64,000 nucleotides of DNA from Bernardetiaceae bacterium (GTDB taxonomy: Bacteria > Bacteroidota > Bacteroidia > Cytophagales > Thermoflexibacteraceae), in assembly GCA_025056255.1 (NCBI GenBank), contig JANWVT010000014.1, positions 25,465 to 89,464 on the forward strand. The letters are read 5' to 3'. Position numbers and translations under genes: made by a program. This document shows positions 1 to 64,000 of this stretch, piece by piece. The notes under the pieces are model-generated. The model saw nothing but the letters and a program-made list of their open reading frames with translations. It did no database searches and was not told the origin of the DNA. The first letter of the stretch is position 1, and each line of letters starts with the position of its first letter.

Positions 1-1
1 C

Positions 2-307
2 AAGCAAGTGCCTGTTTTTCAAACCAAGTATAAATACGAAATTTACCGCTGGACATTAGACCATACCGCCAAAGCCAGTGGAGCAGATAAGCAGCCCGTG
101 TTTCCGCAAGAAACTCTTCCAAATAACAACTGGCGCGAAGGTAAACGCGGCGAAACCTATACGCTAATATTGCAAGACAAAGATGGAAAACAATACCGCG
201 AGCAAGTAACATTTGAGTTTTGGCAGCAAAAAAACAAAGGCGACCGGCTACAAGCTAAGCACAATGCATTGGGCGGTTTTTATGGCTTGTCGGAAAAAGG
301 CAAGTAA
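2..307 (+). CDS. C-terminal fragment of a hypothetical protein, open at the left window edge
   Basis: Frame is open to the window start (K-Q-V-P-V-F...); ORF track reports 8..307. No family recognised. Confidence 0.5.
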   Translation, partial: KQVPVFQTKYKYEIYRWTLDHTAKASGADKQPVFPQETLPNNNWREGKRGETYTLILQDKDGKQYREQVTFEFWQQKNKGDRLQAKHNALGGFYGLSEKGK

Positions 308-459
308 GAGCAGCTGAAAAAACCATAGATAGCCATTTTAACCTTTCGGACTATTTAGTTCATCGTGAAGTTGATTTGCAATGCGCATGCTCAGAGGCTT
401 AGGGGGTAGCAAACGCTATCCTTGCCCTAAGGAAAACGCGATTGAAATTTGCTTCACAT

Positions 460-2130
460 TTACACTTTTTTGCGAGCAGCATTCACGCCGCGCACCTTCC
501 GCCTAACAAATGCAGAAAGCACCATAAAGCCAGCCAAAAATACTGCTAAGCGATACAGCGCATCACCAATCCGTGCGTATAGCGTTAGGCTGCTGTTTGC
601 ATAGATGCGCATTTTGGCAGCTCCCATAGTGTTGTAGGGAATACTTTTGACAACTTCACCTCTTTGGTTGATAAAGCCAGAGATGCCTGTGTTAGCGGCT
701 CTTGCAATACTGCGGCGCGTTTCAATAGCGCGTAAACTTGCCAGTGCCAAATGTTGTACGTGCCCGGGCGTATTGCCCCACCAACCATCGTTGGTGATGA
801 TACCAAGAATATGGGCATTCTTTTGCACGTACTCTGTAACAAAATCGCCATAAGCAGACTCGTAGCAAATGATAGGAGCAATACCGATGCTATCGCGGTT
901 AAAAAATACCGTGCGATGTTCTTGCTTTCCTAAGTTACCTACTACACCACCCAAGTTGAGCATAAAACGATTGTCTATCCAGCTAAATAGGCTCGCCAAG
1001 GGGTTCGACTCTACCCCCACAACCAACTTCGACTTATGATAGTATCTGACGATAGTGTCTTCACCCACAAAAACAGCTGTATTAAAAACTTCGTAGCCCA
1101 TTCCGTTGCTTTTTCTAATGGTTGGTCGGTCAGGTAGGCTATCTGCGGGAAAAACAAGGTAAGTATCGGCACCTGTCATCAAGCTCATATGTGGATATTG
1201 GCGCTTAAACTTGCCTACCTCTGAAAGTGGATAATGAGCTGTTAAGGCATGGAAGTTATCTTGCTCCAGAAAAGTTTGATGTAAAGAAGTTTCAGGCCAC
1301 AGCACAAAACTTGTTTGAGGCGAAATCTCTTTCTTACTTAGCTCAATGAAGCGCGCAATCTGCTCTTCGTAAGGAACGTATGTGGTGCCTGTATTGGTCT
1401 GCCCAGTTTTGGCGTTGTAGTCAAATTTTTCAGCGTAACAGTCCAAATTGGGTTGGACCACCACTACTTCTACAGCGGTTCCGCGCTCTTTGTGTTGACG
1501 ATAAACAATAAGTGAGGCAGCCATTGGGGTAAATACAATAATGGCTGCTAACAGGGCGTTGAGCTTCCAAAAGCGAGGCATTTTCCACAGGGCTTCAAAA
1601 ACCATCAGGTTGGCTGCCAGTACCCAAGCTGTACCGCCCGCCACACCTGTGTATTCGTACCACTGCACCCACTCTGGCACAAAACCAAATGCATTTCCTA
1701 GCGTCAGCCAAGGCCATGAAAAGCCCCAGTGATGATGAAAATACTCGAAAGACATCCATAAGGCGAAAAAAAGCAGATACCCAAACTTATCAGCAGATGC
1801 CCTAACAGCCACATGAAATAGGGTAAAAGTACCCGCCATCAAAGCTGCATTAGCTGTAAAAGCAAATATGGCAGCACCAGCAGAGGCATTCCATAACCAC
1901 CAAGTAGCAATAATATTCCAAATAAGGAAAGACAGGTAGCTATACGCAAAACACAACCATGCGGAACGCCGAGTTTGTTTGCTGCGAATGATGTATTCAA
2001 TGGCAAAAAGGGGGGCAAATCCTAAGAAAATGAGCCATACCGTAGCTGCATACCAAGAAAGACCAAGCAGTATCCCAGCAGTGAGCGATAAAATTAGCAA
2101 ATAGCGATGAGTAAGTTGCAGTGGCAACAT
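460..2130 (-). CDS. lnt: Apolipoprotein N-acyltransferase
   Basis: Multi-TM N-terminus plus nitrilase-type domain: VLWPETS, SKLVVGVE, IICYESAYG, ITNDGWWGNTPGHVQHLALASLRAIETRRSIARAANTGISGFI. Confidence 0.95.
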   Translation of the reverse strand: MLPLQLTHRYLLILSLTAGILLGLSWYAATVWLIFLGFAPLFAIEYIIRSKQTRRSAWLCFAYSYLSFLIWNIIATWWLWNASAGAAIFAFTANAALMAGTFTLFHVAVRASADKFGYLLFFALWMSFEYFHHHWGFSWPWLTLGNAFGFVPEWVQWYEYTGVAGGTAWVLAANLMVFEALWKMPRFWKLNALLAAIIVFTPMAASLIVYRQHKERGTAVEVVVVQPNLDCYAEKFDYNAKTGQTNTGTTYVPYEEQIARFIELSKKEISPQTSFVLWPETSLHQTFLEQDNFHALTAHYPLSEVGKFKRQYPHMSLMTGADTYLVFPADSLPDRPTIRKSNGMGYEVFNTAVFVGEDTIVRYYHKSKLVVGVESNPLASLFSWIDNRFMLNLGGVVGNLGKQEHRTVFFNRDSIGIAPIICYESAYGDFVTEYVQKNAHILGIITNDGWWGNTPGHVQHLALASLRAIETRRSIARAANTGISGFINQRGEVVKSIPYNTMGAAKMRIYANSSLTLYARIGDALYRLAVFLAGFMVLSAFVRRKVRGVNAARKKV

Positions 2131-2255
2131 AATTTTTTAAAACAAATCGGCACAAATTTAGCCGCTTAATATTTGGTAAAATATATGCTGATTATTGCTT
2201 GTCGGCAATTTGTTTTAATTTAGCTCTCAACAGACCAAACTACCCGAATAGTATT

Positions 2256-3158
2256 ATGACGAATATCCTAAAAATCAGCTTGTTGTGTTTGTTAATGGCA
2301 GCTTGTTTTTATTTTGTACAAACAGCAAGCGCACAGCAACCAAAGAAAAGCAGTACTTCACCAGCCGCAGCTACCCCTAAAAAAGTCGTCGAGTCAGAAC
2401 TTCGGAAACTGACCACTACCTTTGTTGAAACTTATGGCAAATTTACCCAAACCAAAGATAAAGCCGCTGTACTAAAATTTATGTACGAAAAAGTATCAGC
2501 TTCTTTGTTCAACGCTAACATTAGTGGTAAATACCGAGTTTTCAGCGGCGACTATCAAGCATTTGACGAGTATCTGACCAAGCTTGCCAATGCAGAAAAT
2601 TTAAATTTGGTGTATAAACTCACAGGCATTGCTGCTGAATATACCTCCGACGATATTGGTTCGGTTGTCTATACTGCTGACTATCAAATGGAACGCGAAG
2701 GCAGTGTTTGGGAAAAAGGTATTGAACAGGTAACGTTAGTATTTAAAAAATTTGGCAACGATTGGAAAATTGTTTACTACAATACCATCAATATTGAAGA
2801 TGAGAAGTTGCGCGGCGATTGTTTCTGTGAGTTGTTTGAGTCTAAACCGGGCAACTTTGTTGCTAAAACTACTGTTCCCGGCGGCAGAGGGTATAACGAA
2901 GACCTGCAAACTTTTGAATTTTTACAAAAACCCGAAGGAAGGGTCATTCGCTCGGGCAACCAAGTTTACCTATGGGCAGAATCGGGCGAAATATCTTATA
3001 CACCACAACGAGATGCTAAGACTAACCCCACTACCATCTCGCCTGCTGCGATTACCTTGTCTAAGGCAGTTGCAGACAAAGAGCAGGCAATTATGCTCAT
3101 TTTACAAGAAGTGAACTATAAAGAAAGTTGTGCAAATATCAAAATGCGTAGAAAATAA
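2256..3158 (+). CDS. Secreted hypothetical protein, possible NTF2/SnoaL-like N-domain plus CxC-motif C-domain (paralogue A)
   Basis: Signal peptide MTNILKISLLCLLMAACFYFVQTASAQ; motif EDEKLRGDCFCELFESKP shared with the next gene. Start moved from 2199 to 2256. Confidence 0.7.
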   Translation: MTNILKISLLCLLMAACFYFVQTASAQQPKKSSTSPAAATPKKVVESELRKLTTTFVETYGKFTQTKDKAAVLKFMYEKVSASLFNANISGKYRVFSGDYQAFDEYLTKLANAENLNLVYKLTGIAAEYTSDDIGSVVYTADYQMEREGSVWEKGIEQVTLVFKKFGNDWKIVYYNTINIEDEKLRGDCFCELFESKPGNFVAKTTVPGGRGYNEDLQTFEFLQKPEGRVIRSGNQVYLWAESGEISYTPQRDAKTNPTTISPAAITLSKAVADKEQAIMLILQEVNYKESCANIKMRRK

Positions 3159-4038
3159 TCGGCATTATCATGCAAGCAACAGCCAGATAGAAATATGTAT
3201 TTTCCTTGCTGTTGCTTTTTTATTTTCTGAATGCTTTCCGTTATATGCGCAAAAAGTAGCTACCAACGAGGCTGAGCGCATGGTGCAAATATTTGCCAAT
3301 GCTTACGCCTCGCCCGGCGCCCGAACAGAAGAACAGTTGGCAAAGCTAATAGCTCTTGCCGACCCGGGTCTTAGCTTTGAGTCGGTAGCGGTGGCTATTA
3401 GCGGCAATAAAAAGATGCGCAACGGGGACATTTCTGTTTGGTTGCAATATCTGCGCCGCATGCATCAAGAAGGCAATGCCACAGTCATGCGCTCCTTCAA
3501 AAAAATAGGGGCGTTGTATGTACAACCCAATAACATTTATGCCAACGTTCATTTTGAGTTTACCTACATACAACAGGGCAAAATACTTGTCAAAGGCGAT
3601 GAGCACGTAAGTATTTTGCTCAGAAGAGTAGATGAGACCCAATGGCGTATCATAGATATTCGCTCCATGATGATAGAAACTGAAAAGTTTCGTGGCACGT
3701 GCCTATGTGAAATTTTTACTTCTAAAAGCTCTTCTACTAACAGCGTATCGGCAAAAATTACCATGCCGTCGGGTGGTAACTACCGCGCCTCTACCATTGT
3801 CTTTGAGCTGGTAGAATGCGACCCTCGTCAAAAAACTTATTTGATTCGCATTACTAACTACGAGTTTAAATGGTTAGCCACAGGAGAACTTTATTTGCTC
3901 AAAGACAACAAACAATGCGATAAAAGCGAGGTAGACCCCGAAATGGTCGGCATAGCATTTGACCAAAAAGAAGTTTTTGGCATCATCATCCGCAAGTATT
4001 TGTTCGAGTTTGAATGTGCTCAAATAGCTTTTAAATAA
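3130..4038 (+). CDS. Secreted hypothetical protein, paralogue B of the preceding gene
   Basis: Hydrophobic signal IEICIFLAVAFLFSECFPLYAQ; motif ETEKFRGTCLCEIFTSKS; overlaps upstream gene by 29 nt; only TTG at 3130 is available as a start. Confidence 0.65.
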   Translation: MQISKCVENNRHYHASNSQIEICIFLAVAFLFSECFPLYAQKVATNEAERMVQIFANAYASPGARTEEQLAKLIALADPGLSFESVAVAISGNKKMRNGDISVWLQYLRRMHQEGNATVMRSFKKIGALYVQPNNIYANVHFEFTYIQQGKILVKGDEHVSILLRRVDETQWRIIDIRSMMIETEKFRGTCLCEIFTSKSSSTNSVSAKITMPSGGNYRASTIVFELVECDPRQKTYLIRITNYEFKWLATGELYLLKDNKQCDKSEVDPEMVGIAFDQKEVFGIIIRKYLFEFECAQIAFK

Positions 4039-4314
4039 AGCACAAGTACTCCCTGCTACTATAAAAAAGTTGCAAATAGCACACACCGCTGCTTGTGAAA
4101 ACACACACAACGATTGCACACCGCCGCCTTATGAACACTCTTGCCTGTGAGCAGGCAAACAACAGCGTAGCAAATATTTGCTTTGGGAAGCGTAAAATAA
4201 GTTTGGCAGTTTAACCTTATGCTTGCAATGTTCTTATAAACGCGAAACAATTTTGATTACTCTGCATACATAAGCAATGTTATCTAATTTTGCTGCATCA
4301 ATTTTTGAATCACG

Positions 4315-5454
4315 GTGGAACTAAACGATATTTGGATTGCCACATTGTGGCTGGCAGCAGCCCTCACGTGGCTTCACTTATTATTGCAAGGTGCATGGTT
4401 TTCTAAGTTAGTATTTTTTAAAAATTCTGCTCAACAAAACGTTGTTCCCGAAGGAGTATCGGTAATAGTAGTTGCGCGCAATGAACACGATAATCTGGTT
4501 CATTTGTTGCCTATTTTGTTAGAACAAAACTATCCTACTCGCTACGAGGTAATTGTAGCAGACGACAACTCCACAGACGATACATTTTGGTTGCTAAAAA
4601 CCGCTTCACAAGCCTATGAGCATCTGAAAGTGGTTACTGTTAAATATACGCCGCCGGGCATTCATCCTAAAAAATATGCACTCACCCTTGCTATCAAGGC
4701 GGCTCAGTACGAGCACATCGTGCTAACCGATGCCGACTGCCGCCCGTGCTCTTCTAACTGGCTAACTGCTCTGACAGCACATTTTAACGGCAAACAAATT
4801 GTGTTAGGATATTCACCCTACAAAGAACAAAAAAGTTGGCTCAACCGACTAATTCGTTATGAAACACTCTACACAGGCATGCAATATCTTTCAGCAGCTT
4901 TGTGGGGGCATCCGTACATGGGCGTAGGGCGCAATTTGGCTTACACCAAAACATTGTTTTTGACTAACAAGGGATTCAATAAATTTCAACGAGTTATTGG
5001 TGGCGATGACGATTTATTTATCAACATGGTCGCTAACGCCAACAATACAGCCGTAGCCATTGGCGCACCTACTCTTGTGTATTCTATCCCGAAAACTACA
5101 TGGCGCGCATGGTGGCAACAAAAACGTCGCCATTTGTCAGTGGGGAGATATTACCGTTTGAGCCACCGACTATGGCTGGGAATCAATGTGTTAACAGGTT
5201 TTTTATCGAACGGAATACTTTGGGGGGCATTGGTAACAGCCTTGCTACTGCAACAGTGGTTGCCCGCTGTTATCTTAGCAGCTCTTATTGCAATTCGTTG
5301 GGGTTTCTTAGGAACAATTACCTATATTTGTGCAAAACAACTTGGCGATAGATTTAACATTGCAACATGGCTTTTGTTAGATTTGGCTTACACGATTTAT
5401 TACTTAATGGCGGGTTTGTCTGTAACGGTTAGCAAAAAAGTAGAATGGAAGTGA
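4315..5454 (+). CDS. Membrane glycosyltransferase family 2
   Basis: GTG start; SVIVVARNEHDNL, VIVADDNSTDDT, LTDADCRP, QKRRHLSVGRYY, C-terminal TM segments. Confidence 0.9.
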   Translation: MELNDIWIATLWLAAALTWLHLLLQGAWFSKLVFFKNSAQQNVVPEGVSVIVVARNEHDNLVHLLPILLEQNYPTRYEVIVADDNSTDDTFWLLKTASQAYEHLKVVTVKYTPPGIHPKKYALTLAIKAAQYEHIVLTDADCRPCSSNWLTALTAHFNGKQIVLGYSPYKEQKSWLNRLIRYETLYTGMQYLSAALWGHPYMGVGRNLAYTKTLFLTNKGFNKFQRVIGGDDDLFINMVANANNTAVAIGAPTLVYSIPKTTWRAWWQQKRRHLSVGRYYRLSHRLWLGINVLTGFLSNGILWGALVTALLLQQWLPAVILAALIAIRWGFLGTITYICAKQLGDRFNIATWLLLDLAYTIYYLMAGLSVTVSKKVEWK

Positions 5455-6101
5455 ATAATTTTACCAACAGCAGCAATAACGAACAGGAACAGGAACAAGA
5501 TAACGAACGTTTTTTTTCAACCAAGGCACTTGCAGATTTTAAGCTTATCGACCGTGCCATTAGCGGCGACGAGAAGGCTTATGCAGAGTTGATGCGTCGT
5601 TATAAAAAACCTGTTTACCATACGCTGTTGAAAATGGTGCGCAATCCAGACGATGCCGACGACCTCACTATCGAAGCCTTCGCAAAAGCTTTTCGCAACT
5701 TGCCTAAATTTAAAAAAGAATACACTTTCAGTACTTGGCTTTTTCGCATAGCTACCAACAATTGTATCGATTTCATCCGACGCAAACGCTTAGAAACCAC
5801 CAGCATTAATGCTGGCTTTTCTGATGAAAACGGCGACCCAGTAGATATTGATATTCGCGACGAAAACCTCAACCCGCAAGAAAATGCTATCAACTTGCAA
5901 AAAATAGAAATTGTGCGCACTATGGTTACCTTGCTGCCCGATAAGTATCAGCAATTAGTACAGCTGCGCTATTTTGAAGAACTATCTTATGAAGAGATAG
6001 CCCAGCATCTTAACGCACCTTTGGGTACTGTTAAAGCGCAACTGCACCGCGCCAGAGAACTGCTCTACGATATTGCACGCGCTAAAAAAGACATGATTTA
6101 A
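5445..6101 (+). CDS. ECF-type RNA polymerase sigma factor
   Basis: Region 2 (DRAISGDEKAYAELMRRYKKPVYHTLLKMVRNPDDADDLTIEAFAKAFRNLPKF, FSTWLFRIATNNCIDFIRRKR) and region 4 (LLPDKYQQLVQLRYFEELSYEEIAQHLNAPLGTVKAQLHRARELL). Confidence 0.95.
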   Translation: MEVNNFTNSSNNEQEQEQDNERFFSTKALADFKLIDRAISGDEKAYAELMRRYKKPVYHTLLKMVRNPDDADDLTIEAFAKAFRNLPKFKKEYTFSTWLFRIATNNCIDFIRRKRLETTSINAGFSDENGDPVDIDIRDENLNPQENAINLQKIEIVRTMVTLLPDKYQQLVQLRYFEELSYEEIAQHLNAPLGTVKAQLHRARELLYDIARAKKDMI

Positions 6102-7738
6102 TGAGCTTGACAACTACACTAAAATTTTTCCTCACATACATAGCTTTACTATATTTTCACTACCCATTGGCAAGAGCACAACATGCACCCAAACGCGAGT
6201 TTAGGGCAGTGTGGATTGCTACGGTAGCAAACATAGACTGGCCTTCTCTCAAGGGCTTGCCAACCGTTCAACAACAAAAAGAGTTCACCGACTTATTAGA
6301 TTTTCACCGGCGAATAGGCTTGAATGCTGTCATTGTACAGGTGCGCCCTGCCACCGATGCTTTCTATTTTAGTGCACAAGAAATGTGGTCGGAATGGCTC
6401 ACAGGTAAGCAAGGTATCATGCCAGAGCCTTACTACGACCCTTTGCAATTCATGATTGAAGAAACTCATCGGCGCGGCATGGAATTTCATGCTTGGATTA
6501 ATCCCTACCGTGCCCAGTTTGAAGGCGACTCTCTGCGCGTACATCCGCAGCACATTACCCGCCGCAAACCTGAATGGTTTGTAAGCTATGGCAAGTCCAA
6601 AATTTTCAATCCCGGCATTCCAGAAGTGAGGCAATACATCACAGACATTGTAACAGACATTGTGCGCCGCTACGATGTGGATGGCATTCACTTTGACGAT
6701 TATTTTTATCCTTACCAAATTCAAGGACAAGTTTTCAACGACTCGGTTGCCTACAAGCAATACGGAAAAAATTTTAACAAAATAGAAGATTGGAGAAGAG
6801 ACAACGTTAATCGGCTGATTGAAAATATTGCCCTGCAAATTAGGCAAATTAAGCCATATGTTAAATTTGGCATTAGTCCGTTTGGTGTTTGGCGCAACCG
6901 CACACAAGACCCGCGCGGTTCGGCTACGCAAGGTGGACAAACCTGCTACGACCATTTATATGCCGACATCCGACTTTGGTTAGAAAAAGGATGGATTGAC
7001 TACGTGGCACCACAAATTTATTTTAGCATCGAATTTGATAAAGTGCCATACAAAACACTTGTGGACTGGTGGGTGGACAATAGCTTTGGAAGGCATGTGT
7101 ATGTTGGGCATGGCGCCTACAGAGTTGCCCCAGAAGGCAACGACCCCCATTGGGCACATCCTGCACAACTGCCCCGGCAAATTCGCTACAATCGCTCTAA
7201 AAATGGGAAAATACACGGCAGTATTTATTTTAGCTCCAAGTCGTTGTTGCGAAATCCAAATGGCATAGCCGACTCCCTGCACACCATCTTCTACCGACAC
7301 TTAGCTTTGCCACCGCTAATGGCTTGGAAGAAAGGAAGCCCGCCGTTGCCTCCTACAGCACTGGAAGTTTTGCCTTCCAAAAAAGGTGCACTACTTAGTT
7401 GGACACCTCCCGATAACACTACATTGAAAGAAAATGCAGTAAAATACTATGCCATTTATCGCATTAAAGCAGATGAAACATTCGATTTGGAGAATCCTGC
7501 TCAGTTAATAGCTGTTACAGGAACGGAACCATTTTTTATAGATACTTCCTTACCTGCTGATGGTGAATATCGGTATGCTGTAACAGCCCTTTCCCGACTT
7601 TATCATGAAAGCAAAGCTGTTTATTCCGCTCCGATTAAGTTAAAAGCTCCCGGCTCTTGGACTGATTTTATTCAACTTTTACTAAAAATGTACCAACGAA
7701 ACCTCTTAGTACAGTACGACACGCTTAAACAGCCATAA
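6101..7738 (+). CDS. Glycosyl hydrolase-like 10 (GHL10/DUF187) family secreted protein with C-terminal FN3-like region
   Basis: REFRAVWIATVANIDWPS, GLNAVIVQVRPATDAFY, HAWINPYRAQ, FNPGIPEVRQYI, YDVDGIHFDDYFYPY, KFGISPFGVWRN. TAATG overlap with sigma factor. Confidence 0.92.
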   Translation: MSLTTTLKFFLTYIALLYFHYPLARAQHAPKREFRAVWIATVANIDWPSLKGLPTVQQQKEFTDLLDFHRRIGLNAVIVQVRPATDAFYFSAQEMWSEWLTGKQGIMPEPYYDPLQFMIEETHRRGMEFHAWINPYRAQFEGDSLRVHPQHITRRKPEWFVSYGKSKIFNPGIPEVRQYITDIVTDIVRRYDVDGIHFDDYFYPYQIQGQVFNDSVAYKQYGKNFNKIEDWRRDNVNRLIENIALQIRQIKPYVKFGISPFGVWRNRTQDPRGSATQGGQTCYDHLYADIRLWLEKGWIDYVAPQIYFSIEFDKVPYKTLVDWWVDNSFGRHVYVGHGAYRVAPEGNDPHWAHPAQLPRQIRYNRSKNGKIHGSIYFSSKSLLRNPNGIADSLHTIFYRHLALPPLMAWKKGSPPLPPTALEVLPSKKGALLSWTPPDNTTLKENAVKYYAIYRIKADETFDLENPAQLIAVTGTEPFFIDTSLPADGEYRYAVTALSRLYHESKAVYSAPIKLKAPGSWTDFIQLLLKMYQRNLLVQYDTLKQP

Positions 7739-7754
7739 AAGTAGGTTGCTTGCT

Positions 7755-8330
7755 TTACCGAGTCGTGCTGTCATTAAGATTTTTTCGGTTAATGAATCGG
7801 CGAATTTCCTCCACCGACAGGCGGTCGTTCAAGTGAGCTGCATATTTCAATTCGCGGATAATTAATTTTTCGTCTAATAAGAACTCCGCAGGCATGGTGC
7901 TAAAAGATTCGCCATCGGGCATGGCATATACTGGTAAATTGTTGAGCTTAGCTTTGATTGCTGTTTGGATAAAGCTGGTTAGGTGGCTGTAAATGGATTT
8001 GCGCATCGAATCTTCCAGCCCATAGATACCATACCATATTTTCTCGGGGTCAGAAATAATCGGAATAGGGGAGAGCCCTTGGTGAAAAATACTGTTGAGA
8101 ATGGTCTTTTCCTTAGACTCAAAAAAGAAAATCATTTCCAAATTAGACTCGGAAAACTCCTGACTGTATTTTTTTAAGACATGCACCCGCATATTGCAAA
8201 AAGGGCAACCTGTATGCCTGAAAAATGCAATCAATACGCGTTTTCCTTCATAGGAAGCCAAATCAATGAGTCTTCCAAATACGTCCTTCAACTGAAAAAG
8301 AGGAGCAGAAACATTAAGCGAAAGCCGCAT
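7755..8330 (-). CDS. AhpC/TSA-like peroxiredoxin-family protein
   Basis: Thioredoxin-fold FFRHTGCPFCNMRVHVL with CPFC motif. Confidence 0.8.
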   Translation of the reverse strand: MRLSLNVSAPLFQLKDVFGRLIDLASYEGKRVLIAFFRHTGCPFCNMRVHVLKKYSQEFSESNLEMIFFFESKEKTILNSIFHQGLSPIPIISDPEKIWYGIYGLEDSMRKSIYSHLTSFIQTAIKAKLNNLPVYAMPDGESFSTMPAEFLLDEKLIIRELKYAAHLNDRLSVEEIRRFINRKNLNDSTTR

Positions 8331-8452
8331 AAACCATGCTTTTGTATGTAACTACGTTTAAAAAATACAAAGGTTTATCTAATCAACCTACGGATGGCAT
8401 ACCTGTGCAAAAGTTGGAGCTCCTGCCACTGTTTGTTTCCGTCCAAATAGGA

Positions 8453-8537
8453 ATAACCTACCCCTGCCACCATTACATCTTTTATGCAGCGTAGGGTAGA
8501 AATGCTGCATGGTGATTTTATTGGACAAGTAGGTTAT
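8453..8537. ncRNA. Candidate structured element with three nested stems
   Basis: ATAACCTAC (8453-8461)/GTAGGTTAT (8529-8537); CACCAT (8468-8473)/ATGGTG (8509-8514); GCAGC (8486-8490)/GCTGC (8504-8508). All nested and in a large intergenic gap. Confidence 0.35.
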
Positions 8538-8896
8538 AAGAGAGCCAGAACATCAGTTATTTTTTATTCGAGCAAGGGAAAAAGGTACATAAAAAAATAG
8601 TTAACTTTGTTAACTTTGTTGTGTTTCGATGCAAATACAGACATGTTGAGGCTTGTATAAAAATGGTTTGGGCGAACAACATAGAAAAAAGGCAATCGGC
8701 TAACAGGTTGGTAAAACGCTAAGTAACTACTTAAAAATGGCAGGATGAACAGGATTGCGATTAGGTAGCCAAAACATAACCTTGCTACACTGTAGTGCAT
8801 GTCTTTATTTGCAAGGGAGGACACGAACAACGGCAATTTTGACTTCATGAATATGCATGGGATGAGTATTTCACAAAATCATATTTTGATCCTTAC

Positions 8897-9658
8897 ATGA
8901 AAAACAATCATTTGAAAGCCAAAATACGCCAAGGACAAGCTGCATTAGGAGTCATTTCCAATTTTGCCGACCCAATGGCTGCTGAAATTTGCGCCTATGC
9001 AGGACTGGATTTTTATATTGTAGACTGCGAGCATGGTGCAATTACGGTTGCACAAACCTTAGAAATTGTTCGTGCTTGCGAAGCTTCCGGTATCACTCCT
9101 TTGGCGCGCATTCGCAGTGCCGATGCCAAGCTAATTTTACAATATGTAGATGCAGGCATTATGGGTGTGATGATGCCCGGGACAAGTGAGGCAACAGAAG
9201 TAGAAGCATTGGTCAAAGCGGTTAAATATCCACCTGAGGGAGAGCGCGGTTTAGGACCTGTGCGTGCATGGGAGTTTGGGGTGGGCTCCATGCCGCAGGC
9301 AGAATATGTAAGGTTTGCCAATGAACAAACCTTAGTACTGCCACAAATAGAAGACCTTGCAGCAGTTAACAATCTCGAGCAACTCTGTAAAGTAAGTGGG
9401 GTAGATGGCTTCATTATCGGTCCGCGCGACTTGGCTATGAGCATGGGTTGCTATGACGGACCAGCACATCCAGAGGTTCAACAAGTGATAGACCACATTT
9501 TTGAAGTGGTGCTTGCGCACAAGCTCATTATTGGTACTACAGCAGGTAATGCAGAGCAGGCAAGAAATCTGATTGCTAAGGGAGCAAAAATTGTGATGAA
9601 TTACACCGGTGCTATGTTAGGTGCCGCTGCTAAGAGCTTTGCAAATGCAACAAAATAA
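8897..9658 (+). CDS. HpcH/HpaI aldolase/citrate lyase family protein
   Basis: DFYIVDCEHGAI, GITPLARIRSADAKLILQYVDAGIMGVMMP, YPPEGERGLGPVRA, FIIGPRDLAMSMG. Confidence 0.93.
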   Translation: MKNNHLKAKIRQGQAALGVISNFADPMAAEICAYAGLDFYIVDCEHGAITVAQTLEIVRACEASGITPLARIRSADAKLILQYVDAGIMGVMMPGTSEATEVEALVKAVKYPPEGERGLGPVRAWEFGVGSMPQAEYVRFANEQTLVLPQIEDLAAVNNLEQLCKVSGVDGFIIGPRDLAMSMGCYDGPAHPEVQQVIDHIFEVVLAHKLIIGTTAGNAEQARNLIAKGAKIVMNYTGAMLGAAAKSFANATK

Positions 9659-9695
9659 ACCAACTCATGATTATCCAAACCCAAATGCTATTAAA

Positions 9696-10007
9696 ATGAA
9701 AACGCTCATTGTACTTTTTAACCTCAAACCGGGCGTATCGGAAACCGAGTATGAGGAATTTGCCAAGCAGTTAGATATCCCGACTGTTAAAAGTTTAAAA
9801 TCAGTTGCTGACTTTAAAGTCTACAAAGCGTCGGGGTTATTTGGTTCAGATGCTGCACCTCCTTACAAATACTTTGAAGTAATTCATTTTGAATCGGTAG
9901 ACAGTTTAGTGGCAGATATGGGAGCAGAGCCTAAGATGGCGGAAATTCCTGCTAAGTTTCAGCAACTTGCCGATAACCCCATTTTTATTCTTACCGATGA
10001 AATCTGA
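9696..10007 (+). CDS. REDY-like HapK-family protein
   Basis: Small protein MKTLIVLFNLKPGVSETEYEEFAKQLDIPTVKSLKSVADFKVYKASGLFG...PYKYFEVIHFESVDSL, recalled as resembling the HapK family; start moved to 9696. Confidence 0.65.
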   Translation: MKTLIVLFNLKPGVSETEYEEFAKQLDIPTVKSLKSVADFKVYKASGLFGSDAAPPYKYFEVIHFESVDSLVADMGAEPKMAEIPAKFQQLADNPIFILTDEI

Positions 10008-10043
10008 TACAATGTTGCCATTTGTTGCTTTTCTCATAATTTG

Positions 10044-10393
10044 ATGCAAACCATTTTATTTAAAGGTACTACGATTGAAGTGTTGTTCAACGATGCTGAC
10101 CAACTGCTTGAAATTACCTACCTTGGCAGCTTGACCCAATCAGAAGAATTCCGACAGACCAATGCAACATGAACATACATCCCAAAGAGCATAAATGGTT
10201 TTTTAGTGAATGGCAACCGGCTTTGGACAAAGCTATGCCGAGCGGCAGAAAGGTTGCCATTATTCCAGCAAAAAATCTGTTTAGTGAGTTGGCTGTCAAA
10301 ACAGAAAATCAACATTTGGAAAAGTTGGGTAACCCTACTGTTAAGTATTTCAGCAGTTGCGAAGATGTTAAAAAATACTTGCTTCACGCTTAA
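10044..10393 (+). pseudogene. Disrupted STAS/SpoIIAA-like small protein (internal deletion and frameshift)
   Basis: N-part MQTILFKGTTIEVLFNDADQLLEITYLGSLTQSEEFRQTNAT* (10044-10172) and C-part MNIHPKEHKWFFSEWQPALDKAMPSGRKVAIIPAKNLFSELAV...VKYFSSCEDVKKYL (10169-10393) match the two ends of intact family members at 17256, 34561 and 54986 but lack the central strand. Confidence 0.6.
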
Positions 10394-10425
10394 ATTCAGG
10401 AAACGGACTTAAAAACAGCAAGAAT

Positions 10426-11265
10426 ATGTTGTTAGATGACTTAGCTGGCAAAACGGTTGTGATTACCGGTGCTGGCAGGCGCAAAGGAATCGGCGAAGCC
10501 ATTGCATATGCTTTTGCCCAAATGGGTTGCAACATTGTCATTTCCGATTTGGGGCAACCCAAAGGAGAAGAGTTTAGTGCCGAACACATCGGCGCTACCG
10601 AAGAAATGAACGACATCATGCAAGATTGCATCAAACGCGGTGGAAAAGCCATTGCTGTTCCTTGCGATGTGCGTATTGCTGCCGATTGTAAAAACCTGAT
10701 AGACCAAGCAGTGGCACATTTTGGCAGCATAGATGTACTGATAAACAATGCTGGTGTGGGCTATCTGATGGAGCCTTTTACAGAATTCAAAGAGTCGAGT
10801 TGGGATGCAGTATTAGATGTGAACCTAAAAGGTGCATTTCTCTGCAGCCAACAGGCAGCCATTCGCATGATTGAACAGGGAAGGGGAGGCTGCATCATCA
10901 ACATTGCCAGTCAGGCAGCTAAGTCTGGTTTTCCTTATGCAGCAGCTTACACGGCGTCCAAACACGGATTAGTCGGGCTAACGCGCTCCAATGCTGTTGA
11001 ACTGGGCAAATTTGGCATCCGCGTGAATGCCGTTTGTCCTAACCACATCACAACAGGGCTGGGGCATTGGCAGAATAAGTTTTTCAGCGAAAAGTTTGGC
11101 TTGGACTACGAAACCTATTTACAAGGCATTCGCGACCGCAACCCCTTAGGGCGTACCGGTTTTGTAGAAGACATTGCAAAAGCCTGCCTCTTCTTAGCCT
11201 CAGATATGGCTGCCTACATTACTGGCGAAGCAATGAATGTAAGTGGCGGAGAAGAATACCACTAA
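10426..11265 (+). CDS. SDR-family oxidoreductase
   Basis: Rossmann GAGRRKGIGEAIAYAF, INNAGVGY, Y-A-A-A-Y-T-A-S-K-H catalytic motif, C-terminal AAYITGEAMNVSGGEEYH. Confidence 0.93.
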   Translation: MLLDDLAGKTVVITGAGRRKGIGEAIAYAFAQMGCNIVISDLGQPKGEEFSAEHIGATEEMNDIMQDCIKRGGKAIAVPCDVRIAADCKNLIDQAVAHFGSIDVLINNAGVGYLMEPFTEFKESSWDAVLDVNLKGAFLCSQQAAIRMIEQGRGGCIINIASQAAKSGFPYAAAYTASKHGLVGLTRSNAVELGKFGIRVNAVCPNHITTGLGHWQNKFFSEKFGLDYETYLQGIRDRNPLGRTGFVEDIAKACLFLASDMAAYITGEAMNVSGGEEYH

Positions 11266-11342
11266 ACTTGATACAGTTCCACAACTACATGGCATAAGCC
11301 TACGCAGCATTTCCAATTTGGACATTTAAAGCATCCACATTT

Positions 11343-13418
11343 ATGAAACTTGGCATAGACATTGGCGGCACTTTTACTGATTTAGTATTACTGAATGAAT
11401 CTACTGGCGAATTGCATTTCGGCAAAACACTCACTACTTACGACGACCCCTCCAATGGTATAATCAAAGGAACTACTGAACTACTCGCAAGGGTAGGCGT
11501 TTCGGCAAGTCAAATTAGCACCATTGTACATGGTACAACACTGGTTACCAATGCAGTGATTGAGCGAAGGGGCGCCCCTACAGGACTCATCACTACTAAG
11601 GGGTTTGAAGACGTGCTAGAAATAGGACGCGAGTTGCGCTACGACATCTACGATATCCGCCTGTCTATGCCTGAGCCGCTGGTGCCGCGCAATTGGCGCA
11701 AAGGCATCACCGAGCGCATGAACTACAAAGGTGAAGTAATCACCCCTATTTGCCTTGAGGAAGTGGCTGTTGTGGTAGAAGGATTAGTACAACAAGGCGT
11801 TAAGTCGATTGCTGTTTGCTTTTTGCATTCTTTTGCCAACCCAGCACACGAAAAAGCAGTAGGAGAGTATATCAAAACGCATTATCCTCATATCTATGTC
11901 AGTCTTTCTTGCGAAGTGATGCCTGAAATTCGCGAGTACGAGCGCACCTCTGCCACAGCCATGAATGCCTATGTGCAACCCATCACCGACCAATACTTGG
12001 CTCATTTGGAGAAACGCTTGCGCGAATTGGGTTTTGGAGGCGTTATTCACATCATGATTTCCAGCGGCAGGCTTACTACTATTGAAGGAGCTCGGCAAAC
12101 GCCTATTCAACTACTAGAATCGGGTCCGGCAGGAGGCACCATGGCAGGCGTATTTTATGGCAAGCTGATAAACAAGCCCGATTTACTGGCTTTTGACATG
12201 GGCGGTACCACTGCCAAAGCCTCACTTATTAATCATCATGAACCTGAAATTACCAATCAGTTTGAAGCAGCTCGCGTGCGACGTTTTAAAAAAGGCAGTG
12301 GCTTGCCTGTACGCATTCCTGTAATCGACATGATAGAAATTGGGGCGGGCGGCGGTAGCATTGCCTACATAGACAACTTAGGCTTGTTGAAAGTTGGACC
12401 AGAAAGTGCTGCTTCTGAGCCCGGTCCGGCTTGCTACGGACGCGGCGGTAGCAAACCTACCGTTACCGATTGCGACCTTGTGTTAGGATACCTCAACCCC
12501 CACTATTTTTTGGGTGGAACTATGCCACTAAACGTAGCCGCAGCGCGAGAAGCTATTGATATCCACTTAGCAAAACCGCTGGGTATCAGCGTAGAAGAAG
12601 CTGCTATGGGGGTGCATCGCATTGTGAATGAAAACATGGCAAATGCAGCCCGCGTGCATATCTTAGAAAAAGGACGCGACCCACGTAGCTATGCCATGTT
12701 AGCTTTTGGTGGTGCCGGACCCGTACATGCTTTCCAAGTTGCCCGACTGTTGAATGTGCCGCAGTTAATTATTCCCGTAGGAGCGGGGGTAGTGTCGGCA
12801 TTAGGCTTTTTGGTATCACCGGTGGCAAGCGAACAAATTCGCAGCATGGTTTGTCCCGTAGATGAAATGGACTGGGAAAAACTCAATAGTATGCTTGCCG
12901 AAATGGAATCGGCAGGCTTAGACTTCCTTGAAAAATCAGGGGTCAGTCGGTCCATTGCACAAGTTACCCGCATTGCCGATATGCGCTACACAGGGCAAGG
13001 GCACGAAATTGCAGTGCGCATTCCCAACGGCGTACTCAGTGCAGCAAGCATACCAGAAATCCATCGGCGATTTACAGCTGAATATGAGTTGCGCTACGGT
13101 AGAAGTATTGCCGATATTGGCATGGAAACCGTTACTTGGCGAGTAGTGGTTAGTGCGCCTGCTCCGCAAATGCAGCCGCGTCAAGTAGTCCGTCTTGCTG
13201 ATAGCCAAGCGCTTAAAGGCGAGCGAACATTGTATTTCATGGAAGGCAATCAACTTACTGTGCAACAATGCCCTGTTTATGCTCGCTATTTGCTCAACCC
13301 GGGCGATTGCTTCGCTGGTCCGGCTGTAATTGAAGAAATGGAATCAACCACCATTGTTGGTAGCCACAGCACGGTTAGCATGGATAACTACCGCAACATC
13401 ATCATTGATTTGCACTAA
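11343..13418 (+). CDS. Hydantoinase/oxoprolinase family protein (HyuA-like)
   Basis: MKLGIDIGGTFTDLVL, STIVHGTTLVTNAVIERRGAPTGLITTKGFEDVLEIGRE, ESGPAGGTMAG, LAFDMGGTTAK, EPGPACYGRGG. Confidence 0.93.
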   Translation: MKLGIDIGGTFTDLVLLNESTGELHFGKTLTTYDDPSNGIIKGTTELLARVGVSASQISTIVHGTTLVTNAVIERRGAPTGLITTKGFEDVLEIGRELRYDIYDIRLSMPEPLVPRNWRKGITERMNYKGEVITPICLEEVAVVVEGLVQQGVKSIAVCFLHSFANPAHEKAVGEYIKTHYPHIYVSLSCEVMPEIREYERTSATAMNAYVQPITDQYLAHLEKRLRELGFGGVIHIMISSGRLTTIEGARQTPIQLLESGPAGGTMAGVFYGKLINKPDLLAFDMGGTTAKASLINHHEPEITNQFEAARVRRFKKGSGLPVRIPVIDMIEIGAGGGSIAYIDNLGLLKVGPESAASEPGPACYGRGGSKPTVTDCDLVLGYLNPHYFLGGTMPLNVAAAREAIDIHLAKPLGISVEEAAMGVHRIVNENMANAARVHILEKGRDPRSYAMLAFGGAGPVHAFQVARLLNVPQLIIPVGAGVVSALGFLVSPVASEQIRSMVCPVDEMDWEKLNSMLAEMESAGLDFLEKSGVSRSIAQVTRIADMRYTGQGHEIAVRIPNGVLSAASIPEIHRRFTAEYELRYGRSIADIGMETVTWRVVVSAPAPQMQPRQVVRLADSQALKGERTLYFMEGNQLTVQQCPVYARYLLNPGDCFAGPAVIEEMESTTIVGSHSTVSMDNYRNIIIDLH

Positions 13419-13424
13419 TAGGGG

Positions 13425-14117
13425 CTATAAAATTTGCTGCAACTCACTGAGGCAATAAATTTCTATTGTTGCCTCAGACTGATGCGCGATGCGCTCGGGA
13501 TTGTAGAAAATGGCATCTAAGCCTAACGCTCTTGCTCCACTAATATCGGTTTCTAAGTTGTCGCCAATCATTACCGAATTGTGTGGAGCAGCACCGGTTT
13601 GGGCAAGGGCGTAGTCAAAAATAGCAGGATGCGGTTTTTTGTATCCTGAGTTTTGAGAGGTAATCAGTGCTTCAAAATAGTGAGCAATGTTGGCACTGCG
13701 GATTTTGGTTTGTTGTACATCGTCAAACCCGTTGGTAATAATGTGCAAGCGATAGCGCCCTGCCAAATAGTCTAAGGTTTCGCGTGCGTGCGGCAACAAG
13801 TGCGGTTTAGTAGGACAAATGGCCAGATAGTCTGCTCCTAACTGAGAAGGAGGCATGCCGCTTGCCCCCAAGTACTTCCAAATGCGAATAAAGCGCTGTT
13901 CGCGCAGGGTTTGTTGGTCAATTTGGTTGCGGTTGTACAGTTCCCAAAGTTGCCGGTTCACTTCACGGAAAGCAAACAGAAAGTCGCTTACTGAAAATCC
14001 GCCCCGCTCGTAAAGGCAATATGCTTCGTACAGGTCGGTGAGCGTTTCATTGGAGTTTCGCTCAAAATCCCAAAGGGTGTGGTCTAGGTCGAAAAACAGA
14101 TGTGTGTAAGCTGGCAT
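13425..14117 (-). CDS. HAD-family hydrolase, YjjG-like nucleotidase
   Basis: FFDLDHTLWDFERNS, IITNGFDDVQQTKIRSANI, KKPHPAIFDYAL, MIGDNLETDISGARALGLDAIFYNP. Confidence 0.9.
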   Translation of the reverse strand: MPAYTHLFFDLDHTLWDFERNSNETLTDLYEAYCLYERGGFSVSDFLFAFREVNRQLWELYNRNQIDQQTLREQRFIRIWKYLGASGMPPSQLGADYLAICPTKPHLLPHARETLDYLAGRYRLHIITNGFDDVQQTKIRSANIAHYFEALITSQNSGYKKPHPAIFDYALAQTGAAPHNSVMIGDNLETDISGARALGLDAIFYNPERIAHQSEATIEIYCLSELQQIL

Positions 14118-14206
14118 GAAAGTAAACACGGCATAGAGTAGTCCAAAGATAGTCCAGATTTTGTAGATTGCGATTAGGCTATTGTAAACATTCTGGTAAC
14201 AAAATA

Positions 14207-15469
14207 ATGCTTAAAAGACGTTCTTTTCTCAATCTGGCAGCGCTAACGCCCGCGCTGGCATTGCCACGGTGGTCATCGGCTCATCCACAAAACGACGATT
14301 TGCCTGCTGCTATTCGCGCCCTTAAACCTATGACCGACGGAATTGTACCTATCAGTCGCCAGGAGCGACAGGCGCGCATTGCCAAGGCGCAAAGTCTGAT
14401 GCAGGCTAATAAGATAGACGCCATATTTTTAGAACCCGGAACCTCTATGCGCTATTTTTTAGACTTTGATTTTTTCCTTTCTGAACGCATGGTAGCAGCA
14501 GTGATTCCTGCCAAAGGAGAGGTTGCCTACATATGCCCAAAGTTTGAAGAGGGAAAAGTGAGCGAATTAGTTAAGTTTGGCAATGAAATTCGCACATGGG
14601 AAGAGCATGAGAGTCCTTACAAAGTAGTAGCAGGCATTCTGAAAGACCGAGGCACACCCAACAAGACAGTGGGAATAGAAGAACGCACCCGTTTTTTTCT
14701 ATTTGAGGGCATTCGCAAAGAAGCACCGCGCCTCAGGTTTGTATTGGCAGACCCCGTAACTGCCGGTTGCCGCATGTTCAAATCTTCTGCTGAGCTTGCC
14801 CTTATGCAGCGCGCAAATGATGTTACTATTGCTGCCTACAAAGCTGTTTTCGATTCGCTCTATGAAGGCATGACACAGGCAGATTTTAGCCGATTAGCTG
14901 CCGCTGCTCACCGTGCATTAGGCATTCCCGGCTCTATTGGCGCCAATTTTGCTGAAGCCTCTGCCTTTCCACATGGCAGTAGTAAGCCGCAAAAACTCAA
15001 AGAAGGCGATATTATTTTAGCAGATGGCGGCTGTACAGTAGAAGGCTATAAGTCCGATATCAGCCGTACCATTGTGTTTGGCAAACCCTCTGCCCGACAA
15101 TTGGCAGTTTGGAACATAGAAAGAGAAGCTCAACAAGCAGCCTTTGAAGCTGCAAAGTTGGGCGCACCTTGTGAAGCAGTAGATGCTGCTGCCCGCAACG
15201 TTATTGTGAAAGCTGGCTTCGGACCCGACTACAAATATTTTAGCCATCGTACTGGACATGGCATTGGTATGGACGGACACGAGTGGACGAACTTGGTACG
15301 CGGTAATAAAACCCCTTTGCAAGCAGGCATGTGTTTTAGCAACGAGCCCGGCATTTACATTGTTGGAGAGTTTGGCGTGCGTTTGGAAGACTGCTTCTAT
15401 ATGACCGACCAAGGACCTCAATATTTCAGCCAGCCAAGTCCTGCCTTAGACAAACCTTTTGCTGCATAA
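14207..15469 (+). CDS. M24-family metallopeptidase (Xaa-Pro peptidase-like), exported
   Basis: Tat-like signal MLKRRSFLNLAALTPALALPRWSSA; ADGGCTVEGYKSDISRTIVFG, HRTGHGIGMDGHE, SNEPGIYIVGEFGVRLEDCF. Confidence 0.9.
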   Translation: MLKRRSFLNLAALTPALALPRWSSAHPQNDDLPAAIRALKPMTDGIVPISRQERQARIAKAQSLMQANKIDAIFLEPGTSMRYFLDFDFFLSERMVAAVIPAKGEVAYICPKFEEGKVSELVKFGNEIRTWEEHESPYKVVAGILKDRGTPNKTVGIEERTRFFLFEGIRKEAPRLRFVLADPVTAGCRMFKSSAELALMQRANDVTIAAYKAVFDSLYEGMTQADFSRLAAAAHRALGIPGSIGANFAEASAFPHGSSKPQKLKEGDIILADGGCTVEGYKSDISRTIVFGKPSARQLAVWNIEREAQQAAFEAAKLGAPCEAVDAAARNVIVKAGFGPDYKYFSHRTGHGIGMDGHEWTNLVRGNKTPLQAGMCFSNEPGIYIVGEFGVRLEDCFYMTDQGPQYFSQPSPALDKPFAA

Positions 15470-15482
15470 CCATCTGTTAGCA

Positions 15483-15509
15483 ACCCAAGAGGTTACTAAT
15501 CTCTTGGGT
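15483..15509. terminator. Bidirectional intrinsic terminator-like hairpin
   Basis: ACCCAAGAG-GTTACTAAT-CTCTTGGGT perfect 9-bp stem between convergent genes. Confidence 0.6.
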
Positions 15510-15511
15510 GC

Positions 15512-16696
15512 TTATTGGTTATGCTCTGCTGAGCGTTGGATAGCCTGTTGGATGTCGCTCCATATGTCGCTGATGTGTTCCAATCCCACTGAAATTCTGA
15601 TTAAGCCGGGTGTAATACCAACTGCTGCACGTTCCTCTTCTTTGAGTTTTGAGTGAGTGGTAGTAGCAGGATGGGTAACAATAGTACGCGTATCACCTAA
15701 GTTAGAGGTTAGCGAAAGCATCCGAAGTGCATCTATAAACTTTTGCGCACGAGCAATGCCCCCTTGCAACTCAAAAGTAACAATGCCGCCTCCCAGGCGC
15801 ATTTGCTTTTTCGCCAGCTCATACTGTGGGTGAGTGGGCAGAAAAGGATATTTTACCCACAACACCTCTGCATGAGTAGCCAGTTTTTGAGCTAATTCCA
15901 AGGCATTGTTGCAATGACGCTCCATGCGCACTGACAAGGTTTCCAAACTTTTAGAAAGCACCCATGCATTGAAGGGCGAAAGGGCAGGACCGGTATGTCG
16001 CGCAAAAAAGCGGATTTCTTTTATCAGGTCTTTCTTTCCCAGAATAGCGCCGCCAATTACCCTACCTTGTCCGTCTATAAATTTAGTTGCTGAATGTGTT
16101 ACCAAATGAGCACCATACTTAGCAGGATTTTGCAAGTAAGGCGTGGCAAAGCAATTGTCCACGTTGAGAATAATATTGTGTTGAGCGGCTAATTTTCCTA
16201 ACCATTCTAAATCAATCAAATCCAAGGCAGGATTGGAAGGCGTTTCTACAAAAATCATTTTAGTTTGTGGCTGGAGAGCAGCTTGAAAACTCTCCGGACG
16301 GTCTAAATCGGCATAGGTGTAGGTGATGCCCCAGCGCGGCAAAATTTGGGTTAGGATTTGGTGAGTAGAGCCAAAAACCGAGCGAGAGGCAACAATATGG
16401 TCGCCTGCACGCAATAAGGCTGCCATGCTGGTAAACATAGCCGACATACCCGATGCAGTAGCAATACCGTCTTCCGTTCCTTCCAGTAAGCATAGTTTCT
16501 CAATCAGTTCGGAGTGGTTCGGATTGGAAAAACGCGTGTAAATATAGCCCGGCATCTCGTCAGCAAACAAGGCGCGGGCTTGTTCAGCATTTTCAAAGGT
16601 AAAGCTCGAGGTTACATAAAGCGGCACGGCATGCTCTCTGAAATCGGAGGAAGCTGCTTGCGTGCGAATAGCCAGAGTTTCAAAATGATGTTCCAT
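15512..16696 (-). CDS. metZ: Trans-sulfuration PLP enzyme, O-succinylhomoserine sulfhydrylase-like
   Basis: ETLAIRTQ, YIYTRFSNPNHSELIEKL, ASGMSAMFTSMAALLRAGDHIVASRSVFGSTHQIL, VETPSNPALDLIDL, VTHSATKFIDGQGRVIGGAI. Confidence 0.85.
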   Translation of the reverse strand: MEHHFETLAIRTQAASSDFREHAVPLYVTSSFTFENAEQARALFADEMPGYIYTRFSNPNHSELIEKLCLLEGTEDGIATASGMSAMFTSMAALLRAGDHIVASRSVFGSTHQILTQILPRWGITYTYADLDRPESFQAALQPQTKMIFVETPSNPALDLIDLEWLGKLAAQHNIILNVDNCFATPYLQNPAKYGAHLVTHSATKFIDGQGRVIGGAILGKKDLIKEIRFFARHTGPALSPFNAWVLSKSLETLSVRMERHCNNALELAQKLATHAEVLWVKYPFLPTHPQYELAKKQMRLGGGIVTFELQGGIARAQKFIDALRMLSLTSNLGDTRTIVTHPATTTHSKLKEEERAAVGITPGLIRISVGLEHISDIWSDIQQAIQRSAEHNQ

Positions 16697-16747
16697 GCTG
16701 CAAGTTAGCAACTAAGCTGTATTTTTGAAGTACTAATCGGTTGTATC

Positions 16748-17233
16748 ATGGCTGAAACACTGTTTGTAGACACTGCGCTGAGTAAAGCAGAAAAATATGC
16801 AGTACTGCTGCCCCAAATTAAAACCTTAACGGAAGGAGAACCTGACTTAATAGCTAACTTAGCCAATATTGCTGCTGCTTTAAAGCAAGGAATGGATTTC
16901 TTCTGGGTTGGGTTCTATTTAGTAAAAGGCAAAGAATTGGTCTTAGGTCCTTTTCAAGGTACTATTGCCTGTACCCGCATTCCTTTTGGGAAAGGAGTAT
17001 GTGGCTATGCTTGGCAGCAAGCAAAAACCGTGATTGTTCCCGATGTAGAACAGTTCCCGGGACATATTGCGTGCAGCTCACTTTCAAGGTCAGAGATTGT
17101 AGTGCCAGTGATTAAAAACCAAGAAGTGCTAATGGTGCTCGACGTGGACAGCACTCAACTGAACGATTACGATGAAACAGACCGCTTCTACTTAGAAAAC
17201 CTTGCTCGATGGATTGCAGATAAACTATGTTAG
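16748..17233 (+). CDS. GAF-domain free methionine-(R)-sulfoxide reductase-like protein
   Basis: FFWVGFYLVKGKELVLGPFQGTIACTRIPFGKGVCGYAWQQAKTVIVPDVEQFPGHIACSSLSRSEIVVPV; three cysteines in the positions expected for fRMsr. Confidence 0.88.
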   Translation: MAETLFVDTALSKAEKYAVLLPQIKTLTEGEPDLIANLANIAAALKQGMDFFWVGFYLVKGKELVLGPFQGTIACTRIPFGKGVCGYAWQQAKTVIVPDVEQFPGHIACSSLSRSEIVVPVIKNQEVLMVLDVDSTQLNDYDETDRFYLENLARWIADKLC

Positions 17234-17255
17234 CTACACTCATTAATCTTACAAT

Positions 17256-17675
17256 ATGGAAAGTTTAAGTCACATCCCCATAATTGGGGAAAGCCAGTTT
17301 GCTATTTTTCGCTACGATGCTGCAAACAATATTGGCTATCAGCTTTACAAAGGCGATTCAACAGCCTTGATGACCGAAGAAGAGTACAAAGAGGAAATGC
17401 AACGCGTGCTCCACTATTGCTTAGAAAAGCAAATCAGCAACTTGTTAGCCGATACGCGCAACTTTTTGTTCGTTATTACGCCACCTATACAAGAGTGGAC
17501 AGATGCAAACATTTTTGCTCCTAATATTTACTTGAAAAAGCTGGCTTTAATTGTAAGCGAAGATTTCGTTTCTCAGCTCGCTTTGGAACAAGTAATAGAG
17601 GAGGGCAGCTCTGCTCGTTTTGTTACTCGCTTTTTCAGCAATATTGAATCGGCAGAACAATGGTTAAAATCTTAA
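17256..17675 (+). CDS. Small STAS/SpoIIAA-like hypothetical protein
   Basis: Aligns by eye with 34561-34992 and 54986-55441: ISNLLADTRN...LKKLALIVSEDFVSQLALEQ...FFSNIESAEQWL. Confidence 0.6.
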   Translation: MESLSHIPIIGESQFAIFRYDAANNIGYQLYKGDSTALMTEEEYKEEMQRVLHYCLEKQISNLLADTRNFLFVITPPIQEWTDANIFAPNIYLKKLALIVSEDFVSQLALEQVIEEGSSARFVTRFFSNIESAEQWLKS

Positions 17676-17772
17676 TGTTCATGCAAGTAATCAAGCATTT
17701 GCAAAATCCAGTTTCCGCACTGTTGTTCATTTCTGATGAGTAACTCACTTTGTAGAATGCTTCTTTGTTTAC

Positions 17773-18264
17773 TTAGCTGTTCAATAAGTTTTTTTGCCCG
17801 AATCGGAACGGCAGCAAGCTATCTATGCCGTTGGCAATTACAATTTCGCCATTGCCTTCCATAATAATGCGGATAGGAGTATGTTGCCTATCCTGATATT
17901 CTGCTATTACTTGCCTACATGCTCCGCAAGGATTAGCAGCGGTGTAGTACATGTCTCCGCGCCGCTTTGCCGATACAGCTATCATGCTAATTTGTAGTTC
18001 GGGATGCATTGCGCCGGCTGCAAACAGTGCTGTTCGCTCTGCACATAAGCCTGACGGATAAGCTGCATTTTCTTGGTTATTGCCTTCTACTACTTTTCCT
18101 TCGGAGGTAAGCAAAGCAGCACCTACTAAAAAGTTTGAATAGGGTGCATATGCCCTACTGGCTGCTTGGCGTGCCCGATTGAGTAAGTAGCGCTCCGTTT
18201 CTGGTAACTCGTCGATGTGTTGGTATACTTCTAACTGGATGCTGATTTGAATTGCTTTTGCCAT
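17773..18264 (-). CDS. cdd: Cytidine deaminase
   Basis: YAPYSNFLVGAALLTSEGKVVEGNNQENAAYPSGLCAERTALF, NPCGACRQVIAEY. Confidence 0.93.
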   Translation of the reverse strand: MAKAIQISIQLEVYQHIDELPETERYLLNRARQAASRAYAPYSNFLVGAALLTSEGKVVEGNNQENAAYPSGLCAERTALFAAGAMHPELQISMIAVSAKRRGDMYYTAANPCGACRQVIAEYQDRQHTPIRIIMEGNGEIVIANGIDSLLPFRFGQKNLLNS

Positions 18265-18384
18265 TTTTTTCCTAAAAAAGGCATACAATTTAGGCAAAAA
18301 GCACAGTAAAATGAACGGCATGGCGCTCAAAAACCAGCTACCCATGGCAATAAAACCGTGGGCAGCTGGCTGTACTTGCATGTG

Positions 18385-19740
18385 CTAATAGCCCGGATTT
18401 TGTACTAAATTTTTGTTAGTATCTATCTCTCGCTGCGGAATAGGCAGCACCAAAGCATTAGCGTTAAAGTTCAGGTTGGCATTAATAGGCAAGCGATTGC
18501 GTTTCAAGTCGTGTAGTTGATGCCCTTCAAATGCCAGTTCTAGTTTGCGCTCGCGCAAGATGTCATTTAGTGTTAGGTTGTTCAAAGGGGGCAAGCCAGC
18601 TCGTTGGCGCACGGCGTTGATATCGGCTAATGGAGAAGCACCTACCTGTTGCCCTAAGCGGAAGTTACACTCAGCCCGAGTAAGAAACATTTCCGTAATG
18701 CGTACTACCGGAACATCACCATATTGATCGCGATGCTTAGCAGTAAAAGTGTTCACGCCTGTGCGATAAAAGAATTCGCGTCTCTGGTCGCCGGGAGTAT
18801 ATAGGTCTAAGTGTTTGGTTTGTACGCGAATGTCGCCGCGTCCTTGAAAAGCAGGAGAGGCATAATAGGTATTCATGGCATTGACGCCATCTTGGTCAGT
18901 AATCACAATTCGGAAGATGTGTTCGCGCGCATAGTCAGCAGAACTTTCCGTAAAAACATCTGCAAAGGTGCGTGCCATAGCATATCTGCCAGATGTAATG
19001 ACACGATTGGCAGCGTCGCGTGCTTCGGCATATCTGCCTTGCATTAGATAAACACGGGAGAGCATAGCAGCAGCAGCTCCTTTAGTAGCGAAGATGCCAT
19101 TAGAAACAGGCAGTTGCTGTTCTGCTTTGGTCAGGTCAGCAATTACCTGAGCATACACTTGCTCTACGGTGTTGCGTGGGCGAAAGTCAGCTTCTGTTAC
19201 GGTTCGGGTAGGGGTTAGCACAATAGGGACGCCCAAATTAGTGGCGTTGTTGCCATCGCCCCACGTTTTGCCATAAAGGCGCACTAGTTCAAACAGCAGT
19301 GCTCCTCTGATAAACAAGGCTTCACCTTCTACTCGTGCGCGGTCTTGTGGGTTAACTTTGTCTAAGGCAGAAAGTACATTATTAGCACGGTTAATAGTGT
19401 TGTATGAACTGTTCCAAATAGCAGTAACCACACCATTGGTAGTGGTAATGGATTTGCGCCATATCTCGTCTAAGGTGGTAAACGTGCCGCCAAATACTAC
19501 TTCGCGGTCATCTCCCAGCAGTTCGGCAGTGTACTGAATGGCACCTCCATATACGTTCACGCTCGACAAACCATCGTAGGCACCTGTAAGTGTCACTTTT
19601 ACAGATTGGTCGTCGGCTAGGGCAGTTTTTTCGTCAATGCTTTGCGTAGGCTCTACATCTAATCGGTTGTTACAGCCCCAAAGCATCAATACGAGTGCCA
19701 ACTGGGGAAATATTTTGGGAATATGCTGGAATCTCATCAT
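18385..19740 (-). CDS. RagB/SusD family nutrient-binding lipoprotein
   Basis: Lipoprotein signal ending MLWGCNN; RANNVLSAL, ALFIRGALLFELVRLYG, AAAAMLSRVYLMQGRYAEARDAAN, RVTEM.LTRAECNFRLG, ILRERKLELAFEGHQLHDLKRN. Confidence 0.95.
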   Translation of the reverse strand: MMRFQHIPKIFPQLALVLMLWGCNNRLDVEPTQSIDEKTALADDQSVKVTLTGAYDGLSSVNVYGGAIQYTAELLGDDREVVFGGTFTTLDEIWRKSITTTNGVVTAIWNSSYNTINRANNVLSALDKVNPQDRARVEGEALFIRGALLFELVRLYGKTWGDGNNATNLGVPIVLTPTRTVTEADFRPRNTVEQVYAQVIADLTKAEQQLPVSNGIFATKGAAAAMLSRVYLMQGRYAEARDAANRVITSGRYAMARTFADVFTESSADYAREHIFRIVITDQDGVNAMNTYYASPAFQGRGDIRVQTKHLDLYTPGDQRREFFYRTGVNTFTAKHRDQYGDVPVVRITEMFLTRAECNFRLGQQVGASPLADINAVRQRAGLPPLNNLTLNDILRERKLELAFEGHQLHDLKRNRLPINANLNFNANALVLPIPQREIDTNKNLVQNPGY

Positions 19741-19779
19741 GGCAATAGTAGTTTGAGGTTAAACAAGTGTTTAATTGGA

Positions 19780-22700
19780 TTAGAAACTTACATTTACACC
19801 AAAAGTAATAGTGCGGGGTTGAGGCGCTGTGTAAAAATCGTAGCCTTGGGCAATGTTGCTTACAATGTCGTCAGCATTCACTTCGGGGTCCCAACCTTTG
19901 TATTTGGTGAAGGTGGCGAAGTTTTGTGCCGAAACAAAAATTCGCGCACTAGTCATGCTCAACTTGTTGATGTAGTTTTTAGGCAAATTGTACGACAGTG
20001 TAACATTGCGCAGGCGCACAAAAGAGCCGTCGTAAATAAAGCGACTAGAAGGCTGCGCACCATTGTTGAAAAACAGGCGGGCTTCTGGAATATCAGTATT
20101 GCGGTTTTGCGGTGTCCATGCATTCAACTGGTCGGCAGTTTGGTTGTCTTCAAATCTGCCGTTGGCAGAAGAGAAGCGTCCAACGCCGTAGAAGTTAATT
20201 TTTTGTCCTAATTGAGCGTTGAAAAATATGCTTAGGTCAAAACCTTTGTAGCTGAAAGTGTTAGTAATACCGCCTGTCCATTTGGGTAAGGGGCTTCCTA
20301 CTACTACACGCTGAGCTTCGTTGTAACGGTTAGTGGTGCTGCGGTCGAGTGAGCCATCGGGCAGTATGCGGTTGCGGTACCACAATGCATCACCGTTTTC
20401 AGGATTTACGCCGGCATATTCGGCAGTAAAGAAAACGCCTAAGGGCTGTCCTTCAACTGCACGGCTCATATTGTTCAGTCCGGCTTCTATAATTTGCCCG
20501 TCTAAGTTGGTTACTTTGTTGAAGTTTCGGGCAGCGTTGAAACTGGTTTTCCACTTAAACTCCCCAGTGAGGTTGTCAGTGTTGATAACTATTTCTACTC
20601 CTTTGTTAGACATGGCGCCCACGTTTCGTACTTGTGTAGTAAATCCAGTTGTTCCGGGCACATTTACATTGAGCAGCAAGCCTGTGGTATTTTTTTGGTA
20701 GTAGTCCAGTTCGCCGCTAATGCGATTGTTGAGCACGCCAAAGTCAATACCTACATCCCACTGGTCGGTTGTTTCCCAGCTGAGGTTAGGGTTTCCCAGT
20801 TGGGTAGGGGCTTGTCCGGGGTTGCCAGCGTATCCTGCTCCTGCAAATAGCCCACGAGCAGGAAAGTTGCCAATTTCAGCGTTACCTGTGCGTCCGAAAC
20901 TGGCGCGCAACTTCAAGAAAGAAATGACGTCGTTGTTTTTCAGGAAGTTTTCTTCCGAAATAATCCATCCGGCAGAAGCAGCAGGGAAGAAGCCGTATTT
21001 ACTTTCATTGCCAAAGCGGCTTGAGCCGTCTATGCGAGCGCTCAATCCCAGTAGATAGCGCTCCTTAAACTTGTAGTTAGCCCGCAAGAAATACGACAAA
21101 AACCGGAAGTTGGTTTCCGAAGAACTACCATCGGTTTTGCGGGCAGCGCTAACAATCATCCGATAAGCATCGGAAGGAAAATCGCGCCCTTCAATAAAGT
21201 TGTTTTTTTGCTGCGATTGTTGATAAGACATGCCCCCCACCACTGTTAAGCCATGTTCGCCAAAGGCTTTGTCCCATGTGAAAAAGTTATTGGTATTGTA
21301 GTTTTCTACCCGCGTGTAGAGGTTTTGTCCTAAGCCAAGCGGTGCGCCAAAGTTGCGCTGTGTTTTGCTGTTGTAGTACAGCTCTTCCTGCTGGTTGAGA
21401 ATATCTACGCCAAATTCTGAGCGGAAGAAAAGTCCTTTTAAAATTTCCAACTGCCCGAAAATGGTGCTGATATTACGGTAAACTGTTGTGTTGTAGTAGG
21501 CATTGCCAATATTGATGAGCGGATTGTAGTAGAGAGGCAGGCTGATGTCGCCGGGGGGCATACCTACTGGCAAGTTGGTTTTGGGGTCTATTTGAGGAGT
21601 AATAGGCGGAAGCGCTACTATTTGCATGGGGTTGTCAAATTGGCGGTCGCCAGAGATGCGATTGTTGAGTGTGCGGGTAAGCCCCATGTTTGCCCCTAAG
21701 GTAAATTTGTTAGACATGCGATGCTCTAAATTGATGCGCCCCGAGATGCGCTGCAAGCCATTGCCAACAAGAATACCCTTTTGGTCGAGCAACTGACCAG
21801 ATACGTAAAATGAAGTTTTTTCATTACCGCCATTCATATTTAAGTCATATTGGCTCAGGGGTGCATGTTGGAAGGCAAGCGCGCCCCAGTCGGTGTCTGC
21901 ATCCACTCCTAAGCTGTTGAATTCAAAGAAATCTTTGATGTACGTAGTGTAGGAGTCAGGGTCATTTACCGGGATACCGTCTATGCGGTCTGAGTTGGCT
22001 GCTGCCATGAGGTAAAAATCGCGATACTCTTGTGCATTCAAAAAACGAACCCTGCGGGTAGGTTTGCTGTTGCCTATTTGCACACCAAAGTTGATGTTGG
22101 TTCTGCCTGCTTTCCCGCGCTTAGTAGTCACCAACACTACGCCGTTGGCAGCACGCGAACCAAAAATAGCTGCCGAGGAAGCATCTTTCAAAATTTCTAT
22201 GGACTCAATGTCTTGCGGGTTGATGTCGGCAAGTGGGTTAGTGGCTCCTCCAAATGAACCCAAATCGGCAGTCGTTACTGGGATGCCATCTATTACATAT
22301 AGCGGTTCGTTAGAAGCGGAAACAGAAGATTGCCCACGCACGCGAATTTGAATGCCTTGCCCTAGCTTGCCACCTCCTGCATTAACTACTACACCGGCTG
22401 CTTTCCCTTGTATGGCATTGTCAAACGTAGGAACAGGCATATCTTTAATGTCGCTGCCTCCTACTTTGGCAATGTTACCCGTCACTTCGCGTTTGATTTG
22501 TTGCCCATAGCCGGTTACTACTACTTCTTGTAGGGTTTTGGTATCGGGCATAAGCGTTACATCAATAGTAGTGCGGTTGCCAATTTCTACTTCCTGGGTG
22601 GCGAACCCTACAAAGCTGAAAACCAGTACCTGACTACCACTTGGTACATTGATGCGATACCTGCCTTCTGCATCGGTAGAAGTACCCGAGTTAGTGCCTT

Positions 22701-22836
22701 TAATTAAGATAGATACGCCCGGAAGCGGAACTTTTTCTACGCCGTCGGTAACAGTGCCACTGATTTGCCTGTCCTGAGCAAATAGCTGGAAGCTTAAAAA
22801 CAGCATTAAAAAACTGGTACACAAAAGTTTTCTCAT
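19780..22836 (-). CDS. SusC/RagA-type TonB-linked outer membrane protein
   Basis: CarboxypepD_reg-like N-terminus, VVVTGYGQQIKREVTG plug, RVRGQSSVSASNEPLYVIDGIPV, SIEILKDASSAAIFGSRAANGVVLVTTKRG, C-terminal aromatic PRTITFGVNVSF. Confidence 0.97.
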   Translation of the reverse strand: MRKLLCTSFLMLFLSFQLFAQDRQISGTVTDGVEKVPLPGVSILIKGTNSGTSTDAEGRYRINVPSGSQVLVFSFVGFATQEVEIGNRTTIDVTLMPDTKTLQEVVVTGYGQQIKREVTGNIAKVGGSDIKDMPVPTFDNAIQGKAAGVVVNAGGGKLGQGIQIRVRGQSSVSASNEPLYVIDGIPVTTADLGSFGGATNPLADINPQDIESIEILKDASSAAIFGSRAANGVVLVTTKRGKAGRTNINFGVQIGNSKPTRRVRFLNAQEYRDFYLMAAANSDRIDGIPVNDPDSYTTYIKDFFEFNSLGVDADTDWGALAFQHAPLSQYDLNMNGGNEKTSFYVSGQLLDQKGILVGNGLQRISGRINLEHRMSNKFTLGANMGLTRTLNNRISGDRQFDNPMQIVALPPITPQIDPKTNLPVGMPPGDISLPLYYNPLINIGNAYYNTTVYRNISTIFGQLEILKGLFFRSEFGVDILNQQEELYYNSKTQRNFGAPLGLGQNLYTRVENYNTNNFFTWDKAFGEHGLTVVGGMSYQQSQQKNNFIEGRDFPSDAYRMIVSAARKTDGSSSETNFRFLSYFLRANYKFKERYLLGLSARIDGSSRFGNESKYGFFPAASAGWIISEENFLKNNDVISFLKLRASFGRTGNAEIGNFPARGLFAGAGYAGNPGQAPTQLGNPNLSWETTDQWDVGIDFGVLNNRISGELDYYQKNTTGLLLNVNVPGTTGFTTQVRNVGAMSNKGVEIVINTDNLTGEFKWKTSFNAARNFNKVTNLDGQIIEAGLNNMSRAVEGQPLGVFFTAEYAGVNPENGDALWYRNRILPDGSLDRSTTNRYNEAQRVVVGSPLPKWTGGITNTFSYKGFDLSIFFNAQLGQKINFYGVGRFSSANGRFEDNQTADQLNAWTPQNRNTDIPEARLFFNNGAQPSSRFIYDGSFVRLRNVTLSYNLPKNYINKLSMTSARIFVSAQNFATFTKYKGWDPEVNADDIVSNIAQGYDFYTAPQPRTITFGVNVSF

Positions 22837-22920
22837 GGGTAAAAATGTTTAAAAAACCATCTTTGCCGCCTAATGTAAAAACAAGCGAACAATAATCAAA
22901 AATAAAAGGCAGGAGTTATT

Positions 22921-24054
22921 TTAGTTTACCGCCAATAGGCTTTTAAATAGACTAACGTAGCGTTCTTTTTGCGACTTTTGTGAATAAAATTCCCAGACAG
23001 TTTTTCTACCAGCCTCGCCTATCTGCTTGCGAAGAGATTCATTTTCAATCAGTAGCGATAATTTTTCTATCCATTCTTCCGTAGTGCTTGCTAAAAAACC
23101 ATTCTCTCCGTCGCGAATGATATCTTTATTGACTCCTACGGGGGAAAGTACTGCCGGAATAGCAAGGCTCATGTAGGTAAGCCCCTTAAATCCACATTTT
23201 CCGCGTGTCCATTCGTTGTCGGGCAGGGGCATAATGCCAATATCTATTTCGCCTAACTCTTCCAGTTCGGTATCCGGATGCCACGCTACTCCTTGAATAC
23301 CAAGCTGCTCGTTCTTATAGCGACTGTCTCCTATGAGTTTGAATCGCACTTTATCACCATATTTATTTTTAATGGCAAGTAATGCAGGAATGCCGTATTC
23401 AAAATGCTCAATAGTACTGAAACTACCTGTCCAGCCAATTACAACAGCAGAGTCTTTCTGTTTATACATGGTTCGAGCCTGTAAAAAACGTGAGTTATTA
23501 GGATGAAAAATATCGGTATCTAATGTAGTAGGAATAATGACAACATTGGGATTGAAACGCTGAGCGTAGTGGGCTAAGTAAGAGTTGCCCACTATCACCA
23601 AATCGCTCCAAGCAATAATCTGGTTGATTTTTTGTGCATTTTTTAGCCATGCAAAGGCTTTATTCCCTTCCGATACAACGGGTAGCCAAATGGCATCATC
23701 AAAATCGACAATCATTTTAGCACCTGAGCGCTTAAAAAATTTTTCAAACACAGTCAGGCGAGTAAAATGAGCTTCTCGATAAAGAAAAACTATATCATAT
23801 TGCTTAATTTGCAAGCAATTTTTTAATCTGATAAGCAAGCTTTTTAATAAAATACGCAATTTGCCCCAGTAGTTGCCAGAGGCATAAAATATATTGTCTT
23901 CCTCCGCAGAAGGAATCAGTGGTGAGACATGGCAATGAAAACCAGCTTCTTCTAATGCTTGTAGATATTGTTCGAAGCGAAACCGCTGACCGGGTGAGCG
24001 CCCCAACCGATGATTGACTGCAAAAAGTATTTTAGCTTGTTTTGACTGCTTCAT
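22921..24054 (-). CDS. Glycosyltransferase family 4-like protein
   Basis: MIVDFDDAIWLP, VVIGWTGSFSTIEHF, DIGIMPLPDNEWTRGKCGFKGLTYMSLAIPAVLSPVGVNKDII. Confidence 0.85.
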   Translation of the reverse strand: MKQSKQAKILFAVNHRLGRSPGQRFRFEQYLQALEEAGFHCHVSPLIPSAEEDNIFYASGNYWGKLRILLKSLLIRLKNCLQIKQYDIVFLYREAHFTRLTVFEKFFKRSGAKMIVDFDDAIWLPVVSEGNKAFAWLKNAQKINQIIAWSDLVIVGNSYLAHYAQRFNPNVVIIPTTLDTDIFHPNNSRFLQARTMYKQKDSAVVIGWTGSFSTIEHFEYGIPALLAIKNKYGDKVRFKLIGDSRYKNEQLGIQGVAWHPDTELEELGEIDIGIMPLPDNEWTRGKCGFKGLTYMSLAIPAVLSPVGVNKDIIRDGENGFLASTTEEWIEKLSLLIENESLRKQIGEAGRKTVWEFYSQKSQKERYVSLFKSLLAVN

Positions 24055-25396
24055 ATGTTGGGGTAGGAGCAAAGGCAGAGCGTCGCACTAATTTTCTGCG
24101 TTTGTTTTTCTCGAGAATAATAAACATAGCAGATACATAAAACGGCATCATAGGAATTTTGTAGCGCACTAATGTGCCAAAATTACCGGAAGTTACCCCA
24201 ACAGCAAAAGAAAAGCCAATAGCAAATACCAAAGCGGCAAAAACAAAGTGCTCAGAAAAGATAGTGGCAATTGTTTTACTAATACCAACCTTGTACAAAA
24301 CGCGTACGGTCAAAAATATAAAAACCAATGCTTCTAATGCTGCTAGCAATTGTACAGGGCTTTTGGCTTCCCATAGGAAAGGACGAAACAGGGTAACAGT
24401 AATGCCGCGCGGAGCATAGGTGAGCAGGCTGGTCAGGGAGCCATCAAATTCGGGAATTTCGTAGGCGGAACCTTGCCCTTCTGCCTGCTGGTGCAAATAT
24501 GTAGCTGTTACTTCTGCTTTGTGGGCGAGGTTTTCAAAGCTATAAGCCGTGTCGCTGGTGAGTTTGAAAACAGCAAGCACACTCAGCGTAGCCCCTGCTA
24601 ATGCCAAAAAAGGAACAGACAGTGCTTTTGCCAAACCAGAGCGCATATTATCGCGAAAACGCAAAAACAGCCACAGCATCAGTGCTGGTAGTAAACAGTA
24701 AATAATGTAAATTTTGATAGCTATTACTAAAAAAAATCCCAGTCCACCAACGAGTAAATTTTTTAGTAGCTTTTCACGGCGAATAATACCAAAGTAAAAT
24801 CCATGTACCACAAGTCCCATACCTCCAAAGGTAATGCTATCTTTCATTATCCCAGACCCCCAAAAAATTACTGACGGAATGAAAAGTACAGCCAATGCCA
24901 AAGAGCGATAATATGCTGGGTACATATGCACCATTGCCAAATAAAATGCCCAGCTACCTAAAAAACTAAATGTTGCAAATAACAAAGCGGTTGCTGAATA
25001 TACATTTCCGGTTAATAAATTTGCCACTCCTACTAGCCTAAGCAGAAAGTAAGTGTCTGTATCTTTTCTGTAATAAAACATATTGACCGATAGATACGGA
25101 TAAGTCTCTGGGTCGTATTGCAGAGGACCGAAAACCAGTTTAAAAAAAGCAGAAGGGTTTTCGTAAAAGCTTCGGCTGATGTAGGTACCCAAGGCATAGT
25201 AAAGGTCTGTATCGCCGCCGCCATAGTAAAAAAAGTAGATGAGCCCCAGAGCAATTGCGCCTACAAATTTTAACAACAGTGCTGGAATAAAAAATTTTCG
25301 CAAGTGAGGTGGGGAAAGTCGGTTTCTCAACTGATACATTACAGCGAGAATGACTAAGGCATAAATGGGTGCTATTAGCAAATCTTGAAAGTACAT
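24032..25396 (-). CDS. Polytopic membrane protein of unknown function
   Basis: Multiple hydrophobic segments; FIPSVIFWGSGIMKDSITFGGMGLVVHGFYFG; adjacent to a glycosyltransferase. Confidence 0.75.
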   Translation of the reverse strand: MYFQDLLIAPIYALVILAVMYQLRNRLSPPHLRKFFIPALLLKFVGAIALGLIYFFYYGGGDTDLYYALGTYISRSFYENPSAFFKLVFGPLQYDPETYPYLSVNMFYYRKDTDTYFLLRLVGVANLLTGNVYSATALLFATFSFLGSWAFYLAMVHMYPAYYRSLALAVLFIPSVIFWGSGIMKDSITFGGMGLVVHGFYFGIIRREKLLKNLLVGGLGFFLVIAIKIYIIYCLLPALMLWLFLRFRDNMRSGLAKALSVPFLALAGATLSVLAVFKLTSDTAYSFENLAHKAEVTATYLHQQAEGQGSAYEIPEFDGSLTSLLTYAPRGITVTLFRPFLWEAKSPVQLLAALEALVFIFLTVRVLYKVGISKTIATIFSEHFVFAALVFAIGFSFAVGVTSGNFGTLVRYKIPMMPFYVSAMFIILEKNKRRKLVRRSAFAPTPTYEAVKTS

Positions 25397-25402
25397 CTTC
25401 TG

Positions 25403-29040
<3,638 letters not shown>

Positions 29041-29070
29041 ATCATTTGGCAGAATATTTTTAGAGCAAAA

Positions 29071-29098
29071 ATCCCTAAGGACTACTGCCCTCAGGGAT
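29071..29098 (-). terminator. Intrinsic terminator downstream of acyl-CoA dehydrogenase
   Basis: On minus strand ATCCCTGAGG-gcagtagt-CCTTAGGGAT-TTTT. Confidence 0.7.
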
Positions 29099-29130
29099 GT
29101 TTATGTATAGTACAAGTAAAAGGCAATTGA

Positions 29131-30357
29131 CTATGCAAAAGCAGAAATGCCGGTGATTTCTTTGCCCAGAATCAATAAGTGAATGTCGTGCGTACCTTCG
29201 TAGGTAATGACCGATTCGAGATTCATCATGTGTCGCATGATGCTATATTCGCCGGTAATGCCCATGCCACCCAAAATTTGACGCGATTCGCGGGCGACTT
29301 CTAAAGCCATTGCCACATTGTTGCGCTTAGCCATTGATATTTGCGCAGTAGTAGCCTTTCCTTGGTTCATCAATGTTCCCAGTCGCCATGCTAGTAATTG
29401 GGCTTTGGTAATTTCTGTGAGCATTTCGGCTAATTTTTTTTGCACTAATTGGAAAGAAGCAATAGGTTTTCCAAATTGGATGCGTTCCATGGCATAGCGG
29501 CGAGCAGTTTCGTAGCAGTCCATTGCTGCACCAATAGCTCCCCAAGCAATACCATAGCGCGCAGAGTCTAAACACATCATAGGGGCGCCTAAGCCGTTTT
29601 TGCCTGGCAATAAATTTTCTTTGGGTACTTTTACATTGTCAAAAACCAATTCTCCTGTAATGCTGGCTCGGAGGCTCCATTTGCCGTGTGTAGTAGGTGT
29701 GCTGAACCCTTCCATTCCACGCTCTACAATGAGTCCATGAATTCTACCTGCCTCATTTTTTGCCCACACAATCGCTATATCAGCTTCGGGAGCATTGCTA
29801 ATCCACATTTTGGCGCCGTTGAGCAGGTAATAGTCGCCCATGTCTTTGAAATGGGTAGTCATGCCGGCGGGGTTAGAGCCATGGTCGGGTTCGGTGAGTC
29901 CGAAACAGCCCAAGTACTCCCCGGAAGCTAATTTGGGTAAATATTTTCTGCGCTGTTCTTCGGTTCCGAATTTGTAGATGGGATACATCACCAAAGAACC
30001 CTGTACTGATGCAGTAGAACGCATGCCCGAGTCGCCGCGCTCTATTTCTTGCATAATGATGCCGTAGGAAATATAATCTAATCCTCCGCCCCCGTATTCT
30101 ATTGGGATGGTAGGTCCGAAAGCGCCTATTTCACCAAATTTTCGGACAATGAACGAGGGAAAAATATTTCGCTGTGCACAGTCTTCTATGATAGGGCTAA
30201 TTTCTCTTTTGACAAAGTCGCGCACGCTTTGGCGAATCATACGCTGCTCAGGGGTAAGCAAGTCATCTACGCCGTAAAAATCGGGATGTTCGAACAAGTC
30301 TGGCGTATTTTTTCGCCGAATGGTGTCTAAAATGTTGTCAGCAAAAACTGTTTCCAT
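29131..30357 (-). CDS. Acyl-CoA dehydrogenase family protein (glutaryl-CoA dehydrogenase-like)
   Basis: TPEQRMIRQSVRDFVKREI, GCFGLTEPDHGSNPAGM, WISNAPEADIAIVWAK, SARYGIAWGAIGAAMDCYETARRYAMERIQFGKPIASFQLVQKKLAEM, GMGITGEYSIMRHMMNLESVITYEGTHDIH. Confidence 0.93.
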   Translation of the reverse strand: METVFADNILDTIRRKNTPDLFEHPDFYGVDDLLTPEQRMIRQSVRDFVKREISPIIEDCAQRNIFPSFIVRKFGEIGAFGPTIPIEYGGGGLDYISYGIIMQEIERGDSGMRSTASVQGSLVMYPIYKFGTEEQRRKYLPKLASGEYLGCFGLTEPDHGSNPAGMTTHFKDMGDYYLLNGAKMWISNAPEADIAIVWAKNEAGRIHGLIVERGMEGFSTPTTHGKWSLRASITGELVFDNVKVPKENLLPGKNGLGAPMMCLDSARYGIAWGAIGAAMDCYETARRYAMERIQFGKPIASFQLVQKKLAEMLTEITKAQLLAWRLGTLMNQGKATTAQISMAKRNNVAMALEVARESRQILGGMGITGEYSIMRHMMNLESVITYEGTHDIHLLILGKEITGISAFA

Positions 30358-30380
30358 TGCTCATTTGGAGTATTGGTTGT

Positions 30381-32273
30381 TTATTTTTTGTTTACGGTGC
30401 TTACTAAGGCACGCAATTGTGCGCGGAGTTTTTCTAATTTGCTTTCGGCAGCGTCTATTTTAACTTGGAAATCACGGCGCAGCTTTTCAGCTGTTTTAGA
30501 GTTAGCAAAAAAGTCAAGATTATTTTTCCACAGCGAAATATCGTTTTCCATTGCTGCAATTTTCTTGCGCAGTGCTTGCTCTTGTCTGGCTATAATGCGA
30601 GCAGCATCAGGATTTCCCTCCAAGGCTTGTAACTGCAAACGAAACTTAATTTTTTCGCGTTCTTCCTCCGACACGTTGAGATTGCTGAGAAATGCTGAAA
30701 CTGCATTGTCTAAGCGGTCAGCAATTTTTTCTACCTGATTGCGCGGCACGAAACCAATGGACGAAAATGCTTTGTGTAATTCTTCTAATTTAGCAAGGTC
30801 GGTTTCTTTGGCCGCAGCCATAGCTTCTATTTGTTCACAAATAGCACGCTTGCGCGCCAAATTATTTTCGAATTCTTTTTCTTGAATTTGCGCCCTGTTT
30901 CTTTTGCGTTCGAAGAAGTGGTCGCAAGCAGCCTTAAAACGCTGGTAGATAGCTTCACGTTGCGACTCGGGCACTGTGCCAATTTTTTTCCATTGCTCTT
31001 GCAGTTTGCGCATGGTGGCTGTTACTGCCTCCCACTCGGTACTGTCTTTGAGGGCTTCGGCTTGCCTGCAGAGCTCTATCTTTTGGCGTAAATTTTCTTG
31101 ACGTGTTTTTTCTAATTGGTCAAAGAATCGTCCTTTGGCAGCAAAAAATTGTTTGAAATTGCTCCAAAATTGCTTGTTGATATCCTTAGCAACTTCTTTT
31201 GGTGCCGGACCGATTTTTTCCCACTCAGCTTGCAATGCCATAATTTCTTTAGTCTTGGCATTCCACTCGGTGATGCGGTCGGAGTTGAACTCGGCAAAGG
31301 GTTCAATTTTAATGCAAAGAGCTTGTTTGGCTTTCATGTTTTCTTCCAACATGCGGCGCATCTCTTCTACTGCCTTGCGCTTGCGTTCATAAACAGCATC
31401 AGCAGCGGCTTTGAAGCGTTGCCAAATAGCCTCTTGCTGGTCTTTGGGAACCGGTCCGATTGATTTGTATTCTTCTTTGAGCTTGTTGAGAGTTGCAATA
31501 GCAGCATTGATGTTATCGCTTGTAGCAAGCGCTTCGGCTTTTTCGCAAATTTCTTGTTTAGCTGCCAAATTTTTTCGGCGGTCTAACTCAATCAGCTCAA
31601 TTTCAATGCTTTTTTGGCTGTAGAATCGGTCTAACAGCGCGTCGTAAGTGCTGTAAAGAGCATCGGCTTGTTGTGGAGGCACCGGACCTATGTCCTTCCA
31701 TTTTTGTTGGAGCTCTTTAAGCTTTTCAAGGCTGCTTCTGCCGGTGTCGCCGCCTTCCACTAAGGCTTTGATTTGTTGTAAAATAGCGTTTTTTTCTTCG
31801 TAATTCTTTTGACGGCGCTTTTCTAAGTCGCTATAATATTTTGCTTTTTTATCTTTCAGAGCCTTGTAGTTGGCATAGAATTTCTCAATCAGGGGGTCAG
31901 GTTTGTAATCAAAAGCATCCTGTTCGCCGCCTTCCGCCAAGAATTTCTGCAAGGCTTCTTCTCGCTCTTCCTTATTAATGCGGTCTATTTCTACTTTCAT
32001 TAGGCGAAGCAGCTCATCCACCTTTTTGAAGCTGGTTTCGTCAAAAAGTTTGGAAGAGGCTTCTACTAATTGGGCTTTGGTATATTGTGAAAAATCATGT
32101 TCGCCCATTAGCTCCAAATCCTGCTCTTCCTCGTCTTCGGCAGCATGTTCCTCAGGCAAGGGTGTTTCATCGGCAGGCTGGTGGTTGTGTTCTTCTTGAG
32201 AAGAAATATTTGCGGACAATTCTTCTTGTTTAAGCTCAGTGGCTTCGTTACGGTTTTCGCTCGGATTAATCAT
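30381..32273 (-). CDS. DUF349 domain-containing protein (multiple repeats)
   Basis: Recurrent 'LQEQWKKIGTVPESQREAIYQRFKAACDHFFERKR'-type repeats (KIGPAPKEV, SIGPVPKDQ, DIGPVPPQQ, SIGFVPRNQ). Confidence 0.92.
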   Translation of the reverse strand: MINPSENRNEATELKQEELSANISSQEEHNHQPADETPLPEEHAAEDEEEQDLELMGEHDFSQYTKAQLVEASSKLFDETSFKKVDELLRLMKVEIDRINKEEREEALQKFLAEGGEQDAFDYKPDPLIEKFYANYKALKDKKAKYYSDLEKRRQKNYEEKNAILQQIKALVEGGDTGRSSLEKLKELQQKWKDIGPVPPQQADALYSTYDALLDRFYSQKSIEIELIELDRRKNLAAKQEICEKAEALATSDNINAAIATLNKLKEEYKSIGPVPKDQQEAIWQRFKAAADAVYERKRKAVEEMRRMLEENMKAKQALCIKIEPFAEFNSDRITEWNAKTKEIMALQAEWEKIGPAPKEVAKDINKQFWSNFKQFFAAKGRFFDQLEKTRQENLRQKIELCRQAEALKDSTEWEAVTATMRKLQEQWKKIGTVPESQREAIYQRFKAACDHFFERKRNRAQIQEKEFENNLARKRAICEQIEAMAAAKETDLAKLEELHKAFSSIGFVPRNQVEKIADRLDNAVSAFLSNLNVSEEEREKIKFRLQLQALEGNPDAARIIARQEQALRKKIAAMENDISLWKNNLDFFANSKTAEKLRRDFQVKIDAAESKLEKLRAQLRALVSTVNKK

Positions 32274-32323
32274 GCTTCAATTAAATAGACTGCATACTTT
32301 GCAAAAGTAGCAATTTCAACAGT

Positions 32324-32899
32324 TTAATTCAAACGAGGGTCTTCAGGAAAATTTGAATAGGCGCGATATTTACCACCCATGCTGCGCAGTATAATTTGCC
32401 ACATTCTGTCAGTTGGCCATTCAAAAAGTGCACTAATAGACTGCCGGTAGATAATCCAAGAATTTTGTTCAATTTCACGAGCAAGTTGCTGCGCCGCCCA
32501 GCCGCTGTAGCCTACGAAAAAGCGGCAGTTAGACGGGTTGAGTTGCCGTAGGTTGCCGTAGTGGCTTAGTTGTTCAATGTCGCCTCCCCAATAGATGCCA
32601 TCTTTAATAGGAATGCAGCCTTTTAGCTCGGAAAAAGTATGAATAAAGTGCAGTGTGTTTTGCTCTACCGGACCGCCGATATATATTTTTTCTTCAATTT
32701 CGAGCAGGTCGGTAGTTTCGCTGACCAGCAAAGAAGTAGGTTTATTTAAAATTAATCCAAAGGTACCTGCTTCGTCGCTATGTTCGCAAAGAAGCACTAC
32801 AGTTCTTTCAAAATTGCCATCGGGCAAGAACGGTTCTGCAATCAGGATGTTGCCTTTGGCTACGGTATTATTTGGATTGAGTTGTTTGCCAAATATCAT
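32324..32899 (-). CDS. YqgE/AlgH family protein
   Basis: KGNILIAEPFLPDGNFERTVVLLCEHSDEAGTFGLILNKPTSL, IYIGGPVEQNTLHFIHTF, GIYWGGDIEQL, RFFVGYSGWAAQQLAREIEQNSW. Confidence 0.95.
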   Translation of the reverse strand: MIFGKQLNPNNTVAKGNILIAEPFLPDGNFERTVVLLCEHSDEAGTFGLILNKPTSLLVSETTDLLEIEEKIYIGGPVEQNTLHFIHTFSELKGCIPIKDGIYWGGDIEQLSHYGNLRQLNPSNCRFFVGYSGWAAQQLAREIEQNSWIIYRQSISALFEWPTDRMWQIILRSMGGKYRAYSNFPEDPRLN

Positions 32900-33126
32900 T
32901 CGCTCATCTGTGGGCTTAATGCCGTAAACTAATAAATTGCTCAGTAAAAAAACAAAATTATTGCTTTTGCGCTCAGTTATTAGCAAGTGGTCAAAAAAAT
33001 GGGGCGCTGTTTGCTCAAATTAGTTTGTTAGTGACTGAGCAAAAATATTCATTTGCATGCTTTGCATCATACTGTTTGCCGCGCAATACCCTGCTATTTT
33101 TAAAGTTTTGGCGGGCTATTGGTCAT

Positions 33127-33156
33127 AAAAAAGCCACCCCAACCTGTGAGGCGGCT
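33127..33156 (-). terminator. Intrinsic terminator downstream of LVIVD protein
   Basis: Minus strand AGCCGCC-TCACAGGTTGG-GGTGGCT followed by TTTTTT. Confidence 0.7.
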
Positions 33157-33178
33157 GTTAATAAATATTGTGCTGTTT

Positions 33179-34426
33179 TCAGCGAGCAACTGTTTGGATA
33201 TCGGCTGTGCTACTTAAATCGAGAGTGCTTAACTCACTAAGTTTGAAGGGATCGCGGTAGTCGTATTGGGTAATTTTGTTTCCTCCTACCATGATTAATA
33301 TTTTTCGGTGGCTATCTGGAATTACGTCGTAGGTTTGGATGTTGGCAAAGTGAGCAACTTGTTTGATGGCGCGCGGATTGGTAGCATCGAACACTTTGAG
33401 CCCGTCGTACCCGTCGCAAATAAACAGCAGACCGTTGTCTATGCCCAAACCATGTGGATTTTTCATGGCATAGGTGCGTATTTTTTGAGGGCGTGAAGGA
33501 TTGCTAATGTCTATTACATCTAACTGATTGACATTGCCGCCGCAGTCGGAACCATTTCGTAGCGTTACGTAAGCATACTGACCCTCTACTACAACTGGGT
33601 CGCAGCTGCGTACATGCCTATATGTTCCTTCCAACTGTGGACGTACGCGCTCAGTAGCGTCGAAAATGTACATTCCTGATTGCGAGCCTACAAACAGGCG
33701 GTTTTCGTAACCGAATAAAGTTTCTATGTCGCTGCCAACAGGTATTTTCTGCCCGATAAGTTCAGGTGAAGCAGGATTGCGGATGGAAAACACGAGCAAG
33801 TCGCGTGAGTCTATGGCATACAGAAAGTTATCCATTAGCACAAAGCAAGCCATAGAACCTCCTCTGCCCCCGCCTGTGGGGCGATTGGCAGGAGCTTTTG
33901 CCACAGGTGCTGCGCTCATTAGCAGAGGGTTGGTGTTACCAAAACTGTTGCCCATAATGCCAAAGTTGCCGTTGTTAAAGCCGCCCCCTATTAAGCTGAA
34001 TCCTCCAAAGGCATTGCGAATGATGTTTTGTAGGTCGTTGCCTGTGCGCCATGCAATAGTATTGTTGTCCCATGCGGCAGCTCGCGGACGATGTGTGAAA
34101 ACTGACGGAATGCGTCGTACTTCCTTAATGGCATTCAAGTCGGAAATGTCGAGCGCTACCAAGTCCTGATGGGCATTAGCATACAAAATATTGCCGCGTA
34201 CTGCCATATCTACGTTGCCGGGGATTTGAATGAAACCGACTTTTTTAGGCGACTTTGGGTCAAAATTGTTGATAACCAGCACTCCTTCATTAATGATGTT
34301 GACGTACAAAAAACCATCGTCGTACCAAATTTTACCTGCCTGTGAAAGGCTGTTCTGAGCCCACGTTGTCCATACAAGCCCAAAGGTTGCCAACATAATG
34401 CTGACATATTTTAAAATTGTCTTCAT
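33179..34426 (-). CDS. LVIVD repeat-containing secreted protein
   Basis: Repeated beta-propeller motifs DISNPSRPQKIRTYAMKNPHGLGIDNGLLFICDGYDGLKVFDATNPRAIKQVAHF; N-terminal signal peptide. Confidence 0.85.
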   Translation of the reverse strand: MKTILKYVSIMLATFGLVWTTWAQNSLSQAGKIWYDDGFLYVNIINEGVLVINNFDPKSPKKVGFIQIPGNVDMAVRGNILYANAHQDLVALDISDLNAIKEVRRIPSVFTHRPRAAAWDNNTIAWRTGNDLQNIIRNAFGGFSLIGGGFNNGNFGIMGNSFGNTNPLLMSAAPVAKAPANRPTGGGRGGSMACFVLMDNFLYAIDSRDLLVFSIRNPASPELIGQKIPVGSDIETLFGYENRLFVGSQSGMYIFDATERVRPQLEGTYRHVRSCDPVVVEGQYAYVTLRNGSDCGGNVNQLDVIDISNPSRPQKIRTYAMKNPHGLGIDNGLLFICDGYDGLKVFDATNPRAIKQVAHFANIQTYDVIPDSHRKILIMVGGNKITQYDYRDPFKLSELSTLDLSSTADIQTVAR

Positions 34427-34537
34427 GGCGTTTTAGGATTTGTTTGCCTATAGGGAGTTACTTTTTGCAGAAAGGTTGCTGGTAAATGCAAAAAAATTTG
34501 TGGAAGGTAGTCCTTTCTTACCAAGTAGAAGTACTCC

Positions 34538-34563
34538 AAATCAAAAGTCAAAATCAAAAGTCA
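34538..34563. repeat. Perfect 13-bp tandem duplication
   Basis: AAATCAAAAGTCA AAATCAAAAGTCA. Confidence 0.8.
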
Positions 34564-34992
34564 ATTGTGCAACTCTGCTATTAGTTTGCGCGCTAATTGT
34601 TTTGCTTCTTCCAGAGAGCCTACCGTAGGGGTGAGCAATCCTGTGGATTGATGCACATTTTCATACATAATATCTACCGAAAGTTTGCTGAACACCGAGT
34701 TAGTGGAATCTATCACAATTTCAGCCAATAAACCGTTTTTCACAACAGTGGGGAACCACTCGCTTTGCAGCCATGCATCGGTTTCTACAGGTACTATTTC
34801 CAAATACCTGTAATCGGTAATCATGATTTTGATGTGGTGGTCTTTAATGTAGTCAAATGGAAACCGCAGGGCACGCATTGCTTCTGGGTCGTCGAGCAGC
34901 CATAACCCTTTCCAATAGCCGAAGATAGTGTAAGGGATTTCATCACTTATGTCATAAAGTTCGGCATAATTATTTTCAAAAATCTTGCGCAT
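34561..34992 (-). CDS. Small STAS/SpoIIAA-like hypothetical protein
   Basis: YTIFGYWKGLW...HHIKIMITDYRYLEIVPVETDAWLQSEWFPTVVKNGLLAEIVIDSTNSVFSKLSVDIM...VGSLEEAKQLA aligns with other family members in the window. Confidence 0.6.
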   Translation of the reverse strand: MRKIFENNYAELYDISDEIPYTIFGYWKGLWLLDDPEAMRALRFPFDYIKDHHIKIMITDYRYLEIVPVETDAWLQSEWFPTVVKNGLLAEIVIDSTNSVFSKLSVDIMYENVHQSTGLLTPTVGSLEEAKQLARKLIAELHN

Positions 34993-35101
34993 CGACATAC
35001 CAAGTCGTAGGAATATGACAACAAAACATGTATCCCATGATAAAGTTCGCAATAGTTTTTCAAGATTTTGCTATCCAAAAGCAAGTTTTTAGCTTTGCGA
35101 T

Positions 35102-35944
35102 ATGTGGAAATCTTTTGTAGAAAAATTCTTAGGGGGTACTGCTATATTCGATTTGCGCAGCAATACACCAGCTGCACTATTGCTCAATTTAGTGCTTATT
35201 ATACTACTAACAGGCTTATTGGTGCTCTCATTTTTTTATGTTTACTTGCCTTTAACCACCAATCACGGCGAAAGTATTACTGTACCAGACTTGGAAGGGC
35301 TTACTTTACAACAGGCAGAAAGCTTTTTAGAAGAGCGAGAGTTGCGCTACATCGTAACCGACTCCAGCTATAATCCTAAACTACCACCATTGGCAATTCT
35401 TTCACAAGACCCTCCTAAAAACTCCAAAGTGAAAGTAAATCGCCGGATTCACTTGGTTGTGAATGCTACCCGTCCGCCAATGGAGCAAGTACCTAACATT
35501 ATAGACAACTCAGTTAAGCAAGCAGACCAACTGTTAGAAAGCTACGGATTTAAATTAGGTGAAATTAAATATGTCCCCGATATAGCCTCTAATGCGGTGT
35601 TACGAGTTTTTCACAACGGAAAAGAAATCACCAAACAACAGTTAGAAGCAGGTTTTTTGCTGCCCAAAGGAGCCAAAATAGACTTGGTAGTAGGGGACGG
35701 CTTAGGCAATATGACCTTCGATTTGCCTAATTTGGTAGGTAAACCCTTAGCAGAAGTGCAATTTTTGTTGCGCGGCATGGGCTTAGATGCTGGTAACATC
35801 ATCTACGAATCGGCTAATGGCAGGGAGTTAGGCATTGTTATTCGGCAAAAACCTGCCTACGAGCCGGGCAAAAAAGTGAAAATAGGAGAGGTAATAGACC
35901 TTTGGGTTACTGGTGACGAGCCAACTGAGTTTGAAAACCGATAA
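35102..35944 (+). CDS. PASTA domain-containing membrane-anchored protein
   Basis: N-terminal TM, then PASTA repeats: VPDLEGLTLQQAESFLEERELRY...ILSQDPPKNSKVK; VPNIIDNSVKQADQLLESYGFKLGEIKYVPD; LPNLVGKPLAEVQFLLRGMGLDAGNI...QKPAYEPGKKVKIGEVIDLWV. Confidence 0.92.
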   Translation: MWKSFVEKFLGGTAIFDLRSNTPAALLLNLVLIILLTGLLVLSFFYVYLPLTTNHGESITVPDLEGLTLQQAESFLEERELRYIVTDSSYNPKLPPLAILSQDPPKNSKVKVNRRIHLVVNATRPPMEQVPNIIDNSVKQADQLLESYGFKLGEIKYVPDIASNAVLRVFHNGKEITKQQLEAGFLLPKGAKIDLVVGDGLGNMTFDLPNLVGKPLAEVQFLLRGMGLDAGNIIYESANGRELGIVIRQKPAYEPGKKVKIGEVIDLWVTGDEPTEFENR

Positions 35945-35999
35945 ATACTAACGGCTTATTGCGCAACTTTACGCCAATACTTCATTACTGTTTTCGAGT

Positions 36000-37907
36000 A
36001 TGCTGAAAAATACAGCAGTTATTTGGCTTTGTTTAATTGGCTTTGTTGCAACAGCGGCACATGGTCAGTTGCGTCTGATTCCCTTTTCTCCCCAGCAAAT
36101 TCAACCTTTACATGCTTCTGTGCCCAGTAGGGTAGAGGAAAATGCAGAAGATACCTCTCGACTGAGCCTGCCTTTTTTTGACGATTTTAGCACTAATGGC
36201 AAACCTTGGTTGCATAAAGGGCGTGCCGATGAACCAGATACCTCTCGGTGGGTGCCTCGTGGCGGCACGTTTGTCAACAATACATTAGCGGTGAATCCGC
36301 CTTCATTCAACGTAGCAACATTCGACGGCATCTCGGCTAATGGCAGACCCTATGACTTTGCAAATGTTTTTGCAGTAGGTATTACCGATATGCTGGTATC
36401 TAAGCGAATAGATTTAGATACCATGAAGCCACAAAACAATATTTTTCTTAGTTTCTTTTGGCAGTCGGAGGGGATGGGAGAAAAACCTGACGAGGAAGAC
36501 TACTTAGCAGTAGAGTTCTTAGACCGCAACAATAATTGGATACGGCGTTGGCAACAAAATGGCGGACAGGCTACTGCCGATTTTCGCTATGTGATACTAC
36601 CAGTACAAACCCCCGAGTTTTTACATAAAAACTTTCGCTTTCGCTTTGTGCGATATGGCAGGCAGGCAGGAGCTTTTGATACATGGCATGTAGATTATAT
36701 TTACATGAATAAAAACAGAAATCCTAACGATAATTCATTGCTCGACATTGCAGCCAACAACATCCGCGGTAGGTTTTTGAAGCGTTATAGCGCGATGCCA
36801 ATGCGCCAGTTTGTGCAAAATCCACAAGCAGAAATAGCTGATTCTGTTTTTCTTTCAGTAAGTAACTTAGACCGTAGGTTTAACGTTTTTGCTTACGATG
36901 CGCTCCTCAAAGAAACAATAAGCGGACGCGAGCTGGGGTTGTTGGCTGACACTACAGCTATTATCAGAGAGTTTCAGCGCAATTTTTTAGTAGGAGCAGT
37001 GAATCGTGGAGTGGGCAAACGCCCCCCCGTAGTGCTACCTCTCAATCAGCCGCGAATGATCCTGGAAACTATCTTTAGGCTTAACACTGGCGAACGCGAC
37101 GACCTTATTCCACCTATCAACTTTAGAAATAATGATACGCTCAGCAGCATTACCGTTTTCGATAATTATTATGCCTACGACGACGGTAGTGCAGAATTTG
37201 CTATTTCTTTTAATCAACAATTTGGCAAATTAGCTTACCGCTACCAGCTCAATACACAGGCTACCCTTTCGCACATCGACCTTTACTTTGTGCCTATTTT
37301 GACCAACCTGCAAGGCGAAACCTACAACTTGCGCGTGTGGAAACGATTAGATGAGCAAACCGGAGGCGTGCGCGACTCTGTTTTACTGGTTCAAAACACT
37401 TTTGTAACTTATTCAGACAGCCTCAACAAATTTATTCGCATTCCCCTTTCAAGGCGCATTCCTTTGCAAGGTTCTTTCTTTATTGGAGTAGAGCAACTGA
37501 GCAGCAAACCACTTACACTTGGCTTTGACCGCAATACTGACTCGGGCAGTGAAATATGGGTGAACGTAGCTAATAAATGGGAACGCAACACACAAATAAA
37601 AGGTAGCATCATGTTGCGACCTGTATTTGCCGAAGAGCTGGTAACTGCTTTGCCAGATGAGCAGTTAAAAACACTATCTACAGTAGTATATCCCAATCCA
37701 AGCAGCGGTATATTTTCCCTTCAAGGCCGGGTTAACCAACTCACCGTTTATGACTTACAAGGGCGGATAGTGTTTCAAAAGGACTTTGCGCCGGGAGAGT
37801 TAGCCGAAAATTTATCGTTGGAGCACTGCCCCAGTGGCATTTACCTGCTGCAAATTGTAAATGAGCAACATACGAAAATAGCAAAACTGCTACTGCAAAA
37901 GCAGTAA
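36000..37907 (+). CDS. Secreted protein with T9SS type A C-terminal sorting domain
   Basis: Signal peptide; C-term VVYPNPSSGIFSLQGRVNQLTVYDLQGRIVFQKDF...SLEHCPSGIYLLQIVNEQHTKIAKLLLQKQ. Confidence 0.92.
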   Translation: MLKNTAVIWLCLIGFVATAAHGQLRLIPFSPQQIQPLHASVPSRVEENAEDTSRLSLPFFDDFSTNGKPWLHKGRADEPDTSRWVPRGGTFVNNTLAVNPPSFNVATFDGISANGRPYDFANVFAVGITDMLVSKRIDLDTMKPQNNIFLSFFWQSEGMGEKPDEEDYLAVEFLDRNNNWIRRWQQNGGQATADFRYVILPVQTPEFLHKNFRFRFVRYGRQAGAFDTWHVDYIYMNKNRNPNDNSLLDIAANNIRGRFLKRYSAMPMRQFVQNPQAEIADSVFLSVSNLDRRFNVFAYDALLKETISGRELGLLADTTAIIREFQRNFLVGAVNRGVGKRPPVVLPLNQPRMILETIFRLNTGERDDLIPPINFRNNDTLSSITVFDNYYAYDDGSAEFAISFNQQFGKLAYRYQLNTQATLSHIDLYFVPILTNLQGETYNLRVWKRLDEQTGGVRDSVLLVQNTFVTYSDSLNKFIRIPLSRRIPLQGSFFIGVEQLSSKPLTLGFDRNTDSGSEIWVNVANKWERNTQIKGSIMLRPVFAEELVTALPDEQLKTLSTVVYPNPSSGIFSLQGRVNQLTVYDLQGRIVFQKDFAPGELAENLSLEHCPSGIYLLQIVNEQHTKIAKLLLQKQ

Positions 37908-38094
37908 TTTTTACGAAAAAAGCAAGTTTTTGCGAGAAAAAATATTTTTTTAAGCCCCCTCGTTTGTAGCCCTTCCTGAACGAGTCAAGAGTTGGCGGCA
38001 CTTTTTTTTTCAGTTTTTTTATTTCACTTTTGTTTTCCGGTCGCTCAAGACCCAACAGCCAGTAAGTTTTGGAAATTGTATACTTGGCTTTTCA

Positions 38095-38164
38095 AAATGC
38101 CCTGTGCGGGGCATTTAGGTAAGTAATAATTATGCGTTTACTCTTTTCAGGTCTTGCTGAAAAG
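38095..38164 (+). promoter_or_regulatory. Two tandem hairpins upstream of dnaA
   Basis: AAATGCCC-TGTGCG-GGGCATTT (38095-38116) and CTTTTCAG-GTCTTG-CTGAAAAG (38143-38164); both 8-bp stems with 6-nt loops. Confidence 0.45.
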
Positions 38165-38194
38165 CAAGAATGTAAGTGGCTTTTTGTTTAGAAA

Positions 38195-39718
38195 ATGGTG
38201 TCTGATGGTTTTAACTGCAAACAAAAACAAGCGATGATTGACCTGAAAAAGCCTTCGGCAACAGTAGAACCCTCCTCTGTTAGCGAGGCAAGTATAAAAC
38301 AAGACCACAACGCAGCTTGGCGGCAGTGTCTGTCGCTCATTATGCCTGCCGTTGGCGAACAGGCTTTTCAGACTTGGTTTCAGCCGATTGTTCCGCTGCA
38401 ACTCACCAACAATGTGCTTGTCATACAAGTGCCTAATCATTTTTTCTATGAATGGTTAGAAGAGCATTATGTGCATATTCTCAAACGCGCCATTGTGCAA
38501 GTACTGGGCGTACACGGCAAGTTAGAGTACTCCATAGTGGTAGACCAAAATAATGGTAGACAGCCCTACACACTCAATATTCCACAAAACATACAGGCAA
38601 CAACCTTGCAGCGACCTGTACGTCAGATTACTGGGCATTCGGTAGCTGTAACGAGCGAGTCCAAAGAACTGTTCGACTCCAACTTAAACCCTCGTTACAC
38701 TTTCGATAACTTCATAGAAGGGGAGTGCAACCGGCTGGCCAGAGCTGCTGGTATATCGGTAGCAAGCAAACCGGGGTTTACCTCGTTCAACCCGTTTTTA
38801 GTTTACTCTGGTTTTGGGCTCGGCAAAACACATCTGATTCAGGCAATTGGCAATGAAATCAAGCGGCTGCATCCATATCACCAAATTTTGTACATTACCT
38901 CCGAAGATTTCATTGCCCAGTTTGTAGATGCAGTTAAACTGGGAGAGGTGCGTCGGTTTGTGGCACAGTTTCAGCGCGCCGACACACTTATTATCGACGA
39001 TGTGCAATTTTTTGGTGGCAAAGACAAAAGCCAAGAACAATTTTTTCACATTTTTAACCACTTGCACCAAAATGGCAAACAAATTATTATGTCGAGCGAC
39101 TGCGCCCCCAAAGACATGAAAGGGCTAATGGAACGCCTGCTGTCGCGCTTTAAATGGGGTGCTACCATAGATTTGCAAGCCCCTGATTACCACACTCGTA
39201 TAGCCATTGTGCAAACTAAACTCAACGCTCAGGGTATTTATGTTCCTGACAATGTGGTAGATTACTTAGCTCAGCACGTAACTGACAACATTCGCACCTT
39301 AGAAAGCGTTATCACTACGCTTGCTTTGCACTATACCATCGGTAAGGCAGAGCTTACGCTGGAACTTGCTAAAACCGTAGTTGCCAAGCTGTGCCACACA
39401 GAACAACTCACCGAAAAGCGCTTTACAGTAGCCCAAATTCAGCAAATGGTAGCAGAACACTACTATTTGAAAGTGAGCGACTTACTTTCTGCTTCTCGCA
39501 AGCCCGAACTGGCTACGCCTCGCCAAATAGCGATGTATTTGTGTGCGCAATATACAGAGGCTTCTAACAAAATGATTGCCTCACAATTTGGAGGAAAAGA
39601 CCAAAGTACCATTTCGCATGCGTGCAAAGCCGTACAACGCAAAATGCAAACCGATGAAAGCTATAAGAAACTCATTGGTGCGTTGAAAGCCAAGCTCAAC
39701 AACTTGCGACAGGAATAA
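38195..39718 (+). CDS. dnaA: Chromosomal replication initiator protein DnaA
   Basis: Domain I W..CL..I....GEQAFQTWFQPI; NPRYTFDNFIEGECNRLARAA; GFGLGKTHLIQAIGNEI; LIIDDVQFFGGK; MERLLSRFKWG; C-term GGKDQSTISHACKAVQRKM. True start may be 38234. Confidence 0.96.
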   Translation: MVSDGFNCKQKQAMIDLKKPSATVEPSSVSEASIKQDHNAAWRQCLSLIMPAVGEQAFQTWFQPIVPLQLTNNVLVIQVPNHFFYEWLEEHYVHILKRAIVQVLGVHGKLEYSIVVDQNNGRQPYTLNIPQNIQATTLQRPVRQITGHSVAVTSESKELFDSNLNPRYTFDNFIEGECNRLARAAGISVASKPGFTSFNPFLVYSGFGLGKTHLIQAIGNEIKRLHPYHQILYITSEDFIAQFVDAVKLGEVRRFVAQFQRADTLIIDDVQFFGGKDKSQEQFFHIFNHLHQNGKQIIMSSDCAPKDMKGLMERLLSRFKWGATIDLQAPDYHTRIAIVQTKLNAQGIYVPDNVVDYLAQHVTDNIRTLESVITTLALHYTIGKAELTLELAKTVVAKLCHTEQLTEKRFTVAQIQQMVAEHYYLKVSDLLSASRKPELATPRQIAMYLCAQYTEASNKMIASQFGGKDQSTISHACKAVQRKMQTDESYKKLIGALKAKLNNLRQE

Positions 39719-39723
39719 ACTGT

Positions 39724-40854
39724 ATGCATATTTTAATAGTAGGTCCAGCACATCCGCTACGTGGGGGCATCGCTGCGCTGAACGAGCGCTTAGCCAAGGC
39801 TCTGCAAGCAGAAGGGCACAAAGTAGAAATACTGAGCTTTGCTTACCAATATCCGGATTTTTTGTTTCCCGGTACCTCGCAACGAAGCGATGCCCCGCCG
39901 CCCGAAAATCTGCTCATTCATTCCGAACTACACTCCCTCAAGCCGCTCAATTGGTGGAGAGTAGGCAACCGATATGCTGCCCGCCACTACGACTTGGCAA
40001 TTTTTCGGTTTTGGATACCGTTCATGGCGCCTTGTTTAGGAACAGTAGCCCGATGCTTACGCAAAACGAACACTCCCGTAGTGGCTATAGCTGACAATAT
40101 TATACCTCACGAAAAGCGAATTGGCGACACGCTGATGACGCGCTACTTTCTTAGCGCCTGCGATGCTTTTTTGACTATGTCGCGCGCTGTTTTGCAAGAT
40201 TTGCGCCGTTTCGAACCTTCAAAACCGGCTGTATATAGCCCACATCCTTTGTACGATTCCTATGGAAGCCCCCTTAGCAAACAAGAAGCCCGCCAGCGGT
40301 TAGGGCTTGCTACCGATGCTCGTATAGTGTTATTTTTTGGCTTGATAAGGGCTTATAAGGGTTTAGATATTCTATTAGAAGCAATGGCAGACGAACGGCT
40401 GGCAACCCGCCGTGTACAGTTACTAATTGCAGGCGAACCCTACGAAAACCTAAACAAATACACCAGTCTGATTACGCAGCTTAATCTGCAAAGTCGCATA
40501 ATAGCGCACTGGCATTTTATTCCGCAACACGAGGTAGCCACCTATTTTTGTGCTGCCGACATTGTGGCGCAACCCTACAAAACGGCTACCCAAAGCGGCG
40601 TTACGCAGATAGCCTATTATTTTGAACGCCCTATGTTGGTAACCAATGTAGGAGGGTTAGCAGAAATAGTGCCGCATGGCAAAGTGGGTTACGTCACACC
40701 TGTTCACCCCCGAGCGGTTGCCGATGCATTAGTTGATTTTTATGACCATCAACGCCAAGCACAATTTCAAACCTGTATAGCACAGGAAAAGCAAAAGTAT
40801 GATTGGAGCTATTTTATTAGCAATTTGCTAAGTTTACTGCCCGCTGCTAATTAA
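39724..40854 (+). CDS. Glycosyltransferase family 4 protein
   Basis: HILIVGPAHPLRGGIAALNERLAKAL, VLFFGLIRAYKGLDILLEAM, EVATYFCAADIVAQPYKTATQSGVTQIAYYFERPMLVTNVGGLAEIV. Confidence 0.9.
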   Translation: MHILIVGPAHPLRGGIAALNERLAKALQAEGHKVEILSFAYQYPDFLFPGTSQRSDAPPPENLLIHSELHSLKPLNWWRVGNRYAARHYDLAIFRFWIPFMAPCLGTVARCLRKTNTPVVAIADNIIPHEKRIGDTLMTRYFLSACDAFLTMSRAVLQDLRRFEPSKPAVYSPHPLYDSYGSPLSKQEARQRLGLATDARIVLFFGLIRAYKGLDILLEAMADERLATRRVQLLIAGEPYENLNKYTSLITQLNLQSRIIAHWHFIPQHEVATYFCAADIVAQPYKTATQSGVTQIAYYFERPMLVTNVGGLAEIVPHGKVGYVTPVHPRAVADALVDFYDHQRQAQFQTCIAQEKQKYDWSYFISNLLSLLPAAN

Positions 40855-42177
40855 TTGGATAAGTGTTGCTACATTCATTTGGCGTTGCTCACCACTTGCT
40901 AAGTGCTTTACAGTGAGCATACCTGTTGCCATCTCCTCCGAGCCCACAATAACTACATAGCCAATTTTCTTGCGGTCGGCATATTCCAATTGTTTTTTTA
41001 TTTTTACTGGCTCTGGGTACATTTCAGCGTTGATACCTGCTAGACGTACTTGTTGTAACAATGGCATGGCAAACATTTGAGCCTGCTTGTCGAAACAAGC
41101 AAACAACACTTGCACTACCGCATCGGTTTGTAGAGGAAACAGGTTCAGTTCTTCTAGCACATCGTAGATGCGTTCAGCACCGAAAGAAATGCCTACGCCA
41201 GACATCCCCGACATGCCAAAACTACCCGTTAAGTTGTCATATCTGCCACCTCCGCCAATGCTTCCCATTTGCACGCCTAAGGCTTGTACTTCAAATATGC
41301 AACCTGTGTAGTAATTCAGCCCTCTTGCCAAAGTTAGGTCTATGACAAGCTGGTTTTGCAACGGCGTAGATTGGAGAAAAGCCAACACCTCGTTAATTTC
41401 TTCAATACCTTTTTGACCTATGGGGCTGGTTTGCATGAAAGCAGAAAGTTGCTCGAAAGGCAATTGTAAATATTCTTTAATTTTTGCAATATTTTCGTTA
41501 GATATTGCGCGTGTTTGCAATTCTTTTTCTACTCCCTCCCAGCCTATTTTGTCAAGTTTGTCGATAGCAATTGTAATATCGGTAAGTTTTTCTGGTTGCC
41601 CTAGGGTTTCGGCTAAACCTTGTAAAATTTTTCTATTGTTGATTTTTATGCGTACAGGCAGCTGCAGTGCTGCAAATACTTGGTCGTAAATTAGCATCAA
41701 CTCTGCCTCGCAAAGCAGCGAATCAGAGCCAATTACGTCGGCGTCGCATTGGTAAAACTCGCGGTATCGCCCTTTTTGTGGGCGGTCGGCACGCCAAACG
41801 GGCTGTATTTGATAGCGCTTAAAAGGCAGCACAATTTGGTTGCGATGCATTACCACGTAGCGGGCGAAAGGGATGGTAAGGTCGTAGCGCAAACCTTTGT
41901 CGCAAATTTGGGCAGCTACTTTGCGATAGTCGGTTTGGTTATGTTCCCAATCTTTCAAAAAGTCGCCCGAGTTAAGTATTCTAAAAAGCAATTGCTCGCC
42001 CTCTTCGCCATATTTACCTGTAAGGGTGCTGAGGTTTTCCATTGCTGGGGTTTCCAAGGGGGCAAAACCGAATCGCTTAAAGGTTTGCTTAATAATGCTA
42101 AAAATGTATTCTCTTTTTTGGATAGTTTCAGCAGAGAAGTCGCGTGTTCCCTTTGGAATACTGGTTTTTTGGCTCAT
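40834..42177 (-). CDS. hisS: Histidine--tRNA ligase
   Basis: IPKGTRDFSAE, RYDLTIPFARYV, QIQPVWRADRPQKGRYREFYQCDADVIG, LARGLNYYTGCIFEV, SIGGGGRYDNLTG. Confidence 0.96.
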   Translation of the reverse strand: MSQKTSIPKGTRDFSAETIQKREYIFSIIKQTFKRFGFAPLETPAMENLSTLTGKYGEEGEQLLFRILNSGDFLKDWEHNQTDYRKVAAQICDKGLRYDLTIPFARYVVMHRNQIVLPFKRYQIQPVWRADRPQKGRYREFYQCDADVIGSDSLLCEAELMLIYDQVFAALQLPVRIKINNRKILQGLAETLGQPEKLTDITIAIDKLDKIGWEGVEKELQTRAISNENIAKIKEYLQLPFEQLSAFMQTSPIGQKGIEEINEVLAFLQSTPLQNQLVIDLTLARGLNYYTGCIFEVQALGVQMGSIGGGGRYDNLTGSFGMSGMSGVGISFGAERIYDVLEELNLFPLQTDAVVQVLFACFDKQAQMFAMPLLQQVRLAGINAEMYPEPVKIKKQLEYADRKKIGYVVIVGSEEMATGMLTVKHLASGEQRQMNVATLIQLISSGQ

Positions 42178-42220
42178 GAGATTAAATAACAAACATTAGC
42201 AAGAGGGACAAAAGTAAAAC

Positions 42221-42252
42221 AGAGTTTCAAGTTCAAAAATACTCGAAACTCT
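42221..42252 (-). terminator. Candidate terminator downstream of the acidic protein gene
   Basis: Minus strand AGAGTTTCGAGT-ATTTTTGA-ACTTGAAACTCT followed by GTTTT; 12-bp stem with one G-U. Confidence 0.5.
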
Positions 42253-42280
42253 GCTAAGAGATGCCTATGGGCAGCAAGCA

Positions 42281-42691
42281 TTAAAACTTATCGTCCCATC
42301 CGCCACCAAAGTCGTCATCAAAATCTTCATCATCAAAATCTTCTTCTAAATCAAAGTCTTCTTCATAGAAGTCTTCTTCAATATCTTCATCATCAAAGTC
42401 TTCATCATCAAAGTCATCTTCAAAGTCATCATCGAAGTCTTCTTCCTCATCGTAATCTTCTTCTTCATCGTAGTCCTCTTCATCGTCGTCTTCCGATGCG
42501 CGTTTAGCAGCTGAAATGTCGTACAGAGTTGTTGGGTCAGCTGTTGCAGGGAAAGCAGTGCCTGCAGGTTGGTCGCTGAGTAATAAGTTGATGTTTTCAA
42601 GCGTTGAGGCAGTTGAAGGAAGCACCTGAGCTACTACCTGTTTGACTGCTTCGGCAATTACTACTTCGGTGTCCAATCCGTTGAATTCCAT
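42281..42691 (-). CDS. Small protein with extremely acidic Asp/Glu-rich C-terminal tail
   Basis: MEFNGLDTEVVIAEAVKQVVAQVLPSTAS... then SEDDDEEDYDEEEDYDEEEDFDDDFEDDFDDEDFDDEDIEEDFYEEDFDLEEDFDDEDFDDDFGGGWDDKF. Start moved from 42829 to 42691. Confidence 0.7.
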   Translation of the reverse strand: MEFNGLDTEVVIAEAVKQVVAQVLPSTASTLENINLLLSDQPAGTAFPATADPTTLYDISAAKRASEDDDEEDYDEEEDYDEEEDFDDDFEDDFDDEDFDDEDIEEDFYEEDFDLEEDFDDEDFDDDFGGGWDDKF

Positions 42692-42809
42692 TGTGTTATA
42701 CGTTGAATGGTTGTAAAGTTGTTTCTTGTTAATTGCAGTATGCGATTTCTGAGCGGTCAAAAGTACTAAACTTTTAACGGAAATATGAAAAAACCATTTA
42801 AGGAAAATT

Positions 42810-43217
42810 TTATTCGAGCAAAGCATCATATACCTGCACGCGTGTCCATTTGGCTCGGTGTTTTTCTACAAATTGCTGATGGATGGGGTCGGTTTGGTAA
42901 GCATCGTGTCCTTGGGCGTTGTTGAAGTATATTACAATCACATAGCTATAAGAATTATCGACCACCTCGCGTTGCGTACCTGCTGGCTTTCCTATGTGCA
43001 GGCTTTTAACTGTTTTGATTTTTTTCAACGCTTGCATTCCACTCTCAAATGCTCGAATTTCCTGAGCAGTCAAATCTGGTTTGAGCCAAACATATACTAC
43101 ATGTAAAAATTTTCCTTTTGCAGGGGGAGGAGAGAAGGCAAAAGAAATTTTTGCTACTTGCAAAAACAACAATAAGCCTACAAATGTGCAAAAGATGAAT
43201 GTAAACCTAACTTTCAT
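42810..43217 (-). CDS. Exported Dabb-family (stress-responsive A/B barrel) protein
   Basis: Signal/TM then FLHVVYVWLKPDLTAQEIRAFESGMQALKKIKTVKSLHIGKPAGTQREVVDNSYSYVIVIYFNNAQGHDAYQTDPIHQQFVE. Confidence 0.88.
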   Translation of the reverse strand: MKVRFTFIFCTFVGLLLFLQVAKISFAFSPPPAKGKFLHVVYVWLKPDLTAQEIRAFESGMQALKKIKTVKSLHIGKPAGTQREVVDNSYSYVIVIYFNNAQGHDAYQTDPIHQQFVEKHRAKWTRVQVYDALLE

Positions 43218-43264
43218 TGGCTTTTAGGGGTTAAATTTGTTTGGGAAATATAAAACTTTTCACA

Positions 43265-44311
43265 ATGAAACCTGCTGTCTTGCTCAAAACTCTTTCTGCT
43301 GCTTTTGTAGGCTTTTTTGGGATGCATGCAGCTGCATTGGCTGAATTCTCAGGCTCTGTTGCCTATCAGGACCATGAGTATGCCTACGAACTCAAGCCAG
43401 AGCGTTCCAAAGGGACATATCGTTTGAGAATTACTACTCTACCAACTCAGCCCAATCAGGCAGATATTTATCAGAGCTTGGTTAAAGTAACAGGTGAAGT
43501 AGACAAAGATAAGAAATTGGTTATCACCGTTTTCCGCGCTTCCATAGAAAAAGGCAAATGGACACTCAACCGCGAGAGCTTACTGGAAACCACATTTGAC
43601 TACGCTCAGAAAAAAGTTTTTCGCTCAACAAAAGGTTCTTTTGCCCAATTTCGTTCGCCAGAGTATGCCGAAGTAGTGGCAGACCGCGTTACGCCAGAGA
43701 CCATTAACATTGCCAAAGCCATACGCTATGTAATGGAAGACATTATTGTTAATTATAACCGCATTTTGGCTCCACATACGGCTACTGCTAAGAGGTCGGT
43801 AGAAGCTATGGAAAAAGTAAAAGTAACTATTGTACCACAATTGGCTGTTTTTCCAGCCGTTTTTCATATCAGCCAAAATGGTATCGATTACAAAGTTAAT
43901 GTAGGCGCTATCAACACTGCTAATCGCCGGCAAGAACTGCAAGTAAAAATAGTTGAGCAGCACGAGGCGCAAGATGCTGGCAGCACTTCTACTTTATTCA
44001 CCTCTTACCTTATTATAGAAGATAAAGTAAGTAACGTTGCAGTACCTTGGAGTGTGCGCATTCATTTTGCTGAAAAAATTAATAGCTTTACTTGGCAGCC
44101 TTATCCTTCTCAGTTTTTAGAATGCAAGTTTAATGCTGTTAAAGGGATAATGACCTACACACCTAGTGCACGCTTGCTTCCTTTTCAAACCCATAACCCT
44201 CCCAAAGCAGAATCCATAGAAGGCAACAACGGACAAATCACAAAAGAAGAATTATTGAATATTGCCCTTAAACATTTTATTAGACATTACTCCAAGCTTT
44301 TTACCCAGTAA
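43265..44311 (+). CDS. Secreted hypothetical protein
   Basis: Signal peptide MKPAVLLKTLSAAFVGFFGMHAAALA; long clean ORF; no family recognised. Confidence 0.65.
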   Translation: MKPAVLLKTLSAAFVGFFGMHAAALAEFSGSVAYQDHEYAYELKPERSKGTYRLRITTLPTQPNQADIYQSLVKVTGEVDKDKKLVITVFRASIEKGKWTLNRESLLETTFDYAQKKVFRSTKGSFAQFRSPEYAEVVADRVTPETINIAKAIRYVMEDIIVNYNRILAPHTATAKRSVEAMEKVKVTIVPQLAVFPAVFHISQNGIDYKVNVGAINTANRRQELQVKIVEQHEAQDAGSTSTLFTSYLIIEDKVSNVAVPWSVRIHFAEKINSFTWQPYPSQFLECKFNAVKGIMTYTPSARLLPFQTHNPPKAESIEGNNGQITKEELLNIALKHFIRHYSKLFTQ

Positions 44312-44315
44312 AACG

Positions 44316-45644
44316 ATGACGAATCGCAATATTGCACAAATTTTAGTCCAGCCTATCAATAAGTTTATCCGAAATGAATCCAGTGCGGGTATCATTTTGT
44401 TCCTTAGTGCCCTTATTGCTATGTTATGGGCAAACTCTGCATGGAAGGAGAGTTACCATCATCTTTGGGAAATACCGCTGAGTATTAGCTTAGGAGATTT
44501 TGAGATAAAAAAAACGCTGCATCACTGGATTAATGACGGATTAATGGCTGTGTTTTTCTTCGTGATTGGGCTTGAACTCAAGCGCGAGGTAGTGGGGGGT
44601 GAACTTTCTGAGCCTAAAAACGCTATTTTACCCATAGCAGCTGGAGTAGGAGGGATGTTGGTACCAGCTGCTATCTTTATTGCGCTTAATCACACTCCAG
44701 AGGCAGCAGCAGGGTGGGGAATACCCATGGCTACCGATATTGCTTTTGCATTGGGTATTATGTCGCTGTTGGGCGAGCGTGTTCCTGTTAGCTTGAAAGT
44801 ATTTTTGACAGCCCTTGCTATTGCTGATGACCTAGGCGCAGTACTTGTTATTGCTTTTTTTTACACTTCGCAAATTGATTTGCTCAGTTTAATCACTGGG
44901 ATTGGCTTTTTAGGACTGTTGCTAACCGCTAACCTGATGGGCATACGAAAGACGCTTATATACGGTATACTAGGCATTGGTGGGTTGTGGATAGCTTTTT
45001 TGCTGTCGGGAGTGCACGCTACTATTGCAGGCGTACTGGCTGCTTTAACTATTCCAGCTTCTACTAAAGTAAATGAGCAAGAATTTAGCCAAGACATGGA
45101 AGAGTTGATTCAGCGTTTTCGCGAAGCAGACCCTAACAACAGCCCTCTGATAACTGCCGAGCAACTTCATATATTAGAAGCAATGAAAAAAACTTGCGCA
45201 GCAGCCGAAACACCACTCCAAAAACTCGAACACGGCATGCATGGCTTAGTAGCCTATATAGTGATGCCTATATTTGCACTTGCCAATGCAGGAATTGAGT
45301 TGGGAGAAAATTTACTGCAACAGGGCTTTACGCCGCTTACGCTTGCAGTAGCAGTAGGTTTGATACTAGGCAAGTTGCTGGGAATTACAGCAGCAGTAGG
45401 GTTATTGGTGAAAACTGGCATTGCTGAATTGCCTCCGAAAACTTCGTGGATGCACATAATTGGTGTTGCTTGCTTAGCAGGTATCGGATTTACAATGTCG
45501 CTGTTTATTGCAGAACTTGCTTATGAAGACCTTCAATTGATTAATCAAGCAAAGTTGGGCGTATTAATGGCTTCCATAGTAGCAGGATTGATAGGCTATT
45601 TTATTCTTCAGAGGGCTGCTACTGGTTCCACAGCACAATCTTGA
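44316..45644 (+). CDS. nhaA: Na+/H+ antiporter NhaA
   Basis: ESSAGIILFLSALIAMLWANS, HHWINDGLMAVFFFVIGLELKREVVGGEL, ATDIAFALGIMSLLGERVPVSLKVFLTALAIADDLGAVLVIAFFYT. Confidence 0.96.
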   Translation: MTNRNIAQILVQPINKFIRNESSAGIILFLSALIAMLWANSAWKESYHHLWEIPLSISLGDFEIKKTLHHWINDGLMAVFFFVIGLELKREVVGGELSEPKNAILPIAAGVGGMLVPAAIFIALNHTPEAAAGWGIPMATDIAFALGIMSLLGERVPVSLKVFLTALAIADDLGAVLVIAFFYTSQIDLLSLITGIGFLGLLLTANLMGIRKTLIYGILGIGGLWIAFLLSGVHATIAGVLAALTIPASTKVNEQEFSQDMEELIQRFREADPNNSPLITAEQLHILEAMKKTCAAAETPLQKLEHGMHGLVAYIVMPIFALANAGIELGENLLQQGFTPLTLAVAVGLILGKLLGITAAVGLLVKTGIAELPPKTSWMHIIGVACLAGIGFTMSLFIAELAYEDLQLINQAKLGVLMASIVAGLIGYFILQRAATGSTAQS

Positions 45645-47679
45645 ACGTACTGCCTTTGCCCACTTGGCTCTCTACAAAAATCTGTCCATTGTTTTTCTCT
45701 ATAAACTCTTTGCAAAGCATTAACCCTAAGCCAGTGCCTTTTTCGCCAGTCGTTCCTTCTGTAGGGCGCATCGCTGGCGAAAATAGCTGGCTTTTAACCG
45801 ACTCCTCTATGCCTAAGCCATAATCGGTAATAGAAATTTCAATCTGGTTATTAGAAACATTAGACGCCTGAATGAGTATTTGACTTTGAGGATGTGAAAA
45901 CTTAATAGCATTGTTGAGCAAGTTGCGTAGCACAAATCGCAAGTGATTTTTGTCTGCTTTTACTGAGGCAGAAGGGGGAACATTAGCAACAATTTCTATT
46001 TGCTTTTGTCGGGCTACTTCTTCGTAAAAGTTAATGGTTTCATAAATAATTTCCTTTACATTGTAAACCTCCGGATTAACACTGCTGCCGCTTTTAATTT
46101 GCAAGTAAGACCACTCCAGCAAGTTGTTGAGCGTATACAGTATATTTTGCAAATTTTTTCTAATGTCAATAGCTAGTTTTTCAAATTCTTGTGGAGTAAG
46201 TAGTTTAAAGTCTACCAAATCCAATACATTTTTCAAGGCGCTTAGCGGAGCGCGCAGGTCGTGTGCAATAATGGAAAATAGTTTGTCTTTGGTTTCATTT
46301 AGGCTTTTGAGTTCTTTGTTTTTAGTATCTAATACCTGATTGCTGCTAAGCAGTTTTTCATTATTAATTTGTCGCTGGTGCAAAAAATAGAGTAGCATAG
46401 AAATGATGATAAAAGCAGAGCTCACAACCAAGTAAACAATATTGCGATGTAACTCGGCATTGATTAATTTTTGTTGCTGGATAATGTTCTCTTTTTCTAA
46501 AAGCTCTATTTGGCTTTGTTGTTTGCCGAGCTCGTAGCGCAGCTGACTCTGGTTAATGAGTTTGTTTTTATCTTGTGTGTAAAGGGTGTCGAGTAAAAAA
46601 ATAAGTGAATCGGCATAGAGGGCAGATTTTTGAAAGTTTTTTTGTGCAGCGTAAATACTTTTTAGTGTAAGCAGCCCGTCTTTAATGAGGTAGTTGATAT
46701 TGTTAGTTTTGGCAATTTGCAGACCTTGATGCGCGCAATACAAGGCAGAATCGTAATTGAATAACTTGTGGTAAGCTTTGGCAAGCCCCAGATAAGAATA
46801 GGCAATGCCTTCAATATCTTTTAGCTCTTTTGCCATTTTAAGAGCGCGCCCTTGAAAAAAAATAGCTCTTGAATATTTACCCAAATTGTAGTTAGTATCT
46901 CCAAAATTATTCATTAAAATGGACTGCATTCGCACATCGCGGTTAGCAAGAGCAATGTCGTAGGCTTGTTTGTAGTATTGAAGAGCTGTTATTGGGATGC
47001 CGCGTTTTTGATAAATCTCACCAATATTATTTAAAACAATAGCAATGCTTTTTGTGTCATTTAACTGCTTGTAAATTGACAAAGCATTGTTGAGTGCTTT
47101 TTCTACCTGTTCTGTGTTGTTGGTCATGAAGTAGGCAACAGCCAAGTTATTGTGGCAATCAGCTATTTTTTGCAGATAGAATCGCTTTTGTGCTGTGTCT
47201 AAGGGAAGAAGTTTAGGATTTTCAAAAATGCTCAATGCAAACAAAAAATTTTCAATGGCATTAGCATAGTCGCCAGTGAGGCGTTGATGTTTGCCAAGTT
47301 CTACAAGTAACTGTGCGTGAACACTATGACCTGCCGATGGCACTAATTCGAGTCCTTTGTGCAGATATTCAAGCGCCTTAACAGGTTCTGAGGAAATAAT
47401 TTGTTTGGCATATTTCAAATACACAAGTGCTTTGGCGCTATCAGAAACAGCAAGTTGCAACTCTGTGAGCAAGCTGTCCGACGAGGCATTTTGTCCAAAT
47501 GTTGGAAAGTAGACAACGACAGGCAGCAGTATCCAGCCAAACAAGTAGAGTAAATTTTTTTTACATAAGCCATTAAGTTGTTTTGTGATGGATGCATGTA
47601 GTTGAAGACCGGTTAGGTACTCACAATAGACTATATCATCATCAACAGTGGTTAATGCTGTAGAGGTGCTTAGTACCAT
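45619..47679 (-). CDS. TPR-containing membrane sensor histidine kinase
   Basis: TPR-like repeats, TM, HisKA IIAHDLRAPLSALKNVLDLVDF, HATPase_c NHLRFVLRNLLNNAIKFSHP, DYGLGI, GTGLGLMLCKEFIEKNNG. Confidence 0.93.
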   Translation of the reverse strand: MVLSTSTALTTVDDDIVYCEYLTGLQLHASITKQLNGLCKKNLLYLFGWILLPVVVYFPTFGQNASSDSLLTELQLAVSDSAKALVYLKYAKQIISSEPVKALEYLHKGLELVPSAGHSVHAQLLVELGKHQRLTGDYANAIENFLFALSIFENPKLLPLDTAQKRFYLQKIADCHNNLAVAYFMTNNTEQVEKALNNALSIYKQLNDTKSIAIVLNNIGEIYQKRGIPITALQYYKQAYDIALANRDVRMQSILMNNFGDTNYNLGKYSRAIFFQGRALKMAKELKDIEGIAYSYLGLAKAYHKLFNYDSALYCAHQGLQIAKTNNINYLIKDGLLTLKSIYAAQKNFQKSALYADSLIFLLDTLYTQDKNKLINQSQLRYELGKQQSQIELLEKENIIQQQKLINAELHRNIVYLVVSSAFIIISMLLYFLHQRQINNEKLLSSNQVLDTKNKELKSLNETKDKLFSIIAHDLRAPLSALKNVLDLVDFKLLTPQEFEKLAIDIRKNLQNILYTLNNLLEWSYLQIKSGSSVNPEVYNVKEIIYETINFYEEVARQKQIEIVANVPPSASVKADKNHLRFVLRNLLNNAIKFSHPQSQILIQASNVSNNQIEISITDYGLGIEESVKSQLFSPAMRPTEGTTGEKGTGLGLMLCKEFIEKNNGQIFVESQVGKGSTFKIVLWNQ

Positions 47680-47864
47680 ATGGGAAAAAATGCAGAAAAT
47701 AAGGCGTTTGGAAACATCAACGAAGTTTTTCGCAATTTAGCATAAAGGAAATAATTTCAAAATGTTTTATAATTTACATTATGTTAAGCAAAATCGAGTA
47801 AATAGCTCTGTGCGTTTAATGTAATTAGCCCTGCTTGCGAACAATATAAGCGTTCTGTCCACTT

Positions 47865-50363
47865 TCAAAAATCGAACTTCAAAAGAATGCGAAATGTGCG
47901 GTTTCGCTCTGGTTCGATGGCTTTGTGCAATCCGTATCGCTGAAAGATGCCTATTCCTAAGCCCAGCCATAAAGTTTTGCTATATACCACTCGCAAGATA
48001 TGGTGCACTATTAGCCCGCTCTCAAAAAGTCCTTGATTGGGTACTTGAAAAGAAATACCTGCATGGTTTTCAGGATTGCTCATTGCCCCCCATAACATGC
48101 TGTGAACTAAACTTGGAGCAGGGCGAGCATAGCGCCAGCCACGATAAACGGGTCCTAAATGATGCTCAAGGAACAGGGCAGCATATCGGTCGGCAGCAAA
48201 TTCGTACAAGCCTACGGTTTGAAAAGCATTGTTGATGTAGATAAGGCGGCTATTGAAGACCTCCCCGCCGGGCATAAAATACAATTTTGTTAAAGGTGCT
48301 TCTCCGAGCAGCAGCCCGGCATCTAACCTGATGTTAGTGCGTCCTAAGCCTCTTATTCTGAATAAGTGCTCAAAGCTCAAATCTACTTTCTGGTAACTGA
48401 ATTCACCACCTAATAGGTGCGTGCCTTGTGCCATACGCATTTTCAACACTGGAAATGTATGACGCGAGAACACCGTGCGTCCCATAATTTGCAGGTTGTT
48501 CTCGCCGGCGAAGAAGAGTAAGGTGGTAGTAGCTTCTACTAAGCGAAAATCCTTTTGGGAGGTGAGGCTGCCATCGGATTGGATACGCATGAATTGATAA
48601 TTGTAAATAGGCTGAACATGCTGCCAAGCGAATGAGAAAGTTGTGGTCAAATTACGACGTACTGGGCGGGCTCCCACCTCTATGCGCATTTCGCGAACAC
48701 TGTCCATGTTAGCAGCTAACACATTTCTAATAGTATTGCTGCTTAGTGAGGATTGCTGCCACAAGTTTCCAAACACAACTTGCCCTGCTTCTGTCACATC
48801 TTGCCGATATGTCAGGGCGGCATATAAGCCTCGGTTGCGGTTCAAATCAAGTCGCAGCCAGCCGCCGTATTTGAGCGCTTTGTCTTTTGTCCCCCACCCT
48901 GCAAAGGCTCCTAATGACATTAGTGCCGAGCACTTTTCGCTTGTTTGGATACCTACTCCCAGCCGAGCACCTTCGAAGCGATTGACCTGCACCAAGCGCG
49001 AAGGTATTAAGTAGAACATGCTGCCCAAGGGCAAGGCATTGGTAGCAAGGGCTGCAGCACCGTTGGCAAGTGTTTCAACACCTGTTTTGCCCAGTACCGA
49101 GTCCATAAACACATAAGTGTTTTGTTCTAATGCAGACAAAGGAAAAGGGCGCTGAGTTTGCCAGTAAAGGGTGTCGCGCTTAGTAGCTTGAGGTACTATG
49201 TCTAATGAAATATGATTAAATGCTTGCACTGGGGCAGTTCCTTCACCCATCTGTACATCGGATATGTAGGCTACCCCTACCCCTATGAGGTATCCATTTT
49301 TACCAACAGTTTGTCCTTTAAACTGCAATAAGCTGTTGAGTTGAACAGGGAACCACTTTCCATTGCTTTGTTTTTCGTACAATTGACGAAAACGAAAGGC
49401 AACCAAAGCAGAAGAATCGTTGGTTTCGGCTATGATTTGCTGTATGGCGTAGTCTGGTTTACTGATACCAATTACCCCTTTCAATCCCTCAAAACGCTTT
49501 CCCGGAAGGGGTTCAAAGCTGATGAGGTAAATGGTATCAGCATTGATTATGATGCTGTCTTCCAAAATAAACTGATAGCGACTGGTGCTATTGGGAGTGA
49601 GTGGACTGAGGTAGTCTTTATCTAAAATAGTGATGAAGTTGCGGTAGAATCCAAAAGGCTGTAGGTTGGCAGCCAGCATGGAGAAGAATGGGTTTTTAAA
49701 CCCCGATATGCGATTGGCAATTACTGTTTCTTTAACTTTTCCCGGTGCTCTGAACTTGCGTTCGGAGATTGCCTCACTTATAAATAAGTGTTTTTGGCTA
49801 AGCCACTGTATGGCAGGCTCGCCAGAGGTGGTATCAGATTGAGCAGACAAAAAGGGACTGCTTAAATCATTTTGTCTTACGGCTTGCTCTGCGGCTAATG
49901 TTCCTGAAACGCTAACAATAAATTTGCTGTACACTTTATGGGCATATTCAGGTATTTTTTCTGGGTCATGTTTGTTTTTATTCATCACTGCCTTTTTGAT
50001 GATGGCATGGGCGGGATTTTCTCCAGCATATACTACTACTTCGGCAAGTTCTTTGACAAAACGGCTAAGCAATACTTCATAAGCTACATTTTTTGACAAA
50101 TGAATAGGCAGCACTTGCATTTGATACCCCACTGCACTGATACGCATAAAAGCTACTGCTGCTGAGTTGGACTGCCAACGGAACCGTCCTTCTACATCGG
50201 AGGCGGTACCGCCTACAAGTGTGCCACTGCTGTCAACAAGAGCAATGTTGGCAAAAGCAATGCGCTCGCCCGACTCTCGGTCTTTGACAATCCCGCTAAT
50301 GGTTTGAGCAATAGCAACAGGCAACAGTAGCAACGCTATTGCTGCAAGCAACAAAGATTTCAT
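47865..50363 (-). CDS. DUF5686/carboxypeptidase-like regulatory domain-containing outer membrane protein
   Basis: Signal MKSLLLAAIALLLLPVAIA, QTISGIVKDRESGERIAFANIALVDSSGTLVGGTASDVEGRFRW, AHAIIKKAVMNKNKHDPEKIPEYAHKVYSKF; beta-rich C-terminal half. Confidence 0.88.
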   Translation of the reverse strand: MKSLLLAAIALLLLPVAIAQTISGIVKDRESGERIAFANIALVDSSGTLVGGTASDVEGRFRWQSNSAAVAFMRISAVGYQMQVLPIHLSKNVAYEVLLSRFVKELAEVVVYAGENPAHAIIKKAVMNKNKHDPEKIPEYAHKVYSKFIVSVSGTLAAEQAVRQNDLSSPFLSAQSDTTSGEPAIQWLSQKHLFISEAISERKFRAPGKVKETVIANRISGFKNPFFSMLAANLQPFGFYRNFITILDKDYLSPLTPNSTSRYQFILEDSIIINADTIYLISFEPLPGKRFEGLKGVIGISKPDYAIQQIIAETNDSSALVAFRFRQLYEKQSNGKWFPVQLNSLLQFKGQTVGKNGYLIGVGVAYISDVQMGEGTAPVQAFNHISLDIVPQATKRDTLYWQTQRPFPLSALEQNTYVFMDSVLGKTGVETLANGAAALATNALPLGSMFYLIPSRLVQVNRFEGARLGVGIQTSEKCSALMSLGAFAGWGTKDKALKYGGWLRLDLNRNRGLYAALTYRQDVTEAGQVVFGNLWQQSSLSSNTIRNVLAANMDSVREMRIEVGARPVRRNLTTTFSFAWQHVQPIYNYQFMRIQSDGSLTSQKDFRLVEATTTLLFFAGENNLQIMGRTVFSRHTFPVLKMRMAQGTHLLGGEFSYQKVDLSFEHLFRIRGLGRTNIRLDAGLLLGEAPLTKLYFMPGGEVFNSRLIYINNAFQTVGLYEFAADRYAALFLEHHLGPVYRGWRYARPAPSLVHSMLWGAMSNPENHAGISFQVPNQGLFESGLIVHHILRVVYSKTLWLGLGIGIFQRYGLHKAIEPERNRTFRILLKFDF

Positions 50364-50410
50364 ATCAGTACACTGTATAGTTAGGTGTGAACGTGCAAGA
50401 TTGCGCTGCA

Positions 50411-51937
50411 TCACTCCCACTCTATTGTAGCTGGCGGTTTGCTGCTAATATCATAAACCACTCTATTTACGCCTTTTACACGATTGATAATTTGGTTAGA
50501 AATTTCTGCTAAAAACTCATATGGCAGGCGGCTCCAATCCGCTGTCATCCCATCTACACTGTTTACAGCACGCAGGGCTACTACGTTTTCGTAGGTGCGC
50601 TCATCGCCCATTACCCCAACACTATGGACAGGCAAAAGAATAGCACCTGCTTGCCAAACATGTTCGTAGAGTTCATGTTCGCGCAAACCATTGATAAAAA
50701 TGGCATCTACTTCCTGTAGGATGGCAACTTTCTCGGGTGTAATCTCACCCAAGATGCGAATGGCAAGCCCGGGTCCGGGAAATGGATGACGCCCCAGAAG
50801 AGTTTCGGGCATTCCTAATGCGCGACCTACTGCCCGTACTTCGTCTTTAAACAACAGACGCAGTGGCTCTACTACCTTCAACTTCATAACATCGGGCAAA
50901 CCGCCTACATTGTGATGACTTTTAATAGTTACAGAAGGACCTTTAACAGATACCGACTCGATTACATCGGGATAAATAGTGCCTTGTCCTAACCATTTTA
51001 CGTCGCTAATAGCATGGGCTTCATGGTCAAAAACCTCTATGAAAACCCTTCCGATGGCTTTTCGTTTTTGTTCGGGGTCGGTAAGCCCTTTAAGTGCCGC
51101 ATAGAAGCGTGCTTTGGCATCTACGCCGCGCACATTGAGCCCCATATCTTGGTAAGAATGCAGTACTTGTTCAAACTCACCTTTCCGCAAAAGCCCGTTG
51201 TCTACAAAAATGCAGTGCAAATTTTTGCCAATGGCACGGTGCAACAACTGTGCTGCTACTGACGAATCTACTCCTCCGGAAAGTCCTAAAACCACCTTGT
51301 CGTTGCCTAAGAGTGCTTTCAACTCAGCAACAGTAGTTTCTATAAAGGCAGCGGGCGTCCAATTTTGTGGGCATCCACAAATATCTACCACAAAGTTGCG
51401 AAGCAACTGGCGTCCTTCAAGGGAGTGTGTCACCTCGGGATGAAATTGGATGCCGTAAATGGGTGCAGATCTATGGCGATAAGCTGCTATTTGGACTGTG
51501 GCAGTACTGGCAGTAACCTCGAAATCGTCGGAGACCGTAGCAATAGTATCTCCGTGCGACATCCACACTTGCGACTCTGGCGAAAGATAGCGGAAAAGAG
51601 GATCTTCTGCATGAATAAAATGCAGATGAGCCCTACCGTACTCGCGAATGGTAGAAGGCAGCACGTTGCCACCTGTTTTTTGTGCTATCAACTGCGCACC
51701 ATAGCAAATACCCAATATAGGCAGTCCGCGAAAGGCTACTAAATCAATATCTGGCGCTCCTTGGTCGCGTACCGAGCAAGGACTACCCGACAAAATTACG
51801 CCTTTTACTGTGCTGTCAACAGGCGGATAGTGATTGAACGGGTGAATTTCACAATACACATTTAATTCGCGTACACGGCGGGCAATTAGTTGGGTATATT
51901 GCGAGCCGAAATCGAGGATGAGTATTTTTGCTGTCAT
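50411..51937 (-). CDS. guaA: GMP synthase (glutamine-hydrolysing)
   Basis: [98 protein letters not shown]-terminal [11 protein letters not shown]. Confidence 0.97.
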
Positions 51938-52003
51938 GCCCCAAAAGTACTACTTTTAGATTAGGTATATTTCTTGCTATTGCTACCGCCGAGAGATATT
52001 TCT

Positions 52004-52840
52004 ATGAAAAAATACGCATTGTTTGCCAGTGTTGGACTGTTGCTGATTAGTACAACCCAAGGACAAACCCCAATAAAAATGAGCGAAAAAGGTTTTGCGG
52101 CTACTGTTGCACGCAAACAAGACAAAGATGTTGCTGCTCTTTTAAGAAATCCGCCTGAAATGGTATTGGTAGAGGGTGGCAATTTTTTGATGGGTAGCGA
52201 AGATGGCGAACCCGAGGAACAGCCTATTCACAAAGTTTCGGTAAGTAGTTTTTATATTGGCAAATATGAAGTTACCGTAGCCCAGTACCGAGAGTTTTGT
52301 AAAGAAACAGGGCGCGCTATGCCCGAAACACCCAAGTGGGGCTGGCAAGATACGGCTCCTATTGTTAATGTGAGTTGGAATGATGCTAATGCCTACTGCA
52401 AATGGCTGACTCAAAAAACAGGACAGCCCTACCGCCTTCCCACCGAAGCTGAATGGGAATTTGCTGCAAGAGGAGGTAATAAAACCAAAAAGTTTCGCTT
52501 TGCTGGCTCTAATAACTTAGATGAAGTGGGGTGGTTCGATAAAAATTCTAACAAAAGAACACAGCCCGTAGGAGAAAAAATGCCTAACGAATTGGGACTC
52601 TATGATATGAGCGGCAACGTGTGGGAGTGGGTACAAGATTGGTTCGATAGTGACTACTATTCCAAAAGTCCTGAAAAAGACCCCCCGGGACCTTCCAGAG
52701 GCTCGATGCGTGTAATGCGGAGTGGCTCATGGATTAATTACGAAGAAGACAATCGCATTGCCATCCGCATCAGCAACATGCCGCACGACACCGGTCCGTT
52801 TTTTGGTTTTAGGGTAGCCCTAAGTGCTGCCAAAAACTGA
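52004..52840 (+). CDS. SUMF1/formylglycine-generating-enzyme-like protein, exported
   Basis: Signal MKKYALFASVGLLLISTTQG; MVLVEGGNFLMGSEDGEPEEQPIHKVSVSSFYIGKYEVTVAQYREFC, YRLPTEAEWEFAARGG, NELGLYDMSGNVWEWVQDWF, GFRVAL. Confidence 0.92.
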   Translation: MKKYALFASVGLLLISTTQGQTPIKMSEKGFAATVARKQDKDVAALLRNPPEMVLVEGGNFLMGSEDGEPEEQPIHKVSVSSFYIGKYEVTVAQYREFCKETGRAMPETPKWGWQDTAPIVNVSWNDANAYCKWLTQKTGQPYRLPTEAEWEFAARGGNKTKKFRFAGSNNLDEVGWFDKNSNKRTQPVGEKMPNELGLYDMSGNVWEWVQDWFDSDYYSKSPEKDPPGPSRGSMRVMRSGSWINYEEDNRIAIRISNMPHDTGPFFGFRVALSAAKN

Positions 52841-52841
52841 C

Positions 52842-52979
52842 TCAACAGTCCTTTACAGGGCAAGGGATGGGTTTACCTCTCTTAATTTTTCTACCTCCTT
52901 TGCCTGAAACACAGCCACTTGCCAATGCAAGCAATATGCAGCAAGATACAAGCAACTTTATTTTAACGCGGATAAACAT
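52842..52979 (-). CDS. 45-aa putative micro-lipoprotein (third in cassette); not in supplied ORF track
   Basis: Translated by hand: MFIRVKIKLLVSCCILLALASGCVSGKGGRKIKRGKPIPCPVKDC*; lipobox LASGC; 17-nt overlap with the upstream gene. Confidence 0.6.
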   Translation of the reverse strand: MFIRVKIKLLVSCCILLALASGCVSGKGGRKIKRGKPIPCPVKDC

Positions 52980-53109
52980 CTAATTTTACTCTCTTAGGTT
53001 TCCTTGGCGTCCATGCTGTTCGGGGCGCATGATAGCAAGCTACCATTCCTACAATAGCTACCAACAGCAATAGCTTGCTTATCGAGAAATACTGCTTATA
53101 CTTATTCAT
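52963..53109 (-). CDS. 48-aa putative micro-lipoprotein (second in cassette); not in supplied ORF track
   Basis: MNKYKQYFSISKLLLLVAIVGMVACYHAPRTAWTPRKPKRVKLDVYPR*; lipobox GMVAC; TAATG overlap with upstream gene. Confidence 0.65.
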   Translation of the reverse strand: MNKYKQYFSISKLLLLVAIVGMVACYHAPRTAWTPRKPKRVKLDVYPR

Positions 53110-53273
53110 TACCACATTCGGAGTCGTTTGTTCACTTTTGTATATTCAATTGGTTTGCCAGTGCGAATCGGCTTAGATTTGCGCGGCGTCCAACCTGTGT
53201 GAGGTGCATGTACACAAGAAGCTACGCTTGCTGAGAACACCGCGAAAAGTATCAGATAAATAAGTCGTTTCAT
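53109..53273 (-). CDS. 54-aa putative micro-lipoprotein (first in cassette); not in supplied ORF track
   Basis: MKRLIYLILFAVFSASVASCVHAPHTGWTPRKSKPIRTGKPIEYTKVNKRLRMW*; lipobox SVASC; shares HAPxTxWTPRKxK with second and GKPI with third. Confidence 0.7.
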   Translation of the reverse strand: MKRLIYLILFAVFSASVASCVHAPHTGWTPRKSKPIRTGKPIEYTKVNKRLRMW

Positions 53274-53290
53274 ATGAAAATAAAAATGTT

Positions 53291-54937
53291 ATGAATCATC
53301 CTGTTTGTATTCGCGCAAATGTAGTCAATATTGCCCAGCGCCACATTTTTCCGGCAGAAGTACATATTAGCGAAGGTATTATTGCTGCCATTCGCCCTAT
53401 GAATGCACCCTGCCAGCATTTTCTGTTGCCCGGCTTCATAGATGCACATGTACACATTGAAAGTTCCATGTTAGTGCCGGCACAATTTGCAAGATTAGCA
53501 ACGCTGCACGGAACAGTTGCTACTGTTTCCGACCCACATGAAATAGCTAACGTAATGGGTATAGAAGGCGTACGCTACATGGTGCACAATGGCAACAGCG
53601 TACCTTTTAAATTCTTTTTTGGTGCTCCTTCCTGTGTGCCAGCTACTGGCTTTGAAACAGCAGGGGCAACGCTCCATGCCGAACAAATTAGAGAACTTTT
53701 TCAAAAAGACCGGCTCAAATACCTTGCCGAGATGATGAACTATCCGGGTGTTTTGCACCAAAACGAAGAAGTAATGGCAAAAATTGACATAGCAAAATCG
53801 TTAGGCAAACCCATTGACGGACACGCCCCCGGTTTGTGCGGAGAACTTGCGCGCCAATATGCAGCAGCAGGTATCAGCACCGACCACGAATGCTATACCG
53901 CTCAGGAAGCATTAGACAAACTGGCAGCTGGCATGAAAATTATCATACGCGAAGGTAGCGCTGCCAAAAATTTTGATGCCCTTGCTCCGCTGCTCGACCA
54001 ACATTGGCAACAAATGATGTTTTGCTCCGATGACAAGCATCCCGACAGCCTTGTGGAGGGGCATATTAACCAACTGGCAGCGCGCGCTGTTGCCTTAGGG
54101 CTAGATGTTTTCAAAGTATTACAAGCCGCTTGCCTCAACCCAATACATCATTATGGATTGGAAGTAGGACAGTTACGAATAGGAGACCCAGCAGACTGTA
54201 TCTTAGTAGAAGACCTTACCCATTTCAAAGTATTGCAAACATGGATTAATGGAAAATTAGTTGCCGAAAACGGAGTACCCCTCATTAAAGCGCACCATTT
54301 TACACAAAAGCCTAATCACTTTTGTGTACAGCCCATTCAACAGGAAGACTTGCGTCTGAAAGCCACTTCCAACCTTGTGCGCACCATTGTAGCATACGAC
54401 GGTCAGCTTATTACCGGAGAAACCTACATGCCAGTTACTGCCGAAAATGGCTGGGCAATAGCCGACCCCACAAAAGACCTTCTCAAAATAGTAGTTGTGA
54501 ATCGGTACCGGAGTGCTGCACCTGCTATTGGTTTTGTAAAAGGCTTTGGTTTGCAGTGTGGTGCAATAGCCTCGTCGGTAGCTCATGACTCGCACAATAT
54601 TGTAGCTGTTGGAACTAATGACGAACTGCTTTGCCGAGCTATCAACGCTGTGATAGCAGCCAAAGGTGGCATTGCAGCTTGTAGCCCTCATACTACTAAG
54701 CTACTACCTTTACCCATTGCCGGGCTGATGTCAGACCAAGACGCATACTACGTAGCACATACCTACCAAGAAATAGATAGCTTTGCTAAAACCCTGTGTG
54801 CCCCCTACCCTTCTGCTATGAAAGCCCCTTTTATGACCCTGAGTTTTATGGCACTTTTAGTGATTCCATCCTTGAAAATGAGCGACTTAGGGCTATTTAA
54901 TGGCAATAAGTTTGAATTTTCTCAGGTTTTTTGCTGA
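53291..54937 (+). CDS. ade: Adenine deaminase
   Basis: LPGFIDAHVHIESSMLVPAQFARLATLHGTVATVSDPHEIANVMG, DGHAPGLCGELARQYAAAGISTDHECYTAQEALDKLAAGMKIIIREGSAAKN, CSDDKHPDSL, VAHDSHNIVAVGTNDEL. Confidence 0.95.
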   Translation: MNHPVCIRANVVNIAQRHIFPAEVHISEGIIAAIRPMNAPCQHFLLPGFIDAHVHIESSMLVPAQFARLATLHGTVATVSDPHEIANVMGIEGVRYMVHNGNSVPFKFFFGAPSCVPATGFETAGATLHAEQIRELFQKDRLKYLAEMMNYPGVLHQNEEVMAKIDIAKSLGKPIDGHAPGLCGELARQYAAAGISTDHECYTAQEALDKLAAGMKIIIREGSAAKNFDALAPLLDQHWQQMMFCSDDKHPDSLVEGHINQLAARAVALGLDVFKVLQAACLNPIHHYGLEVGQLRIGDPADCILVEDLTHFKVLQTWINGKLVAENGVPLIKAHHFTQKPNHFCVQPIQQEDLRLKATSNLVRTIVAYDGQLITGETYMPVTAENGWAIADPTKDLLKIVVVNRYRSAAPAIGFVKGFGLQCGAIASSVAHDSHNIVAVGTNDELLCRAINAVIAAKGGIAACSPHTTKLLPLPIAGLMSDQDAYYVAHTYQEIDSFAKTLCAPYPSAMKAPFMTLSFMALLVIPSLKMSDLGLFNGNKFEFSQVFC

Positions 54938-54985
54938 TAGTTTGCTTATTGGCGGTCTAATCACGTTATTTGCGCTGATTTTCGA

Positions 54986-55441
54986 ATGTTAATGCCGATG
55001 GAGCAGACTTTGCAACCACAGTCATCCGATAATGGCGCCGCGCTCGAACTCAAAAATGAGGGCGGATATGTGTACATGTATTTCGAACCAGACATAGCCA
55101 ACCACCTACTCTACTACAAATGGCGCGGTTTTTTGCTAATAGATGAACTTAATACCGGCTATGGCAAAATAGCCGAATTAGTACGCGATTATAAGATTAC
55201 CTCACTTATTGCCGACCATTCTAATATTGTAGGACCTTGGAACGAAATTATTGACTGGTTAGTAGCTGAATGGACTCCACAAATGAACATGGCTGGCTTG
55301 AGGAAAATGGCAATTATTACAGCAACAGACCTATTTTCAAACATCTCATTAGAACTTTTTTTAATGGACAACAACCAAGCCAAATACGAGATAAAAGTTT
55401 TTGATACGCTTCAAGAGGCTAAACAGTGGATTGCTCAATAA
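54986..55441 (+). CDS. Small STAS/SpoIIAA-like hypothetical protein
   Basis: LLYYKWRGFLLIDELNTGYGKIAELVRDYKITSLIADHSNI...LRKMAIITATDLFSNISLELFL...FDTLQEAKQWI; aligns with 17256 and 34561. Confidence 0.65.
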   Translation: MLMPMEQTLQPQSSDNGAALELKNEGGYVYMYFEPDIANHLLYYKWRGFLLIDELNTGYGKIAELVRDYKITSLIADHSNIVGPWNEIIDWLVAEWTPQMNMAGLRKMAIITATDLFSNISLELFLMDNNQAKYEIKVFDTLQEAKQWIAQ

Positions 55442-55482
55442 ATAGCCTCTGCGTTACTGTACAAAAAGCCAGTATTTTTAAC

Positions 55483-55490
55483 TACATTTG
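55483..55490 (+). promoter_or_regulatory. Possible Bacteroidota -7 promoter element upstream of nusB
   Basis: TACATTTG matches TAnnTTTG about 40 nt upstream of the nusB start; no clear TTTG at -33. Confidence 0.3.
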
Positions 55491-55527
55491 CGCCGCTTTT
55501 ATTGACAGAGCGGTATAACGTTTTTTT

Positions 55528-56703
55528 ATGCTCAATCGGCGACTACTTCGTGCAAAAGCTGTACAAAGCTTGTATGCTTATCAGCAATGCCAGCAATCGG
55601 ACTACGAACTTGCGTTAGATAAAATTGCAGCCGACTTCCAACCTGACTTAAACTCTATGGAAGTACAAGACCCGGTTCAGTTGGCAGCAGGGCGAGAATT
55701 GGCTCAAAAACTCTTTAAGGAACAATACCAAACCAAAACTTTGCGCCTACAGCAGCCAGTAAGTGAAAAAGTAGAAAAGTCAGCAGCCGAAGCCATTCGC
55801 TTTTATCATCAAGCGCTCAAAAAAGACTACGAACATCTCAGCCGTTCGCTTATCCGCGAAACAGAAAAAATTTTTGACAACTACCTTCGCCTGCTGCTCT
55901 TGCTGATTGAGTTGGGAGCACAAGCCAAAAAAGAACGACAAGACCAACTCAATAGAAAATTTACGCAAGTCACTATTGCAGACTACACTTTCAAGTTAGC
56001 AGACAATCCGATTATCAAGCGATTAGCCACTCACCAAGTATTGAAACAAGAAGCCTTGCGACGCAATCTTGTGTGGGACGTGGAATCGGTGAGAGAGTGG
56101 TATAAGCTCCTATTGAAAGAACAATTTTACCAGCAATACCGCCAACTTCCACAGGCAAGCCCAGAGGAAGAGCTTGCCATTGTGCTTAGCATTGTTAGGC
56201 AGTTTATTCTCGCTAACGATGCAGTAGTAGCTTTCTTTGAAGAAAACGACATTGGATGGGCAGATAACAAAACTGTAGTGAAAAGCATGGCACTGAAAAC
56301 CATCAAACGCCTTGCAGAAGCCCCTGCCGAAGAAGAAGTGCCTTTGCAAGAATTATCTCCCAATTGGACTGACGACAGGCAATATTTAATAGAGCTTTTT
56401 GCCAAAGGAGTGGAAGAAGCTGAGTTTGCCCAAAAAATAATAGCAGAACGCACCCAAAACTGGGATATCGATCGCATCACCGCTTTGGATAAAGTAATCC
56501 TCAACCTTGCTATTAGCGAAATGATACACTTTCCCAGTATCCCTATTAAGGTGACTATCAACGAATTTATCGAAATCTCTAAAATGTATAGCACCCCTAA
56601 AAGCTACTTTTTTGTGAACGGGCTGCTCAATACTATTGCCACCGACTTACAACAAATGGGAAAAGTTAAGAAAAGCGGACGCGGACTACTGGATAACAAA
56701 TAA
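55528..56703 (+). CDS. nusB: Transcription antitermination factor NusB (long N-terminal extension)
   Basis: MLNRRLLRAKAVQSLYAYQQ start; C-terminal NusB core WDIDRITALDKVILNLAISEMIHFPSIPIKVTINEFIEISKMYSTPKSYFFVNGLLNTIA. Confidence 0.93.
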   Translation: MLNRRLLRAKAVQSLYAYQQCQQSDYELALDKIAADFQPDLNSMEVQDPVQLAAGRELAQKLFKEQYQTKTLRLQQPVSEKVEKSAAEAIRFYHQALKKDYEHLSRSLIRETEKIFDNYLRLLLLLIELGAQAKKERQDQLNRKFTQVTIADYTFKLADNPIIKRLATHQVLKQEALRRNLVWDVESVREWYKLLLKEQFYQQYRQLPQASPEEELAIVLSIVRQFILANDAVVAFFEENDIGWADNKTVVKSMALKTIKRLAEAPAEEEVPLQELSPNWTDDRQYLIELFAKGVEEAEFAQKIIAERTQNWDIDRITALDKVILNLAISEMIHFPSIPIKVTINEFIEISKMYSTPKSYFFVNGLLNTIATDLQQMGKVKKSGRGLLDNK

Positions 56704-56745
56704 TTCAACTTTTTCGTATATTTTACAACAAGCACTCGACTATTT

Positions 56746-57042
56746 ATGAGCAACACAGGAAAAACACTTCTCGGATTTATTGCGGGAGCCGCAGCAGGAA
56801 TGGTAGTAGGAATGCTTTTTGCACCAGACAAAGGCATTAACACACGCGACAAACTCAGCTATCGTTTAGATAAATACCTCGACGCGCTTAAAGAGCTACT
56901 TGAAGCACTAAAAGAAAAAAAAGACGAACCCATCAATACTGCCAAAGCAGATGGACAGCGCGTAGTGGGCGACATATTGAAGGAAGCTGAAAAAATATAC
57001 AGCGACATGCACGACTTAGAGTTTCGCATCAAGCAAAAGTAG
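56746..57042 (+). CDS. YtxH domain-containing protein
   Basis: GKTLLGFIAGAAAGMVVGMLFAPDKGINTRDKLSYRLDKY. Confidence 0.9.
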   Translation: MSNTGKTLLGFIAGAAAGMVVGMLFAPDKGINTRDKLSYRLDKYLDALKELLEALKEKKDEPINTAKADGQRVVGDILKEAEKIYSDMHDLEFRIKQK

Positions 57043-57120
57043 TAGCAGTGCAACTAATCTACTACATGTGTTGTTATGATAATAAAGGTTTTTAAGTTGT
57101 TTTAATAGGTTTATGTTCTA

Positions 57121-57156
57121 AACACCCCAACGCATTTTGTATTGGGGTGTTTTTTT
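57121..57156 (+). terminator. Strong intrinsic terminator downstream of nusB-ytxH
   Basis: AACACCCCAA-CGCATTTTGTA-TTGGGGTGTT followed by TTTTT. Confidence 0.9.
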
Positions 57157-57180
57157 GCAGTATTTTGTGTATCTTCCGGC

Positions 57181-57789
57181 ATGATAAACTCCAAAAGTCG
57201 CGAACAGATTCTCCAAGCAATTGGAAAGAACAAGCCTGAACCGGCACCCCTACCCAATATACCTGCCCAGTGGGCAGTGGATTCTGTTAATTCGAGTGAA
57301 CACCTGCTTCAAACTTTCACCGAAACCCTTCAAAAAATTGGAGCAGCAGTAGCAACTGCTTCTACTGTAGAAGCCATACGCGCAATTATCAGCCACCACT
57401 ATCCACAGGCAGTTCATATTTGCAGTACATTTGCAGCTGTCCAAGGCAGCGTATCACTGGAAAATATACAGCACCCCGCCGAGCTGGCTTGCGTAGAAGT
57501 AGCTATTGTAGAAGGTAGTTTGGGAGTAGCAGAAAACGGTGCCATCTGGCTTACCGAATCACAAATGGTGCATCGTGCGTTGCCCTTCATTACCCAACAT
57601 CTCGTAATAGTGTTGCCCTCTTGGCGTATTGTTGGCAATATGCATGCTGCCTACCAAAGAATCGGACAAATTAGTGAGGGATTTGGCACATTTATTTCCG
57701 GACCTTCCAGAACTGCTGATATAGAACAGTCGCTTGTTATTGGCGCACATGGCGCGCGCAGCTTGTTGGTTTGTCTGCTAACCTCATAA
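57181..57789 (+). CDS. LutC/YkgG (LUD-domain) family protein
   Basis: SREQILQAIGKNKPEP; VEGSLGVAENGAIWLTESQMVHRALPFITQHLVIVLPSWRIVGNMHAAYQRI; FISGPSRTADIEQSLVIGAHGARSLLVCLL. Confidence 0.92.
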   Translation: MINSKSREQILQAIGKNKPEPAPLPNIPAQWAVDSVNSSEHLLQTFTETLQKIGAAVATASTVEAIRAIISHHYPQAVHICSTFAAVQGSVSLENIQHPAELACVEVAIVEGSLGVAENGAIWLTESQMVHRALPFITQHLVIVLPSWRIVGNMHAAYQRIGQISEGFGTFISGPSRTADIEQSLVIGAHGARSLLVCLLTS

Positions 57790-57898
57790 AAACAATCATT
57801 CTTTTTTTCCAAAAAAATGACTTAGCGCATTGTTTGTACCAATGTAGCCTACTATCTTGCTTAGTCAATTGTCAAACTTTACAACCCACAAACAAAAT

Positions 57899-58753
57899 AT
57901 GAAAACCATTCTTGTTCCTACCGATTTTTCTGACAATGCGCTGAAAGCAATGCAATATGCTATCCGTTTTGCAAATACCACCAGCAGCCGGTTAGTTTTT
58001 TTTAGAGCTACCGATACAATTGTTCCAGAAACAGCGCCTGTACATCTTTATCATGAATTGGTCAAAAGCGATATAGAAGAAAATACGGAAGAGCTGAAAC
58101 AACAAGTTTCCAAAGCTTATGCCCTCTCAGGCATTACCCCTGCTCCTGATAGCTACTCGCTAAGTGTAGAGTATGGTGCTTTCAAAAATATGATCCACGT
58201 TGCTATAAAAAACTACCATGTAGACCTTATTATCATGGGTACGCAAGGGGCAAGTGGATTAAAAAAAGTATTTTTTGGCAGCAATACGGCAAGTCTTTTT
58301 ACACAAGTGGACATCCCTGTGTTGGCGGTACCAGCTGATGCATCGACAGATACTACCATTACTAAAATTGGATATGCTTCTGACCTTACCGATTTTGGTG
58401 ATGAGTTGGCAAAAGTTGTAGCATTTGCTAAACCTTTTAACGCTGCCATAGAGCTATTCCACGTATATCCGGTATATCCACAATTAGTAGACGTAAATAA
58501 GTTTGACAAAGAGAAGGTGTTAAAAACCCTTATTGCCAAGTTTGATTACAGCAACTTGCACATCACCTTCATACAAACCGAATATGATAACGATATTATA
58601 GCTGGTATTGAACAATACGTAACACAAGAAAAACCTTCTTTATTAGTGATGTTTACTCATGAACGTTCGTGGTTTGACAAGCTGTTCAATCCCAGTATTA
58701 GCCAATCAGTTGCATTTGGTACTAAAACGCCATTGCTCGTATTTAAAAAGTAG
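57899..58753 (+). CDS. Universal stress protein family (tandem UspA domains)
   Basis: MKTILVPTDFSDNALKAMQYAIRFA; VDLIIMGTQGASGLKKVFFGSNTASLFTQVDIPVLAVP; second domain ending SVAFGTKTPLLVFKK. Confidence 0.93.
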   Translation: MKTILVPTDFSDNALKAMQYAIRFANTTSSRLVFFRATDTIVPETAPVHLYHELVKSDIEENTEELKQQVSKAYALSGITPAPDSYSLSVEYGAFKNMIHVAIKNYHVDLIIMGTQGASGLKKVFFGSNTASLFTQVDIPVLAVPADASTDTTITKIGYASDLTDFGDELAKVVAFAKPFNAAIELFHVYPVYPQLVDVNKFDKEKVLKTLIAKFDYSNLHITFIQTEYDNDIIAGIEQYVTQEKPSLLVMFTHERSWFDKLFNPSISQSVAFGTKTPLLVFKK

Positions 58754-58983
58754 TGCAAACACTCTTTTTGATGCAAACGTATTAGTCCAACAACTCCGAA
58801 AAACAATGTAGTGTAAAAACATCGGGTTGTATTTTTGGGCATAATTTTTTTTGCAATACAGAGCAACACACTTATGTGATTTGTCCAAGGCTACTGTAAC
58901 ATGCTTGGTGCACAGCGGCAGCCTGTTTGGCAAAACAAAAGCAATTGGGCTTGCCTTGCAGGCTGATAATCAACTTGCTTAAT

Positions 58984-59017
58984 AACCCGTACTTTTCTAA
59001 AATGAAAAGTACGGGTT
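58984..59017. other. Perfect 14-bp stem, 6-nt loop hairpin of unknown function
   Basis: AACCCGTACTTTTC-TAAAAT-GAAAAGTACGGGTT, no adjacent T-tract on either strand. Confidence 0.6.
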
Positions 59018-59164
59018 GTACCATGTAATAGCCTTTGTGCGTTATGCTGCCACTATACAATTTGTTTGCTTAACCAGCCACACGTAGATTATGCACAAGA
59101 TTTGTTGTAACAATATTCAGCTGACAAAGCTTAACATTTGTTACAACAAGTTATTAAATACTCG

Positions 59165-60427
59165 ATGGTTATGATACGAATAATTTGGGTTTTACTATGT
59201 TTTTTCTGGCACAGTTTCTGTGTGCAGGCGCAAATTCGCCAGCTTAAAATTGCACATACGCAAAAACCGCTTTTGGCTTCTGAGCTTGCTGTTAGTCCAG
59301 ACGGTAAATATTTAATTTTTAAAAGAATGGATAGGCAGTGGGAAAGCCAACCTATACTTTTTCGCACCGAACTCCTCTCCGACTCCACTTGTAGCGAACC
59401 AGAGCTCCTACCTGCTTTTTCTCAAAAAGACAAAACAGGAAAATATATTTTTCGAGCAGGAACGCCATTTATCACCTACGATGGCAAGCAAATTTATTAC
59501 GAATACGACCCCAAAAGCAGTGAAGCACCAGTTCGCGACAAGGGCATTTGGGTGTACGACATAGCTACCAACCAACACAAAGAAATTATCAAAAGCGAAT
59601 TAGCTACCTCTCCTTCGGTCAGCCCTGATGGCAAATCTCTTTATTTTGAAAATAACGGAAAAATCTTAGTATCGAGAAAAGATGCTAAGGGTATGTGGGG
59701 CACGCCAATTCCTTTGCCTGCACCGGTCAATTCAGAAAATCCTAACGAAATGAATGTGTTTCCGAAAATTTTGGAAGATAACAAAACTTTGCTTTTCTCG
59801 AGTAATCGCTCTGGCAGTATTGGCGGCTGGGATTTGTATGCTACTACCTTGCAGCCTAATGGTAAGTGGACCTTACCTGTTAATTTAGACTCGCTCAATA
59901 CTCAAGCAGATGAAAGTTGGTGCAGTATTTCTCAAAATCGGATATTGTATTTTGTGCGTTGGCGCCGATTGGGCGATGGTAGAACCAATCAGAGTGAGGT
60001 TTTCACAGTGCGTTTGCCTGCTAAAATGGATTTCAACGGGTTGAGCATCTATGCAGGCAATATCTACGATAATCTGACCGGAGAGCCTTTTCAATTAGGT
60101 GAATTGACTTTTGCTAGCAATTCTAGCGAACTAAATCCTGCTGCTAAAAAAAGTTTAGAAAAATTAGCCAAACTGCTTATTTCAAAACCTAATGTTATAC
60201 TCGAAATTGGCGCCCACACCGATGACTTAGGCAACGACGAAACCAATTTACAACTTTCGCAAAGAAGAGCAGAAAGCGTGGTAGCCTATTTGTTAGACTT
60301 GGGTGTTCCTTCTAAACAGATGCGTCCCAAAGGCTATGGCGAGTCGCAGCCCAAAGTGCCAAATACAAGTGAACATAACCGAAAGAAAAACCGCCGTGTA
60401 GAGTTTAAATTAATTGTCAACGATTAA
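59165..60427 (+). CDS. OmpA-family protein with PD40 (WD40-like) repeats
   Basis: AVSPDGKYLIFKR, SVSPDGKSLYFENNG, LLFSSNRSGSIGGWDLY; C-terminal OmpA NVILEIGAHTDDLGNDETNLQLSQRRAESVVAYLLDLGVPSKQMRPKGYGESQP. Confidence 0.93.
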   Translation: MVMIRIIWVLLCFFWHSFCVQAQIRQLKIAHTQKPLLASELAVSPDGKYLIFKRMDRQWESQPILFRTELLSDSTCSEPELLPAFSQKDKTGKYIFRAGTPFITYDGKQIYYEYDPKSSEAPVRDKGIWVYDIATNQHKEIIKSELATSPSVSPDGKSLYFENNGKILVSRKDAKGMWGTPIPLPAPVNSENPNEMNVFPKILEDNKTLLFSSNRSGSIGGWDLYATTLQPNGKWTLPVNLDSLNTQADESWCSISQNRILYFVRWRRLGDGRTNQSEVFTVRLPAKMDFNGLSIYAGNIYDNLTGEPFQLGELTFASNSSELNPAAKKSLEKLAKLLISKPNVILEIGAHTDDLGNDETNLQLSQRRAESVVAYLLDLGVPSKQMRPKGYGESQPKVPNTSEHNRKKNRRVEFKLIVND

Positions 60428-60758
60428 CCTCTTTGAGTAGATTATGTATCACAAAAAACTAGCTATGGTGCGTCGGAACACGCACATAACAGCACAGAAT
60501 TTTGGAATATTGTTCCCACTAAAAGAGAAAAAAACAAGCTACTCTTCTACCACTTATACTCTGCTTTTTGGCGTTTTACAATTATAAGTAGCTGACTGTC
60601 AATCAGGTTGATTGGCGTCCATTGAGCAGTAGAAAAACTTTTCAAAATTAGTTGCAAGGTTTTGTGCATGTTAAGCCAAGAGTGCTAAGTGTTCTTTAAA
60701 TCTTATTATTTCCTTGCACACTGGGCAGTAAGTAAGAATGTATTCAACCACTCAATAT

Positions 60759-61577
60759 TCAGCGTGTAGCGCTTCGATAGGGAGACTTGTTGTAAAACTC
60801 CATTGCTTTGGGAATGAGCGAGTTCAGATGACTGATGCGCGTTTGGCTGGAAGGATGCGTGGATAAGAATTCTGGGGTTGCATTCCGATTGGCTGCTGCC
60901 ATGCGCTCCCAAAACTTGGGGGCTTCTTGTGGATTGTAGCCTGCATAGGCAGAAAACATCAGTCCTATTTCATCCGCTTCCGACTCTTGCTTACGGCTAA
61001 AAGGTAGTAAGATACCTACTTGGGTACCTAAGCCATAAGCTGCCATCCAAGCTGCTTGTGTTTCGCGGGGCTTATTGCTCAGCGCTACTGCTAGCCCTAC
61101 TTGCCCTACCATTGCTAACAGGTTTTGACTCATTCGCTCGTCGCCATGTCCTGCAATAGCGTGCGCTATTTCATGTCCCATCACCACTGCCAGCCCATCT
61201 TCATCTTTACAAATCGGTAAAATACCGGTGTAAACTACTACCTTGCCTCCGGGCATACACCATGCATTTACTTGGTCGCTTTCTACCAAGTTGAACTCCC
61301 ATTTGAAGCCATTTAAGCGGTCGGACATATTCATTTCTGCCATGTATCGTTCTACCCCTTCCTTAATACGCTCTCCTACTCTTTTGACTGTTGCTGTAGC
61401 CTGTGCATTAGTAGAAAGACGGTTCTGTTGCAAGAACTGGTTGTACTGGGTAGCACTCATCGCGAGCAATTCGCTTTGTGGAATAAGGCTTAGTTGCCTT
61501 CTACCTGTAACTGGAACAGTTTGGCATGCTGCCATTAAAATGAATACAAATAAAATAGTGTTTGTCAGCCATTTCAT
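60759..61577 (-). CDS. M48-family metallopeptidase, lipoprotein
   Basis: Lipobox FVFILMAACQTVPVTGRRQLSLIPQSE; Zn motif VVMGHEIAHAIAGHGDERMSQ; SRKQESEADEIGL. Confidence 0.95.
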   Translation of the reverse strand: MKWLTNTILFVFILMAACQTVPVTGRRQLSLIPQSELLAMSATQYNQFLQQNRLSTNAQATATVKRVGERIKEGVERYMAEMNMSDRLNGFKWEFNLVESDQVNAWCMPGGKVVVYTGILPICKDEDGLAVVMGHEIAHAIAGHGDERMSQNLLAMVGQVGLAVALSNKPRETQAAWMAAYGLGTQVGILLPFSRKQESEADEIGLMFSAYAGYNPQEAPKFWERMAAANRNATPEFLSTHPSSQTRISHLNSLIPKAMEFYNKSPYRSATR

Positions 61578-61684
61578 ATGAAGGCAATTTTTAGAAACAT
61601 AACGAACTAGTTTACAGCAATAGAAAAGGGTTTTTGGCTATCTATGCATTCTACTAACACTACGAGCAATTTTACAGCCAAGTT

Positions 61685-62707
61685 TCAGGGCAAACATGCA
61701 TACTGGTTAACTTGAATGCCCACTTTACAGCTTTCTCGGATGTCGGCAACAAGCTGTGTTTTAGCAACCAGTTGCCAGCCATCTCCTACGATTGTATATT
61801 CACAATAGCTGCCAAAAAACCTGACCCGTTTAATAATACCACTGCTCATACCTTTTTGTGGGTCGGTAAAAATCAAAATATTTTCTGGTCTTATGCAAAT
61901 ATTTTTTACCAAAAAATTAACGTTAGCGGGTTTGGGGATGCTGCCAATCGGAGAGTGTAGCATGGTTGCTCTATCGGTTACAGGTAGAATATTTGCCTTG
62001 CCAAGAAACACGGCAACGTATTCATTAGCAGGTTCATAATACAGATGTTGAGGCTTGCCATATTGCTGCAGAAGTCCATTATTAAGAACAGCAATGCGGT
62101 CGGCTGTTGCTAGCGTGTCGCGTGTGTCATGAGTTACAAACAGGGTAGTAATACCCAAATGACTTAGCAGTTCAAACAATTCATCACGTACTTGGTCTTT
62201 GAGCATTTCGTCTAAATTGCTAAAGGGTTCGTCTAGCAGTAGCAATTCTGGGCGTGGTGCCAATGCACGGGCGATAGCCACTCGTTGCTGCTGCCCACCA
62301 GAGAGTTGGTGTGGGTAGCGCCTCTCGTAACCTGTCAAACCGACCAGTTCAAGCACCTCTGCAATGCGTTTGTTCTGTTGTGCTTTGTGCTCAGTAAGAC
62401 CAAAACGTACATTTTCAGCTACGTTCAAATGTGGAAAAAGAGCATAGTCTTGAAAAACCATGCCTACTTTTCGTTTCTCGGGCTTTATCCATACTGTTTG
62501 CGAGGCTACTACTTTGCTGTTGATGCTAATGCTGCCTGTTTGAGGGTGTTCCAAACCTGCAATAAGCCTGAGTAGGGTTGTTTTTCCACAACCGCTTTCT
62601 CCAATAATAGCTACTAGTTCCCCTTTGTTTACTTCAAGGCAAATATGTTGAAGAGCGGGTTGTGATGCATTGGGGTATGTAATGGAAAGGTCTTCAACGC
62701 TAAGCAT
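61685..62707 (-). CDS. ABC transporter ATP-binding protein (Fe3+/spermidine-type)
   Basis: Walker A GESGCGKTTLLRLIAGLEHP, Q-loop VFQDYALFPHLNVAENVRFGL, signature LSGGQQQRVAIARAL, Walker B LLLLDEPFSNLD; C-terminal TOBE-like region. Confidence 0.93.
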   Translation of the reverse strand: MLSVEDLSITYPNASQPALQHICLEVNKGELVAIIGESGCGKTTLLRLIAGLEHPQTGSISINSKVVASQTVWIKPEKRKVGMVFQDYALFPHLNVAENVRFGLTEHKAQQNKRIAEVLELVGLTGYERRYPHQLSGGQQQRVAIARALAPRPELLLLDEPFSNLDEMLKDQVRDELFELLSHLGITTLFVTHDTRDTLATADRIAVLNNGLLQQYGKPQHLYYEPANEYVAVFLGKANILPVTDRATMLHSPIGSIPKPANVNFLVKNICIRPENILIFTDPQKGMSSGIIKRVRFFGSYCEYTIVGDGWQLVAKTQLVADIRESCKVGIQVNQYACLP

Positions 62708-63689
62708 GTTTGGAGGAGTCGAAATTGGAGTACTCAGCAATATGATAGTCGTTGCGGTTGGGTGCAGCAAGGGAAATCATTTCGGCAAGGAATCCAGCAA
62801 GAAAAAGTTGTGTGCCAATAATAGCAGCAGTAAGTGCCAAAAAAAACAATGGTTGGTCAACCACGTCGCGGGGTGGCGGCATGCCCGGCTGCGATTTGAT
62901 AAATTTTTCCAACACAAGAAAAAAAGCAATCCCACCTCCTAACAAAAAAACCAACAATCCGATTGTACCAAAGAAGTGCATTGGGCGTTTGCGAAATTTT
63001 CCGACAAAAACGATAGACATTAAATCAAGAAAGCCATATACAAAACGCTCTATGCCAAATTTAGTGACACCATATTTGCGCGGGCGATGCTCTACTACCT
63101 TCTCTCCTATTTTTTTGAATCCTGCCCATTTAGCCAATAGCGGAATGTAGCGGTGCATTTCACCATACACCTCGATGCTTTTTACTACTTCTTGCTTGTA
63201 AGCTTTCAACCCACAATTGAAATCGTGGAGGTAAATCCCTGAAACTTTTCTGGTTACTGCGTTGAATAGTTTGGTTGGAATAGTTTTGCTTAGCGGGTCG
63301 TAACGCTTTTTTTTCCATCCGGAAACCATGTCAAATTTCTCCTCAACAATCATTTTATATAGGGCAGGTATTTCATCGGGGCTGTCTTGCATGTCTGCAT
63401 CCATAGTGATGACTACATTACCTTGTGCCGCCCTAAAGCCAACGTGTAGTGCAGCAGATTTACCATAGTTGCGACGGAAACAAATGCCTTTTACGACAGG
63501 GTTGTGTTCTCCTATCTGCTTAATAACTTCCCAAGTGCGGTCTGTGCTACCATCGTTTACAATAATCACTTCATAGCCAAACCGATGTTCCTGCATCACG
63601 CGCTCTATCCATGCACATAATTCAGGTAAAGACTCCTCCTCATTGTAAGCAGGGATGACAACAGAGATATCGGGTTTCTTTATGCTCAT
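62700..63689 (-). CDS. Glycosyltransferase family 2 (DPM1/GtrB-like) with two C-terminal TM segments
   Basis: SVVIPAYNEEESLPELCAWI, VIIVNDGSTDRTWEVI, ICFRRNYGKSAALHVGFRAAQGNVVITMDADMQDSPDEIPAL, DFNCGLKAYKQEVVKSI. Confidence 0.93.
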   Translation of the reverse strand: MSIKKPDISVVIPAYNEEESLPELCAWIERVMQEHRFGYEVIIVNDGSTDRTWEVIKQIGEHNPVVKGICFRRNYGKSAALHVGFRAAQGNVVITMDADMQDSPDEIPALYKMIVEEKFDMVSGWKKKRYDPLSKTIPTKLFNAVTRKVSGIYLHDFNCGLKAYKQEVVKSIEVYGEMHRYIPLLAKWAGFKKIGEKVVEHRPRKYGVTKFGIERFVYGFLDLMSIVFVGKFRKRPMHFFGTIGLLVFLLGGGIAFFLVLEKFIKSQPGMPPPRDVVDQPLFFLALTAAIIGTQLFLAGFLAEMISLAAPNRNDYHIAEYSNFDSSKHA

Positions 63690-64000
63690 TCAACTGTTTT
63701 TCTTGTGATAATGTACAAAGCGCCAAAAGGTATACCGCTCATAATTTTCGGGCTTGAACCAACTTTGATGTTCCTTTATAAAAAGTTGCTCAATGAATGG
63801 CATAATCACAATGTCGCGAATTTGGTTTTTATCTGTTTGCTCAAATAAGTTATTATGCACTTGCATGGCGTTAATCAGGTGCAACGACCTTTCATCATAT
63901 TCATACGGCGGAATTACAGCCAATATATTAATATTCTTTTTGCCGTGCAGTGAGTGAAAAATTGACTTAAAATCTGATGCCCATACATAACGCTCTGTCG
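63690..64000 (-). CDS. Hypothetical protein, N-terminus beyond the right window edge
   Basis: Frame remains open to the window end (TERYVWASDFKSIFHSLHGKKNINILAVIPPYEYDERSL...); the ORF-track start at 63923 is probably internal. Confidence 0.6.
   Translation of the reverse strand, partial: TERYVWASDFKSIFHSLHGKKNINILAVIPPYEYDERSLHLINAMQVHNNLFEQTDKNQIRDIVIMPFIEQLFIKEHQSWFKPENYERYTFWRFVHYHKKNS

What the first reader, a model, noticed from the sequence alone, without database searches (positions are those of the whole stretch)
52842..53273. Unannotated cassette of three overlapping, mutually related micro-lipoprotein genes
Seen directly: three minus-strand ORFs of 54, 48 and 45 aa, all below the ORF-track cutoff, each with a hydrophobic signal and a lipobox-like cysteine (SVASC, GMVAC, LASGC). 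Genes 1 and 2 share C[VY]HAP[HR]T[GA]WTPRK[SP]K; genes 1 and 3 share [RK].GKPI. They overlap in a chain (TAATG, then 17 nt), which suggests translational coupling. Mature peptides are very basic. The last stop codon falls 1 nt from the end of a convergent SUMF1-like gene, and the first start codon is only 17 nt from the ade start. Inference: a coupled set of surface or periplasmic micro-lipoproteins. Established knowledge offers one loose analogy: the entericidin EcnA/EcnB pair, tandem tiny lipoproteins acting as antidote and toxin.
Basis: partly seen in the sequence, partly recalled or inferred. Interest (0 to 1): 0.7.

Follow-up and report, generated by a model that had tools for sequence, protein, structure and literature searches.

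The report
Conserved micro-lipoprotein operon of Cytophagales
Three tiny lipid-anchored proteins of 45 to 54 amino acids, found in no protein family library searched, turn out to be real conserved genes shared by many families of the bacterial order Cytophagales, and one of them ends almost everywhere in the same letters, PCPxKDC.

Summary
In detail: three minus-strand ORFs (54, 48, 45 aa) with signal peptide and lipobox, chained by 1-nt and 17-nt overlaps. They are real genes. All four genomes of the genus keep the three frames and both overlaps; mature parts are 83-100% identical while signal peptides are 26-53% in all but the closest pair; dN/dS is about 0.1-0.3. Same-strand three-gene cassettes recur in two families. 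Gene 3, ending in PCPxKDC, is found in 82 of 196 genomes of the order, one match each, and not convincingly outside it. Genes 1 and 2 are paralogues (C...P...W-x-P); gene 3 is unrelated to them, contrary to the title. Two neighbourhoods recur: divergent from ade, and directly upstream of cmk. No Pfam or NCBIfam family is met. Mature parts are short, very basic, without predicted fold, and lack the acidic surface-export signal, so a periplasm-facing anchor is likely. Best reading: accessory docking lipopeptides of an envelope machine, the gene 3 cysteine pair forming a disulfide or metal site; that mechanism is inference. Toxin-antidote is disfavoured, and a tie to Nqr was tested and failed.

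The parts
53109..53273 (-). gene 1: 54-aa lipoprotein, mature CVHAPHTGWTPRKSKPIRTGKPIEYTKVNKRLRMW (W-P family)
   Evidence: orthologues in G001-G003 65-78% identical; 35 of 196 genomes of the order match its profile, some by gene 2 paralogues
52963..53109 (-). gene 2: 48-aa lipoprotein, mature CYHAPRTAWTPRKPKRVKLDVYPR (W-P family, paralogue of gene 1); 1-nt overlap with gene 1 (TAATG)
   Evidence: profile matched in 33 of 196 genomes of the order
52842..52979 (-). gene 3: 45-aa lipoprotein, mature CVSGKGGRKIKRGKPIPCPVKDC (PCPxKDC family); 17-nt overlap with gene 2
   Evidence: profile matched in 82 of 196 genomes of the order, one match each
53291..54937 (+). ade, adenine deaminase, divergent neighbour; an ade relative lies beside the lipoprotein genes on the opposite strand in 22 of 61 stretches examined
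   Evidence: Pfam PF13382 and PF01979; neighbour clustering
51974..52840 (+). FGE-sulfatase (SUMF1-like) gene, convergent; not a recurrent neighbour, probably incidental
   Evidence: Pfam PF03781; not among the neighbour clusters shared by 4 or more stretches
53316..53323 (-). TACATTTG, match to the Bacteroidota -7 box TAnnTTTG, inside the ade 5' coding end, 50 nt upstream of the gene 1 ATG; possible promoter, confounded by ade codons

Best explanation
A conserved operon of Cytophagales that makes up to three micro-lipoproteins. Shown by sequence: real genes under purifying selection, signal peptide plus lipobox, basic mature parts of 20-46 residues, two families (W-P and PCPxKDC), recurrent chromosomal neighbourhoods. 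Inferred: after lipidation they stay anchored on the periplasmic side, probably of the outer membrane, because they lack the acidic export signal (about 0.75). Inferred and weaker: they act as unfolded docking peptides, accessory subunits of a larger envelope machine, in the way LptM works on LptD/LptE. The W-P motif, nine residues from the lipid in most members, would bind close to the membrane, the cationic tail would hold an acidic partner, and the two C-terminal cysteines of gene 3 would form a disulfide or bind a metal (about 0.35). Gene 3 is the widespread core; genes 1 and 2 look like an added, duplicated part.
For: Frames and both overlaps kept in four congeneric genomes, dN/dS about 0.1-0.3 where dS could be computed; mature parts 83-100% identical against signal peptides 26-53%, except the closest pair at 85-91%. 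Same-strand three-gene order in the f1 and f2 genomes measured, spacings -17 to +136 nt. Gene 3 in 82 of 196 genomes of the order, one match each, and no convincing match outside the order among 397 genomes of the phylum. Two further cysteines in 60 of 60 compiled gene-3 sequences, 58 ending PCPxxDC; 0 of 60 with an acid at +2..+6 against 13 of 24 longer lipoproteins from the same stretches; export signal described in PMC5080379. AlphaFold2 gives a signal-peptide helix and mature parts without regular structure at block pLDDT 57-63.
Against: No partner protein is identified and no expression or localisation data exist. Neighbours (ade, cmk, ispH) are housekeeping enzymes and do not point to an envelope machine. 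The acid-free +2..+6 stretch is partly expected from the basic composition, the background set is small (24), and the export signal was defined in other Bacteroidetes. Low AlphaFold2 confidence with 13-16 sequences does not prove disorder.
Confidence: 0.4

Rival explanations
1. Electrostatic tether or coat: the cationic lipopeptides bind peptidoglycan or LPS phosphates from the inner leaflet of the outer membrane, as short stabilisers with no specific protein partner.
For: Net charge +4 to +16 in mature parts of 20-46 residues; no regular structure predicted.
Against: Sequence-specific conservation (W-x-P at a fixed distance from the lipid in most members, invariant PCP.KDC end in alignment A3) is more than charge alone needs.
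Confidence: 0.2
2. Gene 3 is by itself a periplasmic metal or thiol-redox lipopeptide working through its C-terminal cysteine pair, for example metal hand-over or disulfide exchange.
For: Two cysteines besides the lipid cysteine in 60 of 60 compiled members, near the C-terminus; in Pontibacter the motif becomes PCPCDSN but keeps two cysteines.
Against: No metal-protein or thiol-enzyme neighbour recurs; a link to Nqr failed, 34 of 82 gene-3 genomes have no nqrA match. The CPxKDC spacing is not the CxxC of thioredoxin folds.
Confidence: 0.2
3. Entericidin-like antidote/toxin lipoprotein pair.
For: Tandem tiny lipoproteins; 2 of 16 gene-3 members touch the entericidin B model at best E 0.025.
Against: One gene-3 match per genome in recurrent neighbourhoods, absent from the plasmid and phage collections, no Pfam match, and genes occurring without each other: gene 3 alone in several families, W-P genes alone in f4.
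Confidence: 0.05
4. Chance ORFs, not genes.
For: Very short; matched by no curated family.
Against: Intact frames, purifying selection and order-wide homologues.
Confidence: 0.01

Closest known systems
LptM (YifL), factor of LptD/LptE oxidative maturation (PMC10567701)
   Same: Micro-lipoprotein whose conserved stretch directly follows the lipid cysteine, with conserved chromosomal neighbours; 3 of 18 gene-2 relatives touch the NCBIfam LptM model weakly (best E 0.034).
   Different: No match over a cut-off, PF13627 not listed at E up to 1; very basic; duplicated; accompanied by a cysteine-ended lipoprotein; different phylum.
Entericidins EcnA/EcnB
   Same: Tandem lipoproteins of 40-50 aa.
   Different: No model met; distribution not that of a mobile toxin-antidote pair; genes found apart from each other.
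NqrM, maturation factor of the Na+-translocating NADH:quinone reductase (from general knowledge, no paper read)
   Same: Small, membrane-attached, with conserved cysteines; gene 3 lies upstream of cmk and genes read as nqrA-E in some genomes.
   Different: Occurrence not tied: 34 of 82 gene-3 genomes have no nqrA match.

Membership tests
bacterial lipoprotein | N-terminal signal peptide with lipobox and cysteine | tested here: met
   Seen in all three genes; lipid cysteine invariant in A1, A2 and A3
bacterial lipoprotein | lipid attached to the cysteine | not testable with these tools
   needs labelling or mass spectrometry
surface-exposed Bacteroidetes lipoprotein | acidic lipoprotein export signal just after the cysteine (PMC5080379) | tested here: not met
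   0 of 60 gene-3 and 7 of 45 W-P sequences have an acid at +2..+6, none has two
LptM | match to PF13627 or NF047847 over the cut-off | tested here: not met
   NF047847 best E 0.034 in 3 of 18 gene-2 members; PF13627 not listed
LptM | binds LptD/LptE | not testable with these tools
   needs pull-down or crosslinking
entericidin | match to an entericidin model over the cut-off | tested here: not met
   no Pfam match; NF007487 at best E 0.025 in 2 of 16 gene-3 members
entericidin | toxicity of one gene and antidote action of the other | not testable with these tools
   needs expression experiments
Nqr maturation factor | occurrence tied to nqr | tested here: not met
   34 of 82 gene-3 genomes without an nqrA match
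type IX secretion accessory | occurrence tied to the secretion system | tested here: inconclusive
   SprA matched in 181 of 196 genomes, so genomes with and without gene 3 nearly all have it

The most novel reading that the evidence does not exclude
The PCPxKDC lipoprotein is an unannotated envelope factor of Cytophagales whose terminal cysteine pair works as a redox or metal site, with the W-P lipoproteins as membrane-proximal docking peptides: an LptM-like micro-chaperone system that arose independently in another phylum.
Probability: 0.2. Interest if true: 0.75.

Novelty: new variant of a known kind. Interest (0 to 1): 0.55.

Why it matters
It adds two protein families that no library searched here describes, carried by a large share of one bacterial order, to the short list of micro-lipoproteins. 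Because gene 3 gives one match per genome and has a fixed C-terminal motif, deletion and pull-down in a cultivated member such as Thermoflexibacter ruber could find its partner directly.

Tried and rejected
Gene 1 to gene 3 homology: not clearly above shuffles. Nqr maturation: rejected by occurrence, 48 genomes with both, 34 with gene 3 only, 45 with nqrA only, 69 with neither. Type IX secretion: uninformative, SprA nearly everywhere. Known families: Pfam for the three window proteins and for alignments A2 and A3, NCBIfam for A1-A3, PHROGs for the three window proteins, PDB sequences for A3; nothing met; PADLOC was not searched. Rfam at gathering thresholds and tRNAs in the window: none. Promoter: TAnnTTTG lies within 190 nt upstream of gene 1 in 11 of 16 loci, mostly inside the ade 5' coding end; an equivalent site occurs in 8 of 23 ade loci with a cassette and 13 of 57 without, so it may only reflect ade codons. 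Mobile elements: gene 3 (an L012 sequence) has no match in the plasmid or phage collections. Literature: no paper in the library holds PCPIKDC and two searches on small lipoproteins gave nothing on this family.

Full report
What is there. The three minus-strand ORFs lie at the stated coordinates with the stated lengths, lipoboxes and overlaps. No Rfam family reached its threshold and no tRNA was found in the window.

They are genes. In the three other genomes of the same genus all three frames are intact, the gene 1/gene 2 overlap is 1 nt and the gene 2/gene 3 overlap 17 nt in each. Pairwise dN/dS is about 0.1-0.3 where dS could be computed; several pairs are saturated at synonymous sites. The mature parts are 83-100% identical while the signal peptides are 26-53%, except for the closest pair, G002/G003, at 85-91%.

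Two families. Genes 1 and 2 are paralogues of the form C...P...W-x-P; in 31 of 45 compiled W-P sequences the tryptophan is the ninth residue counted from the lipid cysteine. Gene 3 is separate: basic, with the end P-C-P-x-K-D-C invariant in the alignment of 16. In 60 compiled mature sequences there are always two cysteines besides the lipid cysteine, and 58 end PCPxxDC. These compilations were picked by profile match and motif, so they describe the family and are not an independent test.

Distribution. Gene 3: 82 of 196 genomes of the order, one match each; two of the 82 (G461, G496) are weak and miss the C-terminal motif. Gene 2 profile 33 of 196, gene 1 profile 35 of 196, the two profiles partly matching each other's members. 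In 397 genomes sampled across the phylum the strong matches are all in the order; the rest are weak and mostly miss the C-terminal motif or contain a stop. Pontibacter relatives carry a variant ending PCPCDSN divergent from ade, and one f13 genome a form ending PCPCDR upstream of cmk; calling these orthologues rests on position and motif.

Neighbourhood. Clustering covered 60 fetched stretches plus part of the window. In 22 of these 61 an ade relative lies beside the lipoprotein genes on the opposite strand; in 19 a same-strand gene of one cluster lies downstream, in most of them directly. I read that cluster as cytidylate kinase (cmk) and its followers as ispH and nqrA-E from their sequences; they were not scanned against a family library, except that TIGR00017 was used to find cmk elsewhere. 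Two f4 stretches (L281, L283) have both neighbours, and 7 of 27 cmk loci, nearly all from genomes without a gene-3 profile match, have ade beside cmk. An ancestral order ade / lipoproteins / cmk is therefore plausible. Vertical inheritance is inferred from this; no tree was built. The window's own genome has its cmk on another contig.

Cassette make-up. Three-gene cassettes are seen in f1 and f2; f15, f20 and f22 stretches mostly have one or two W-P lipoproteins before gene 3; f3, f5, f6, f8, f18 and f19 stretches show gene 3 without them; f4 has W-P genes without gene 3; in G004 and G006 the genes lie on separate contigs. Spacings in the cassettes measured run from -17 to +136 nt.

How it may work. 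The proteins lack the acidic export signal that places Bacteroidetes lipoproteins on the surface (PMC5080379), which points to the periplasmic side. AlphaFold2 shows only the signal-peptide helix; the mature parts have block pLDDT 57-63 and no regular structure. Short conserved stretches near the lipid and, in gene 3, at the C-terminus suggest docking peptides of a larger machine, in the way LptM serves LptD/LptE (PMC10567701). That is a comparison of function; membership in the LptM family was tested and not met. No partner is known, and no expression or localisation data could be obtained here.

What was excluded. A tie of gene 3 to Nqr by occurrence and homology of gene 3 to gene 1. A toxin-antidote role is disfavoured by distribution but was not tested directly.

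Noticed in passing
L057, L064, L068, L070, L073, L074, L079, L081, L085, L086, L093, L096, L106 (ade loci); L251; L305: Gene-3-like lipoproteins near ade or cmk with altered ends (PCPCDSN, PCPCESN, PCPTHDC, PCPCDR): two cysteines kept, spacing changed in most.
   Followed up: partly
L261 (G546), 7904-8478: Three tandem gene-3-like lipoproteins ending HPCPQIDC, SDCPGLDCGHTGKKK and HPCPTGDC.
   Followed up: no
L281, L283 (f4): Two W-P lipoproteins between ade and the cmk-like gene with no gene 3 found.
   Followed up: partly
L291, L293, L299, L301, L305, L306, L310: ade beside cmk in genomes whose gene 3 the profile did not find; L305 holds a variant form upstream of cmk.
   Followed up: partly
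window 53316-53323, minus strand: TAnnTTTG promoter-like box inside the ade 5' coding end; may be explained by ade codons.
   Followed up: partly
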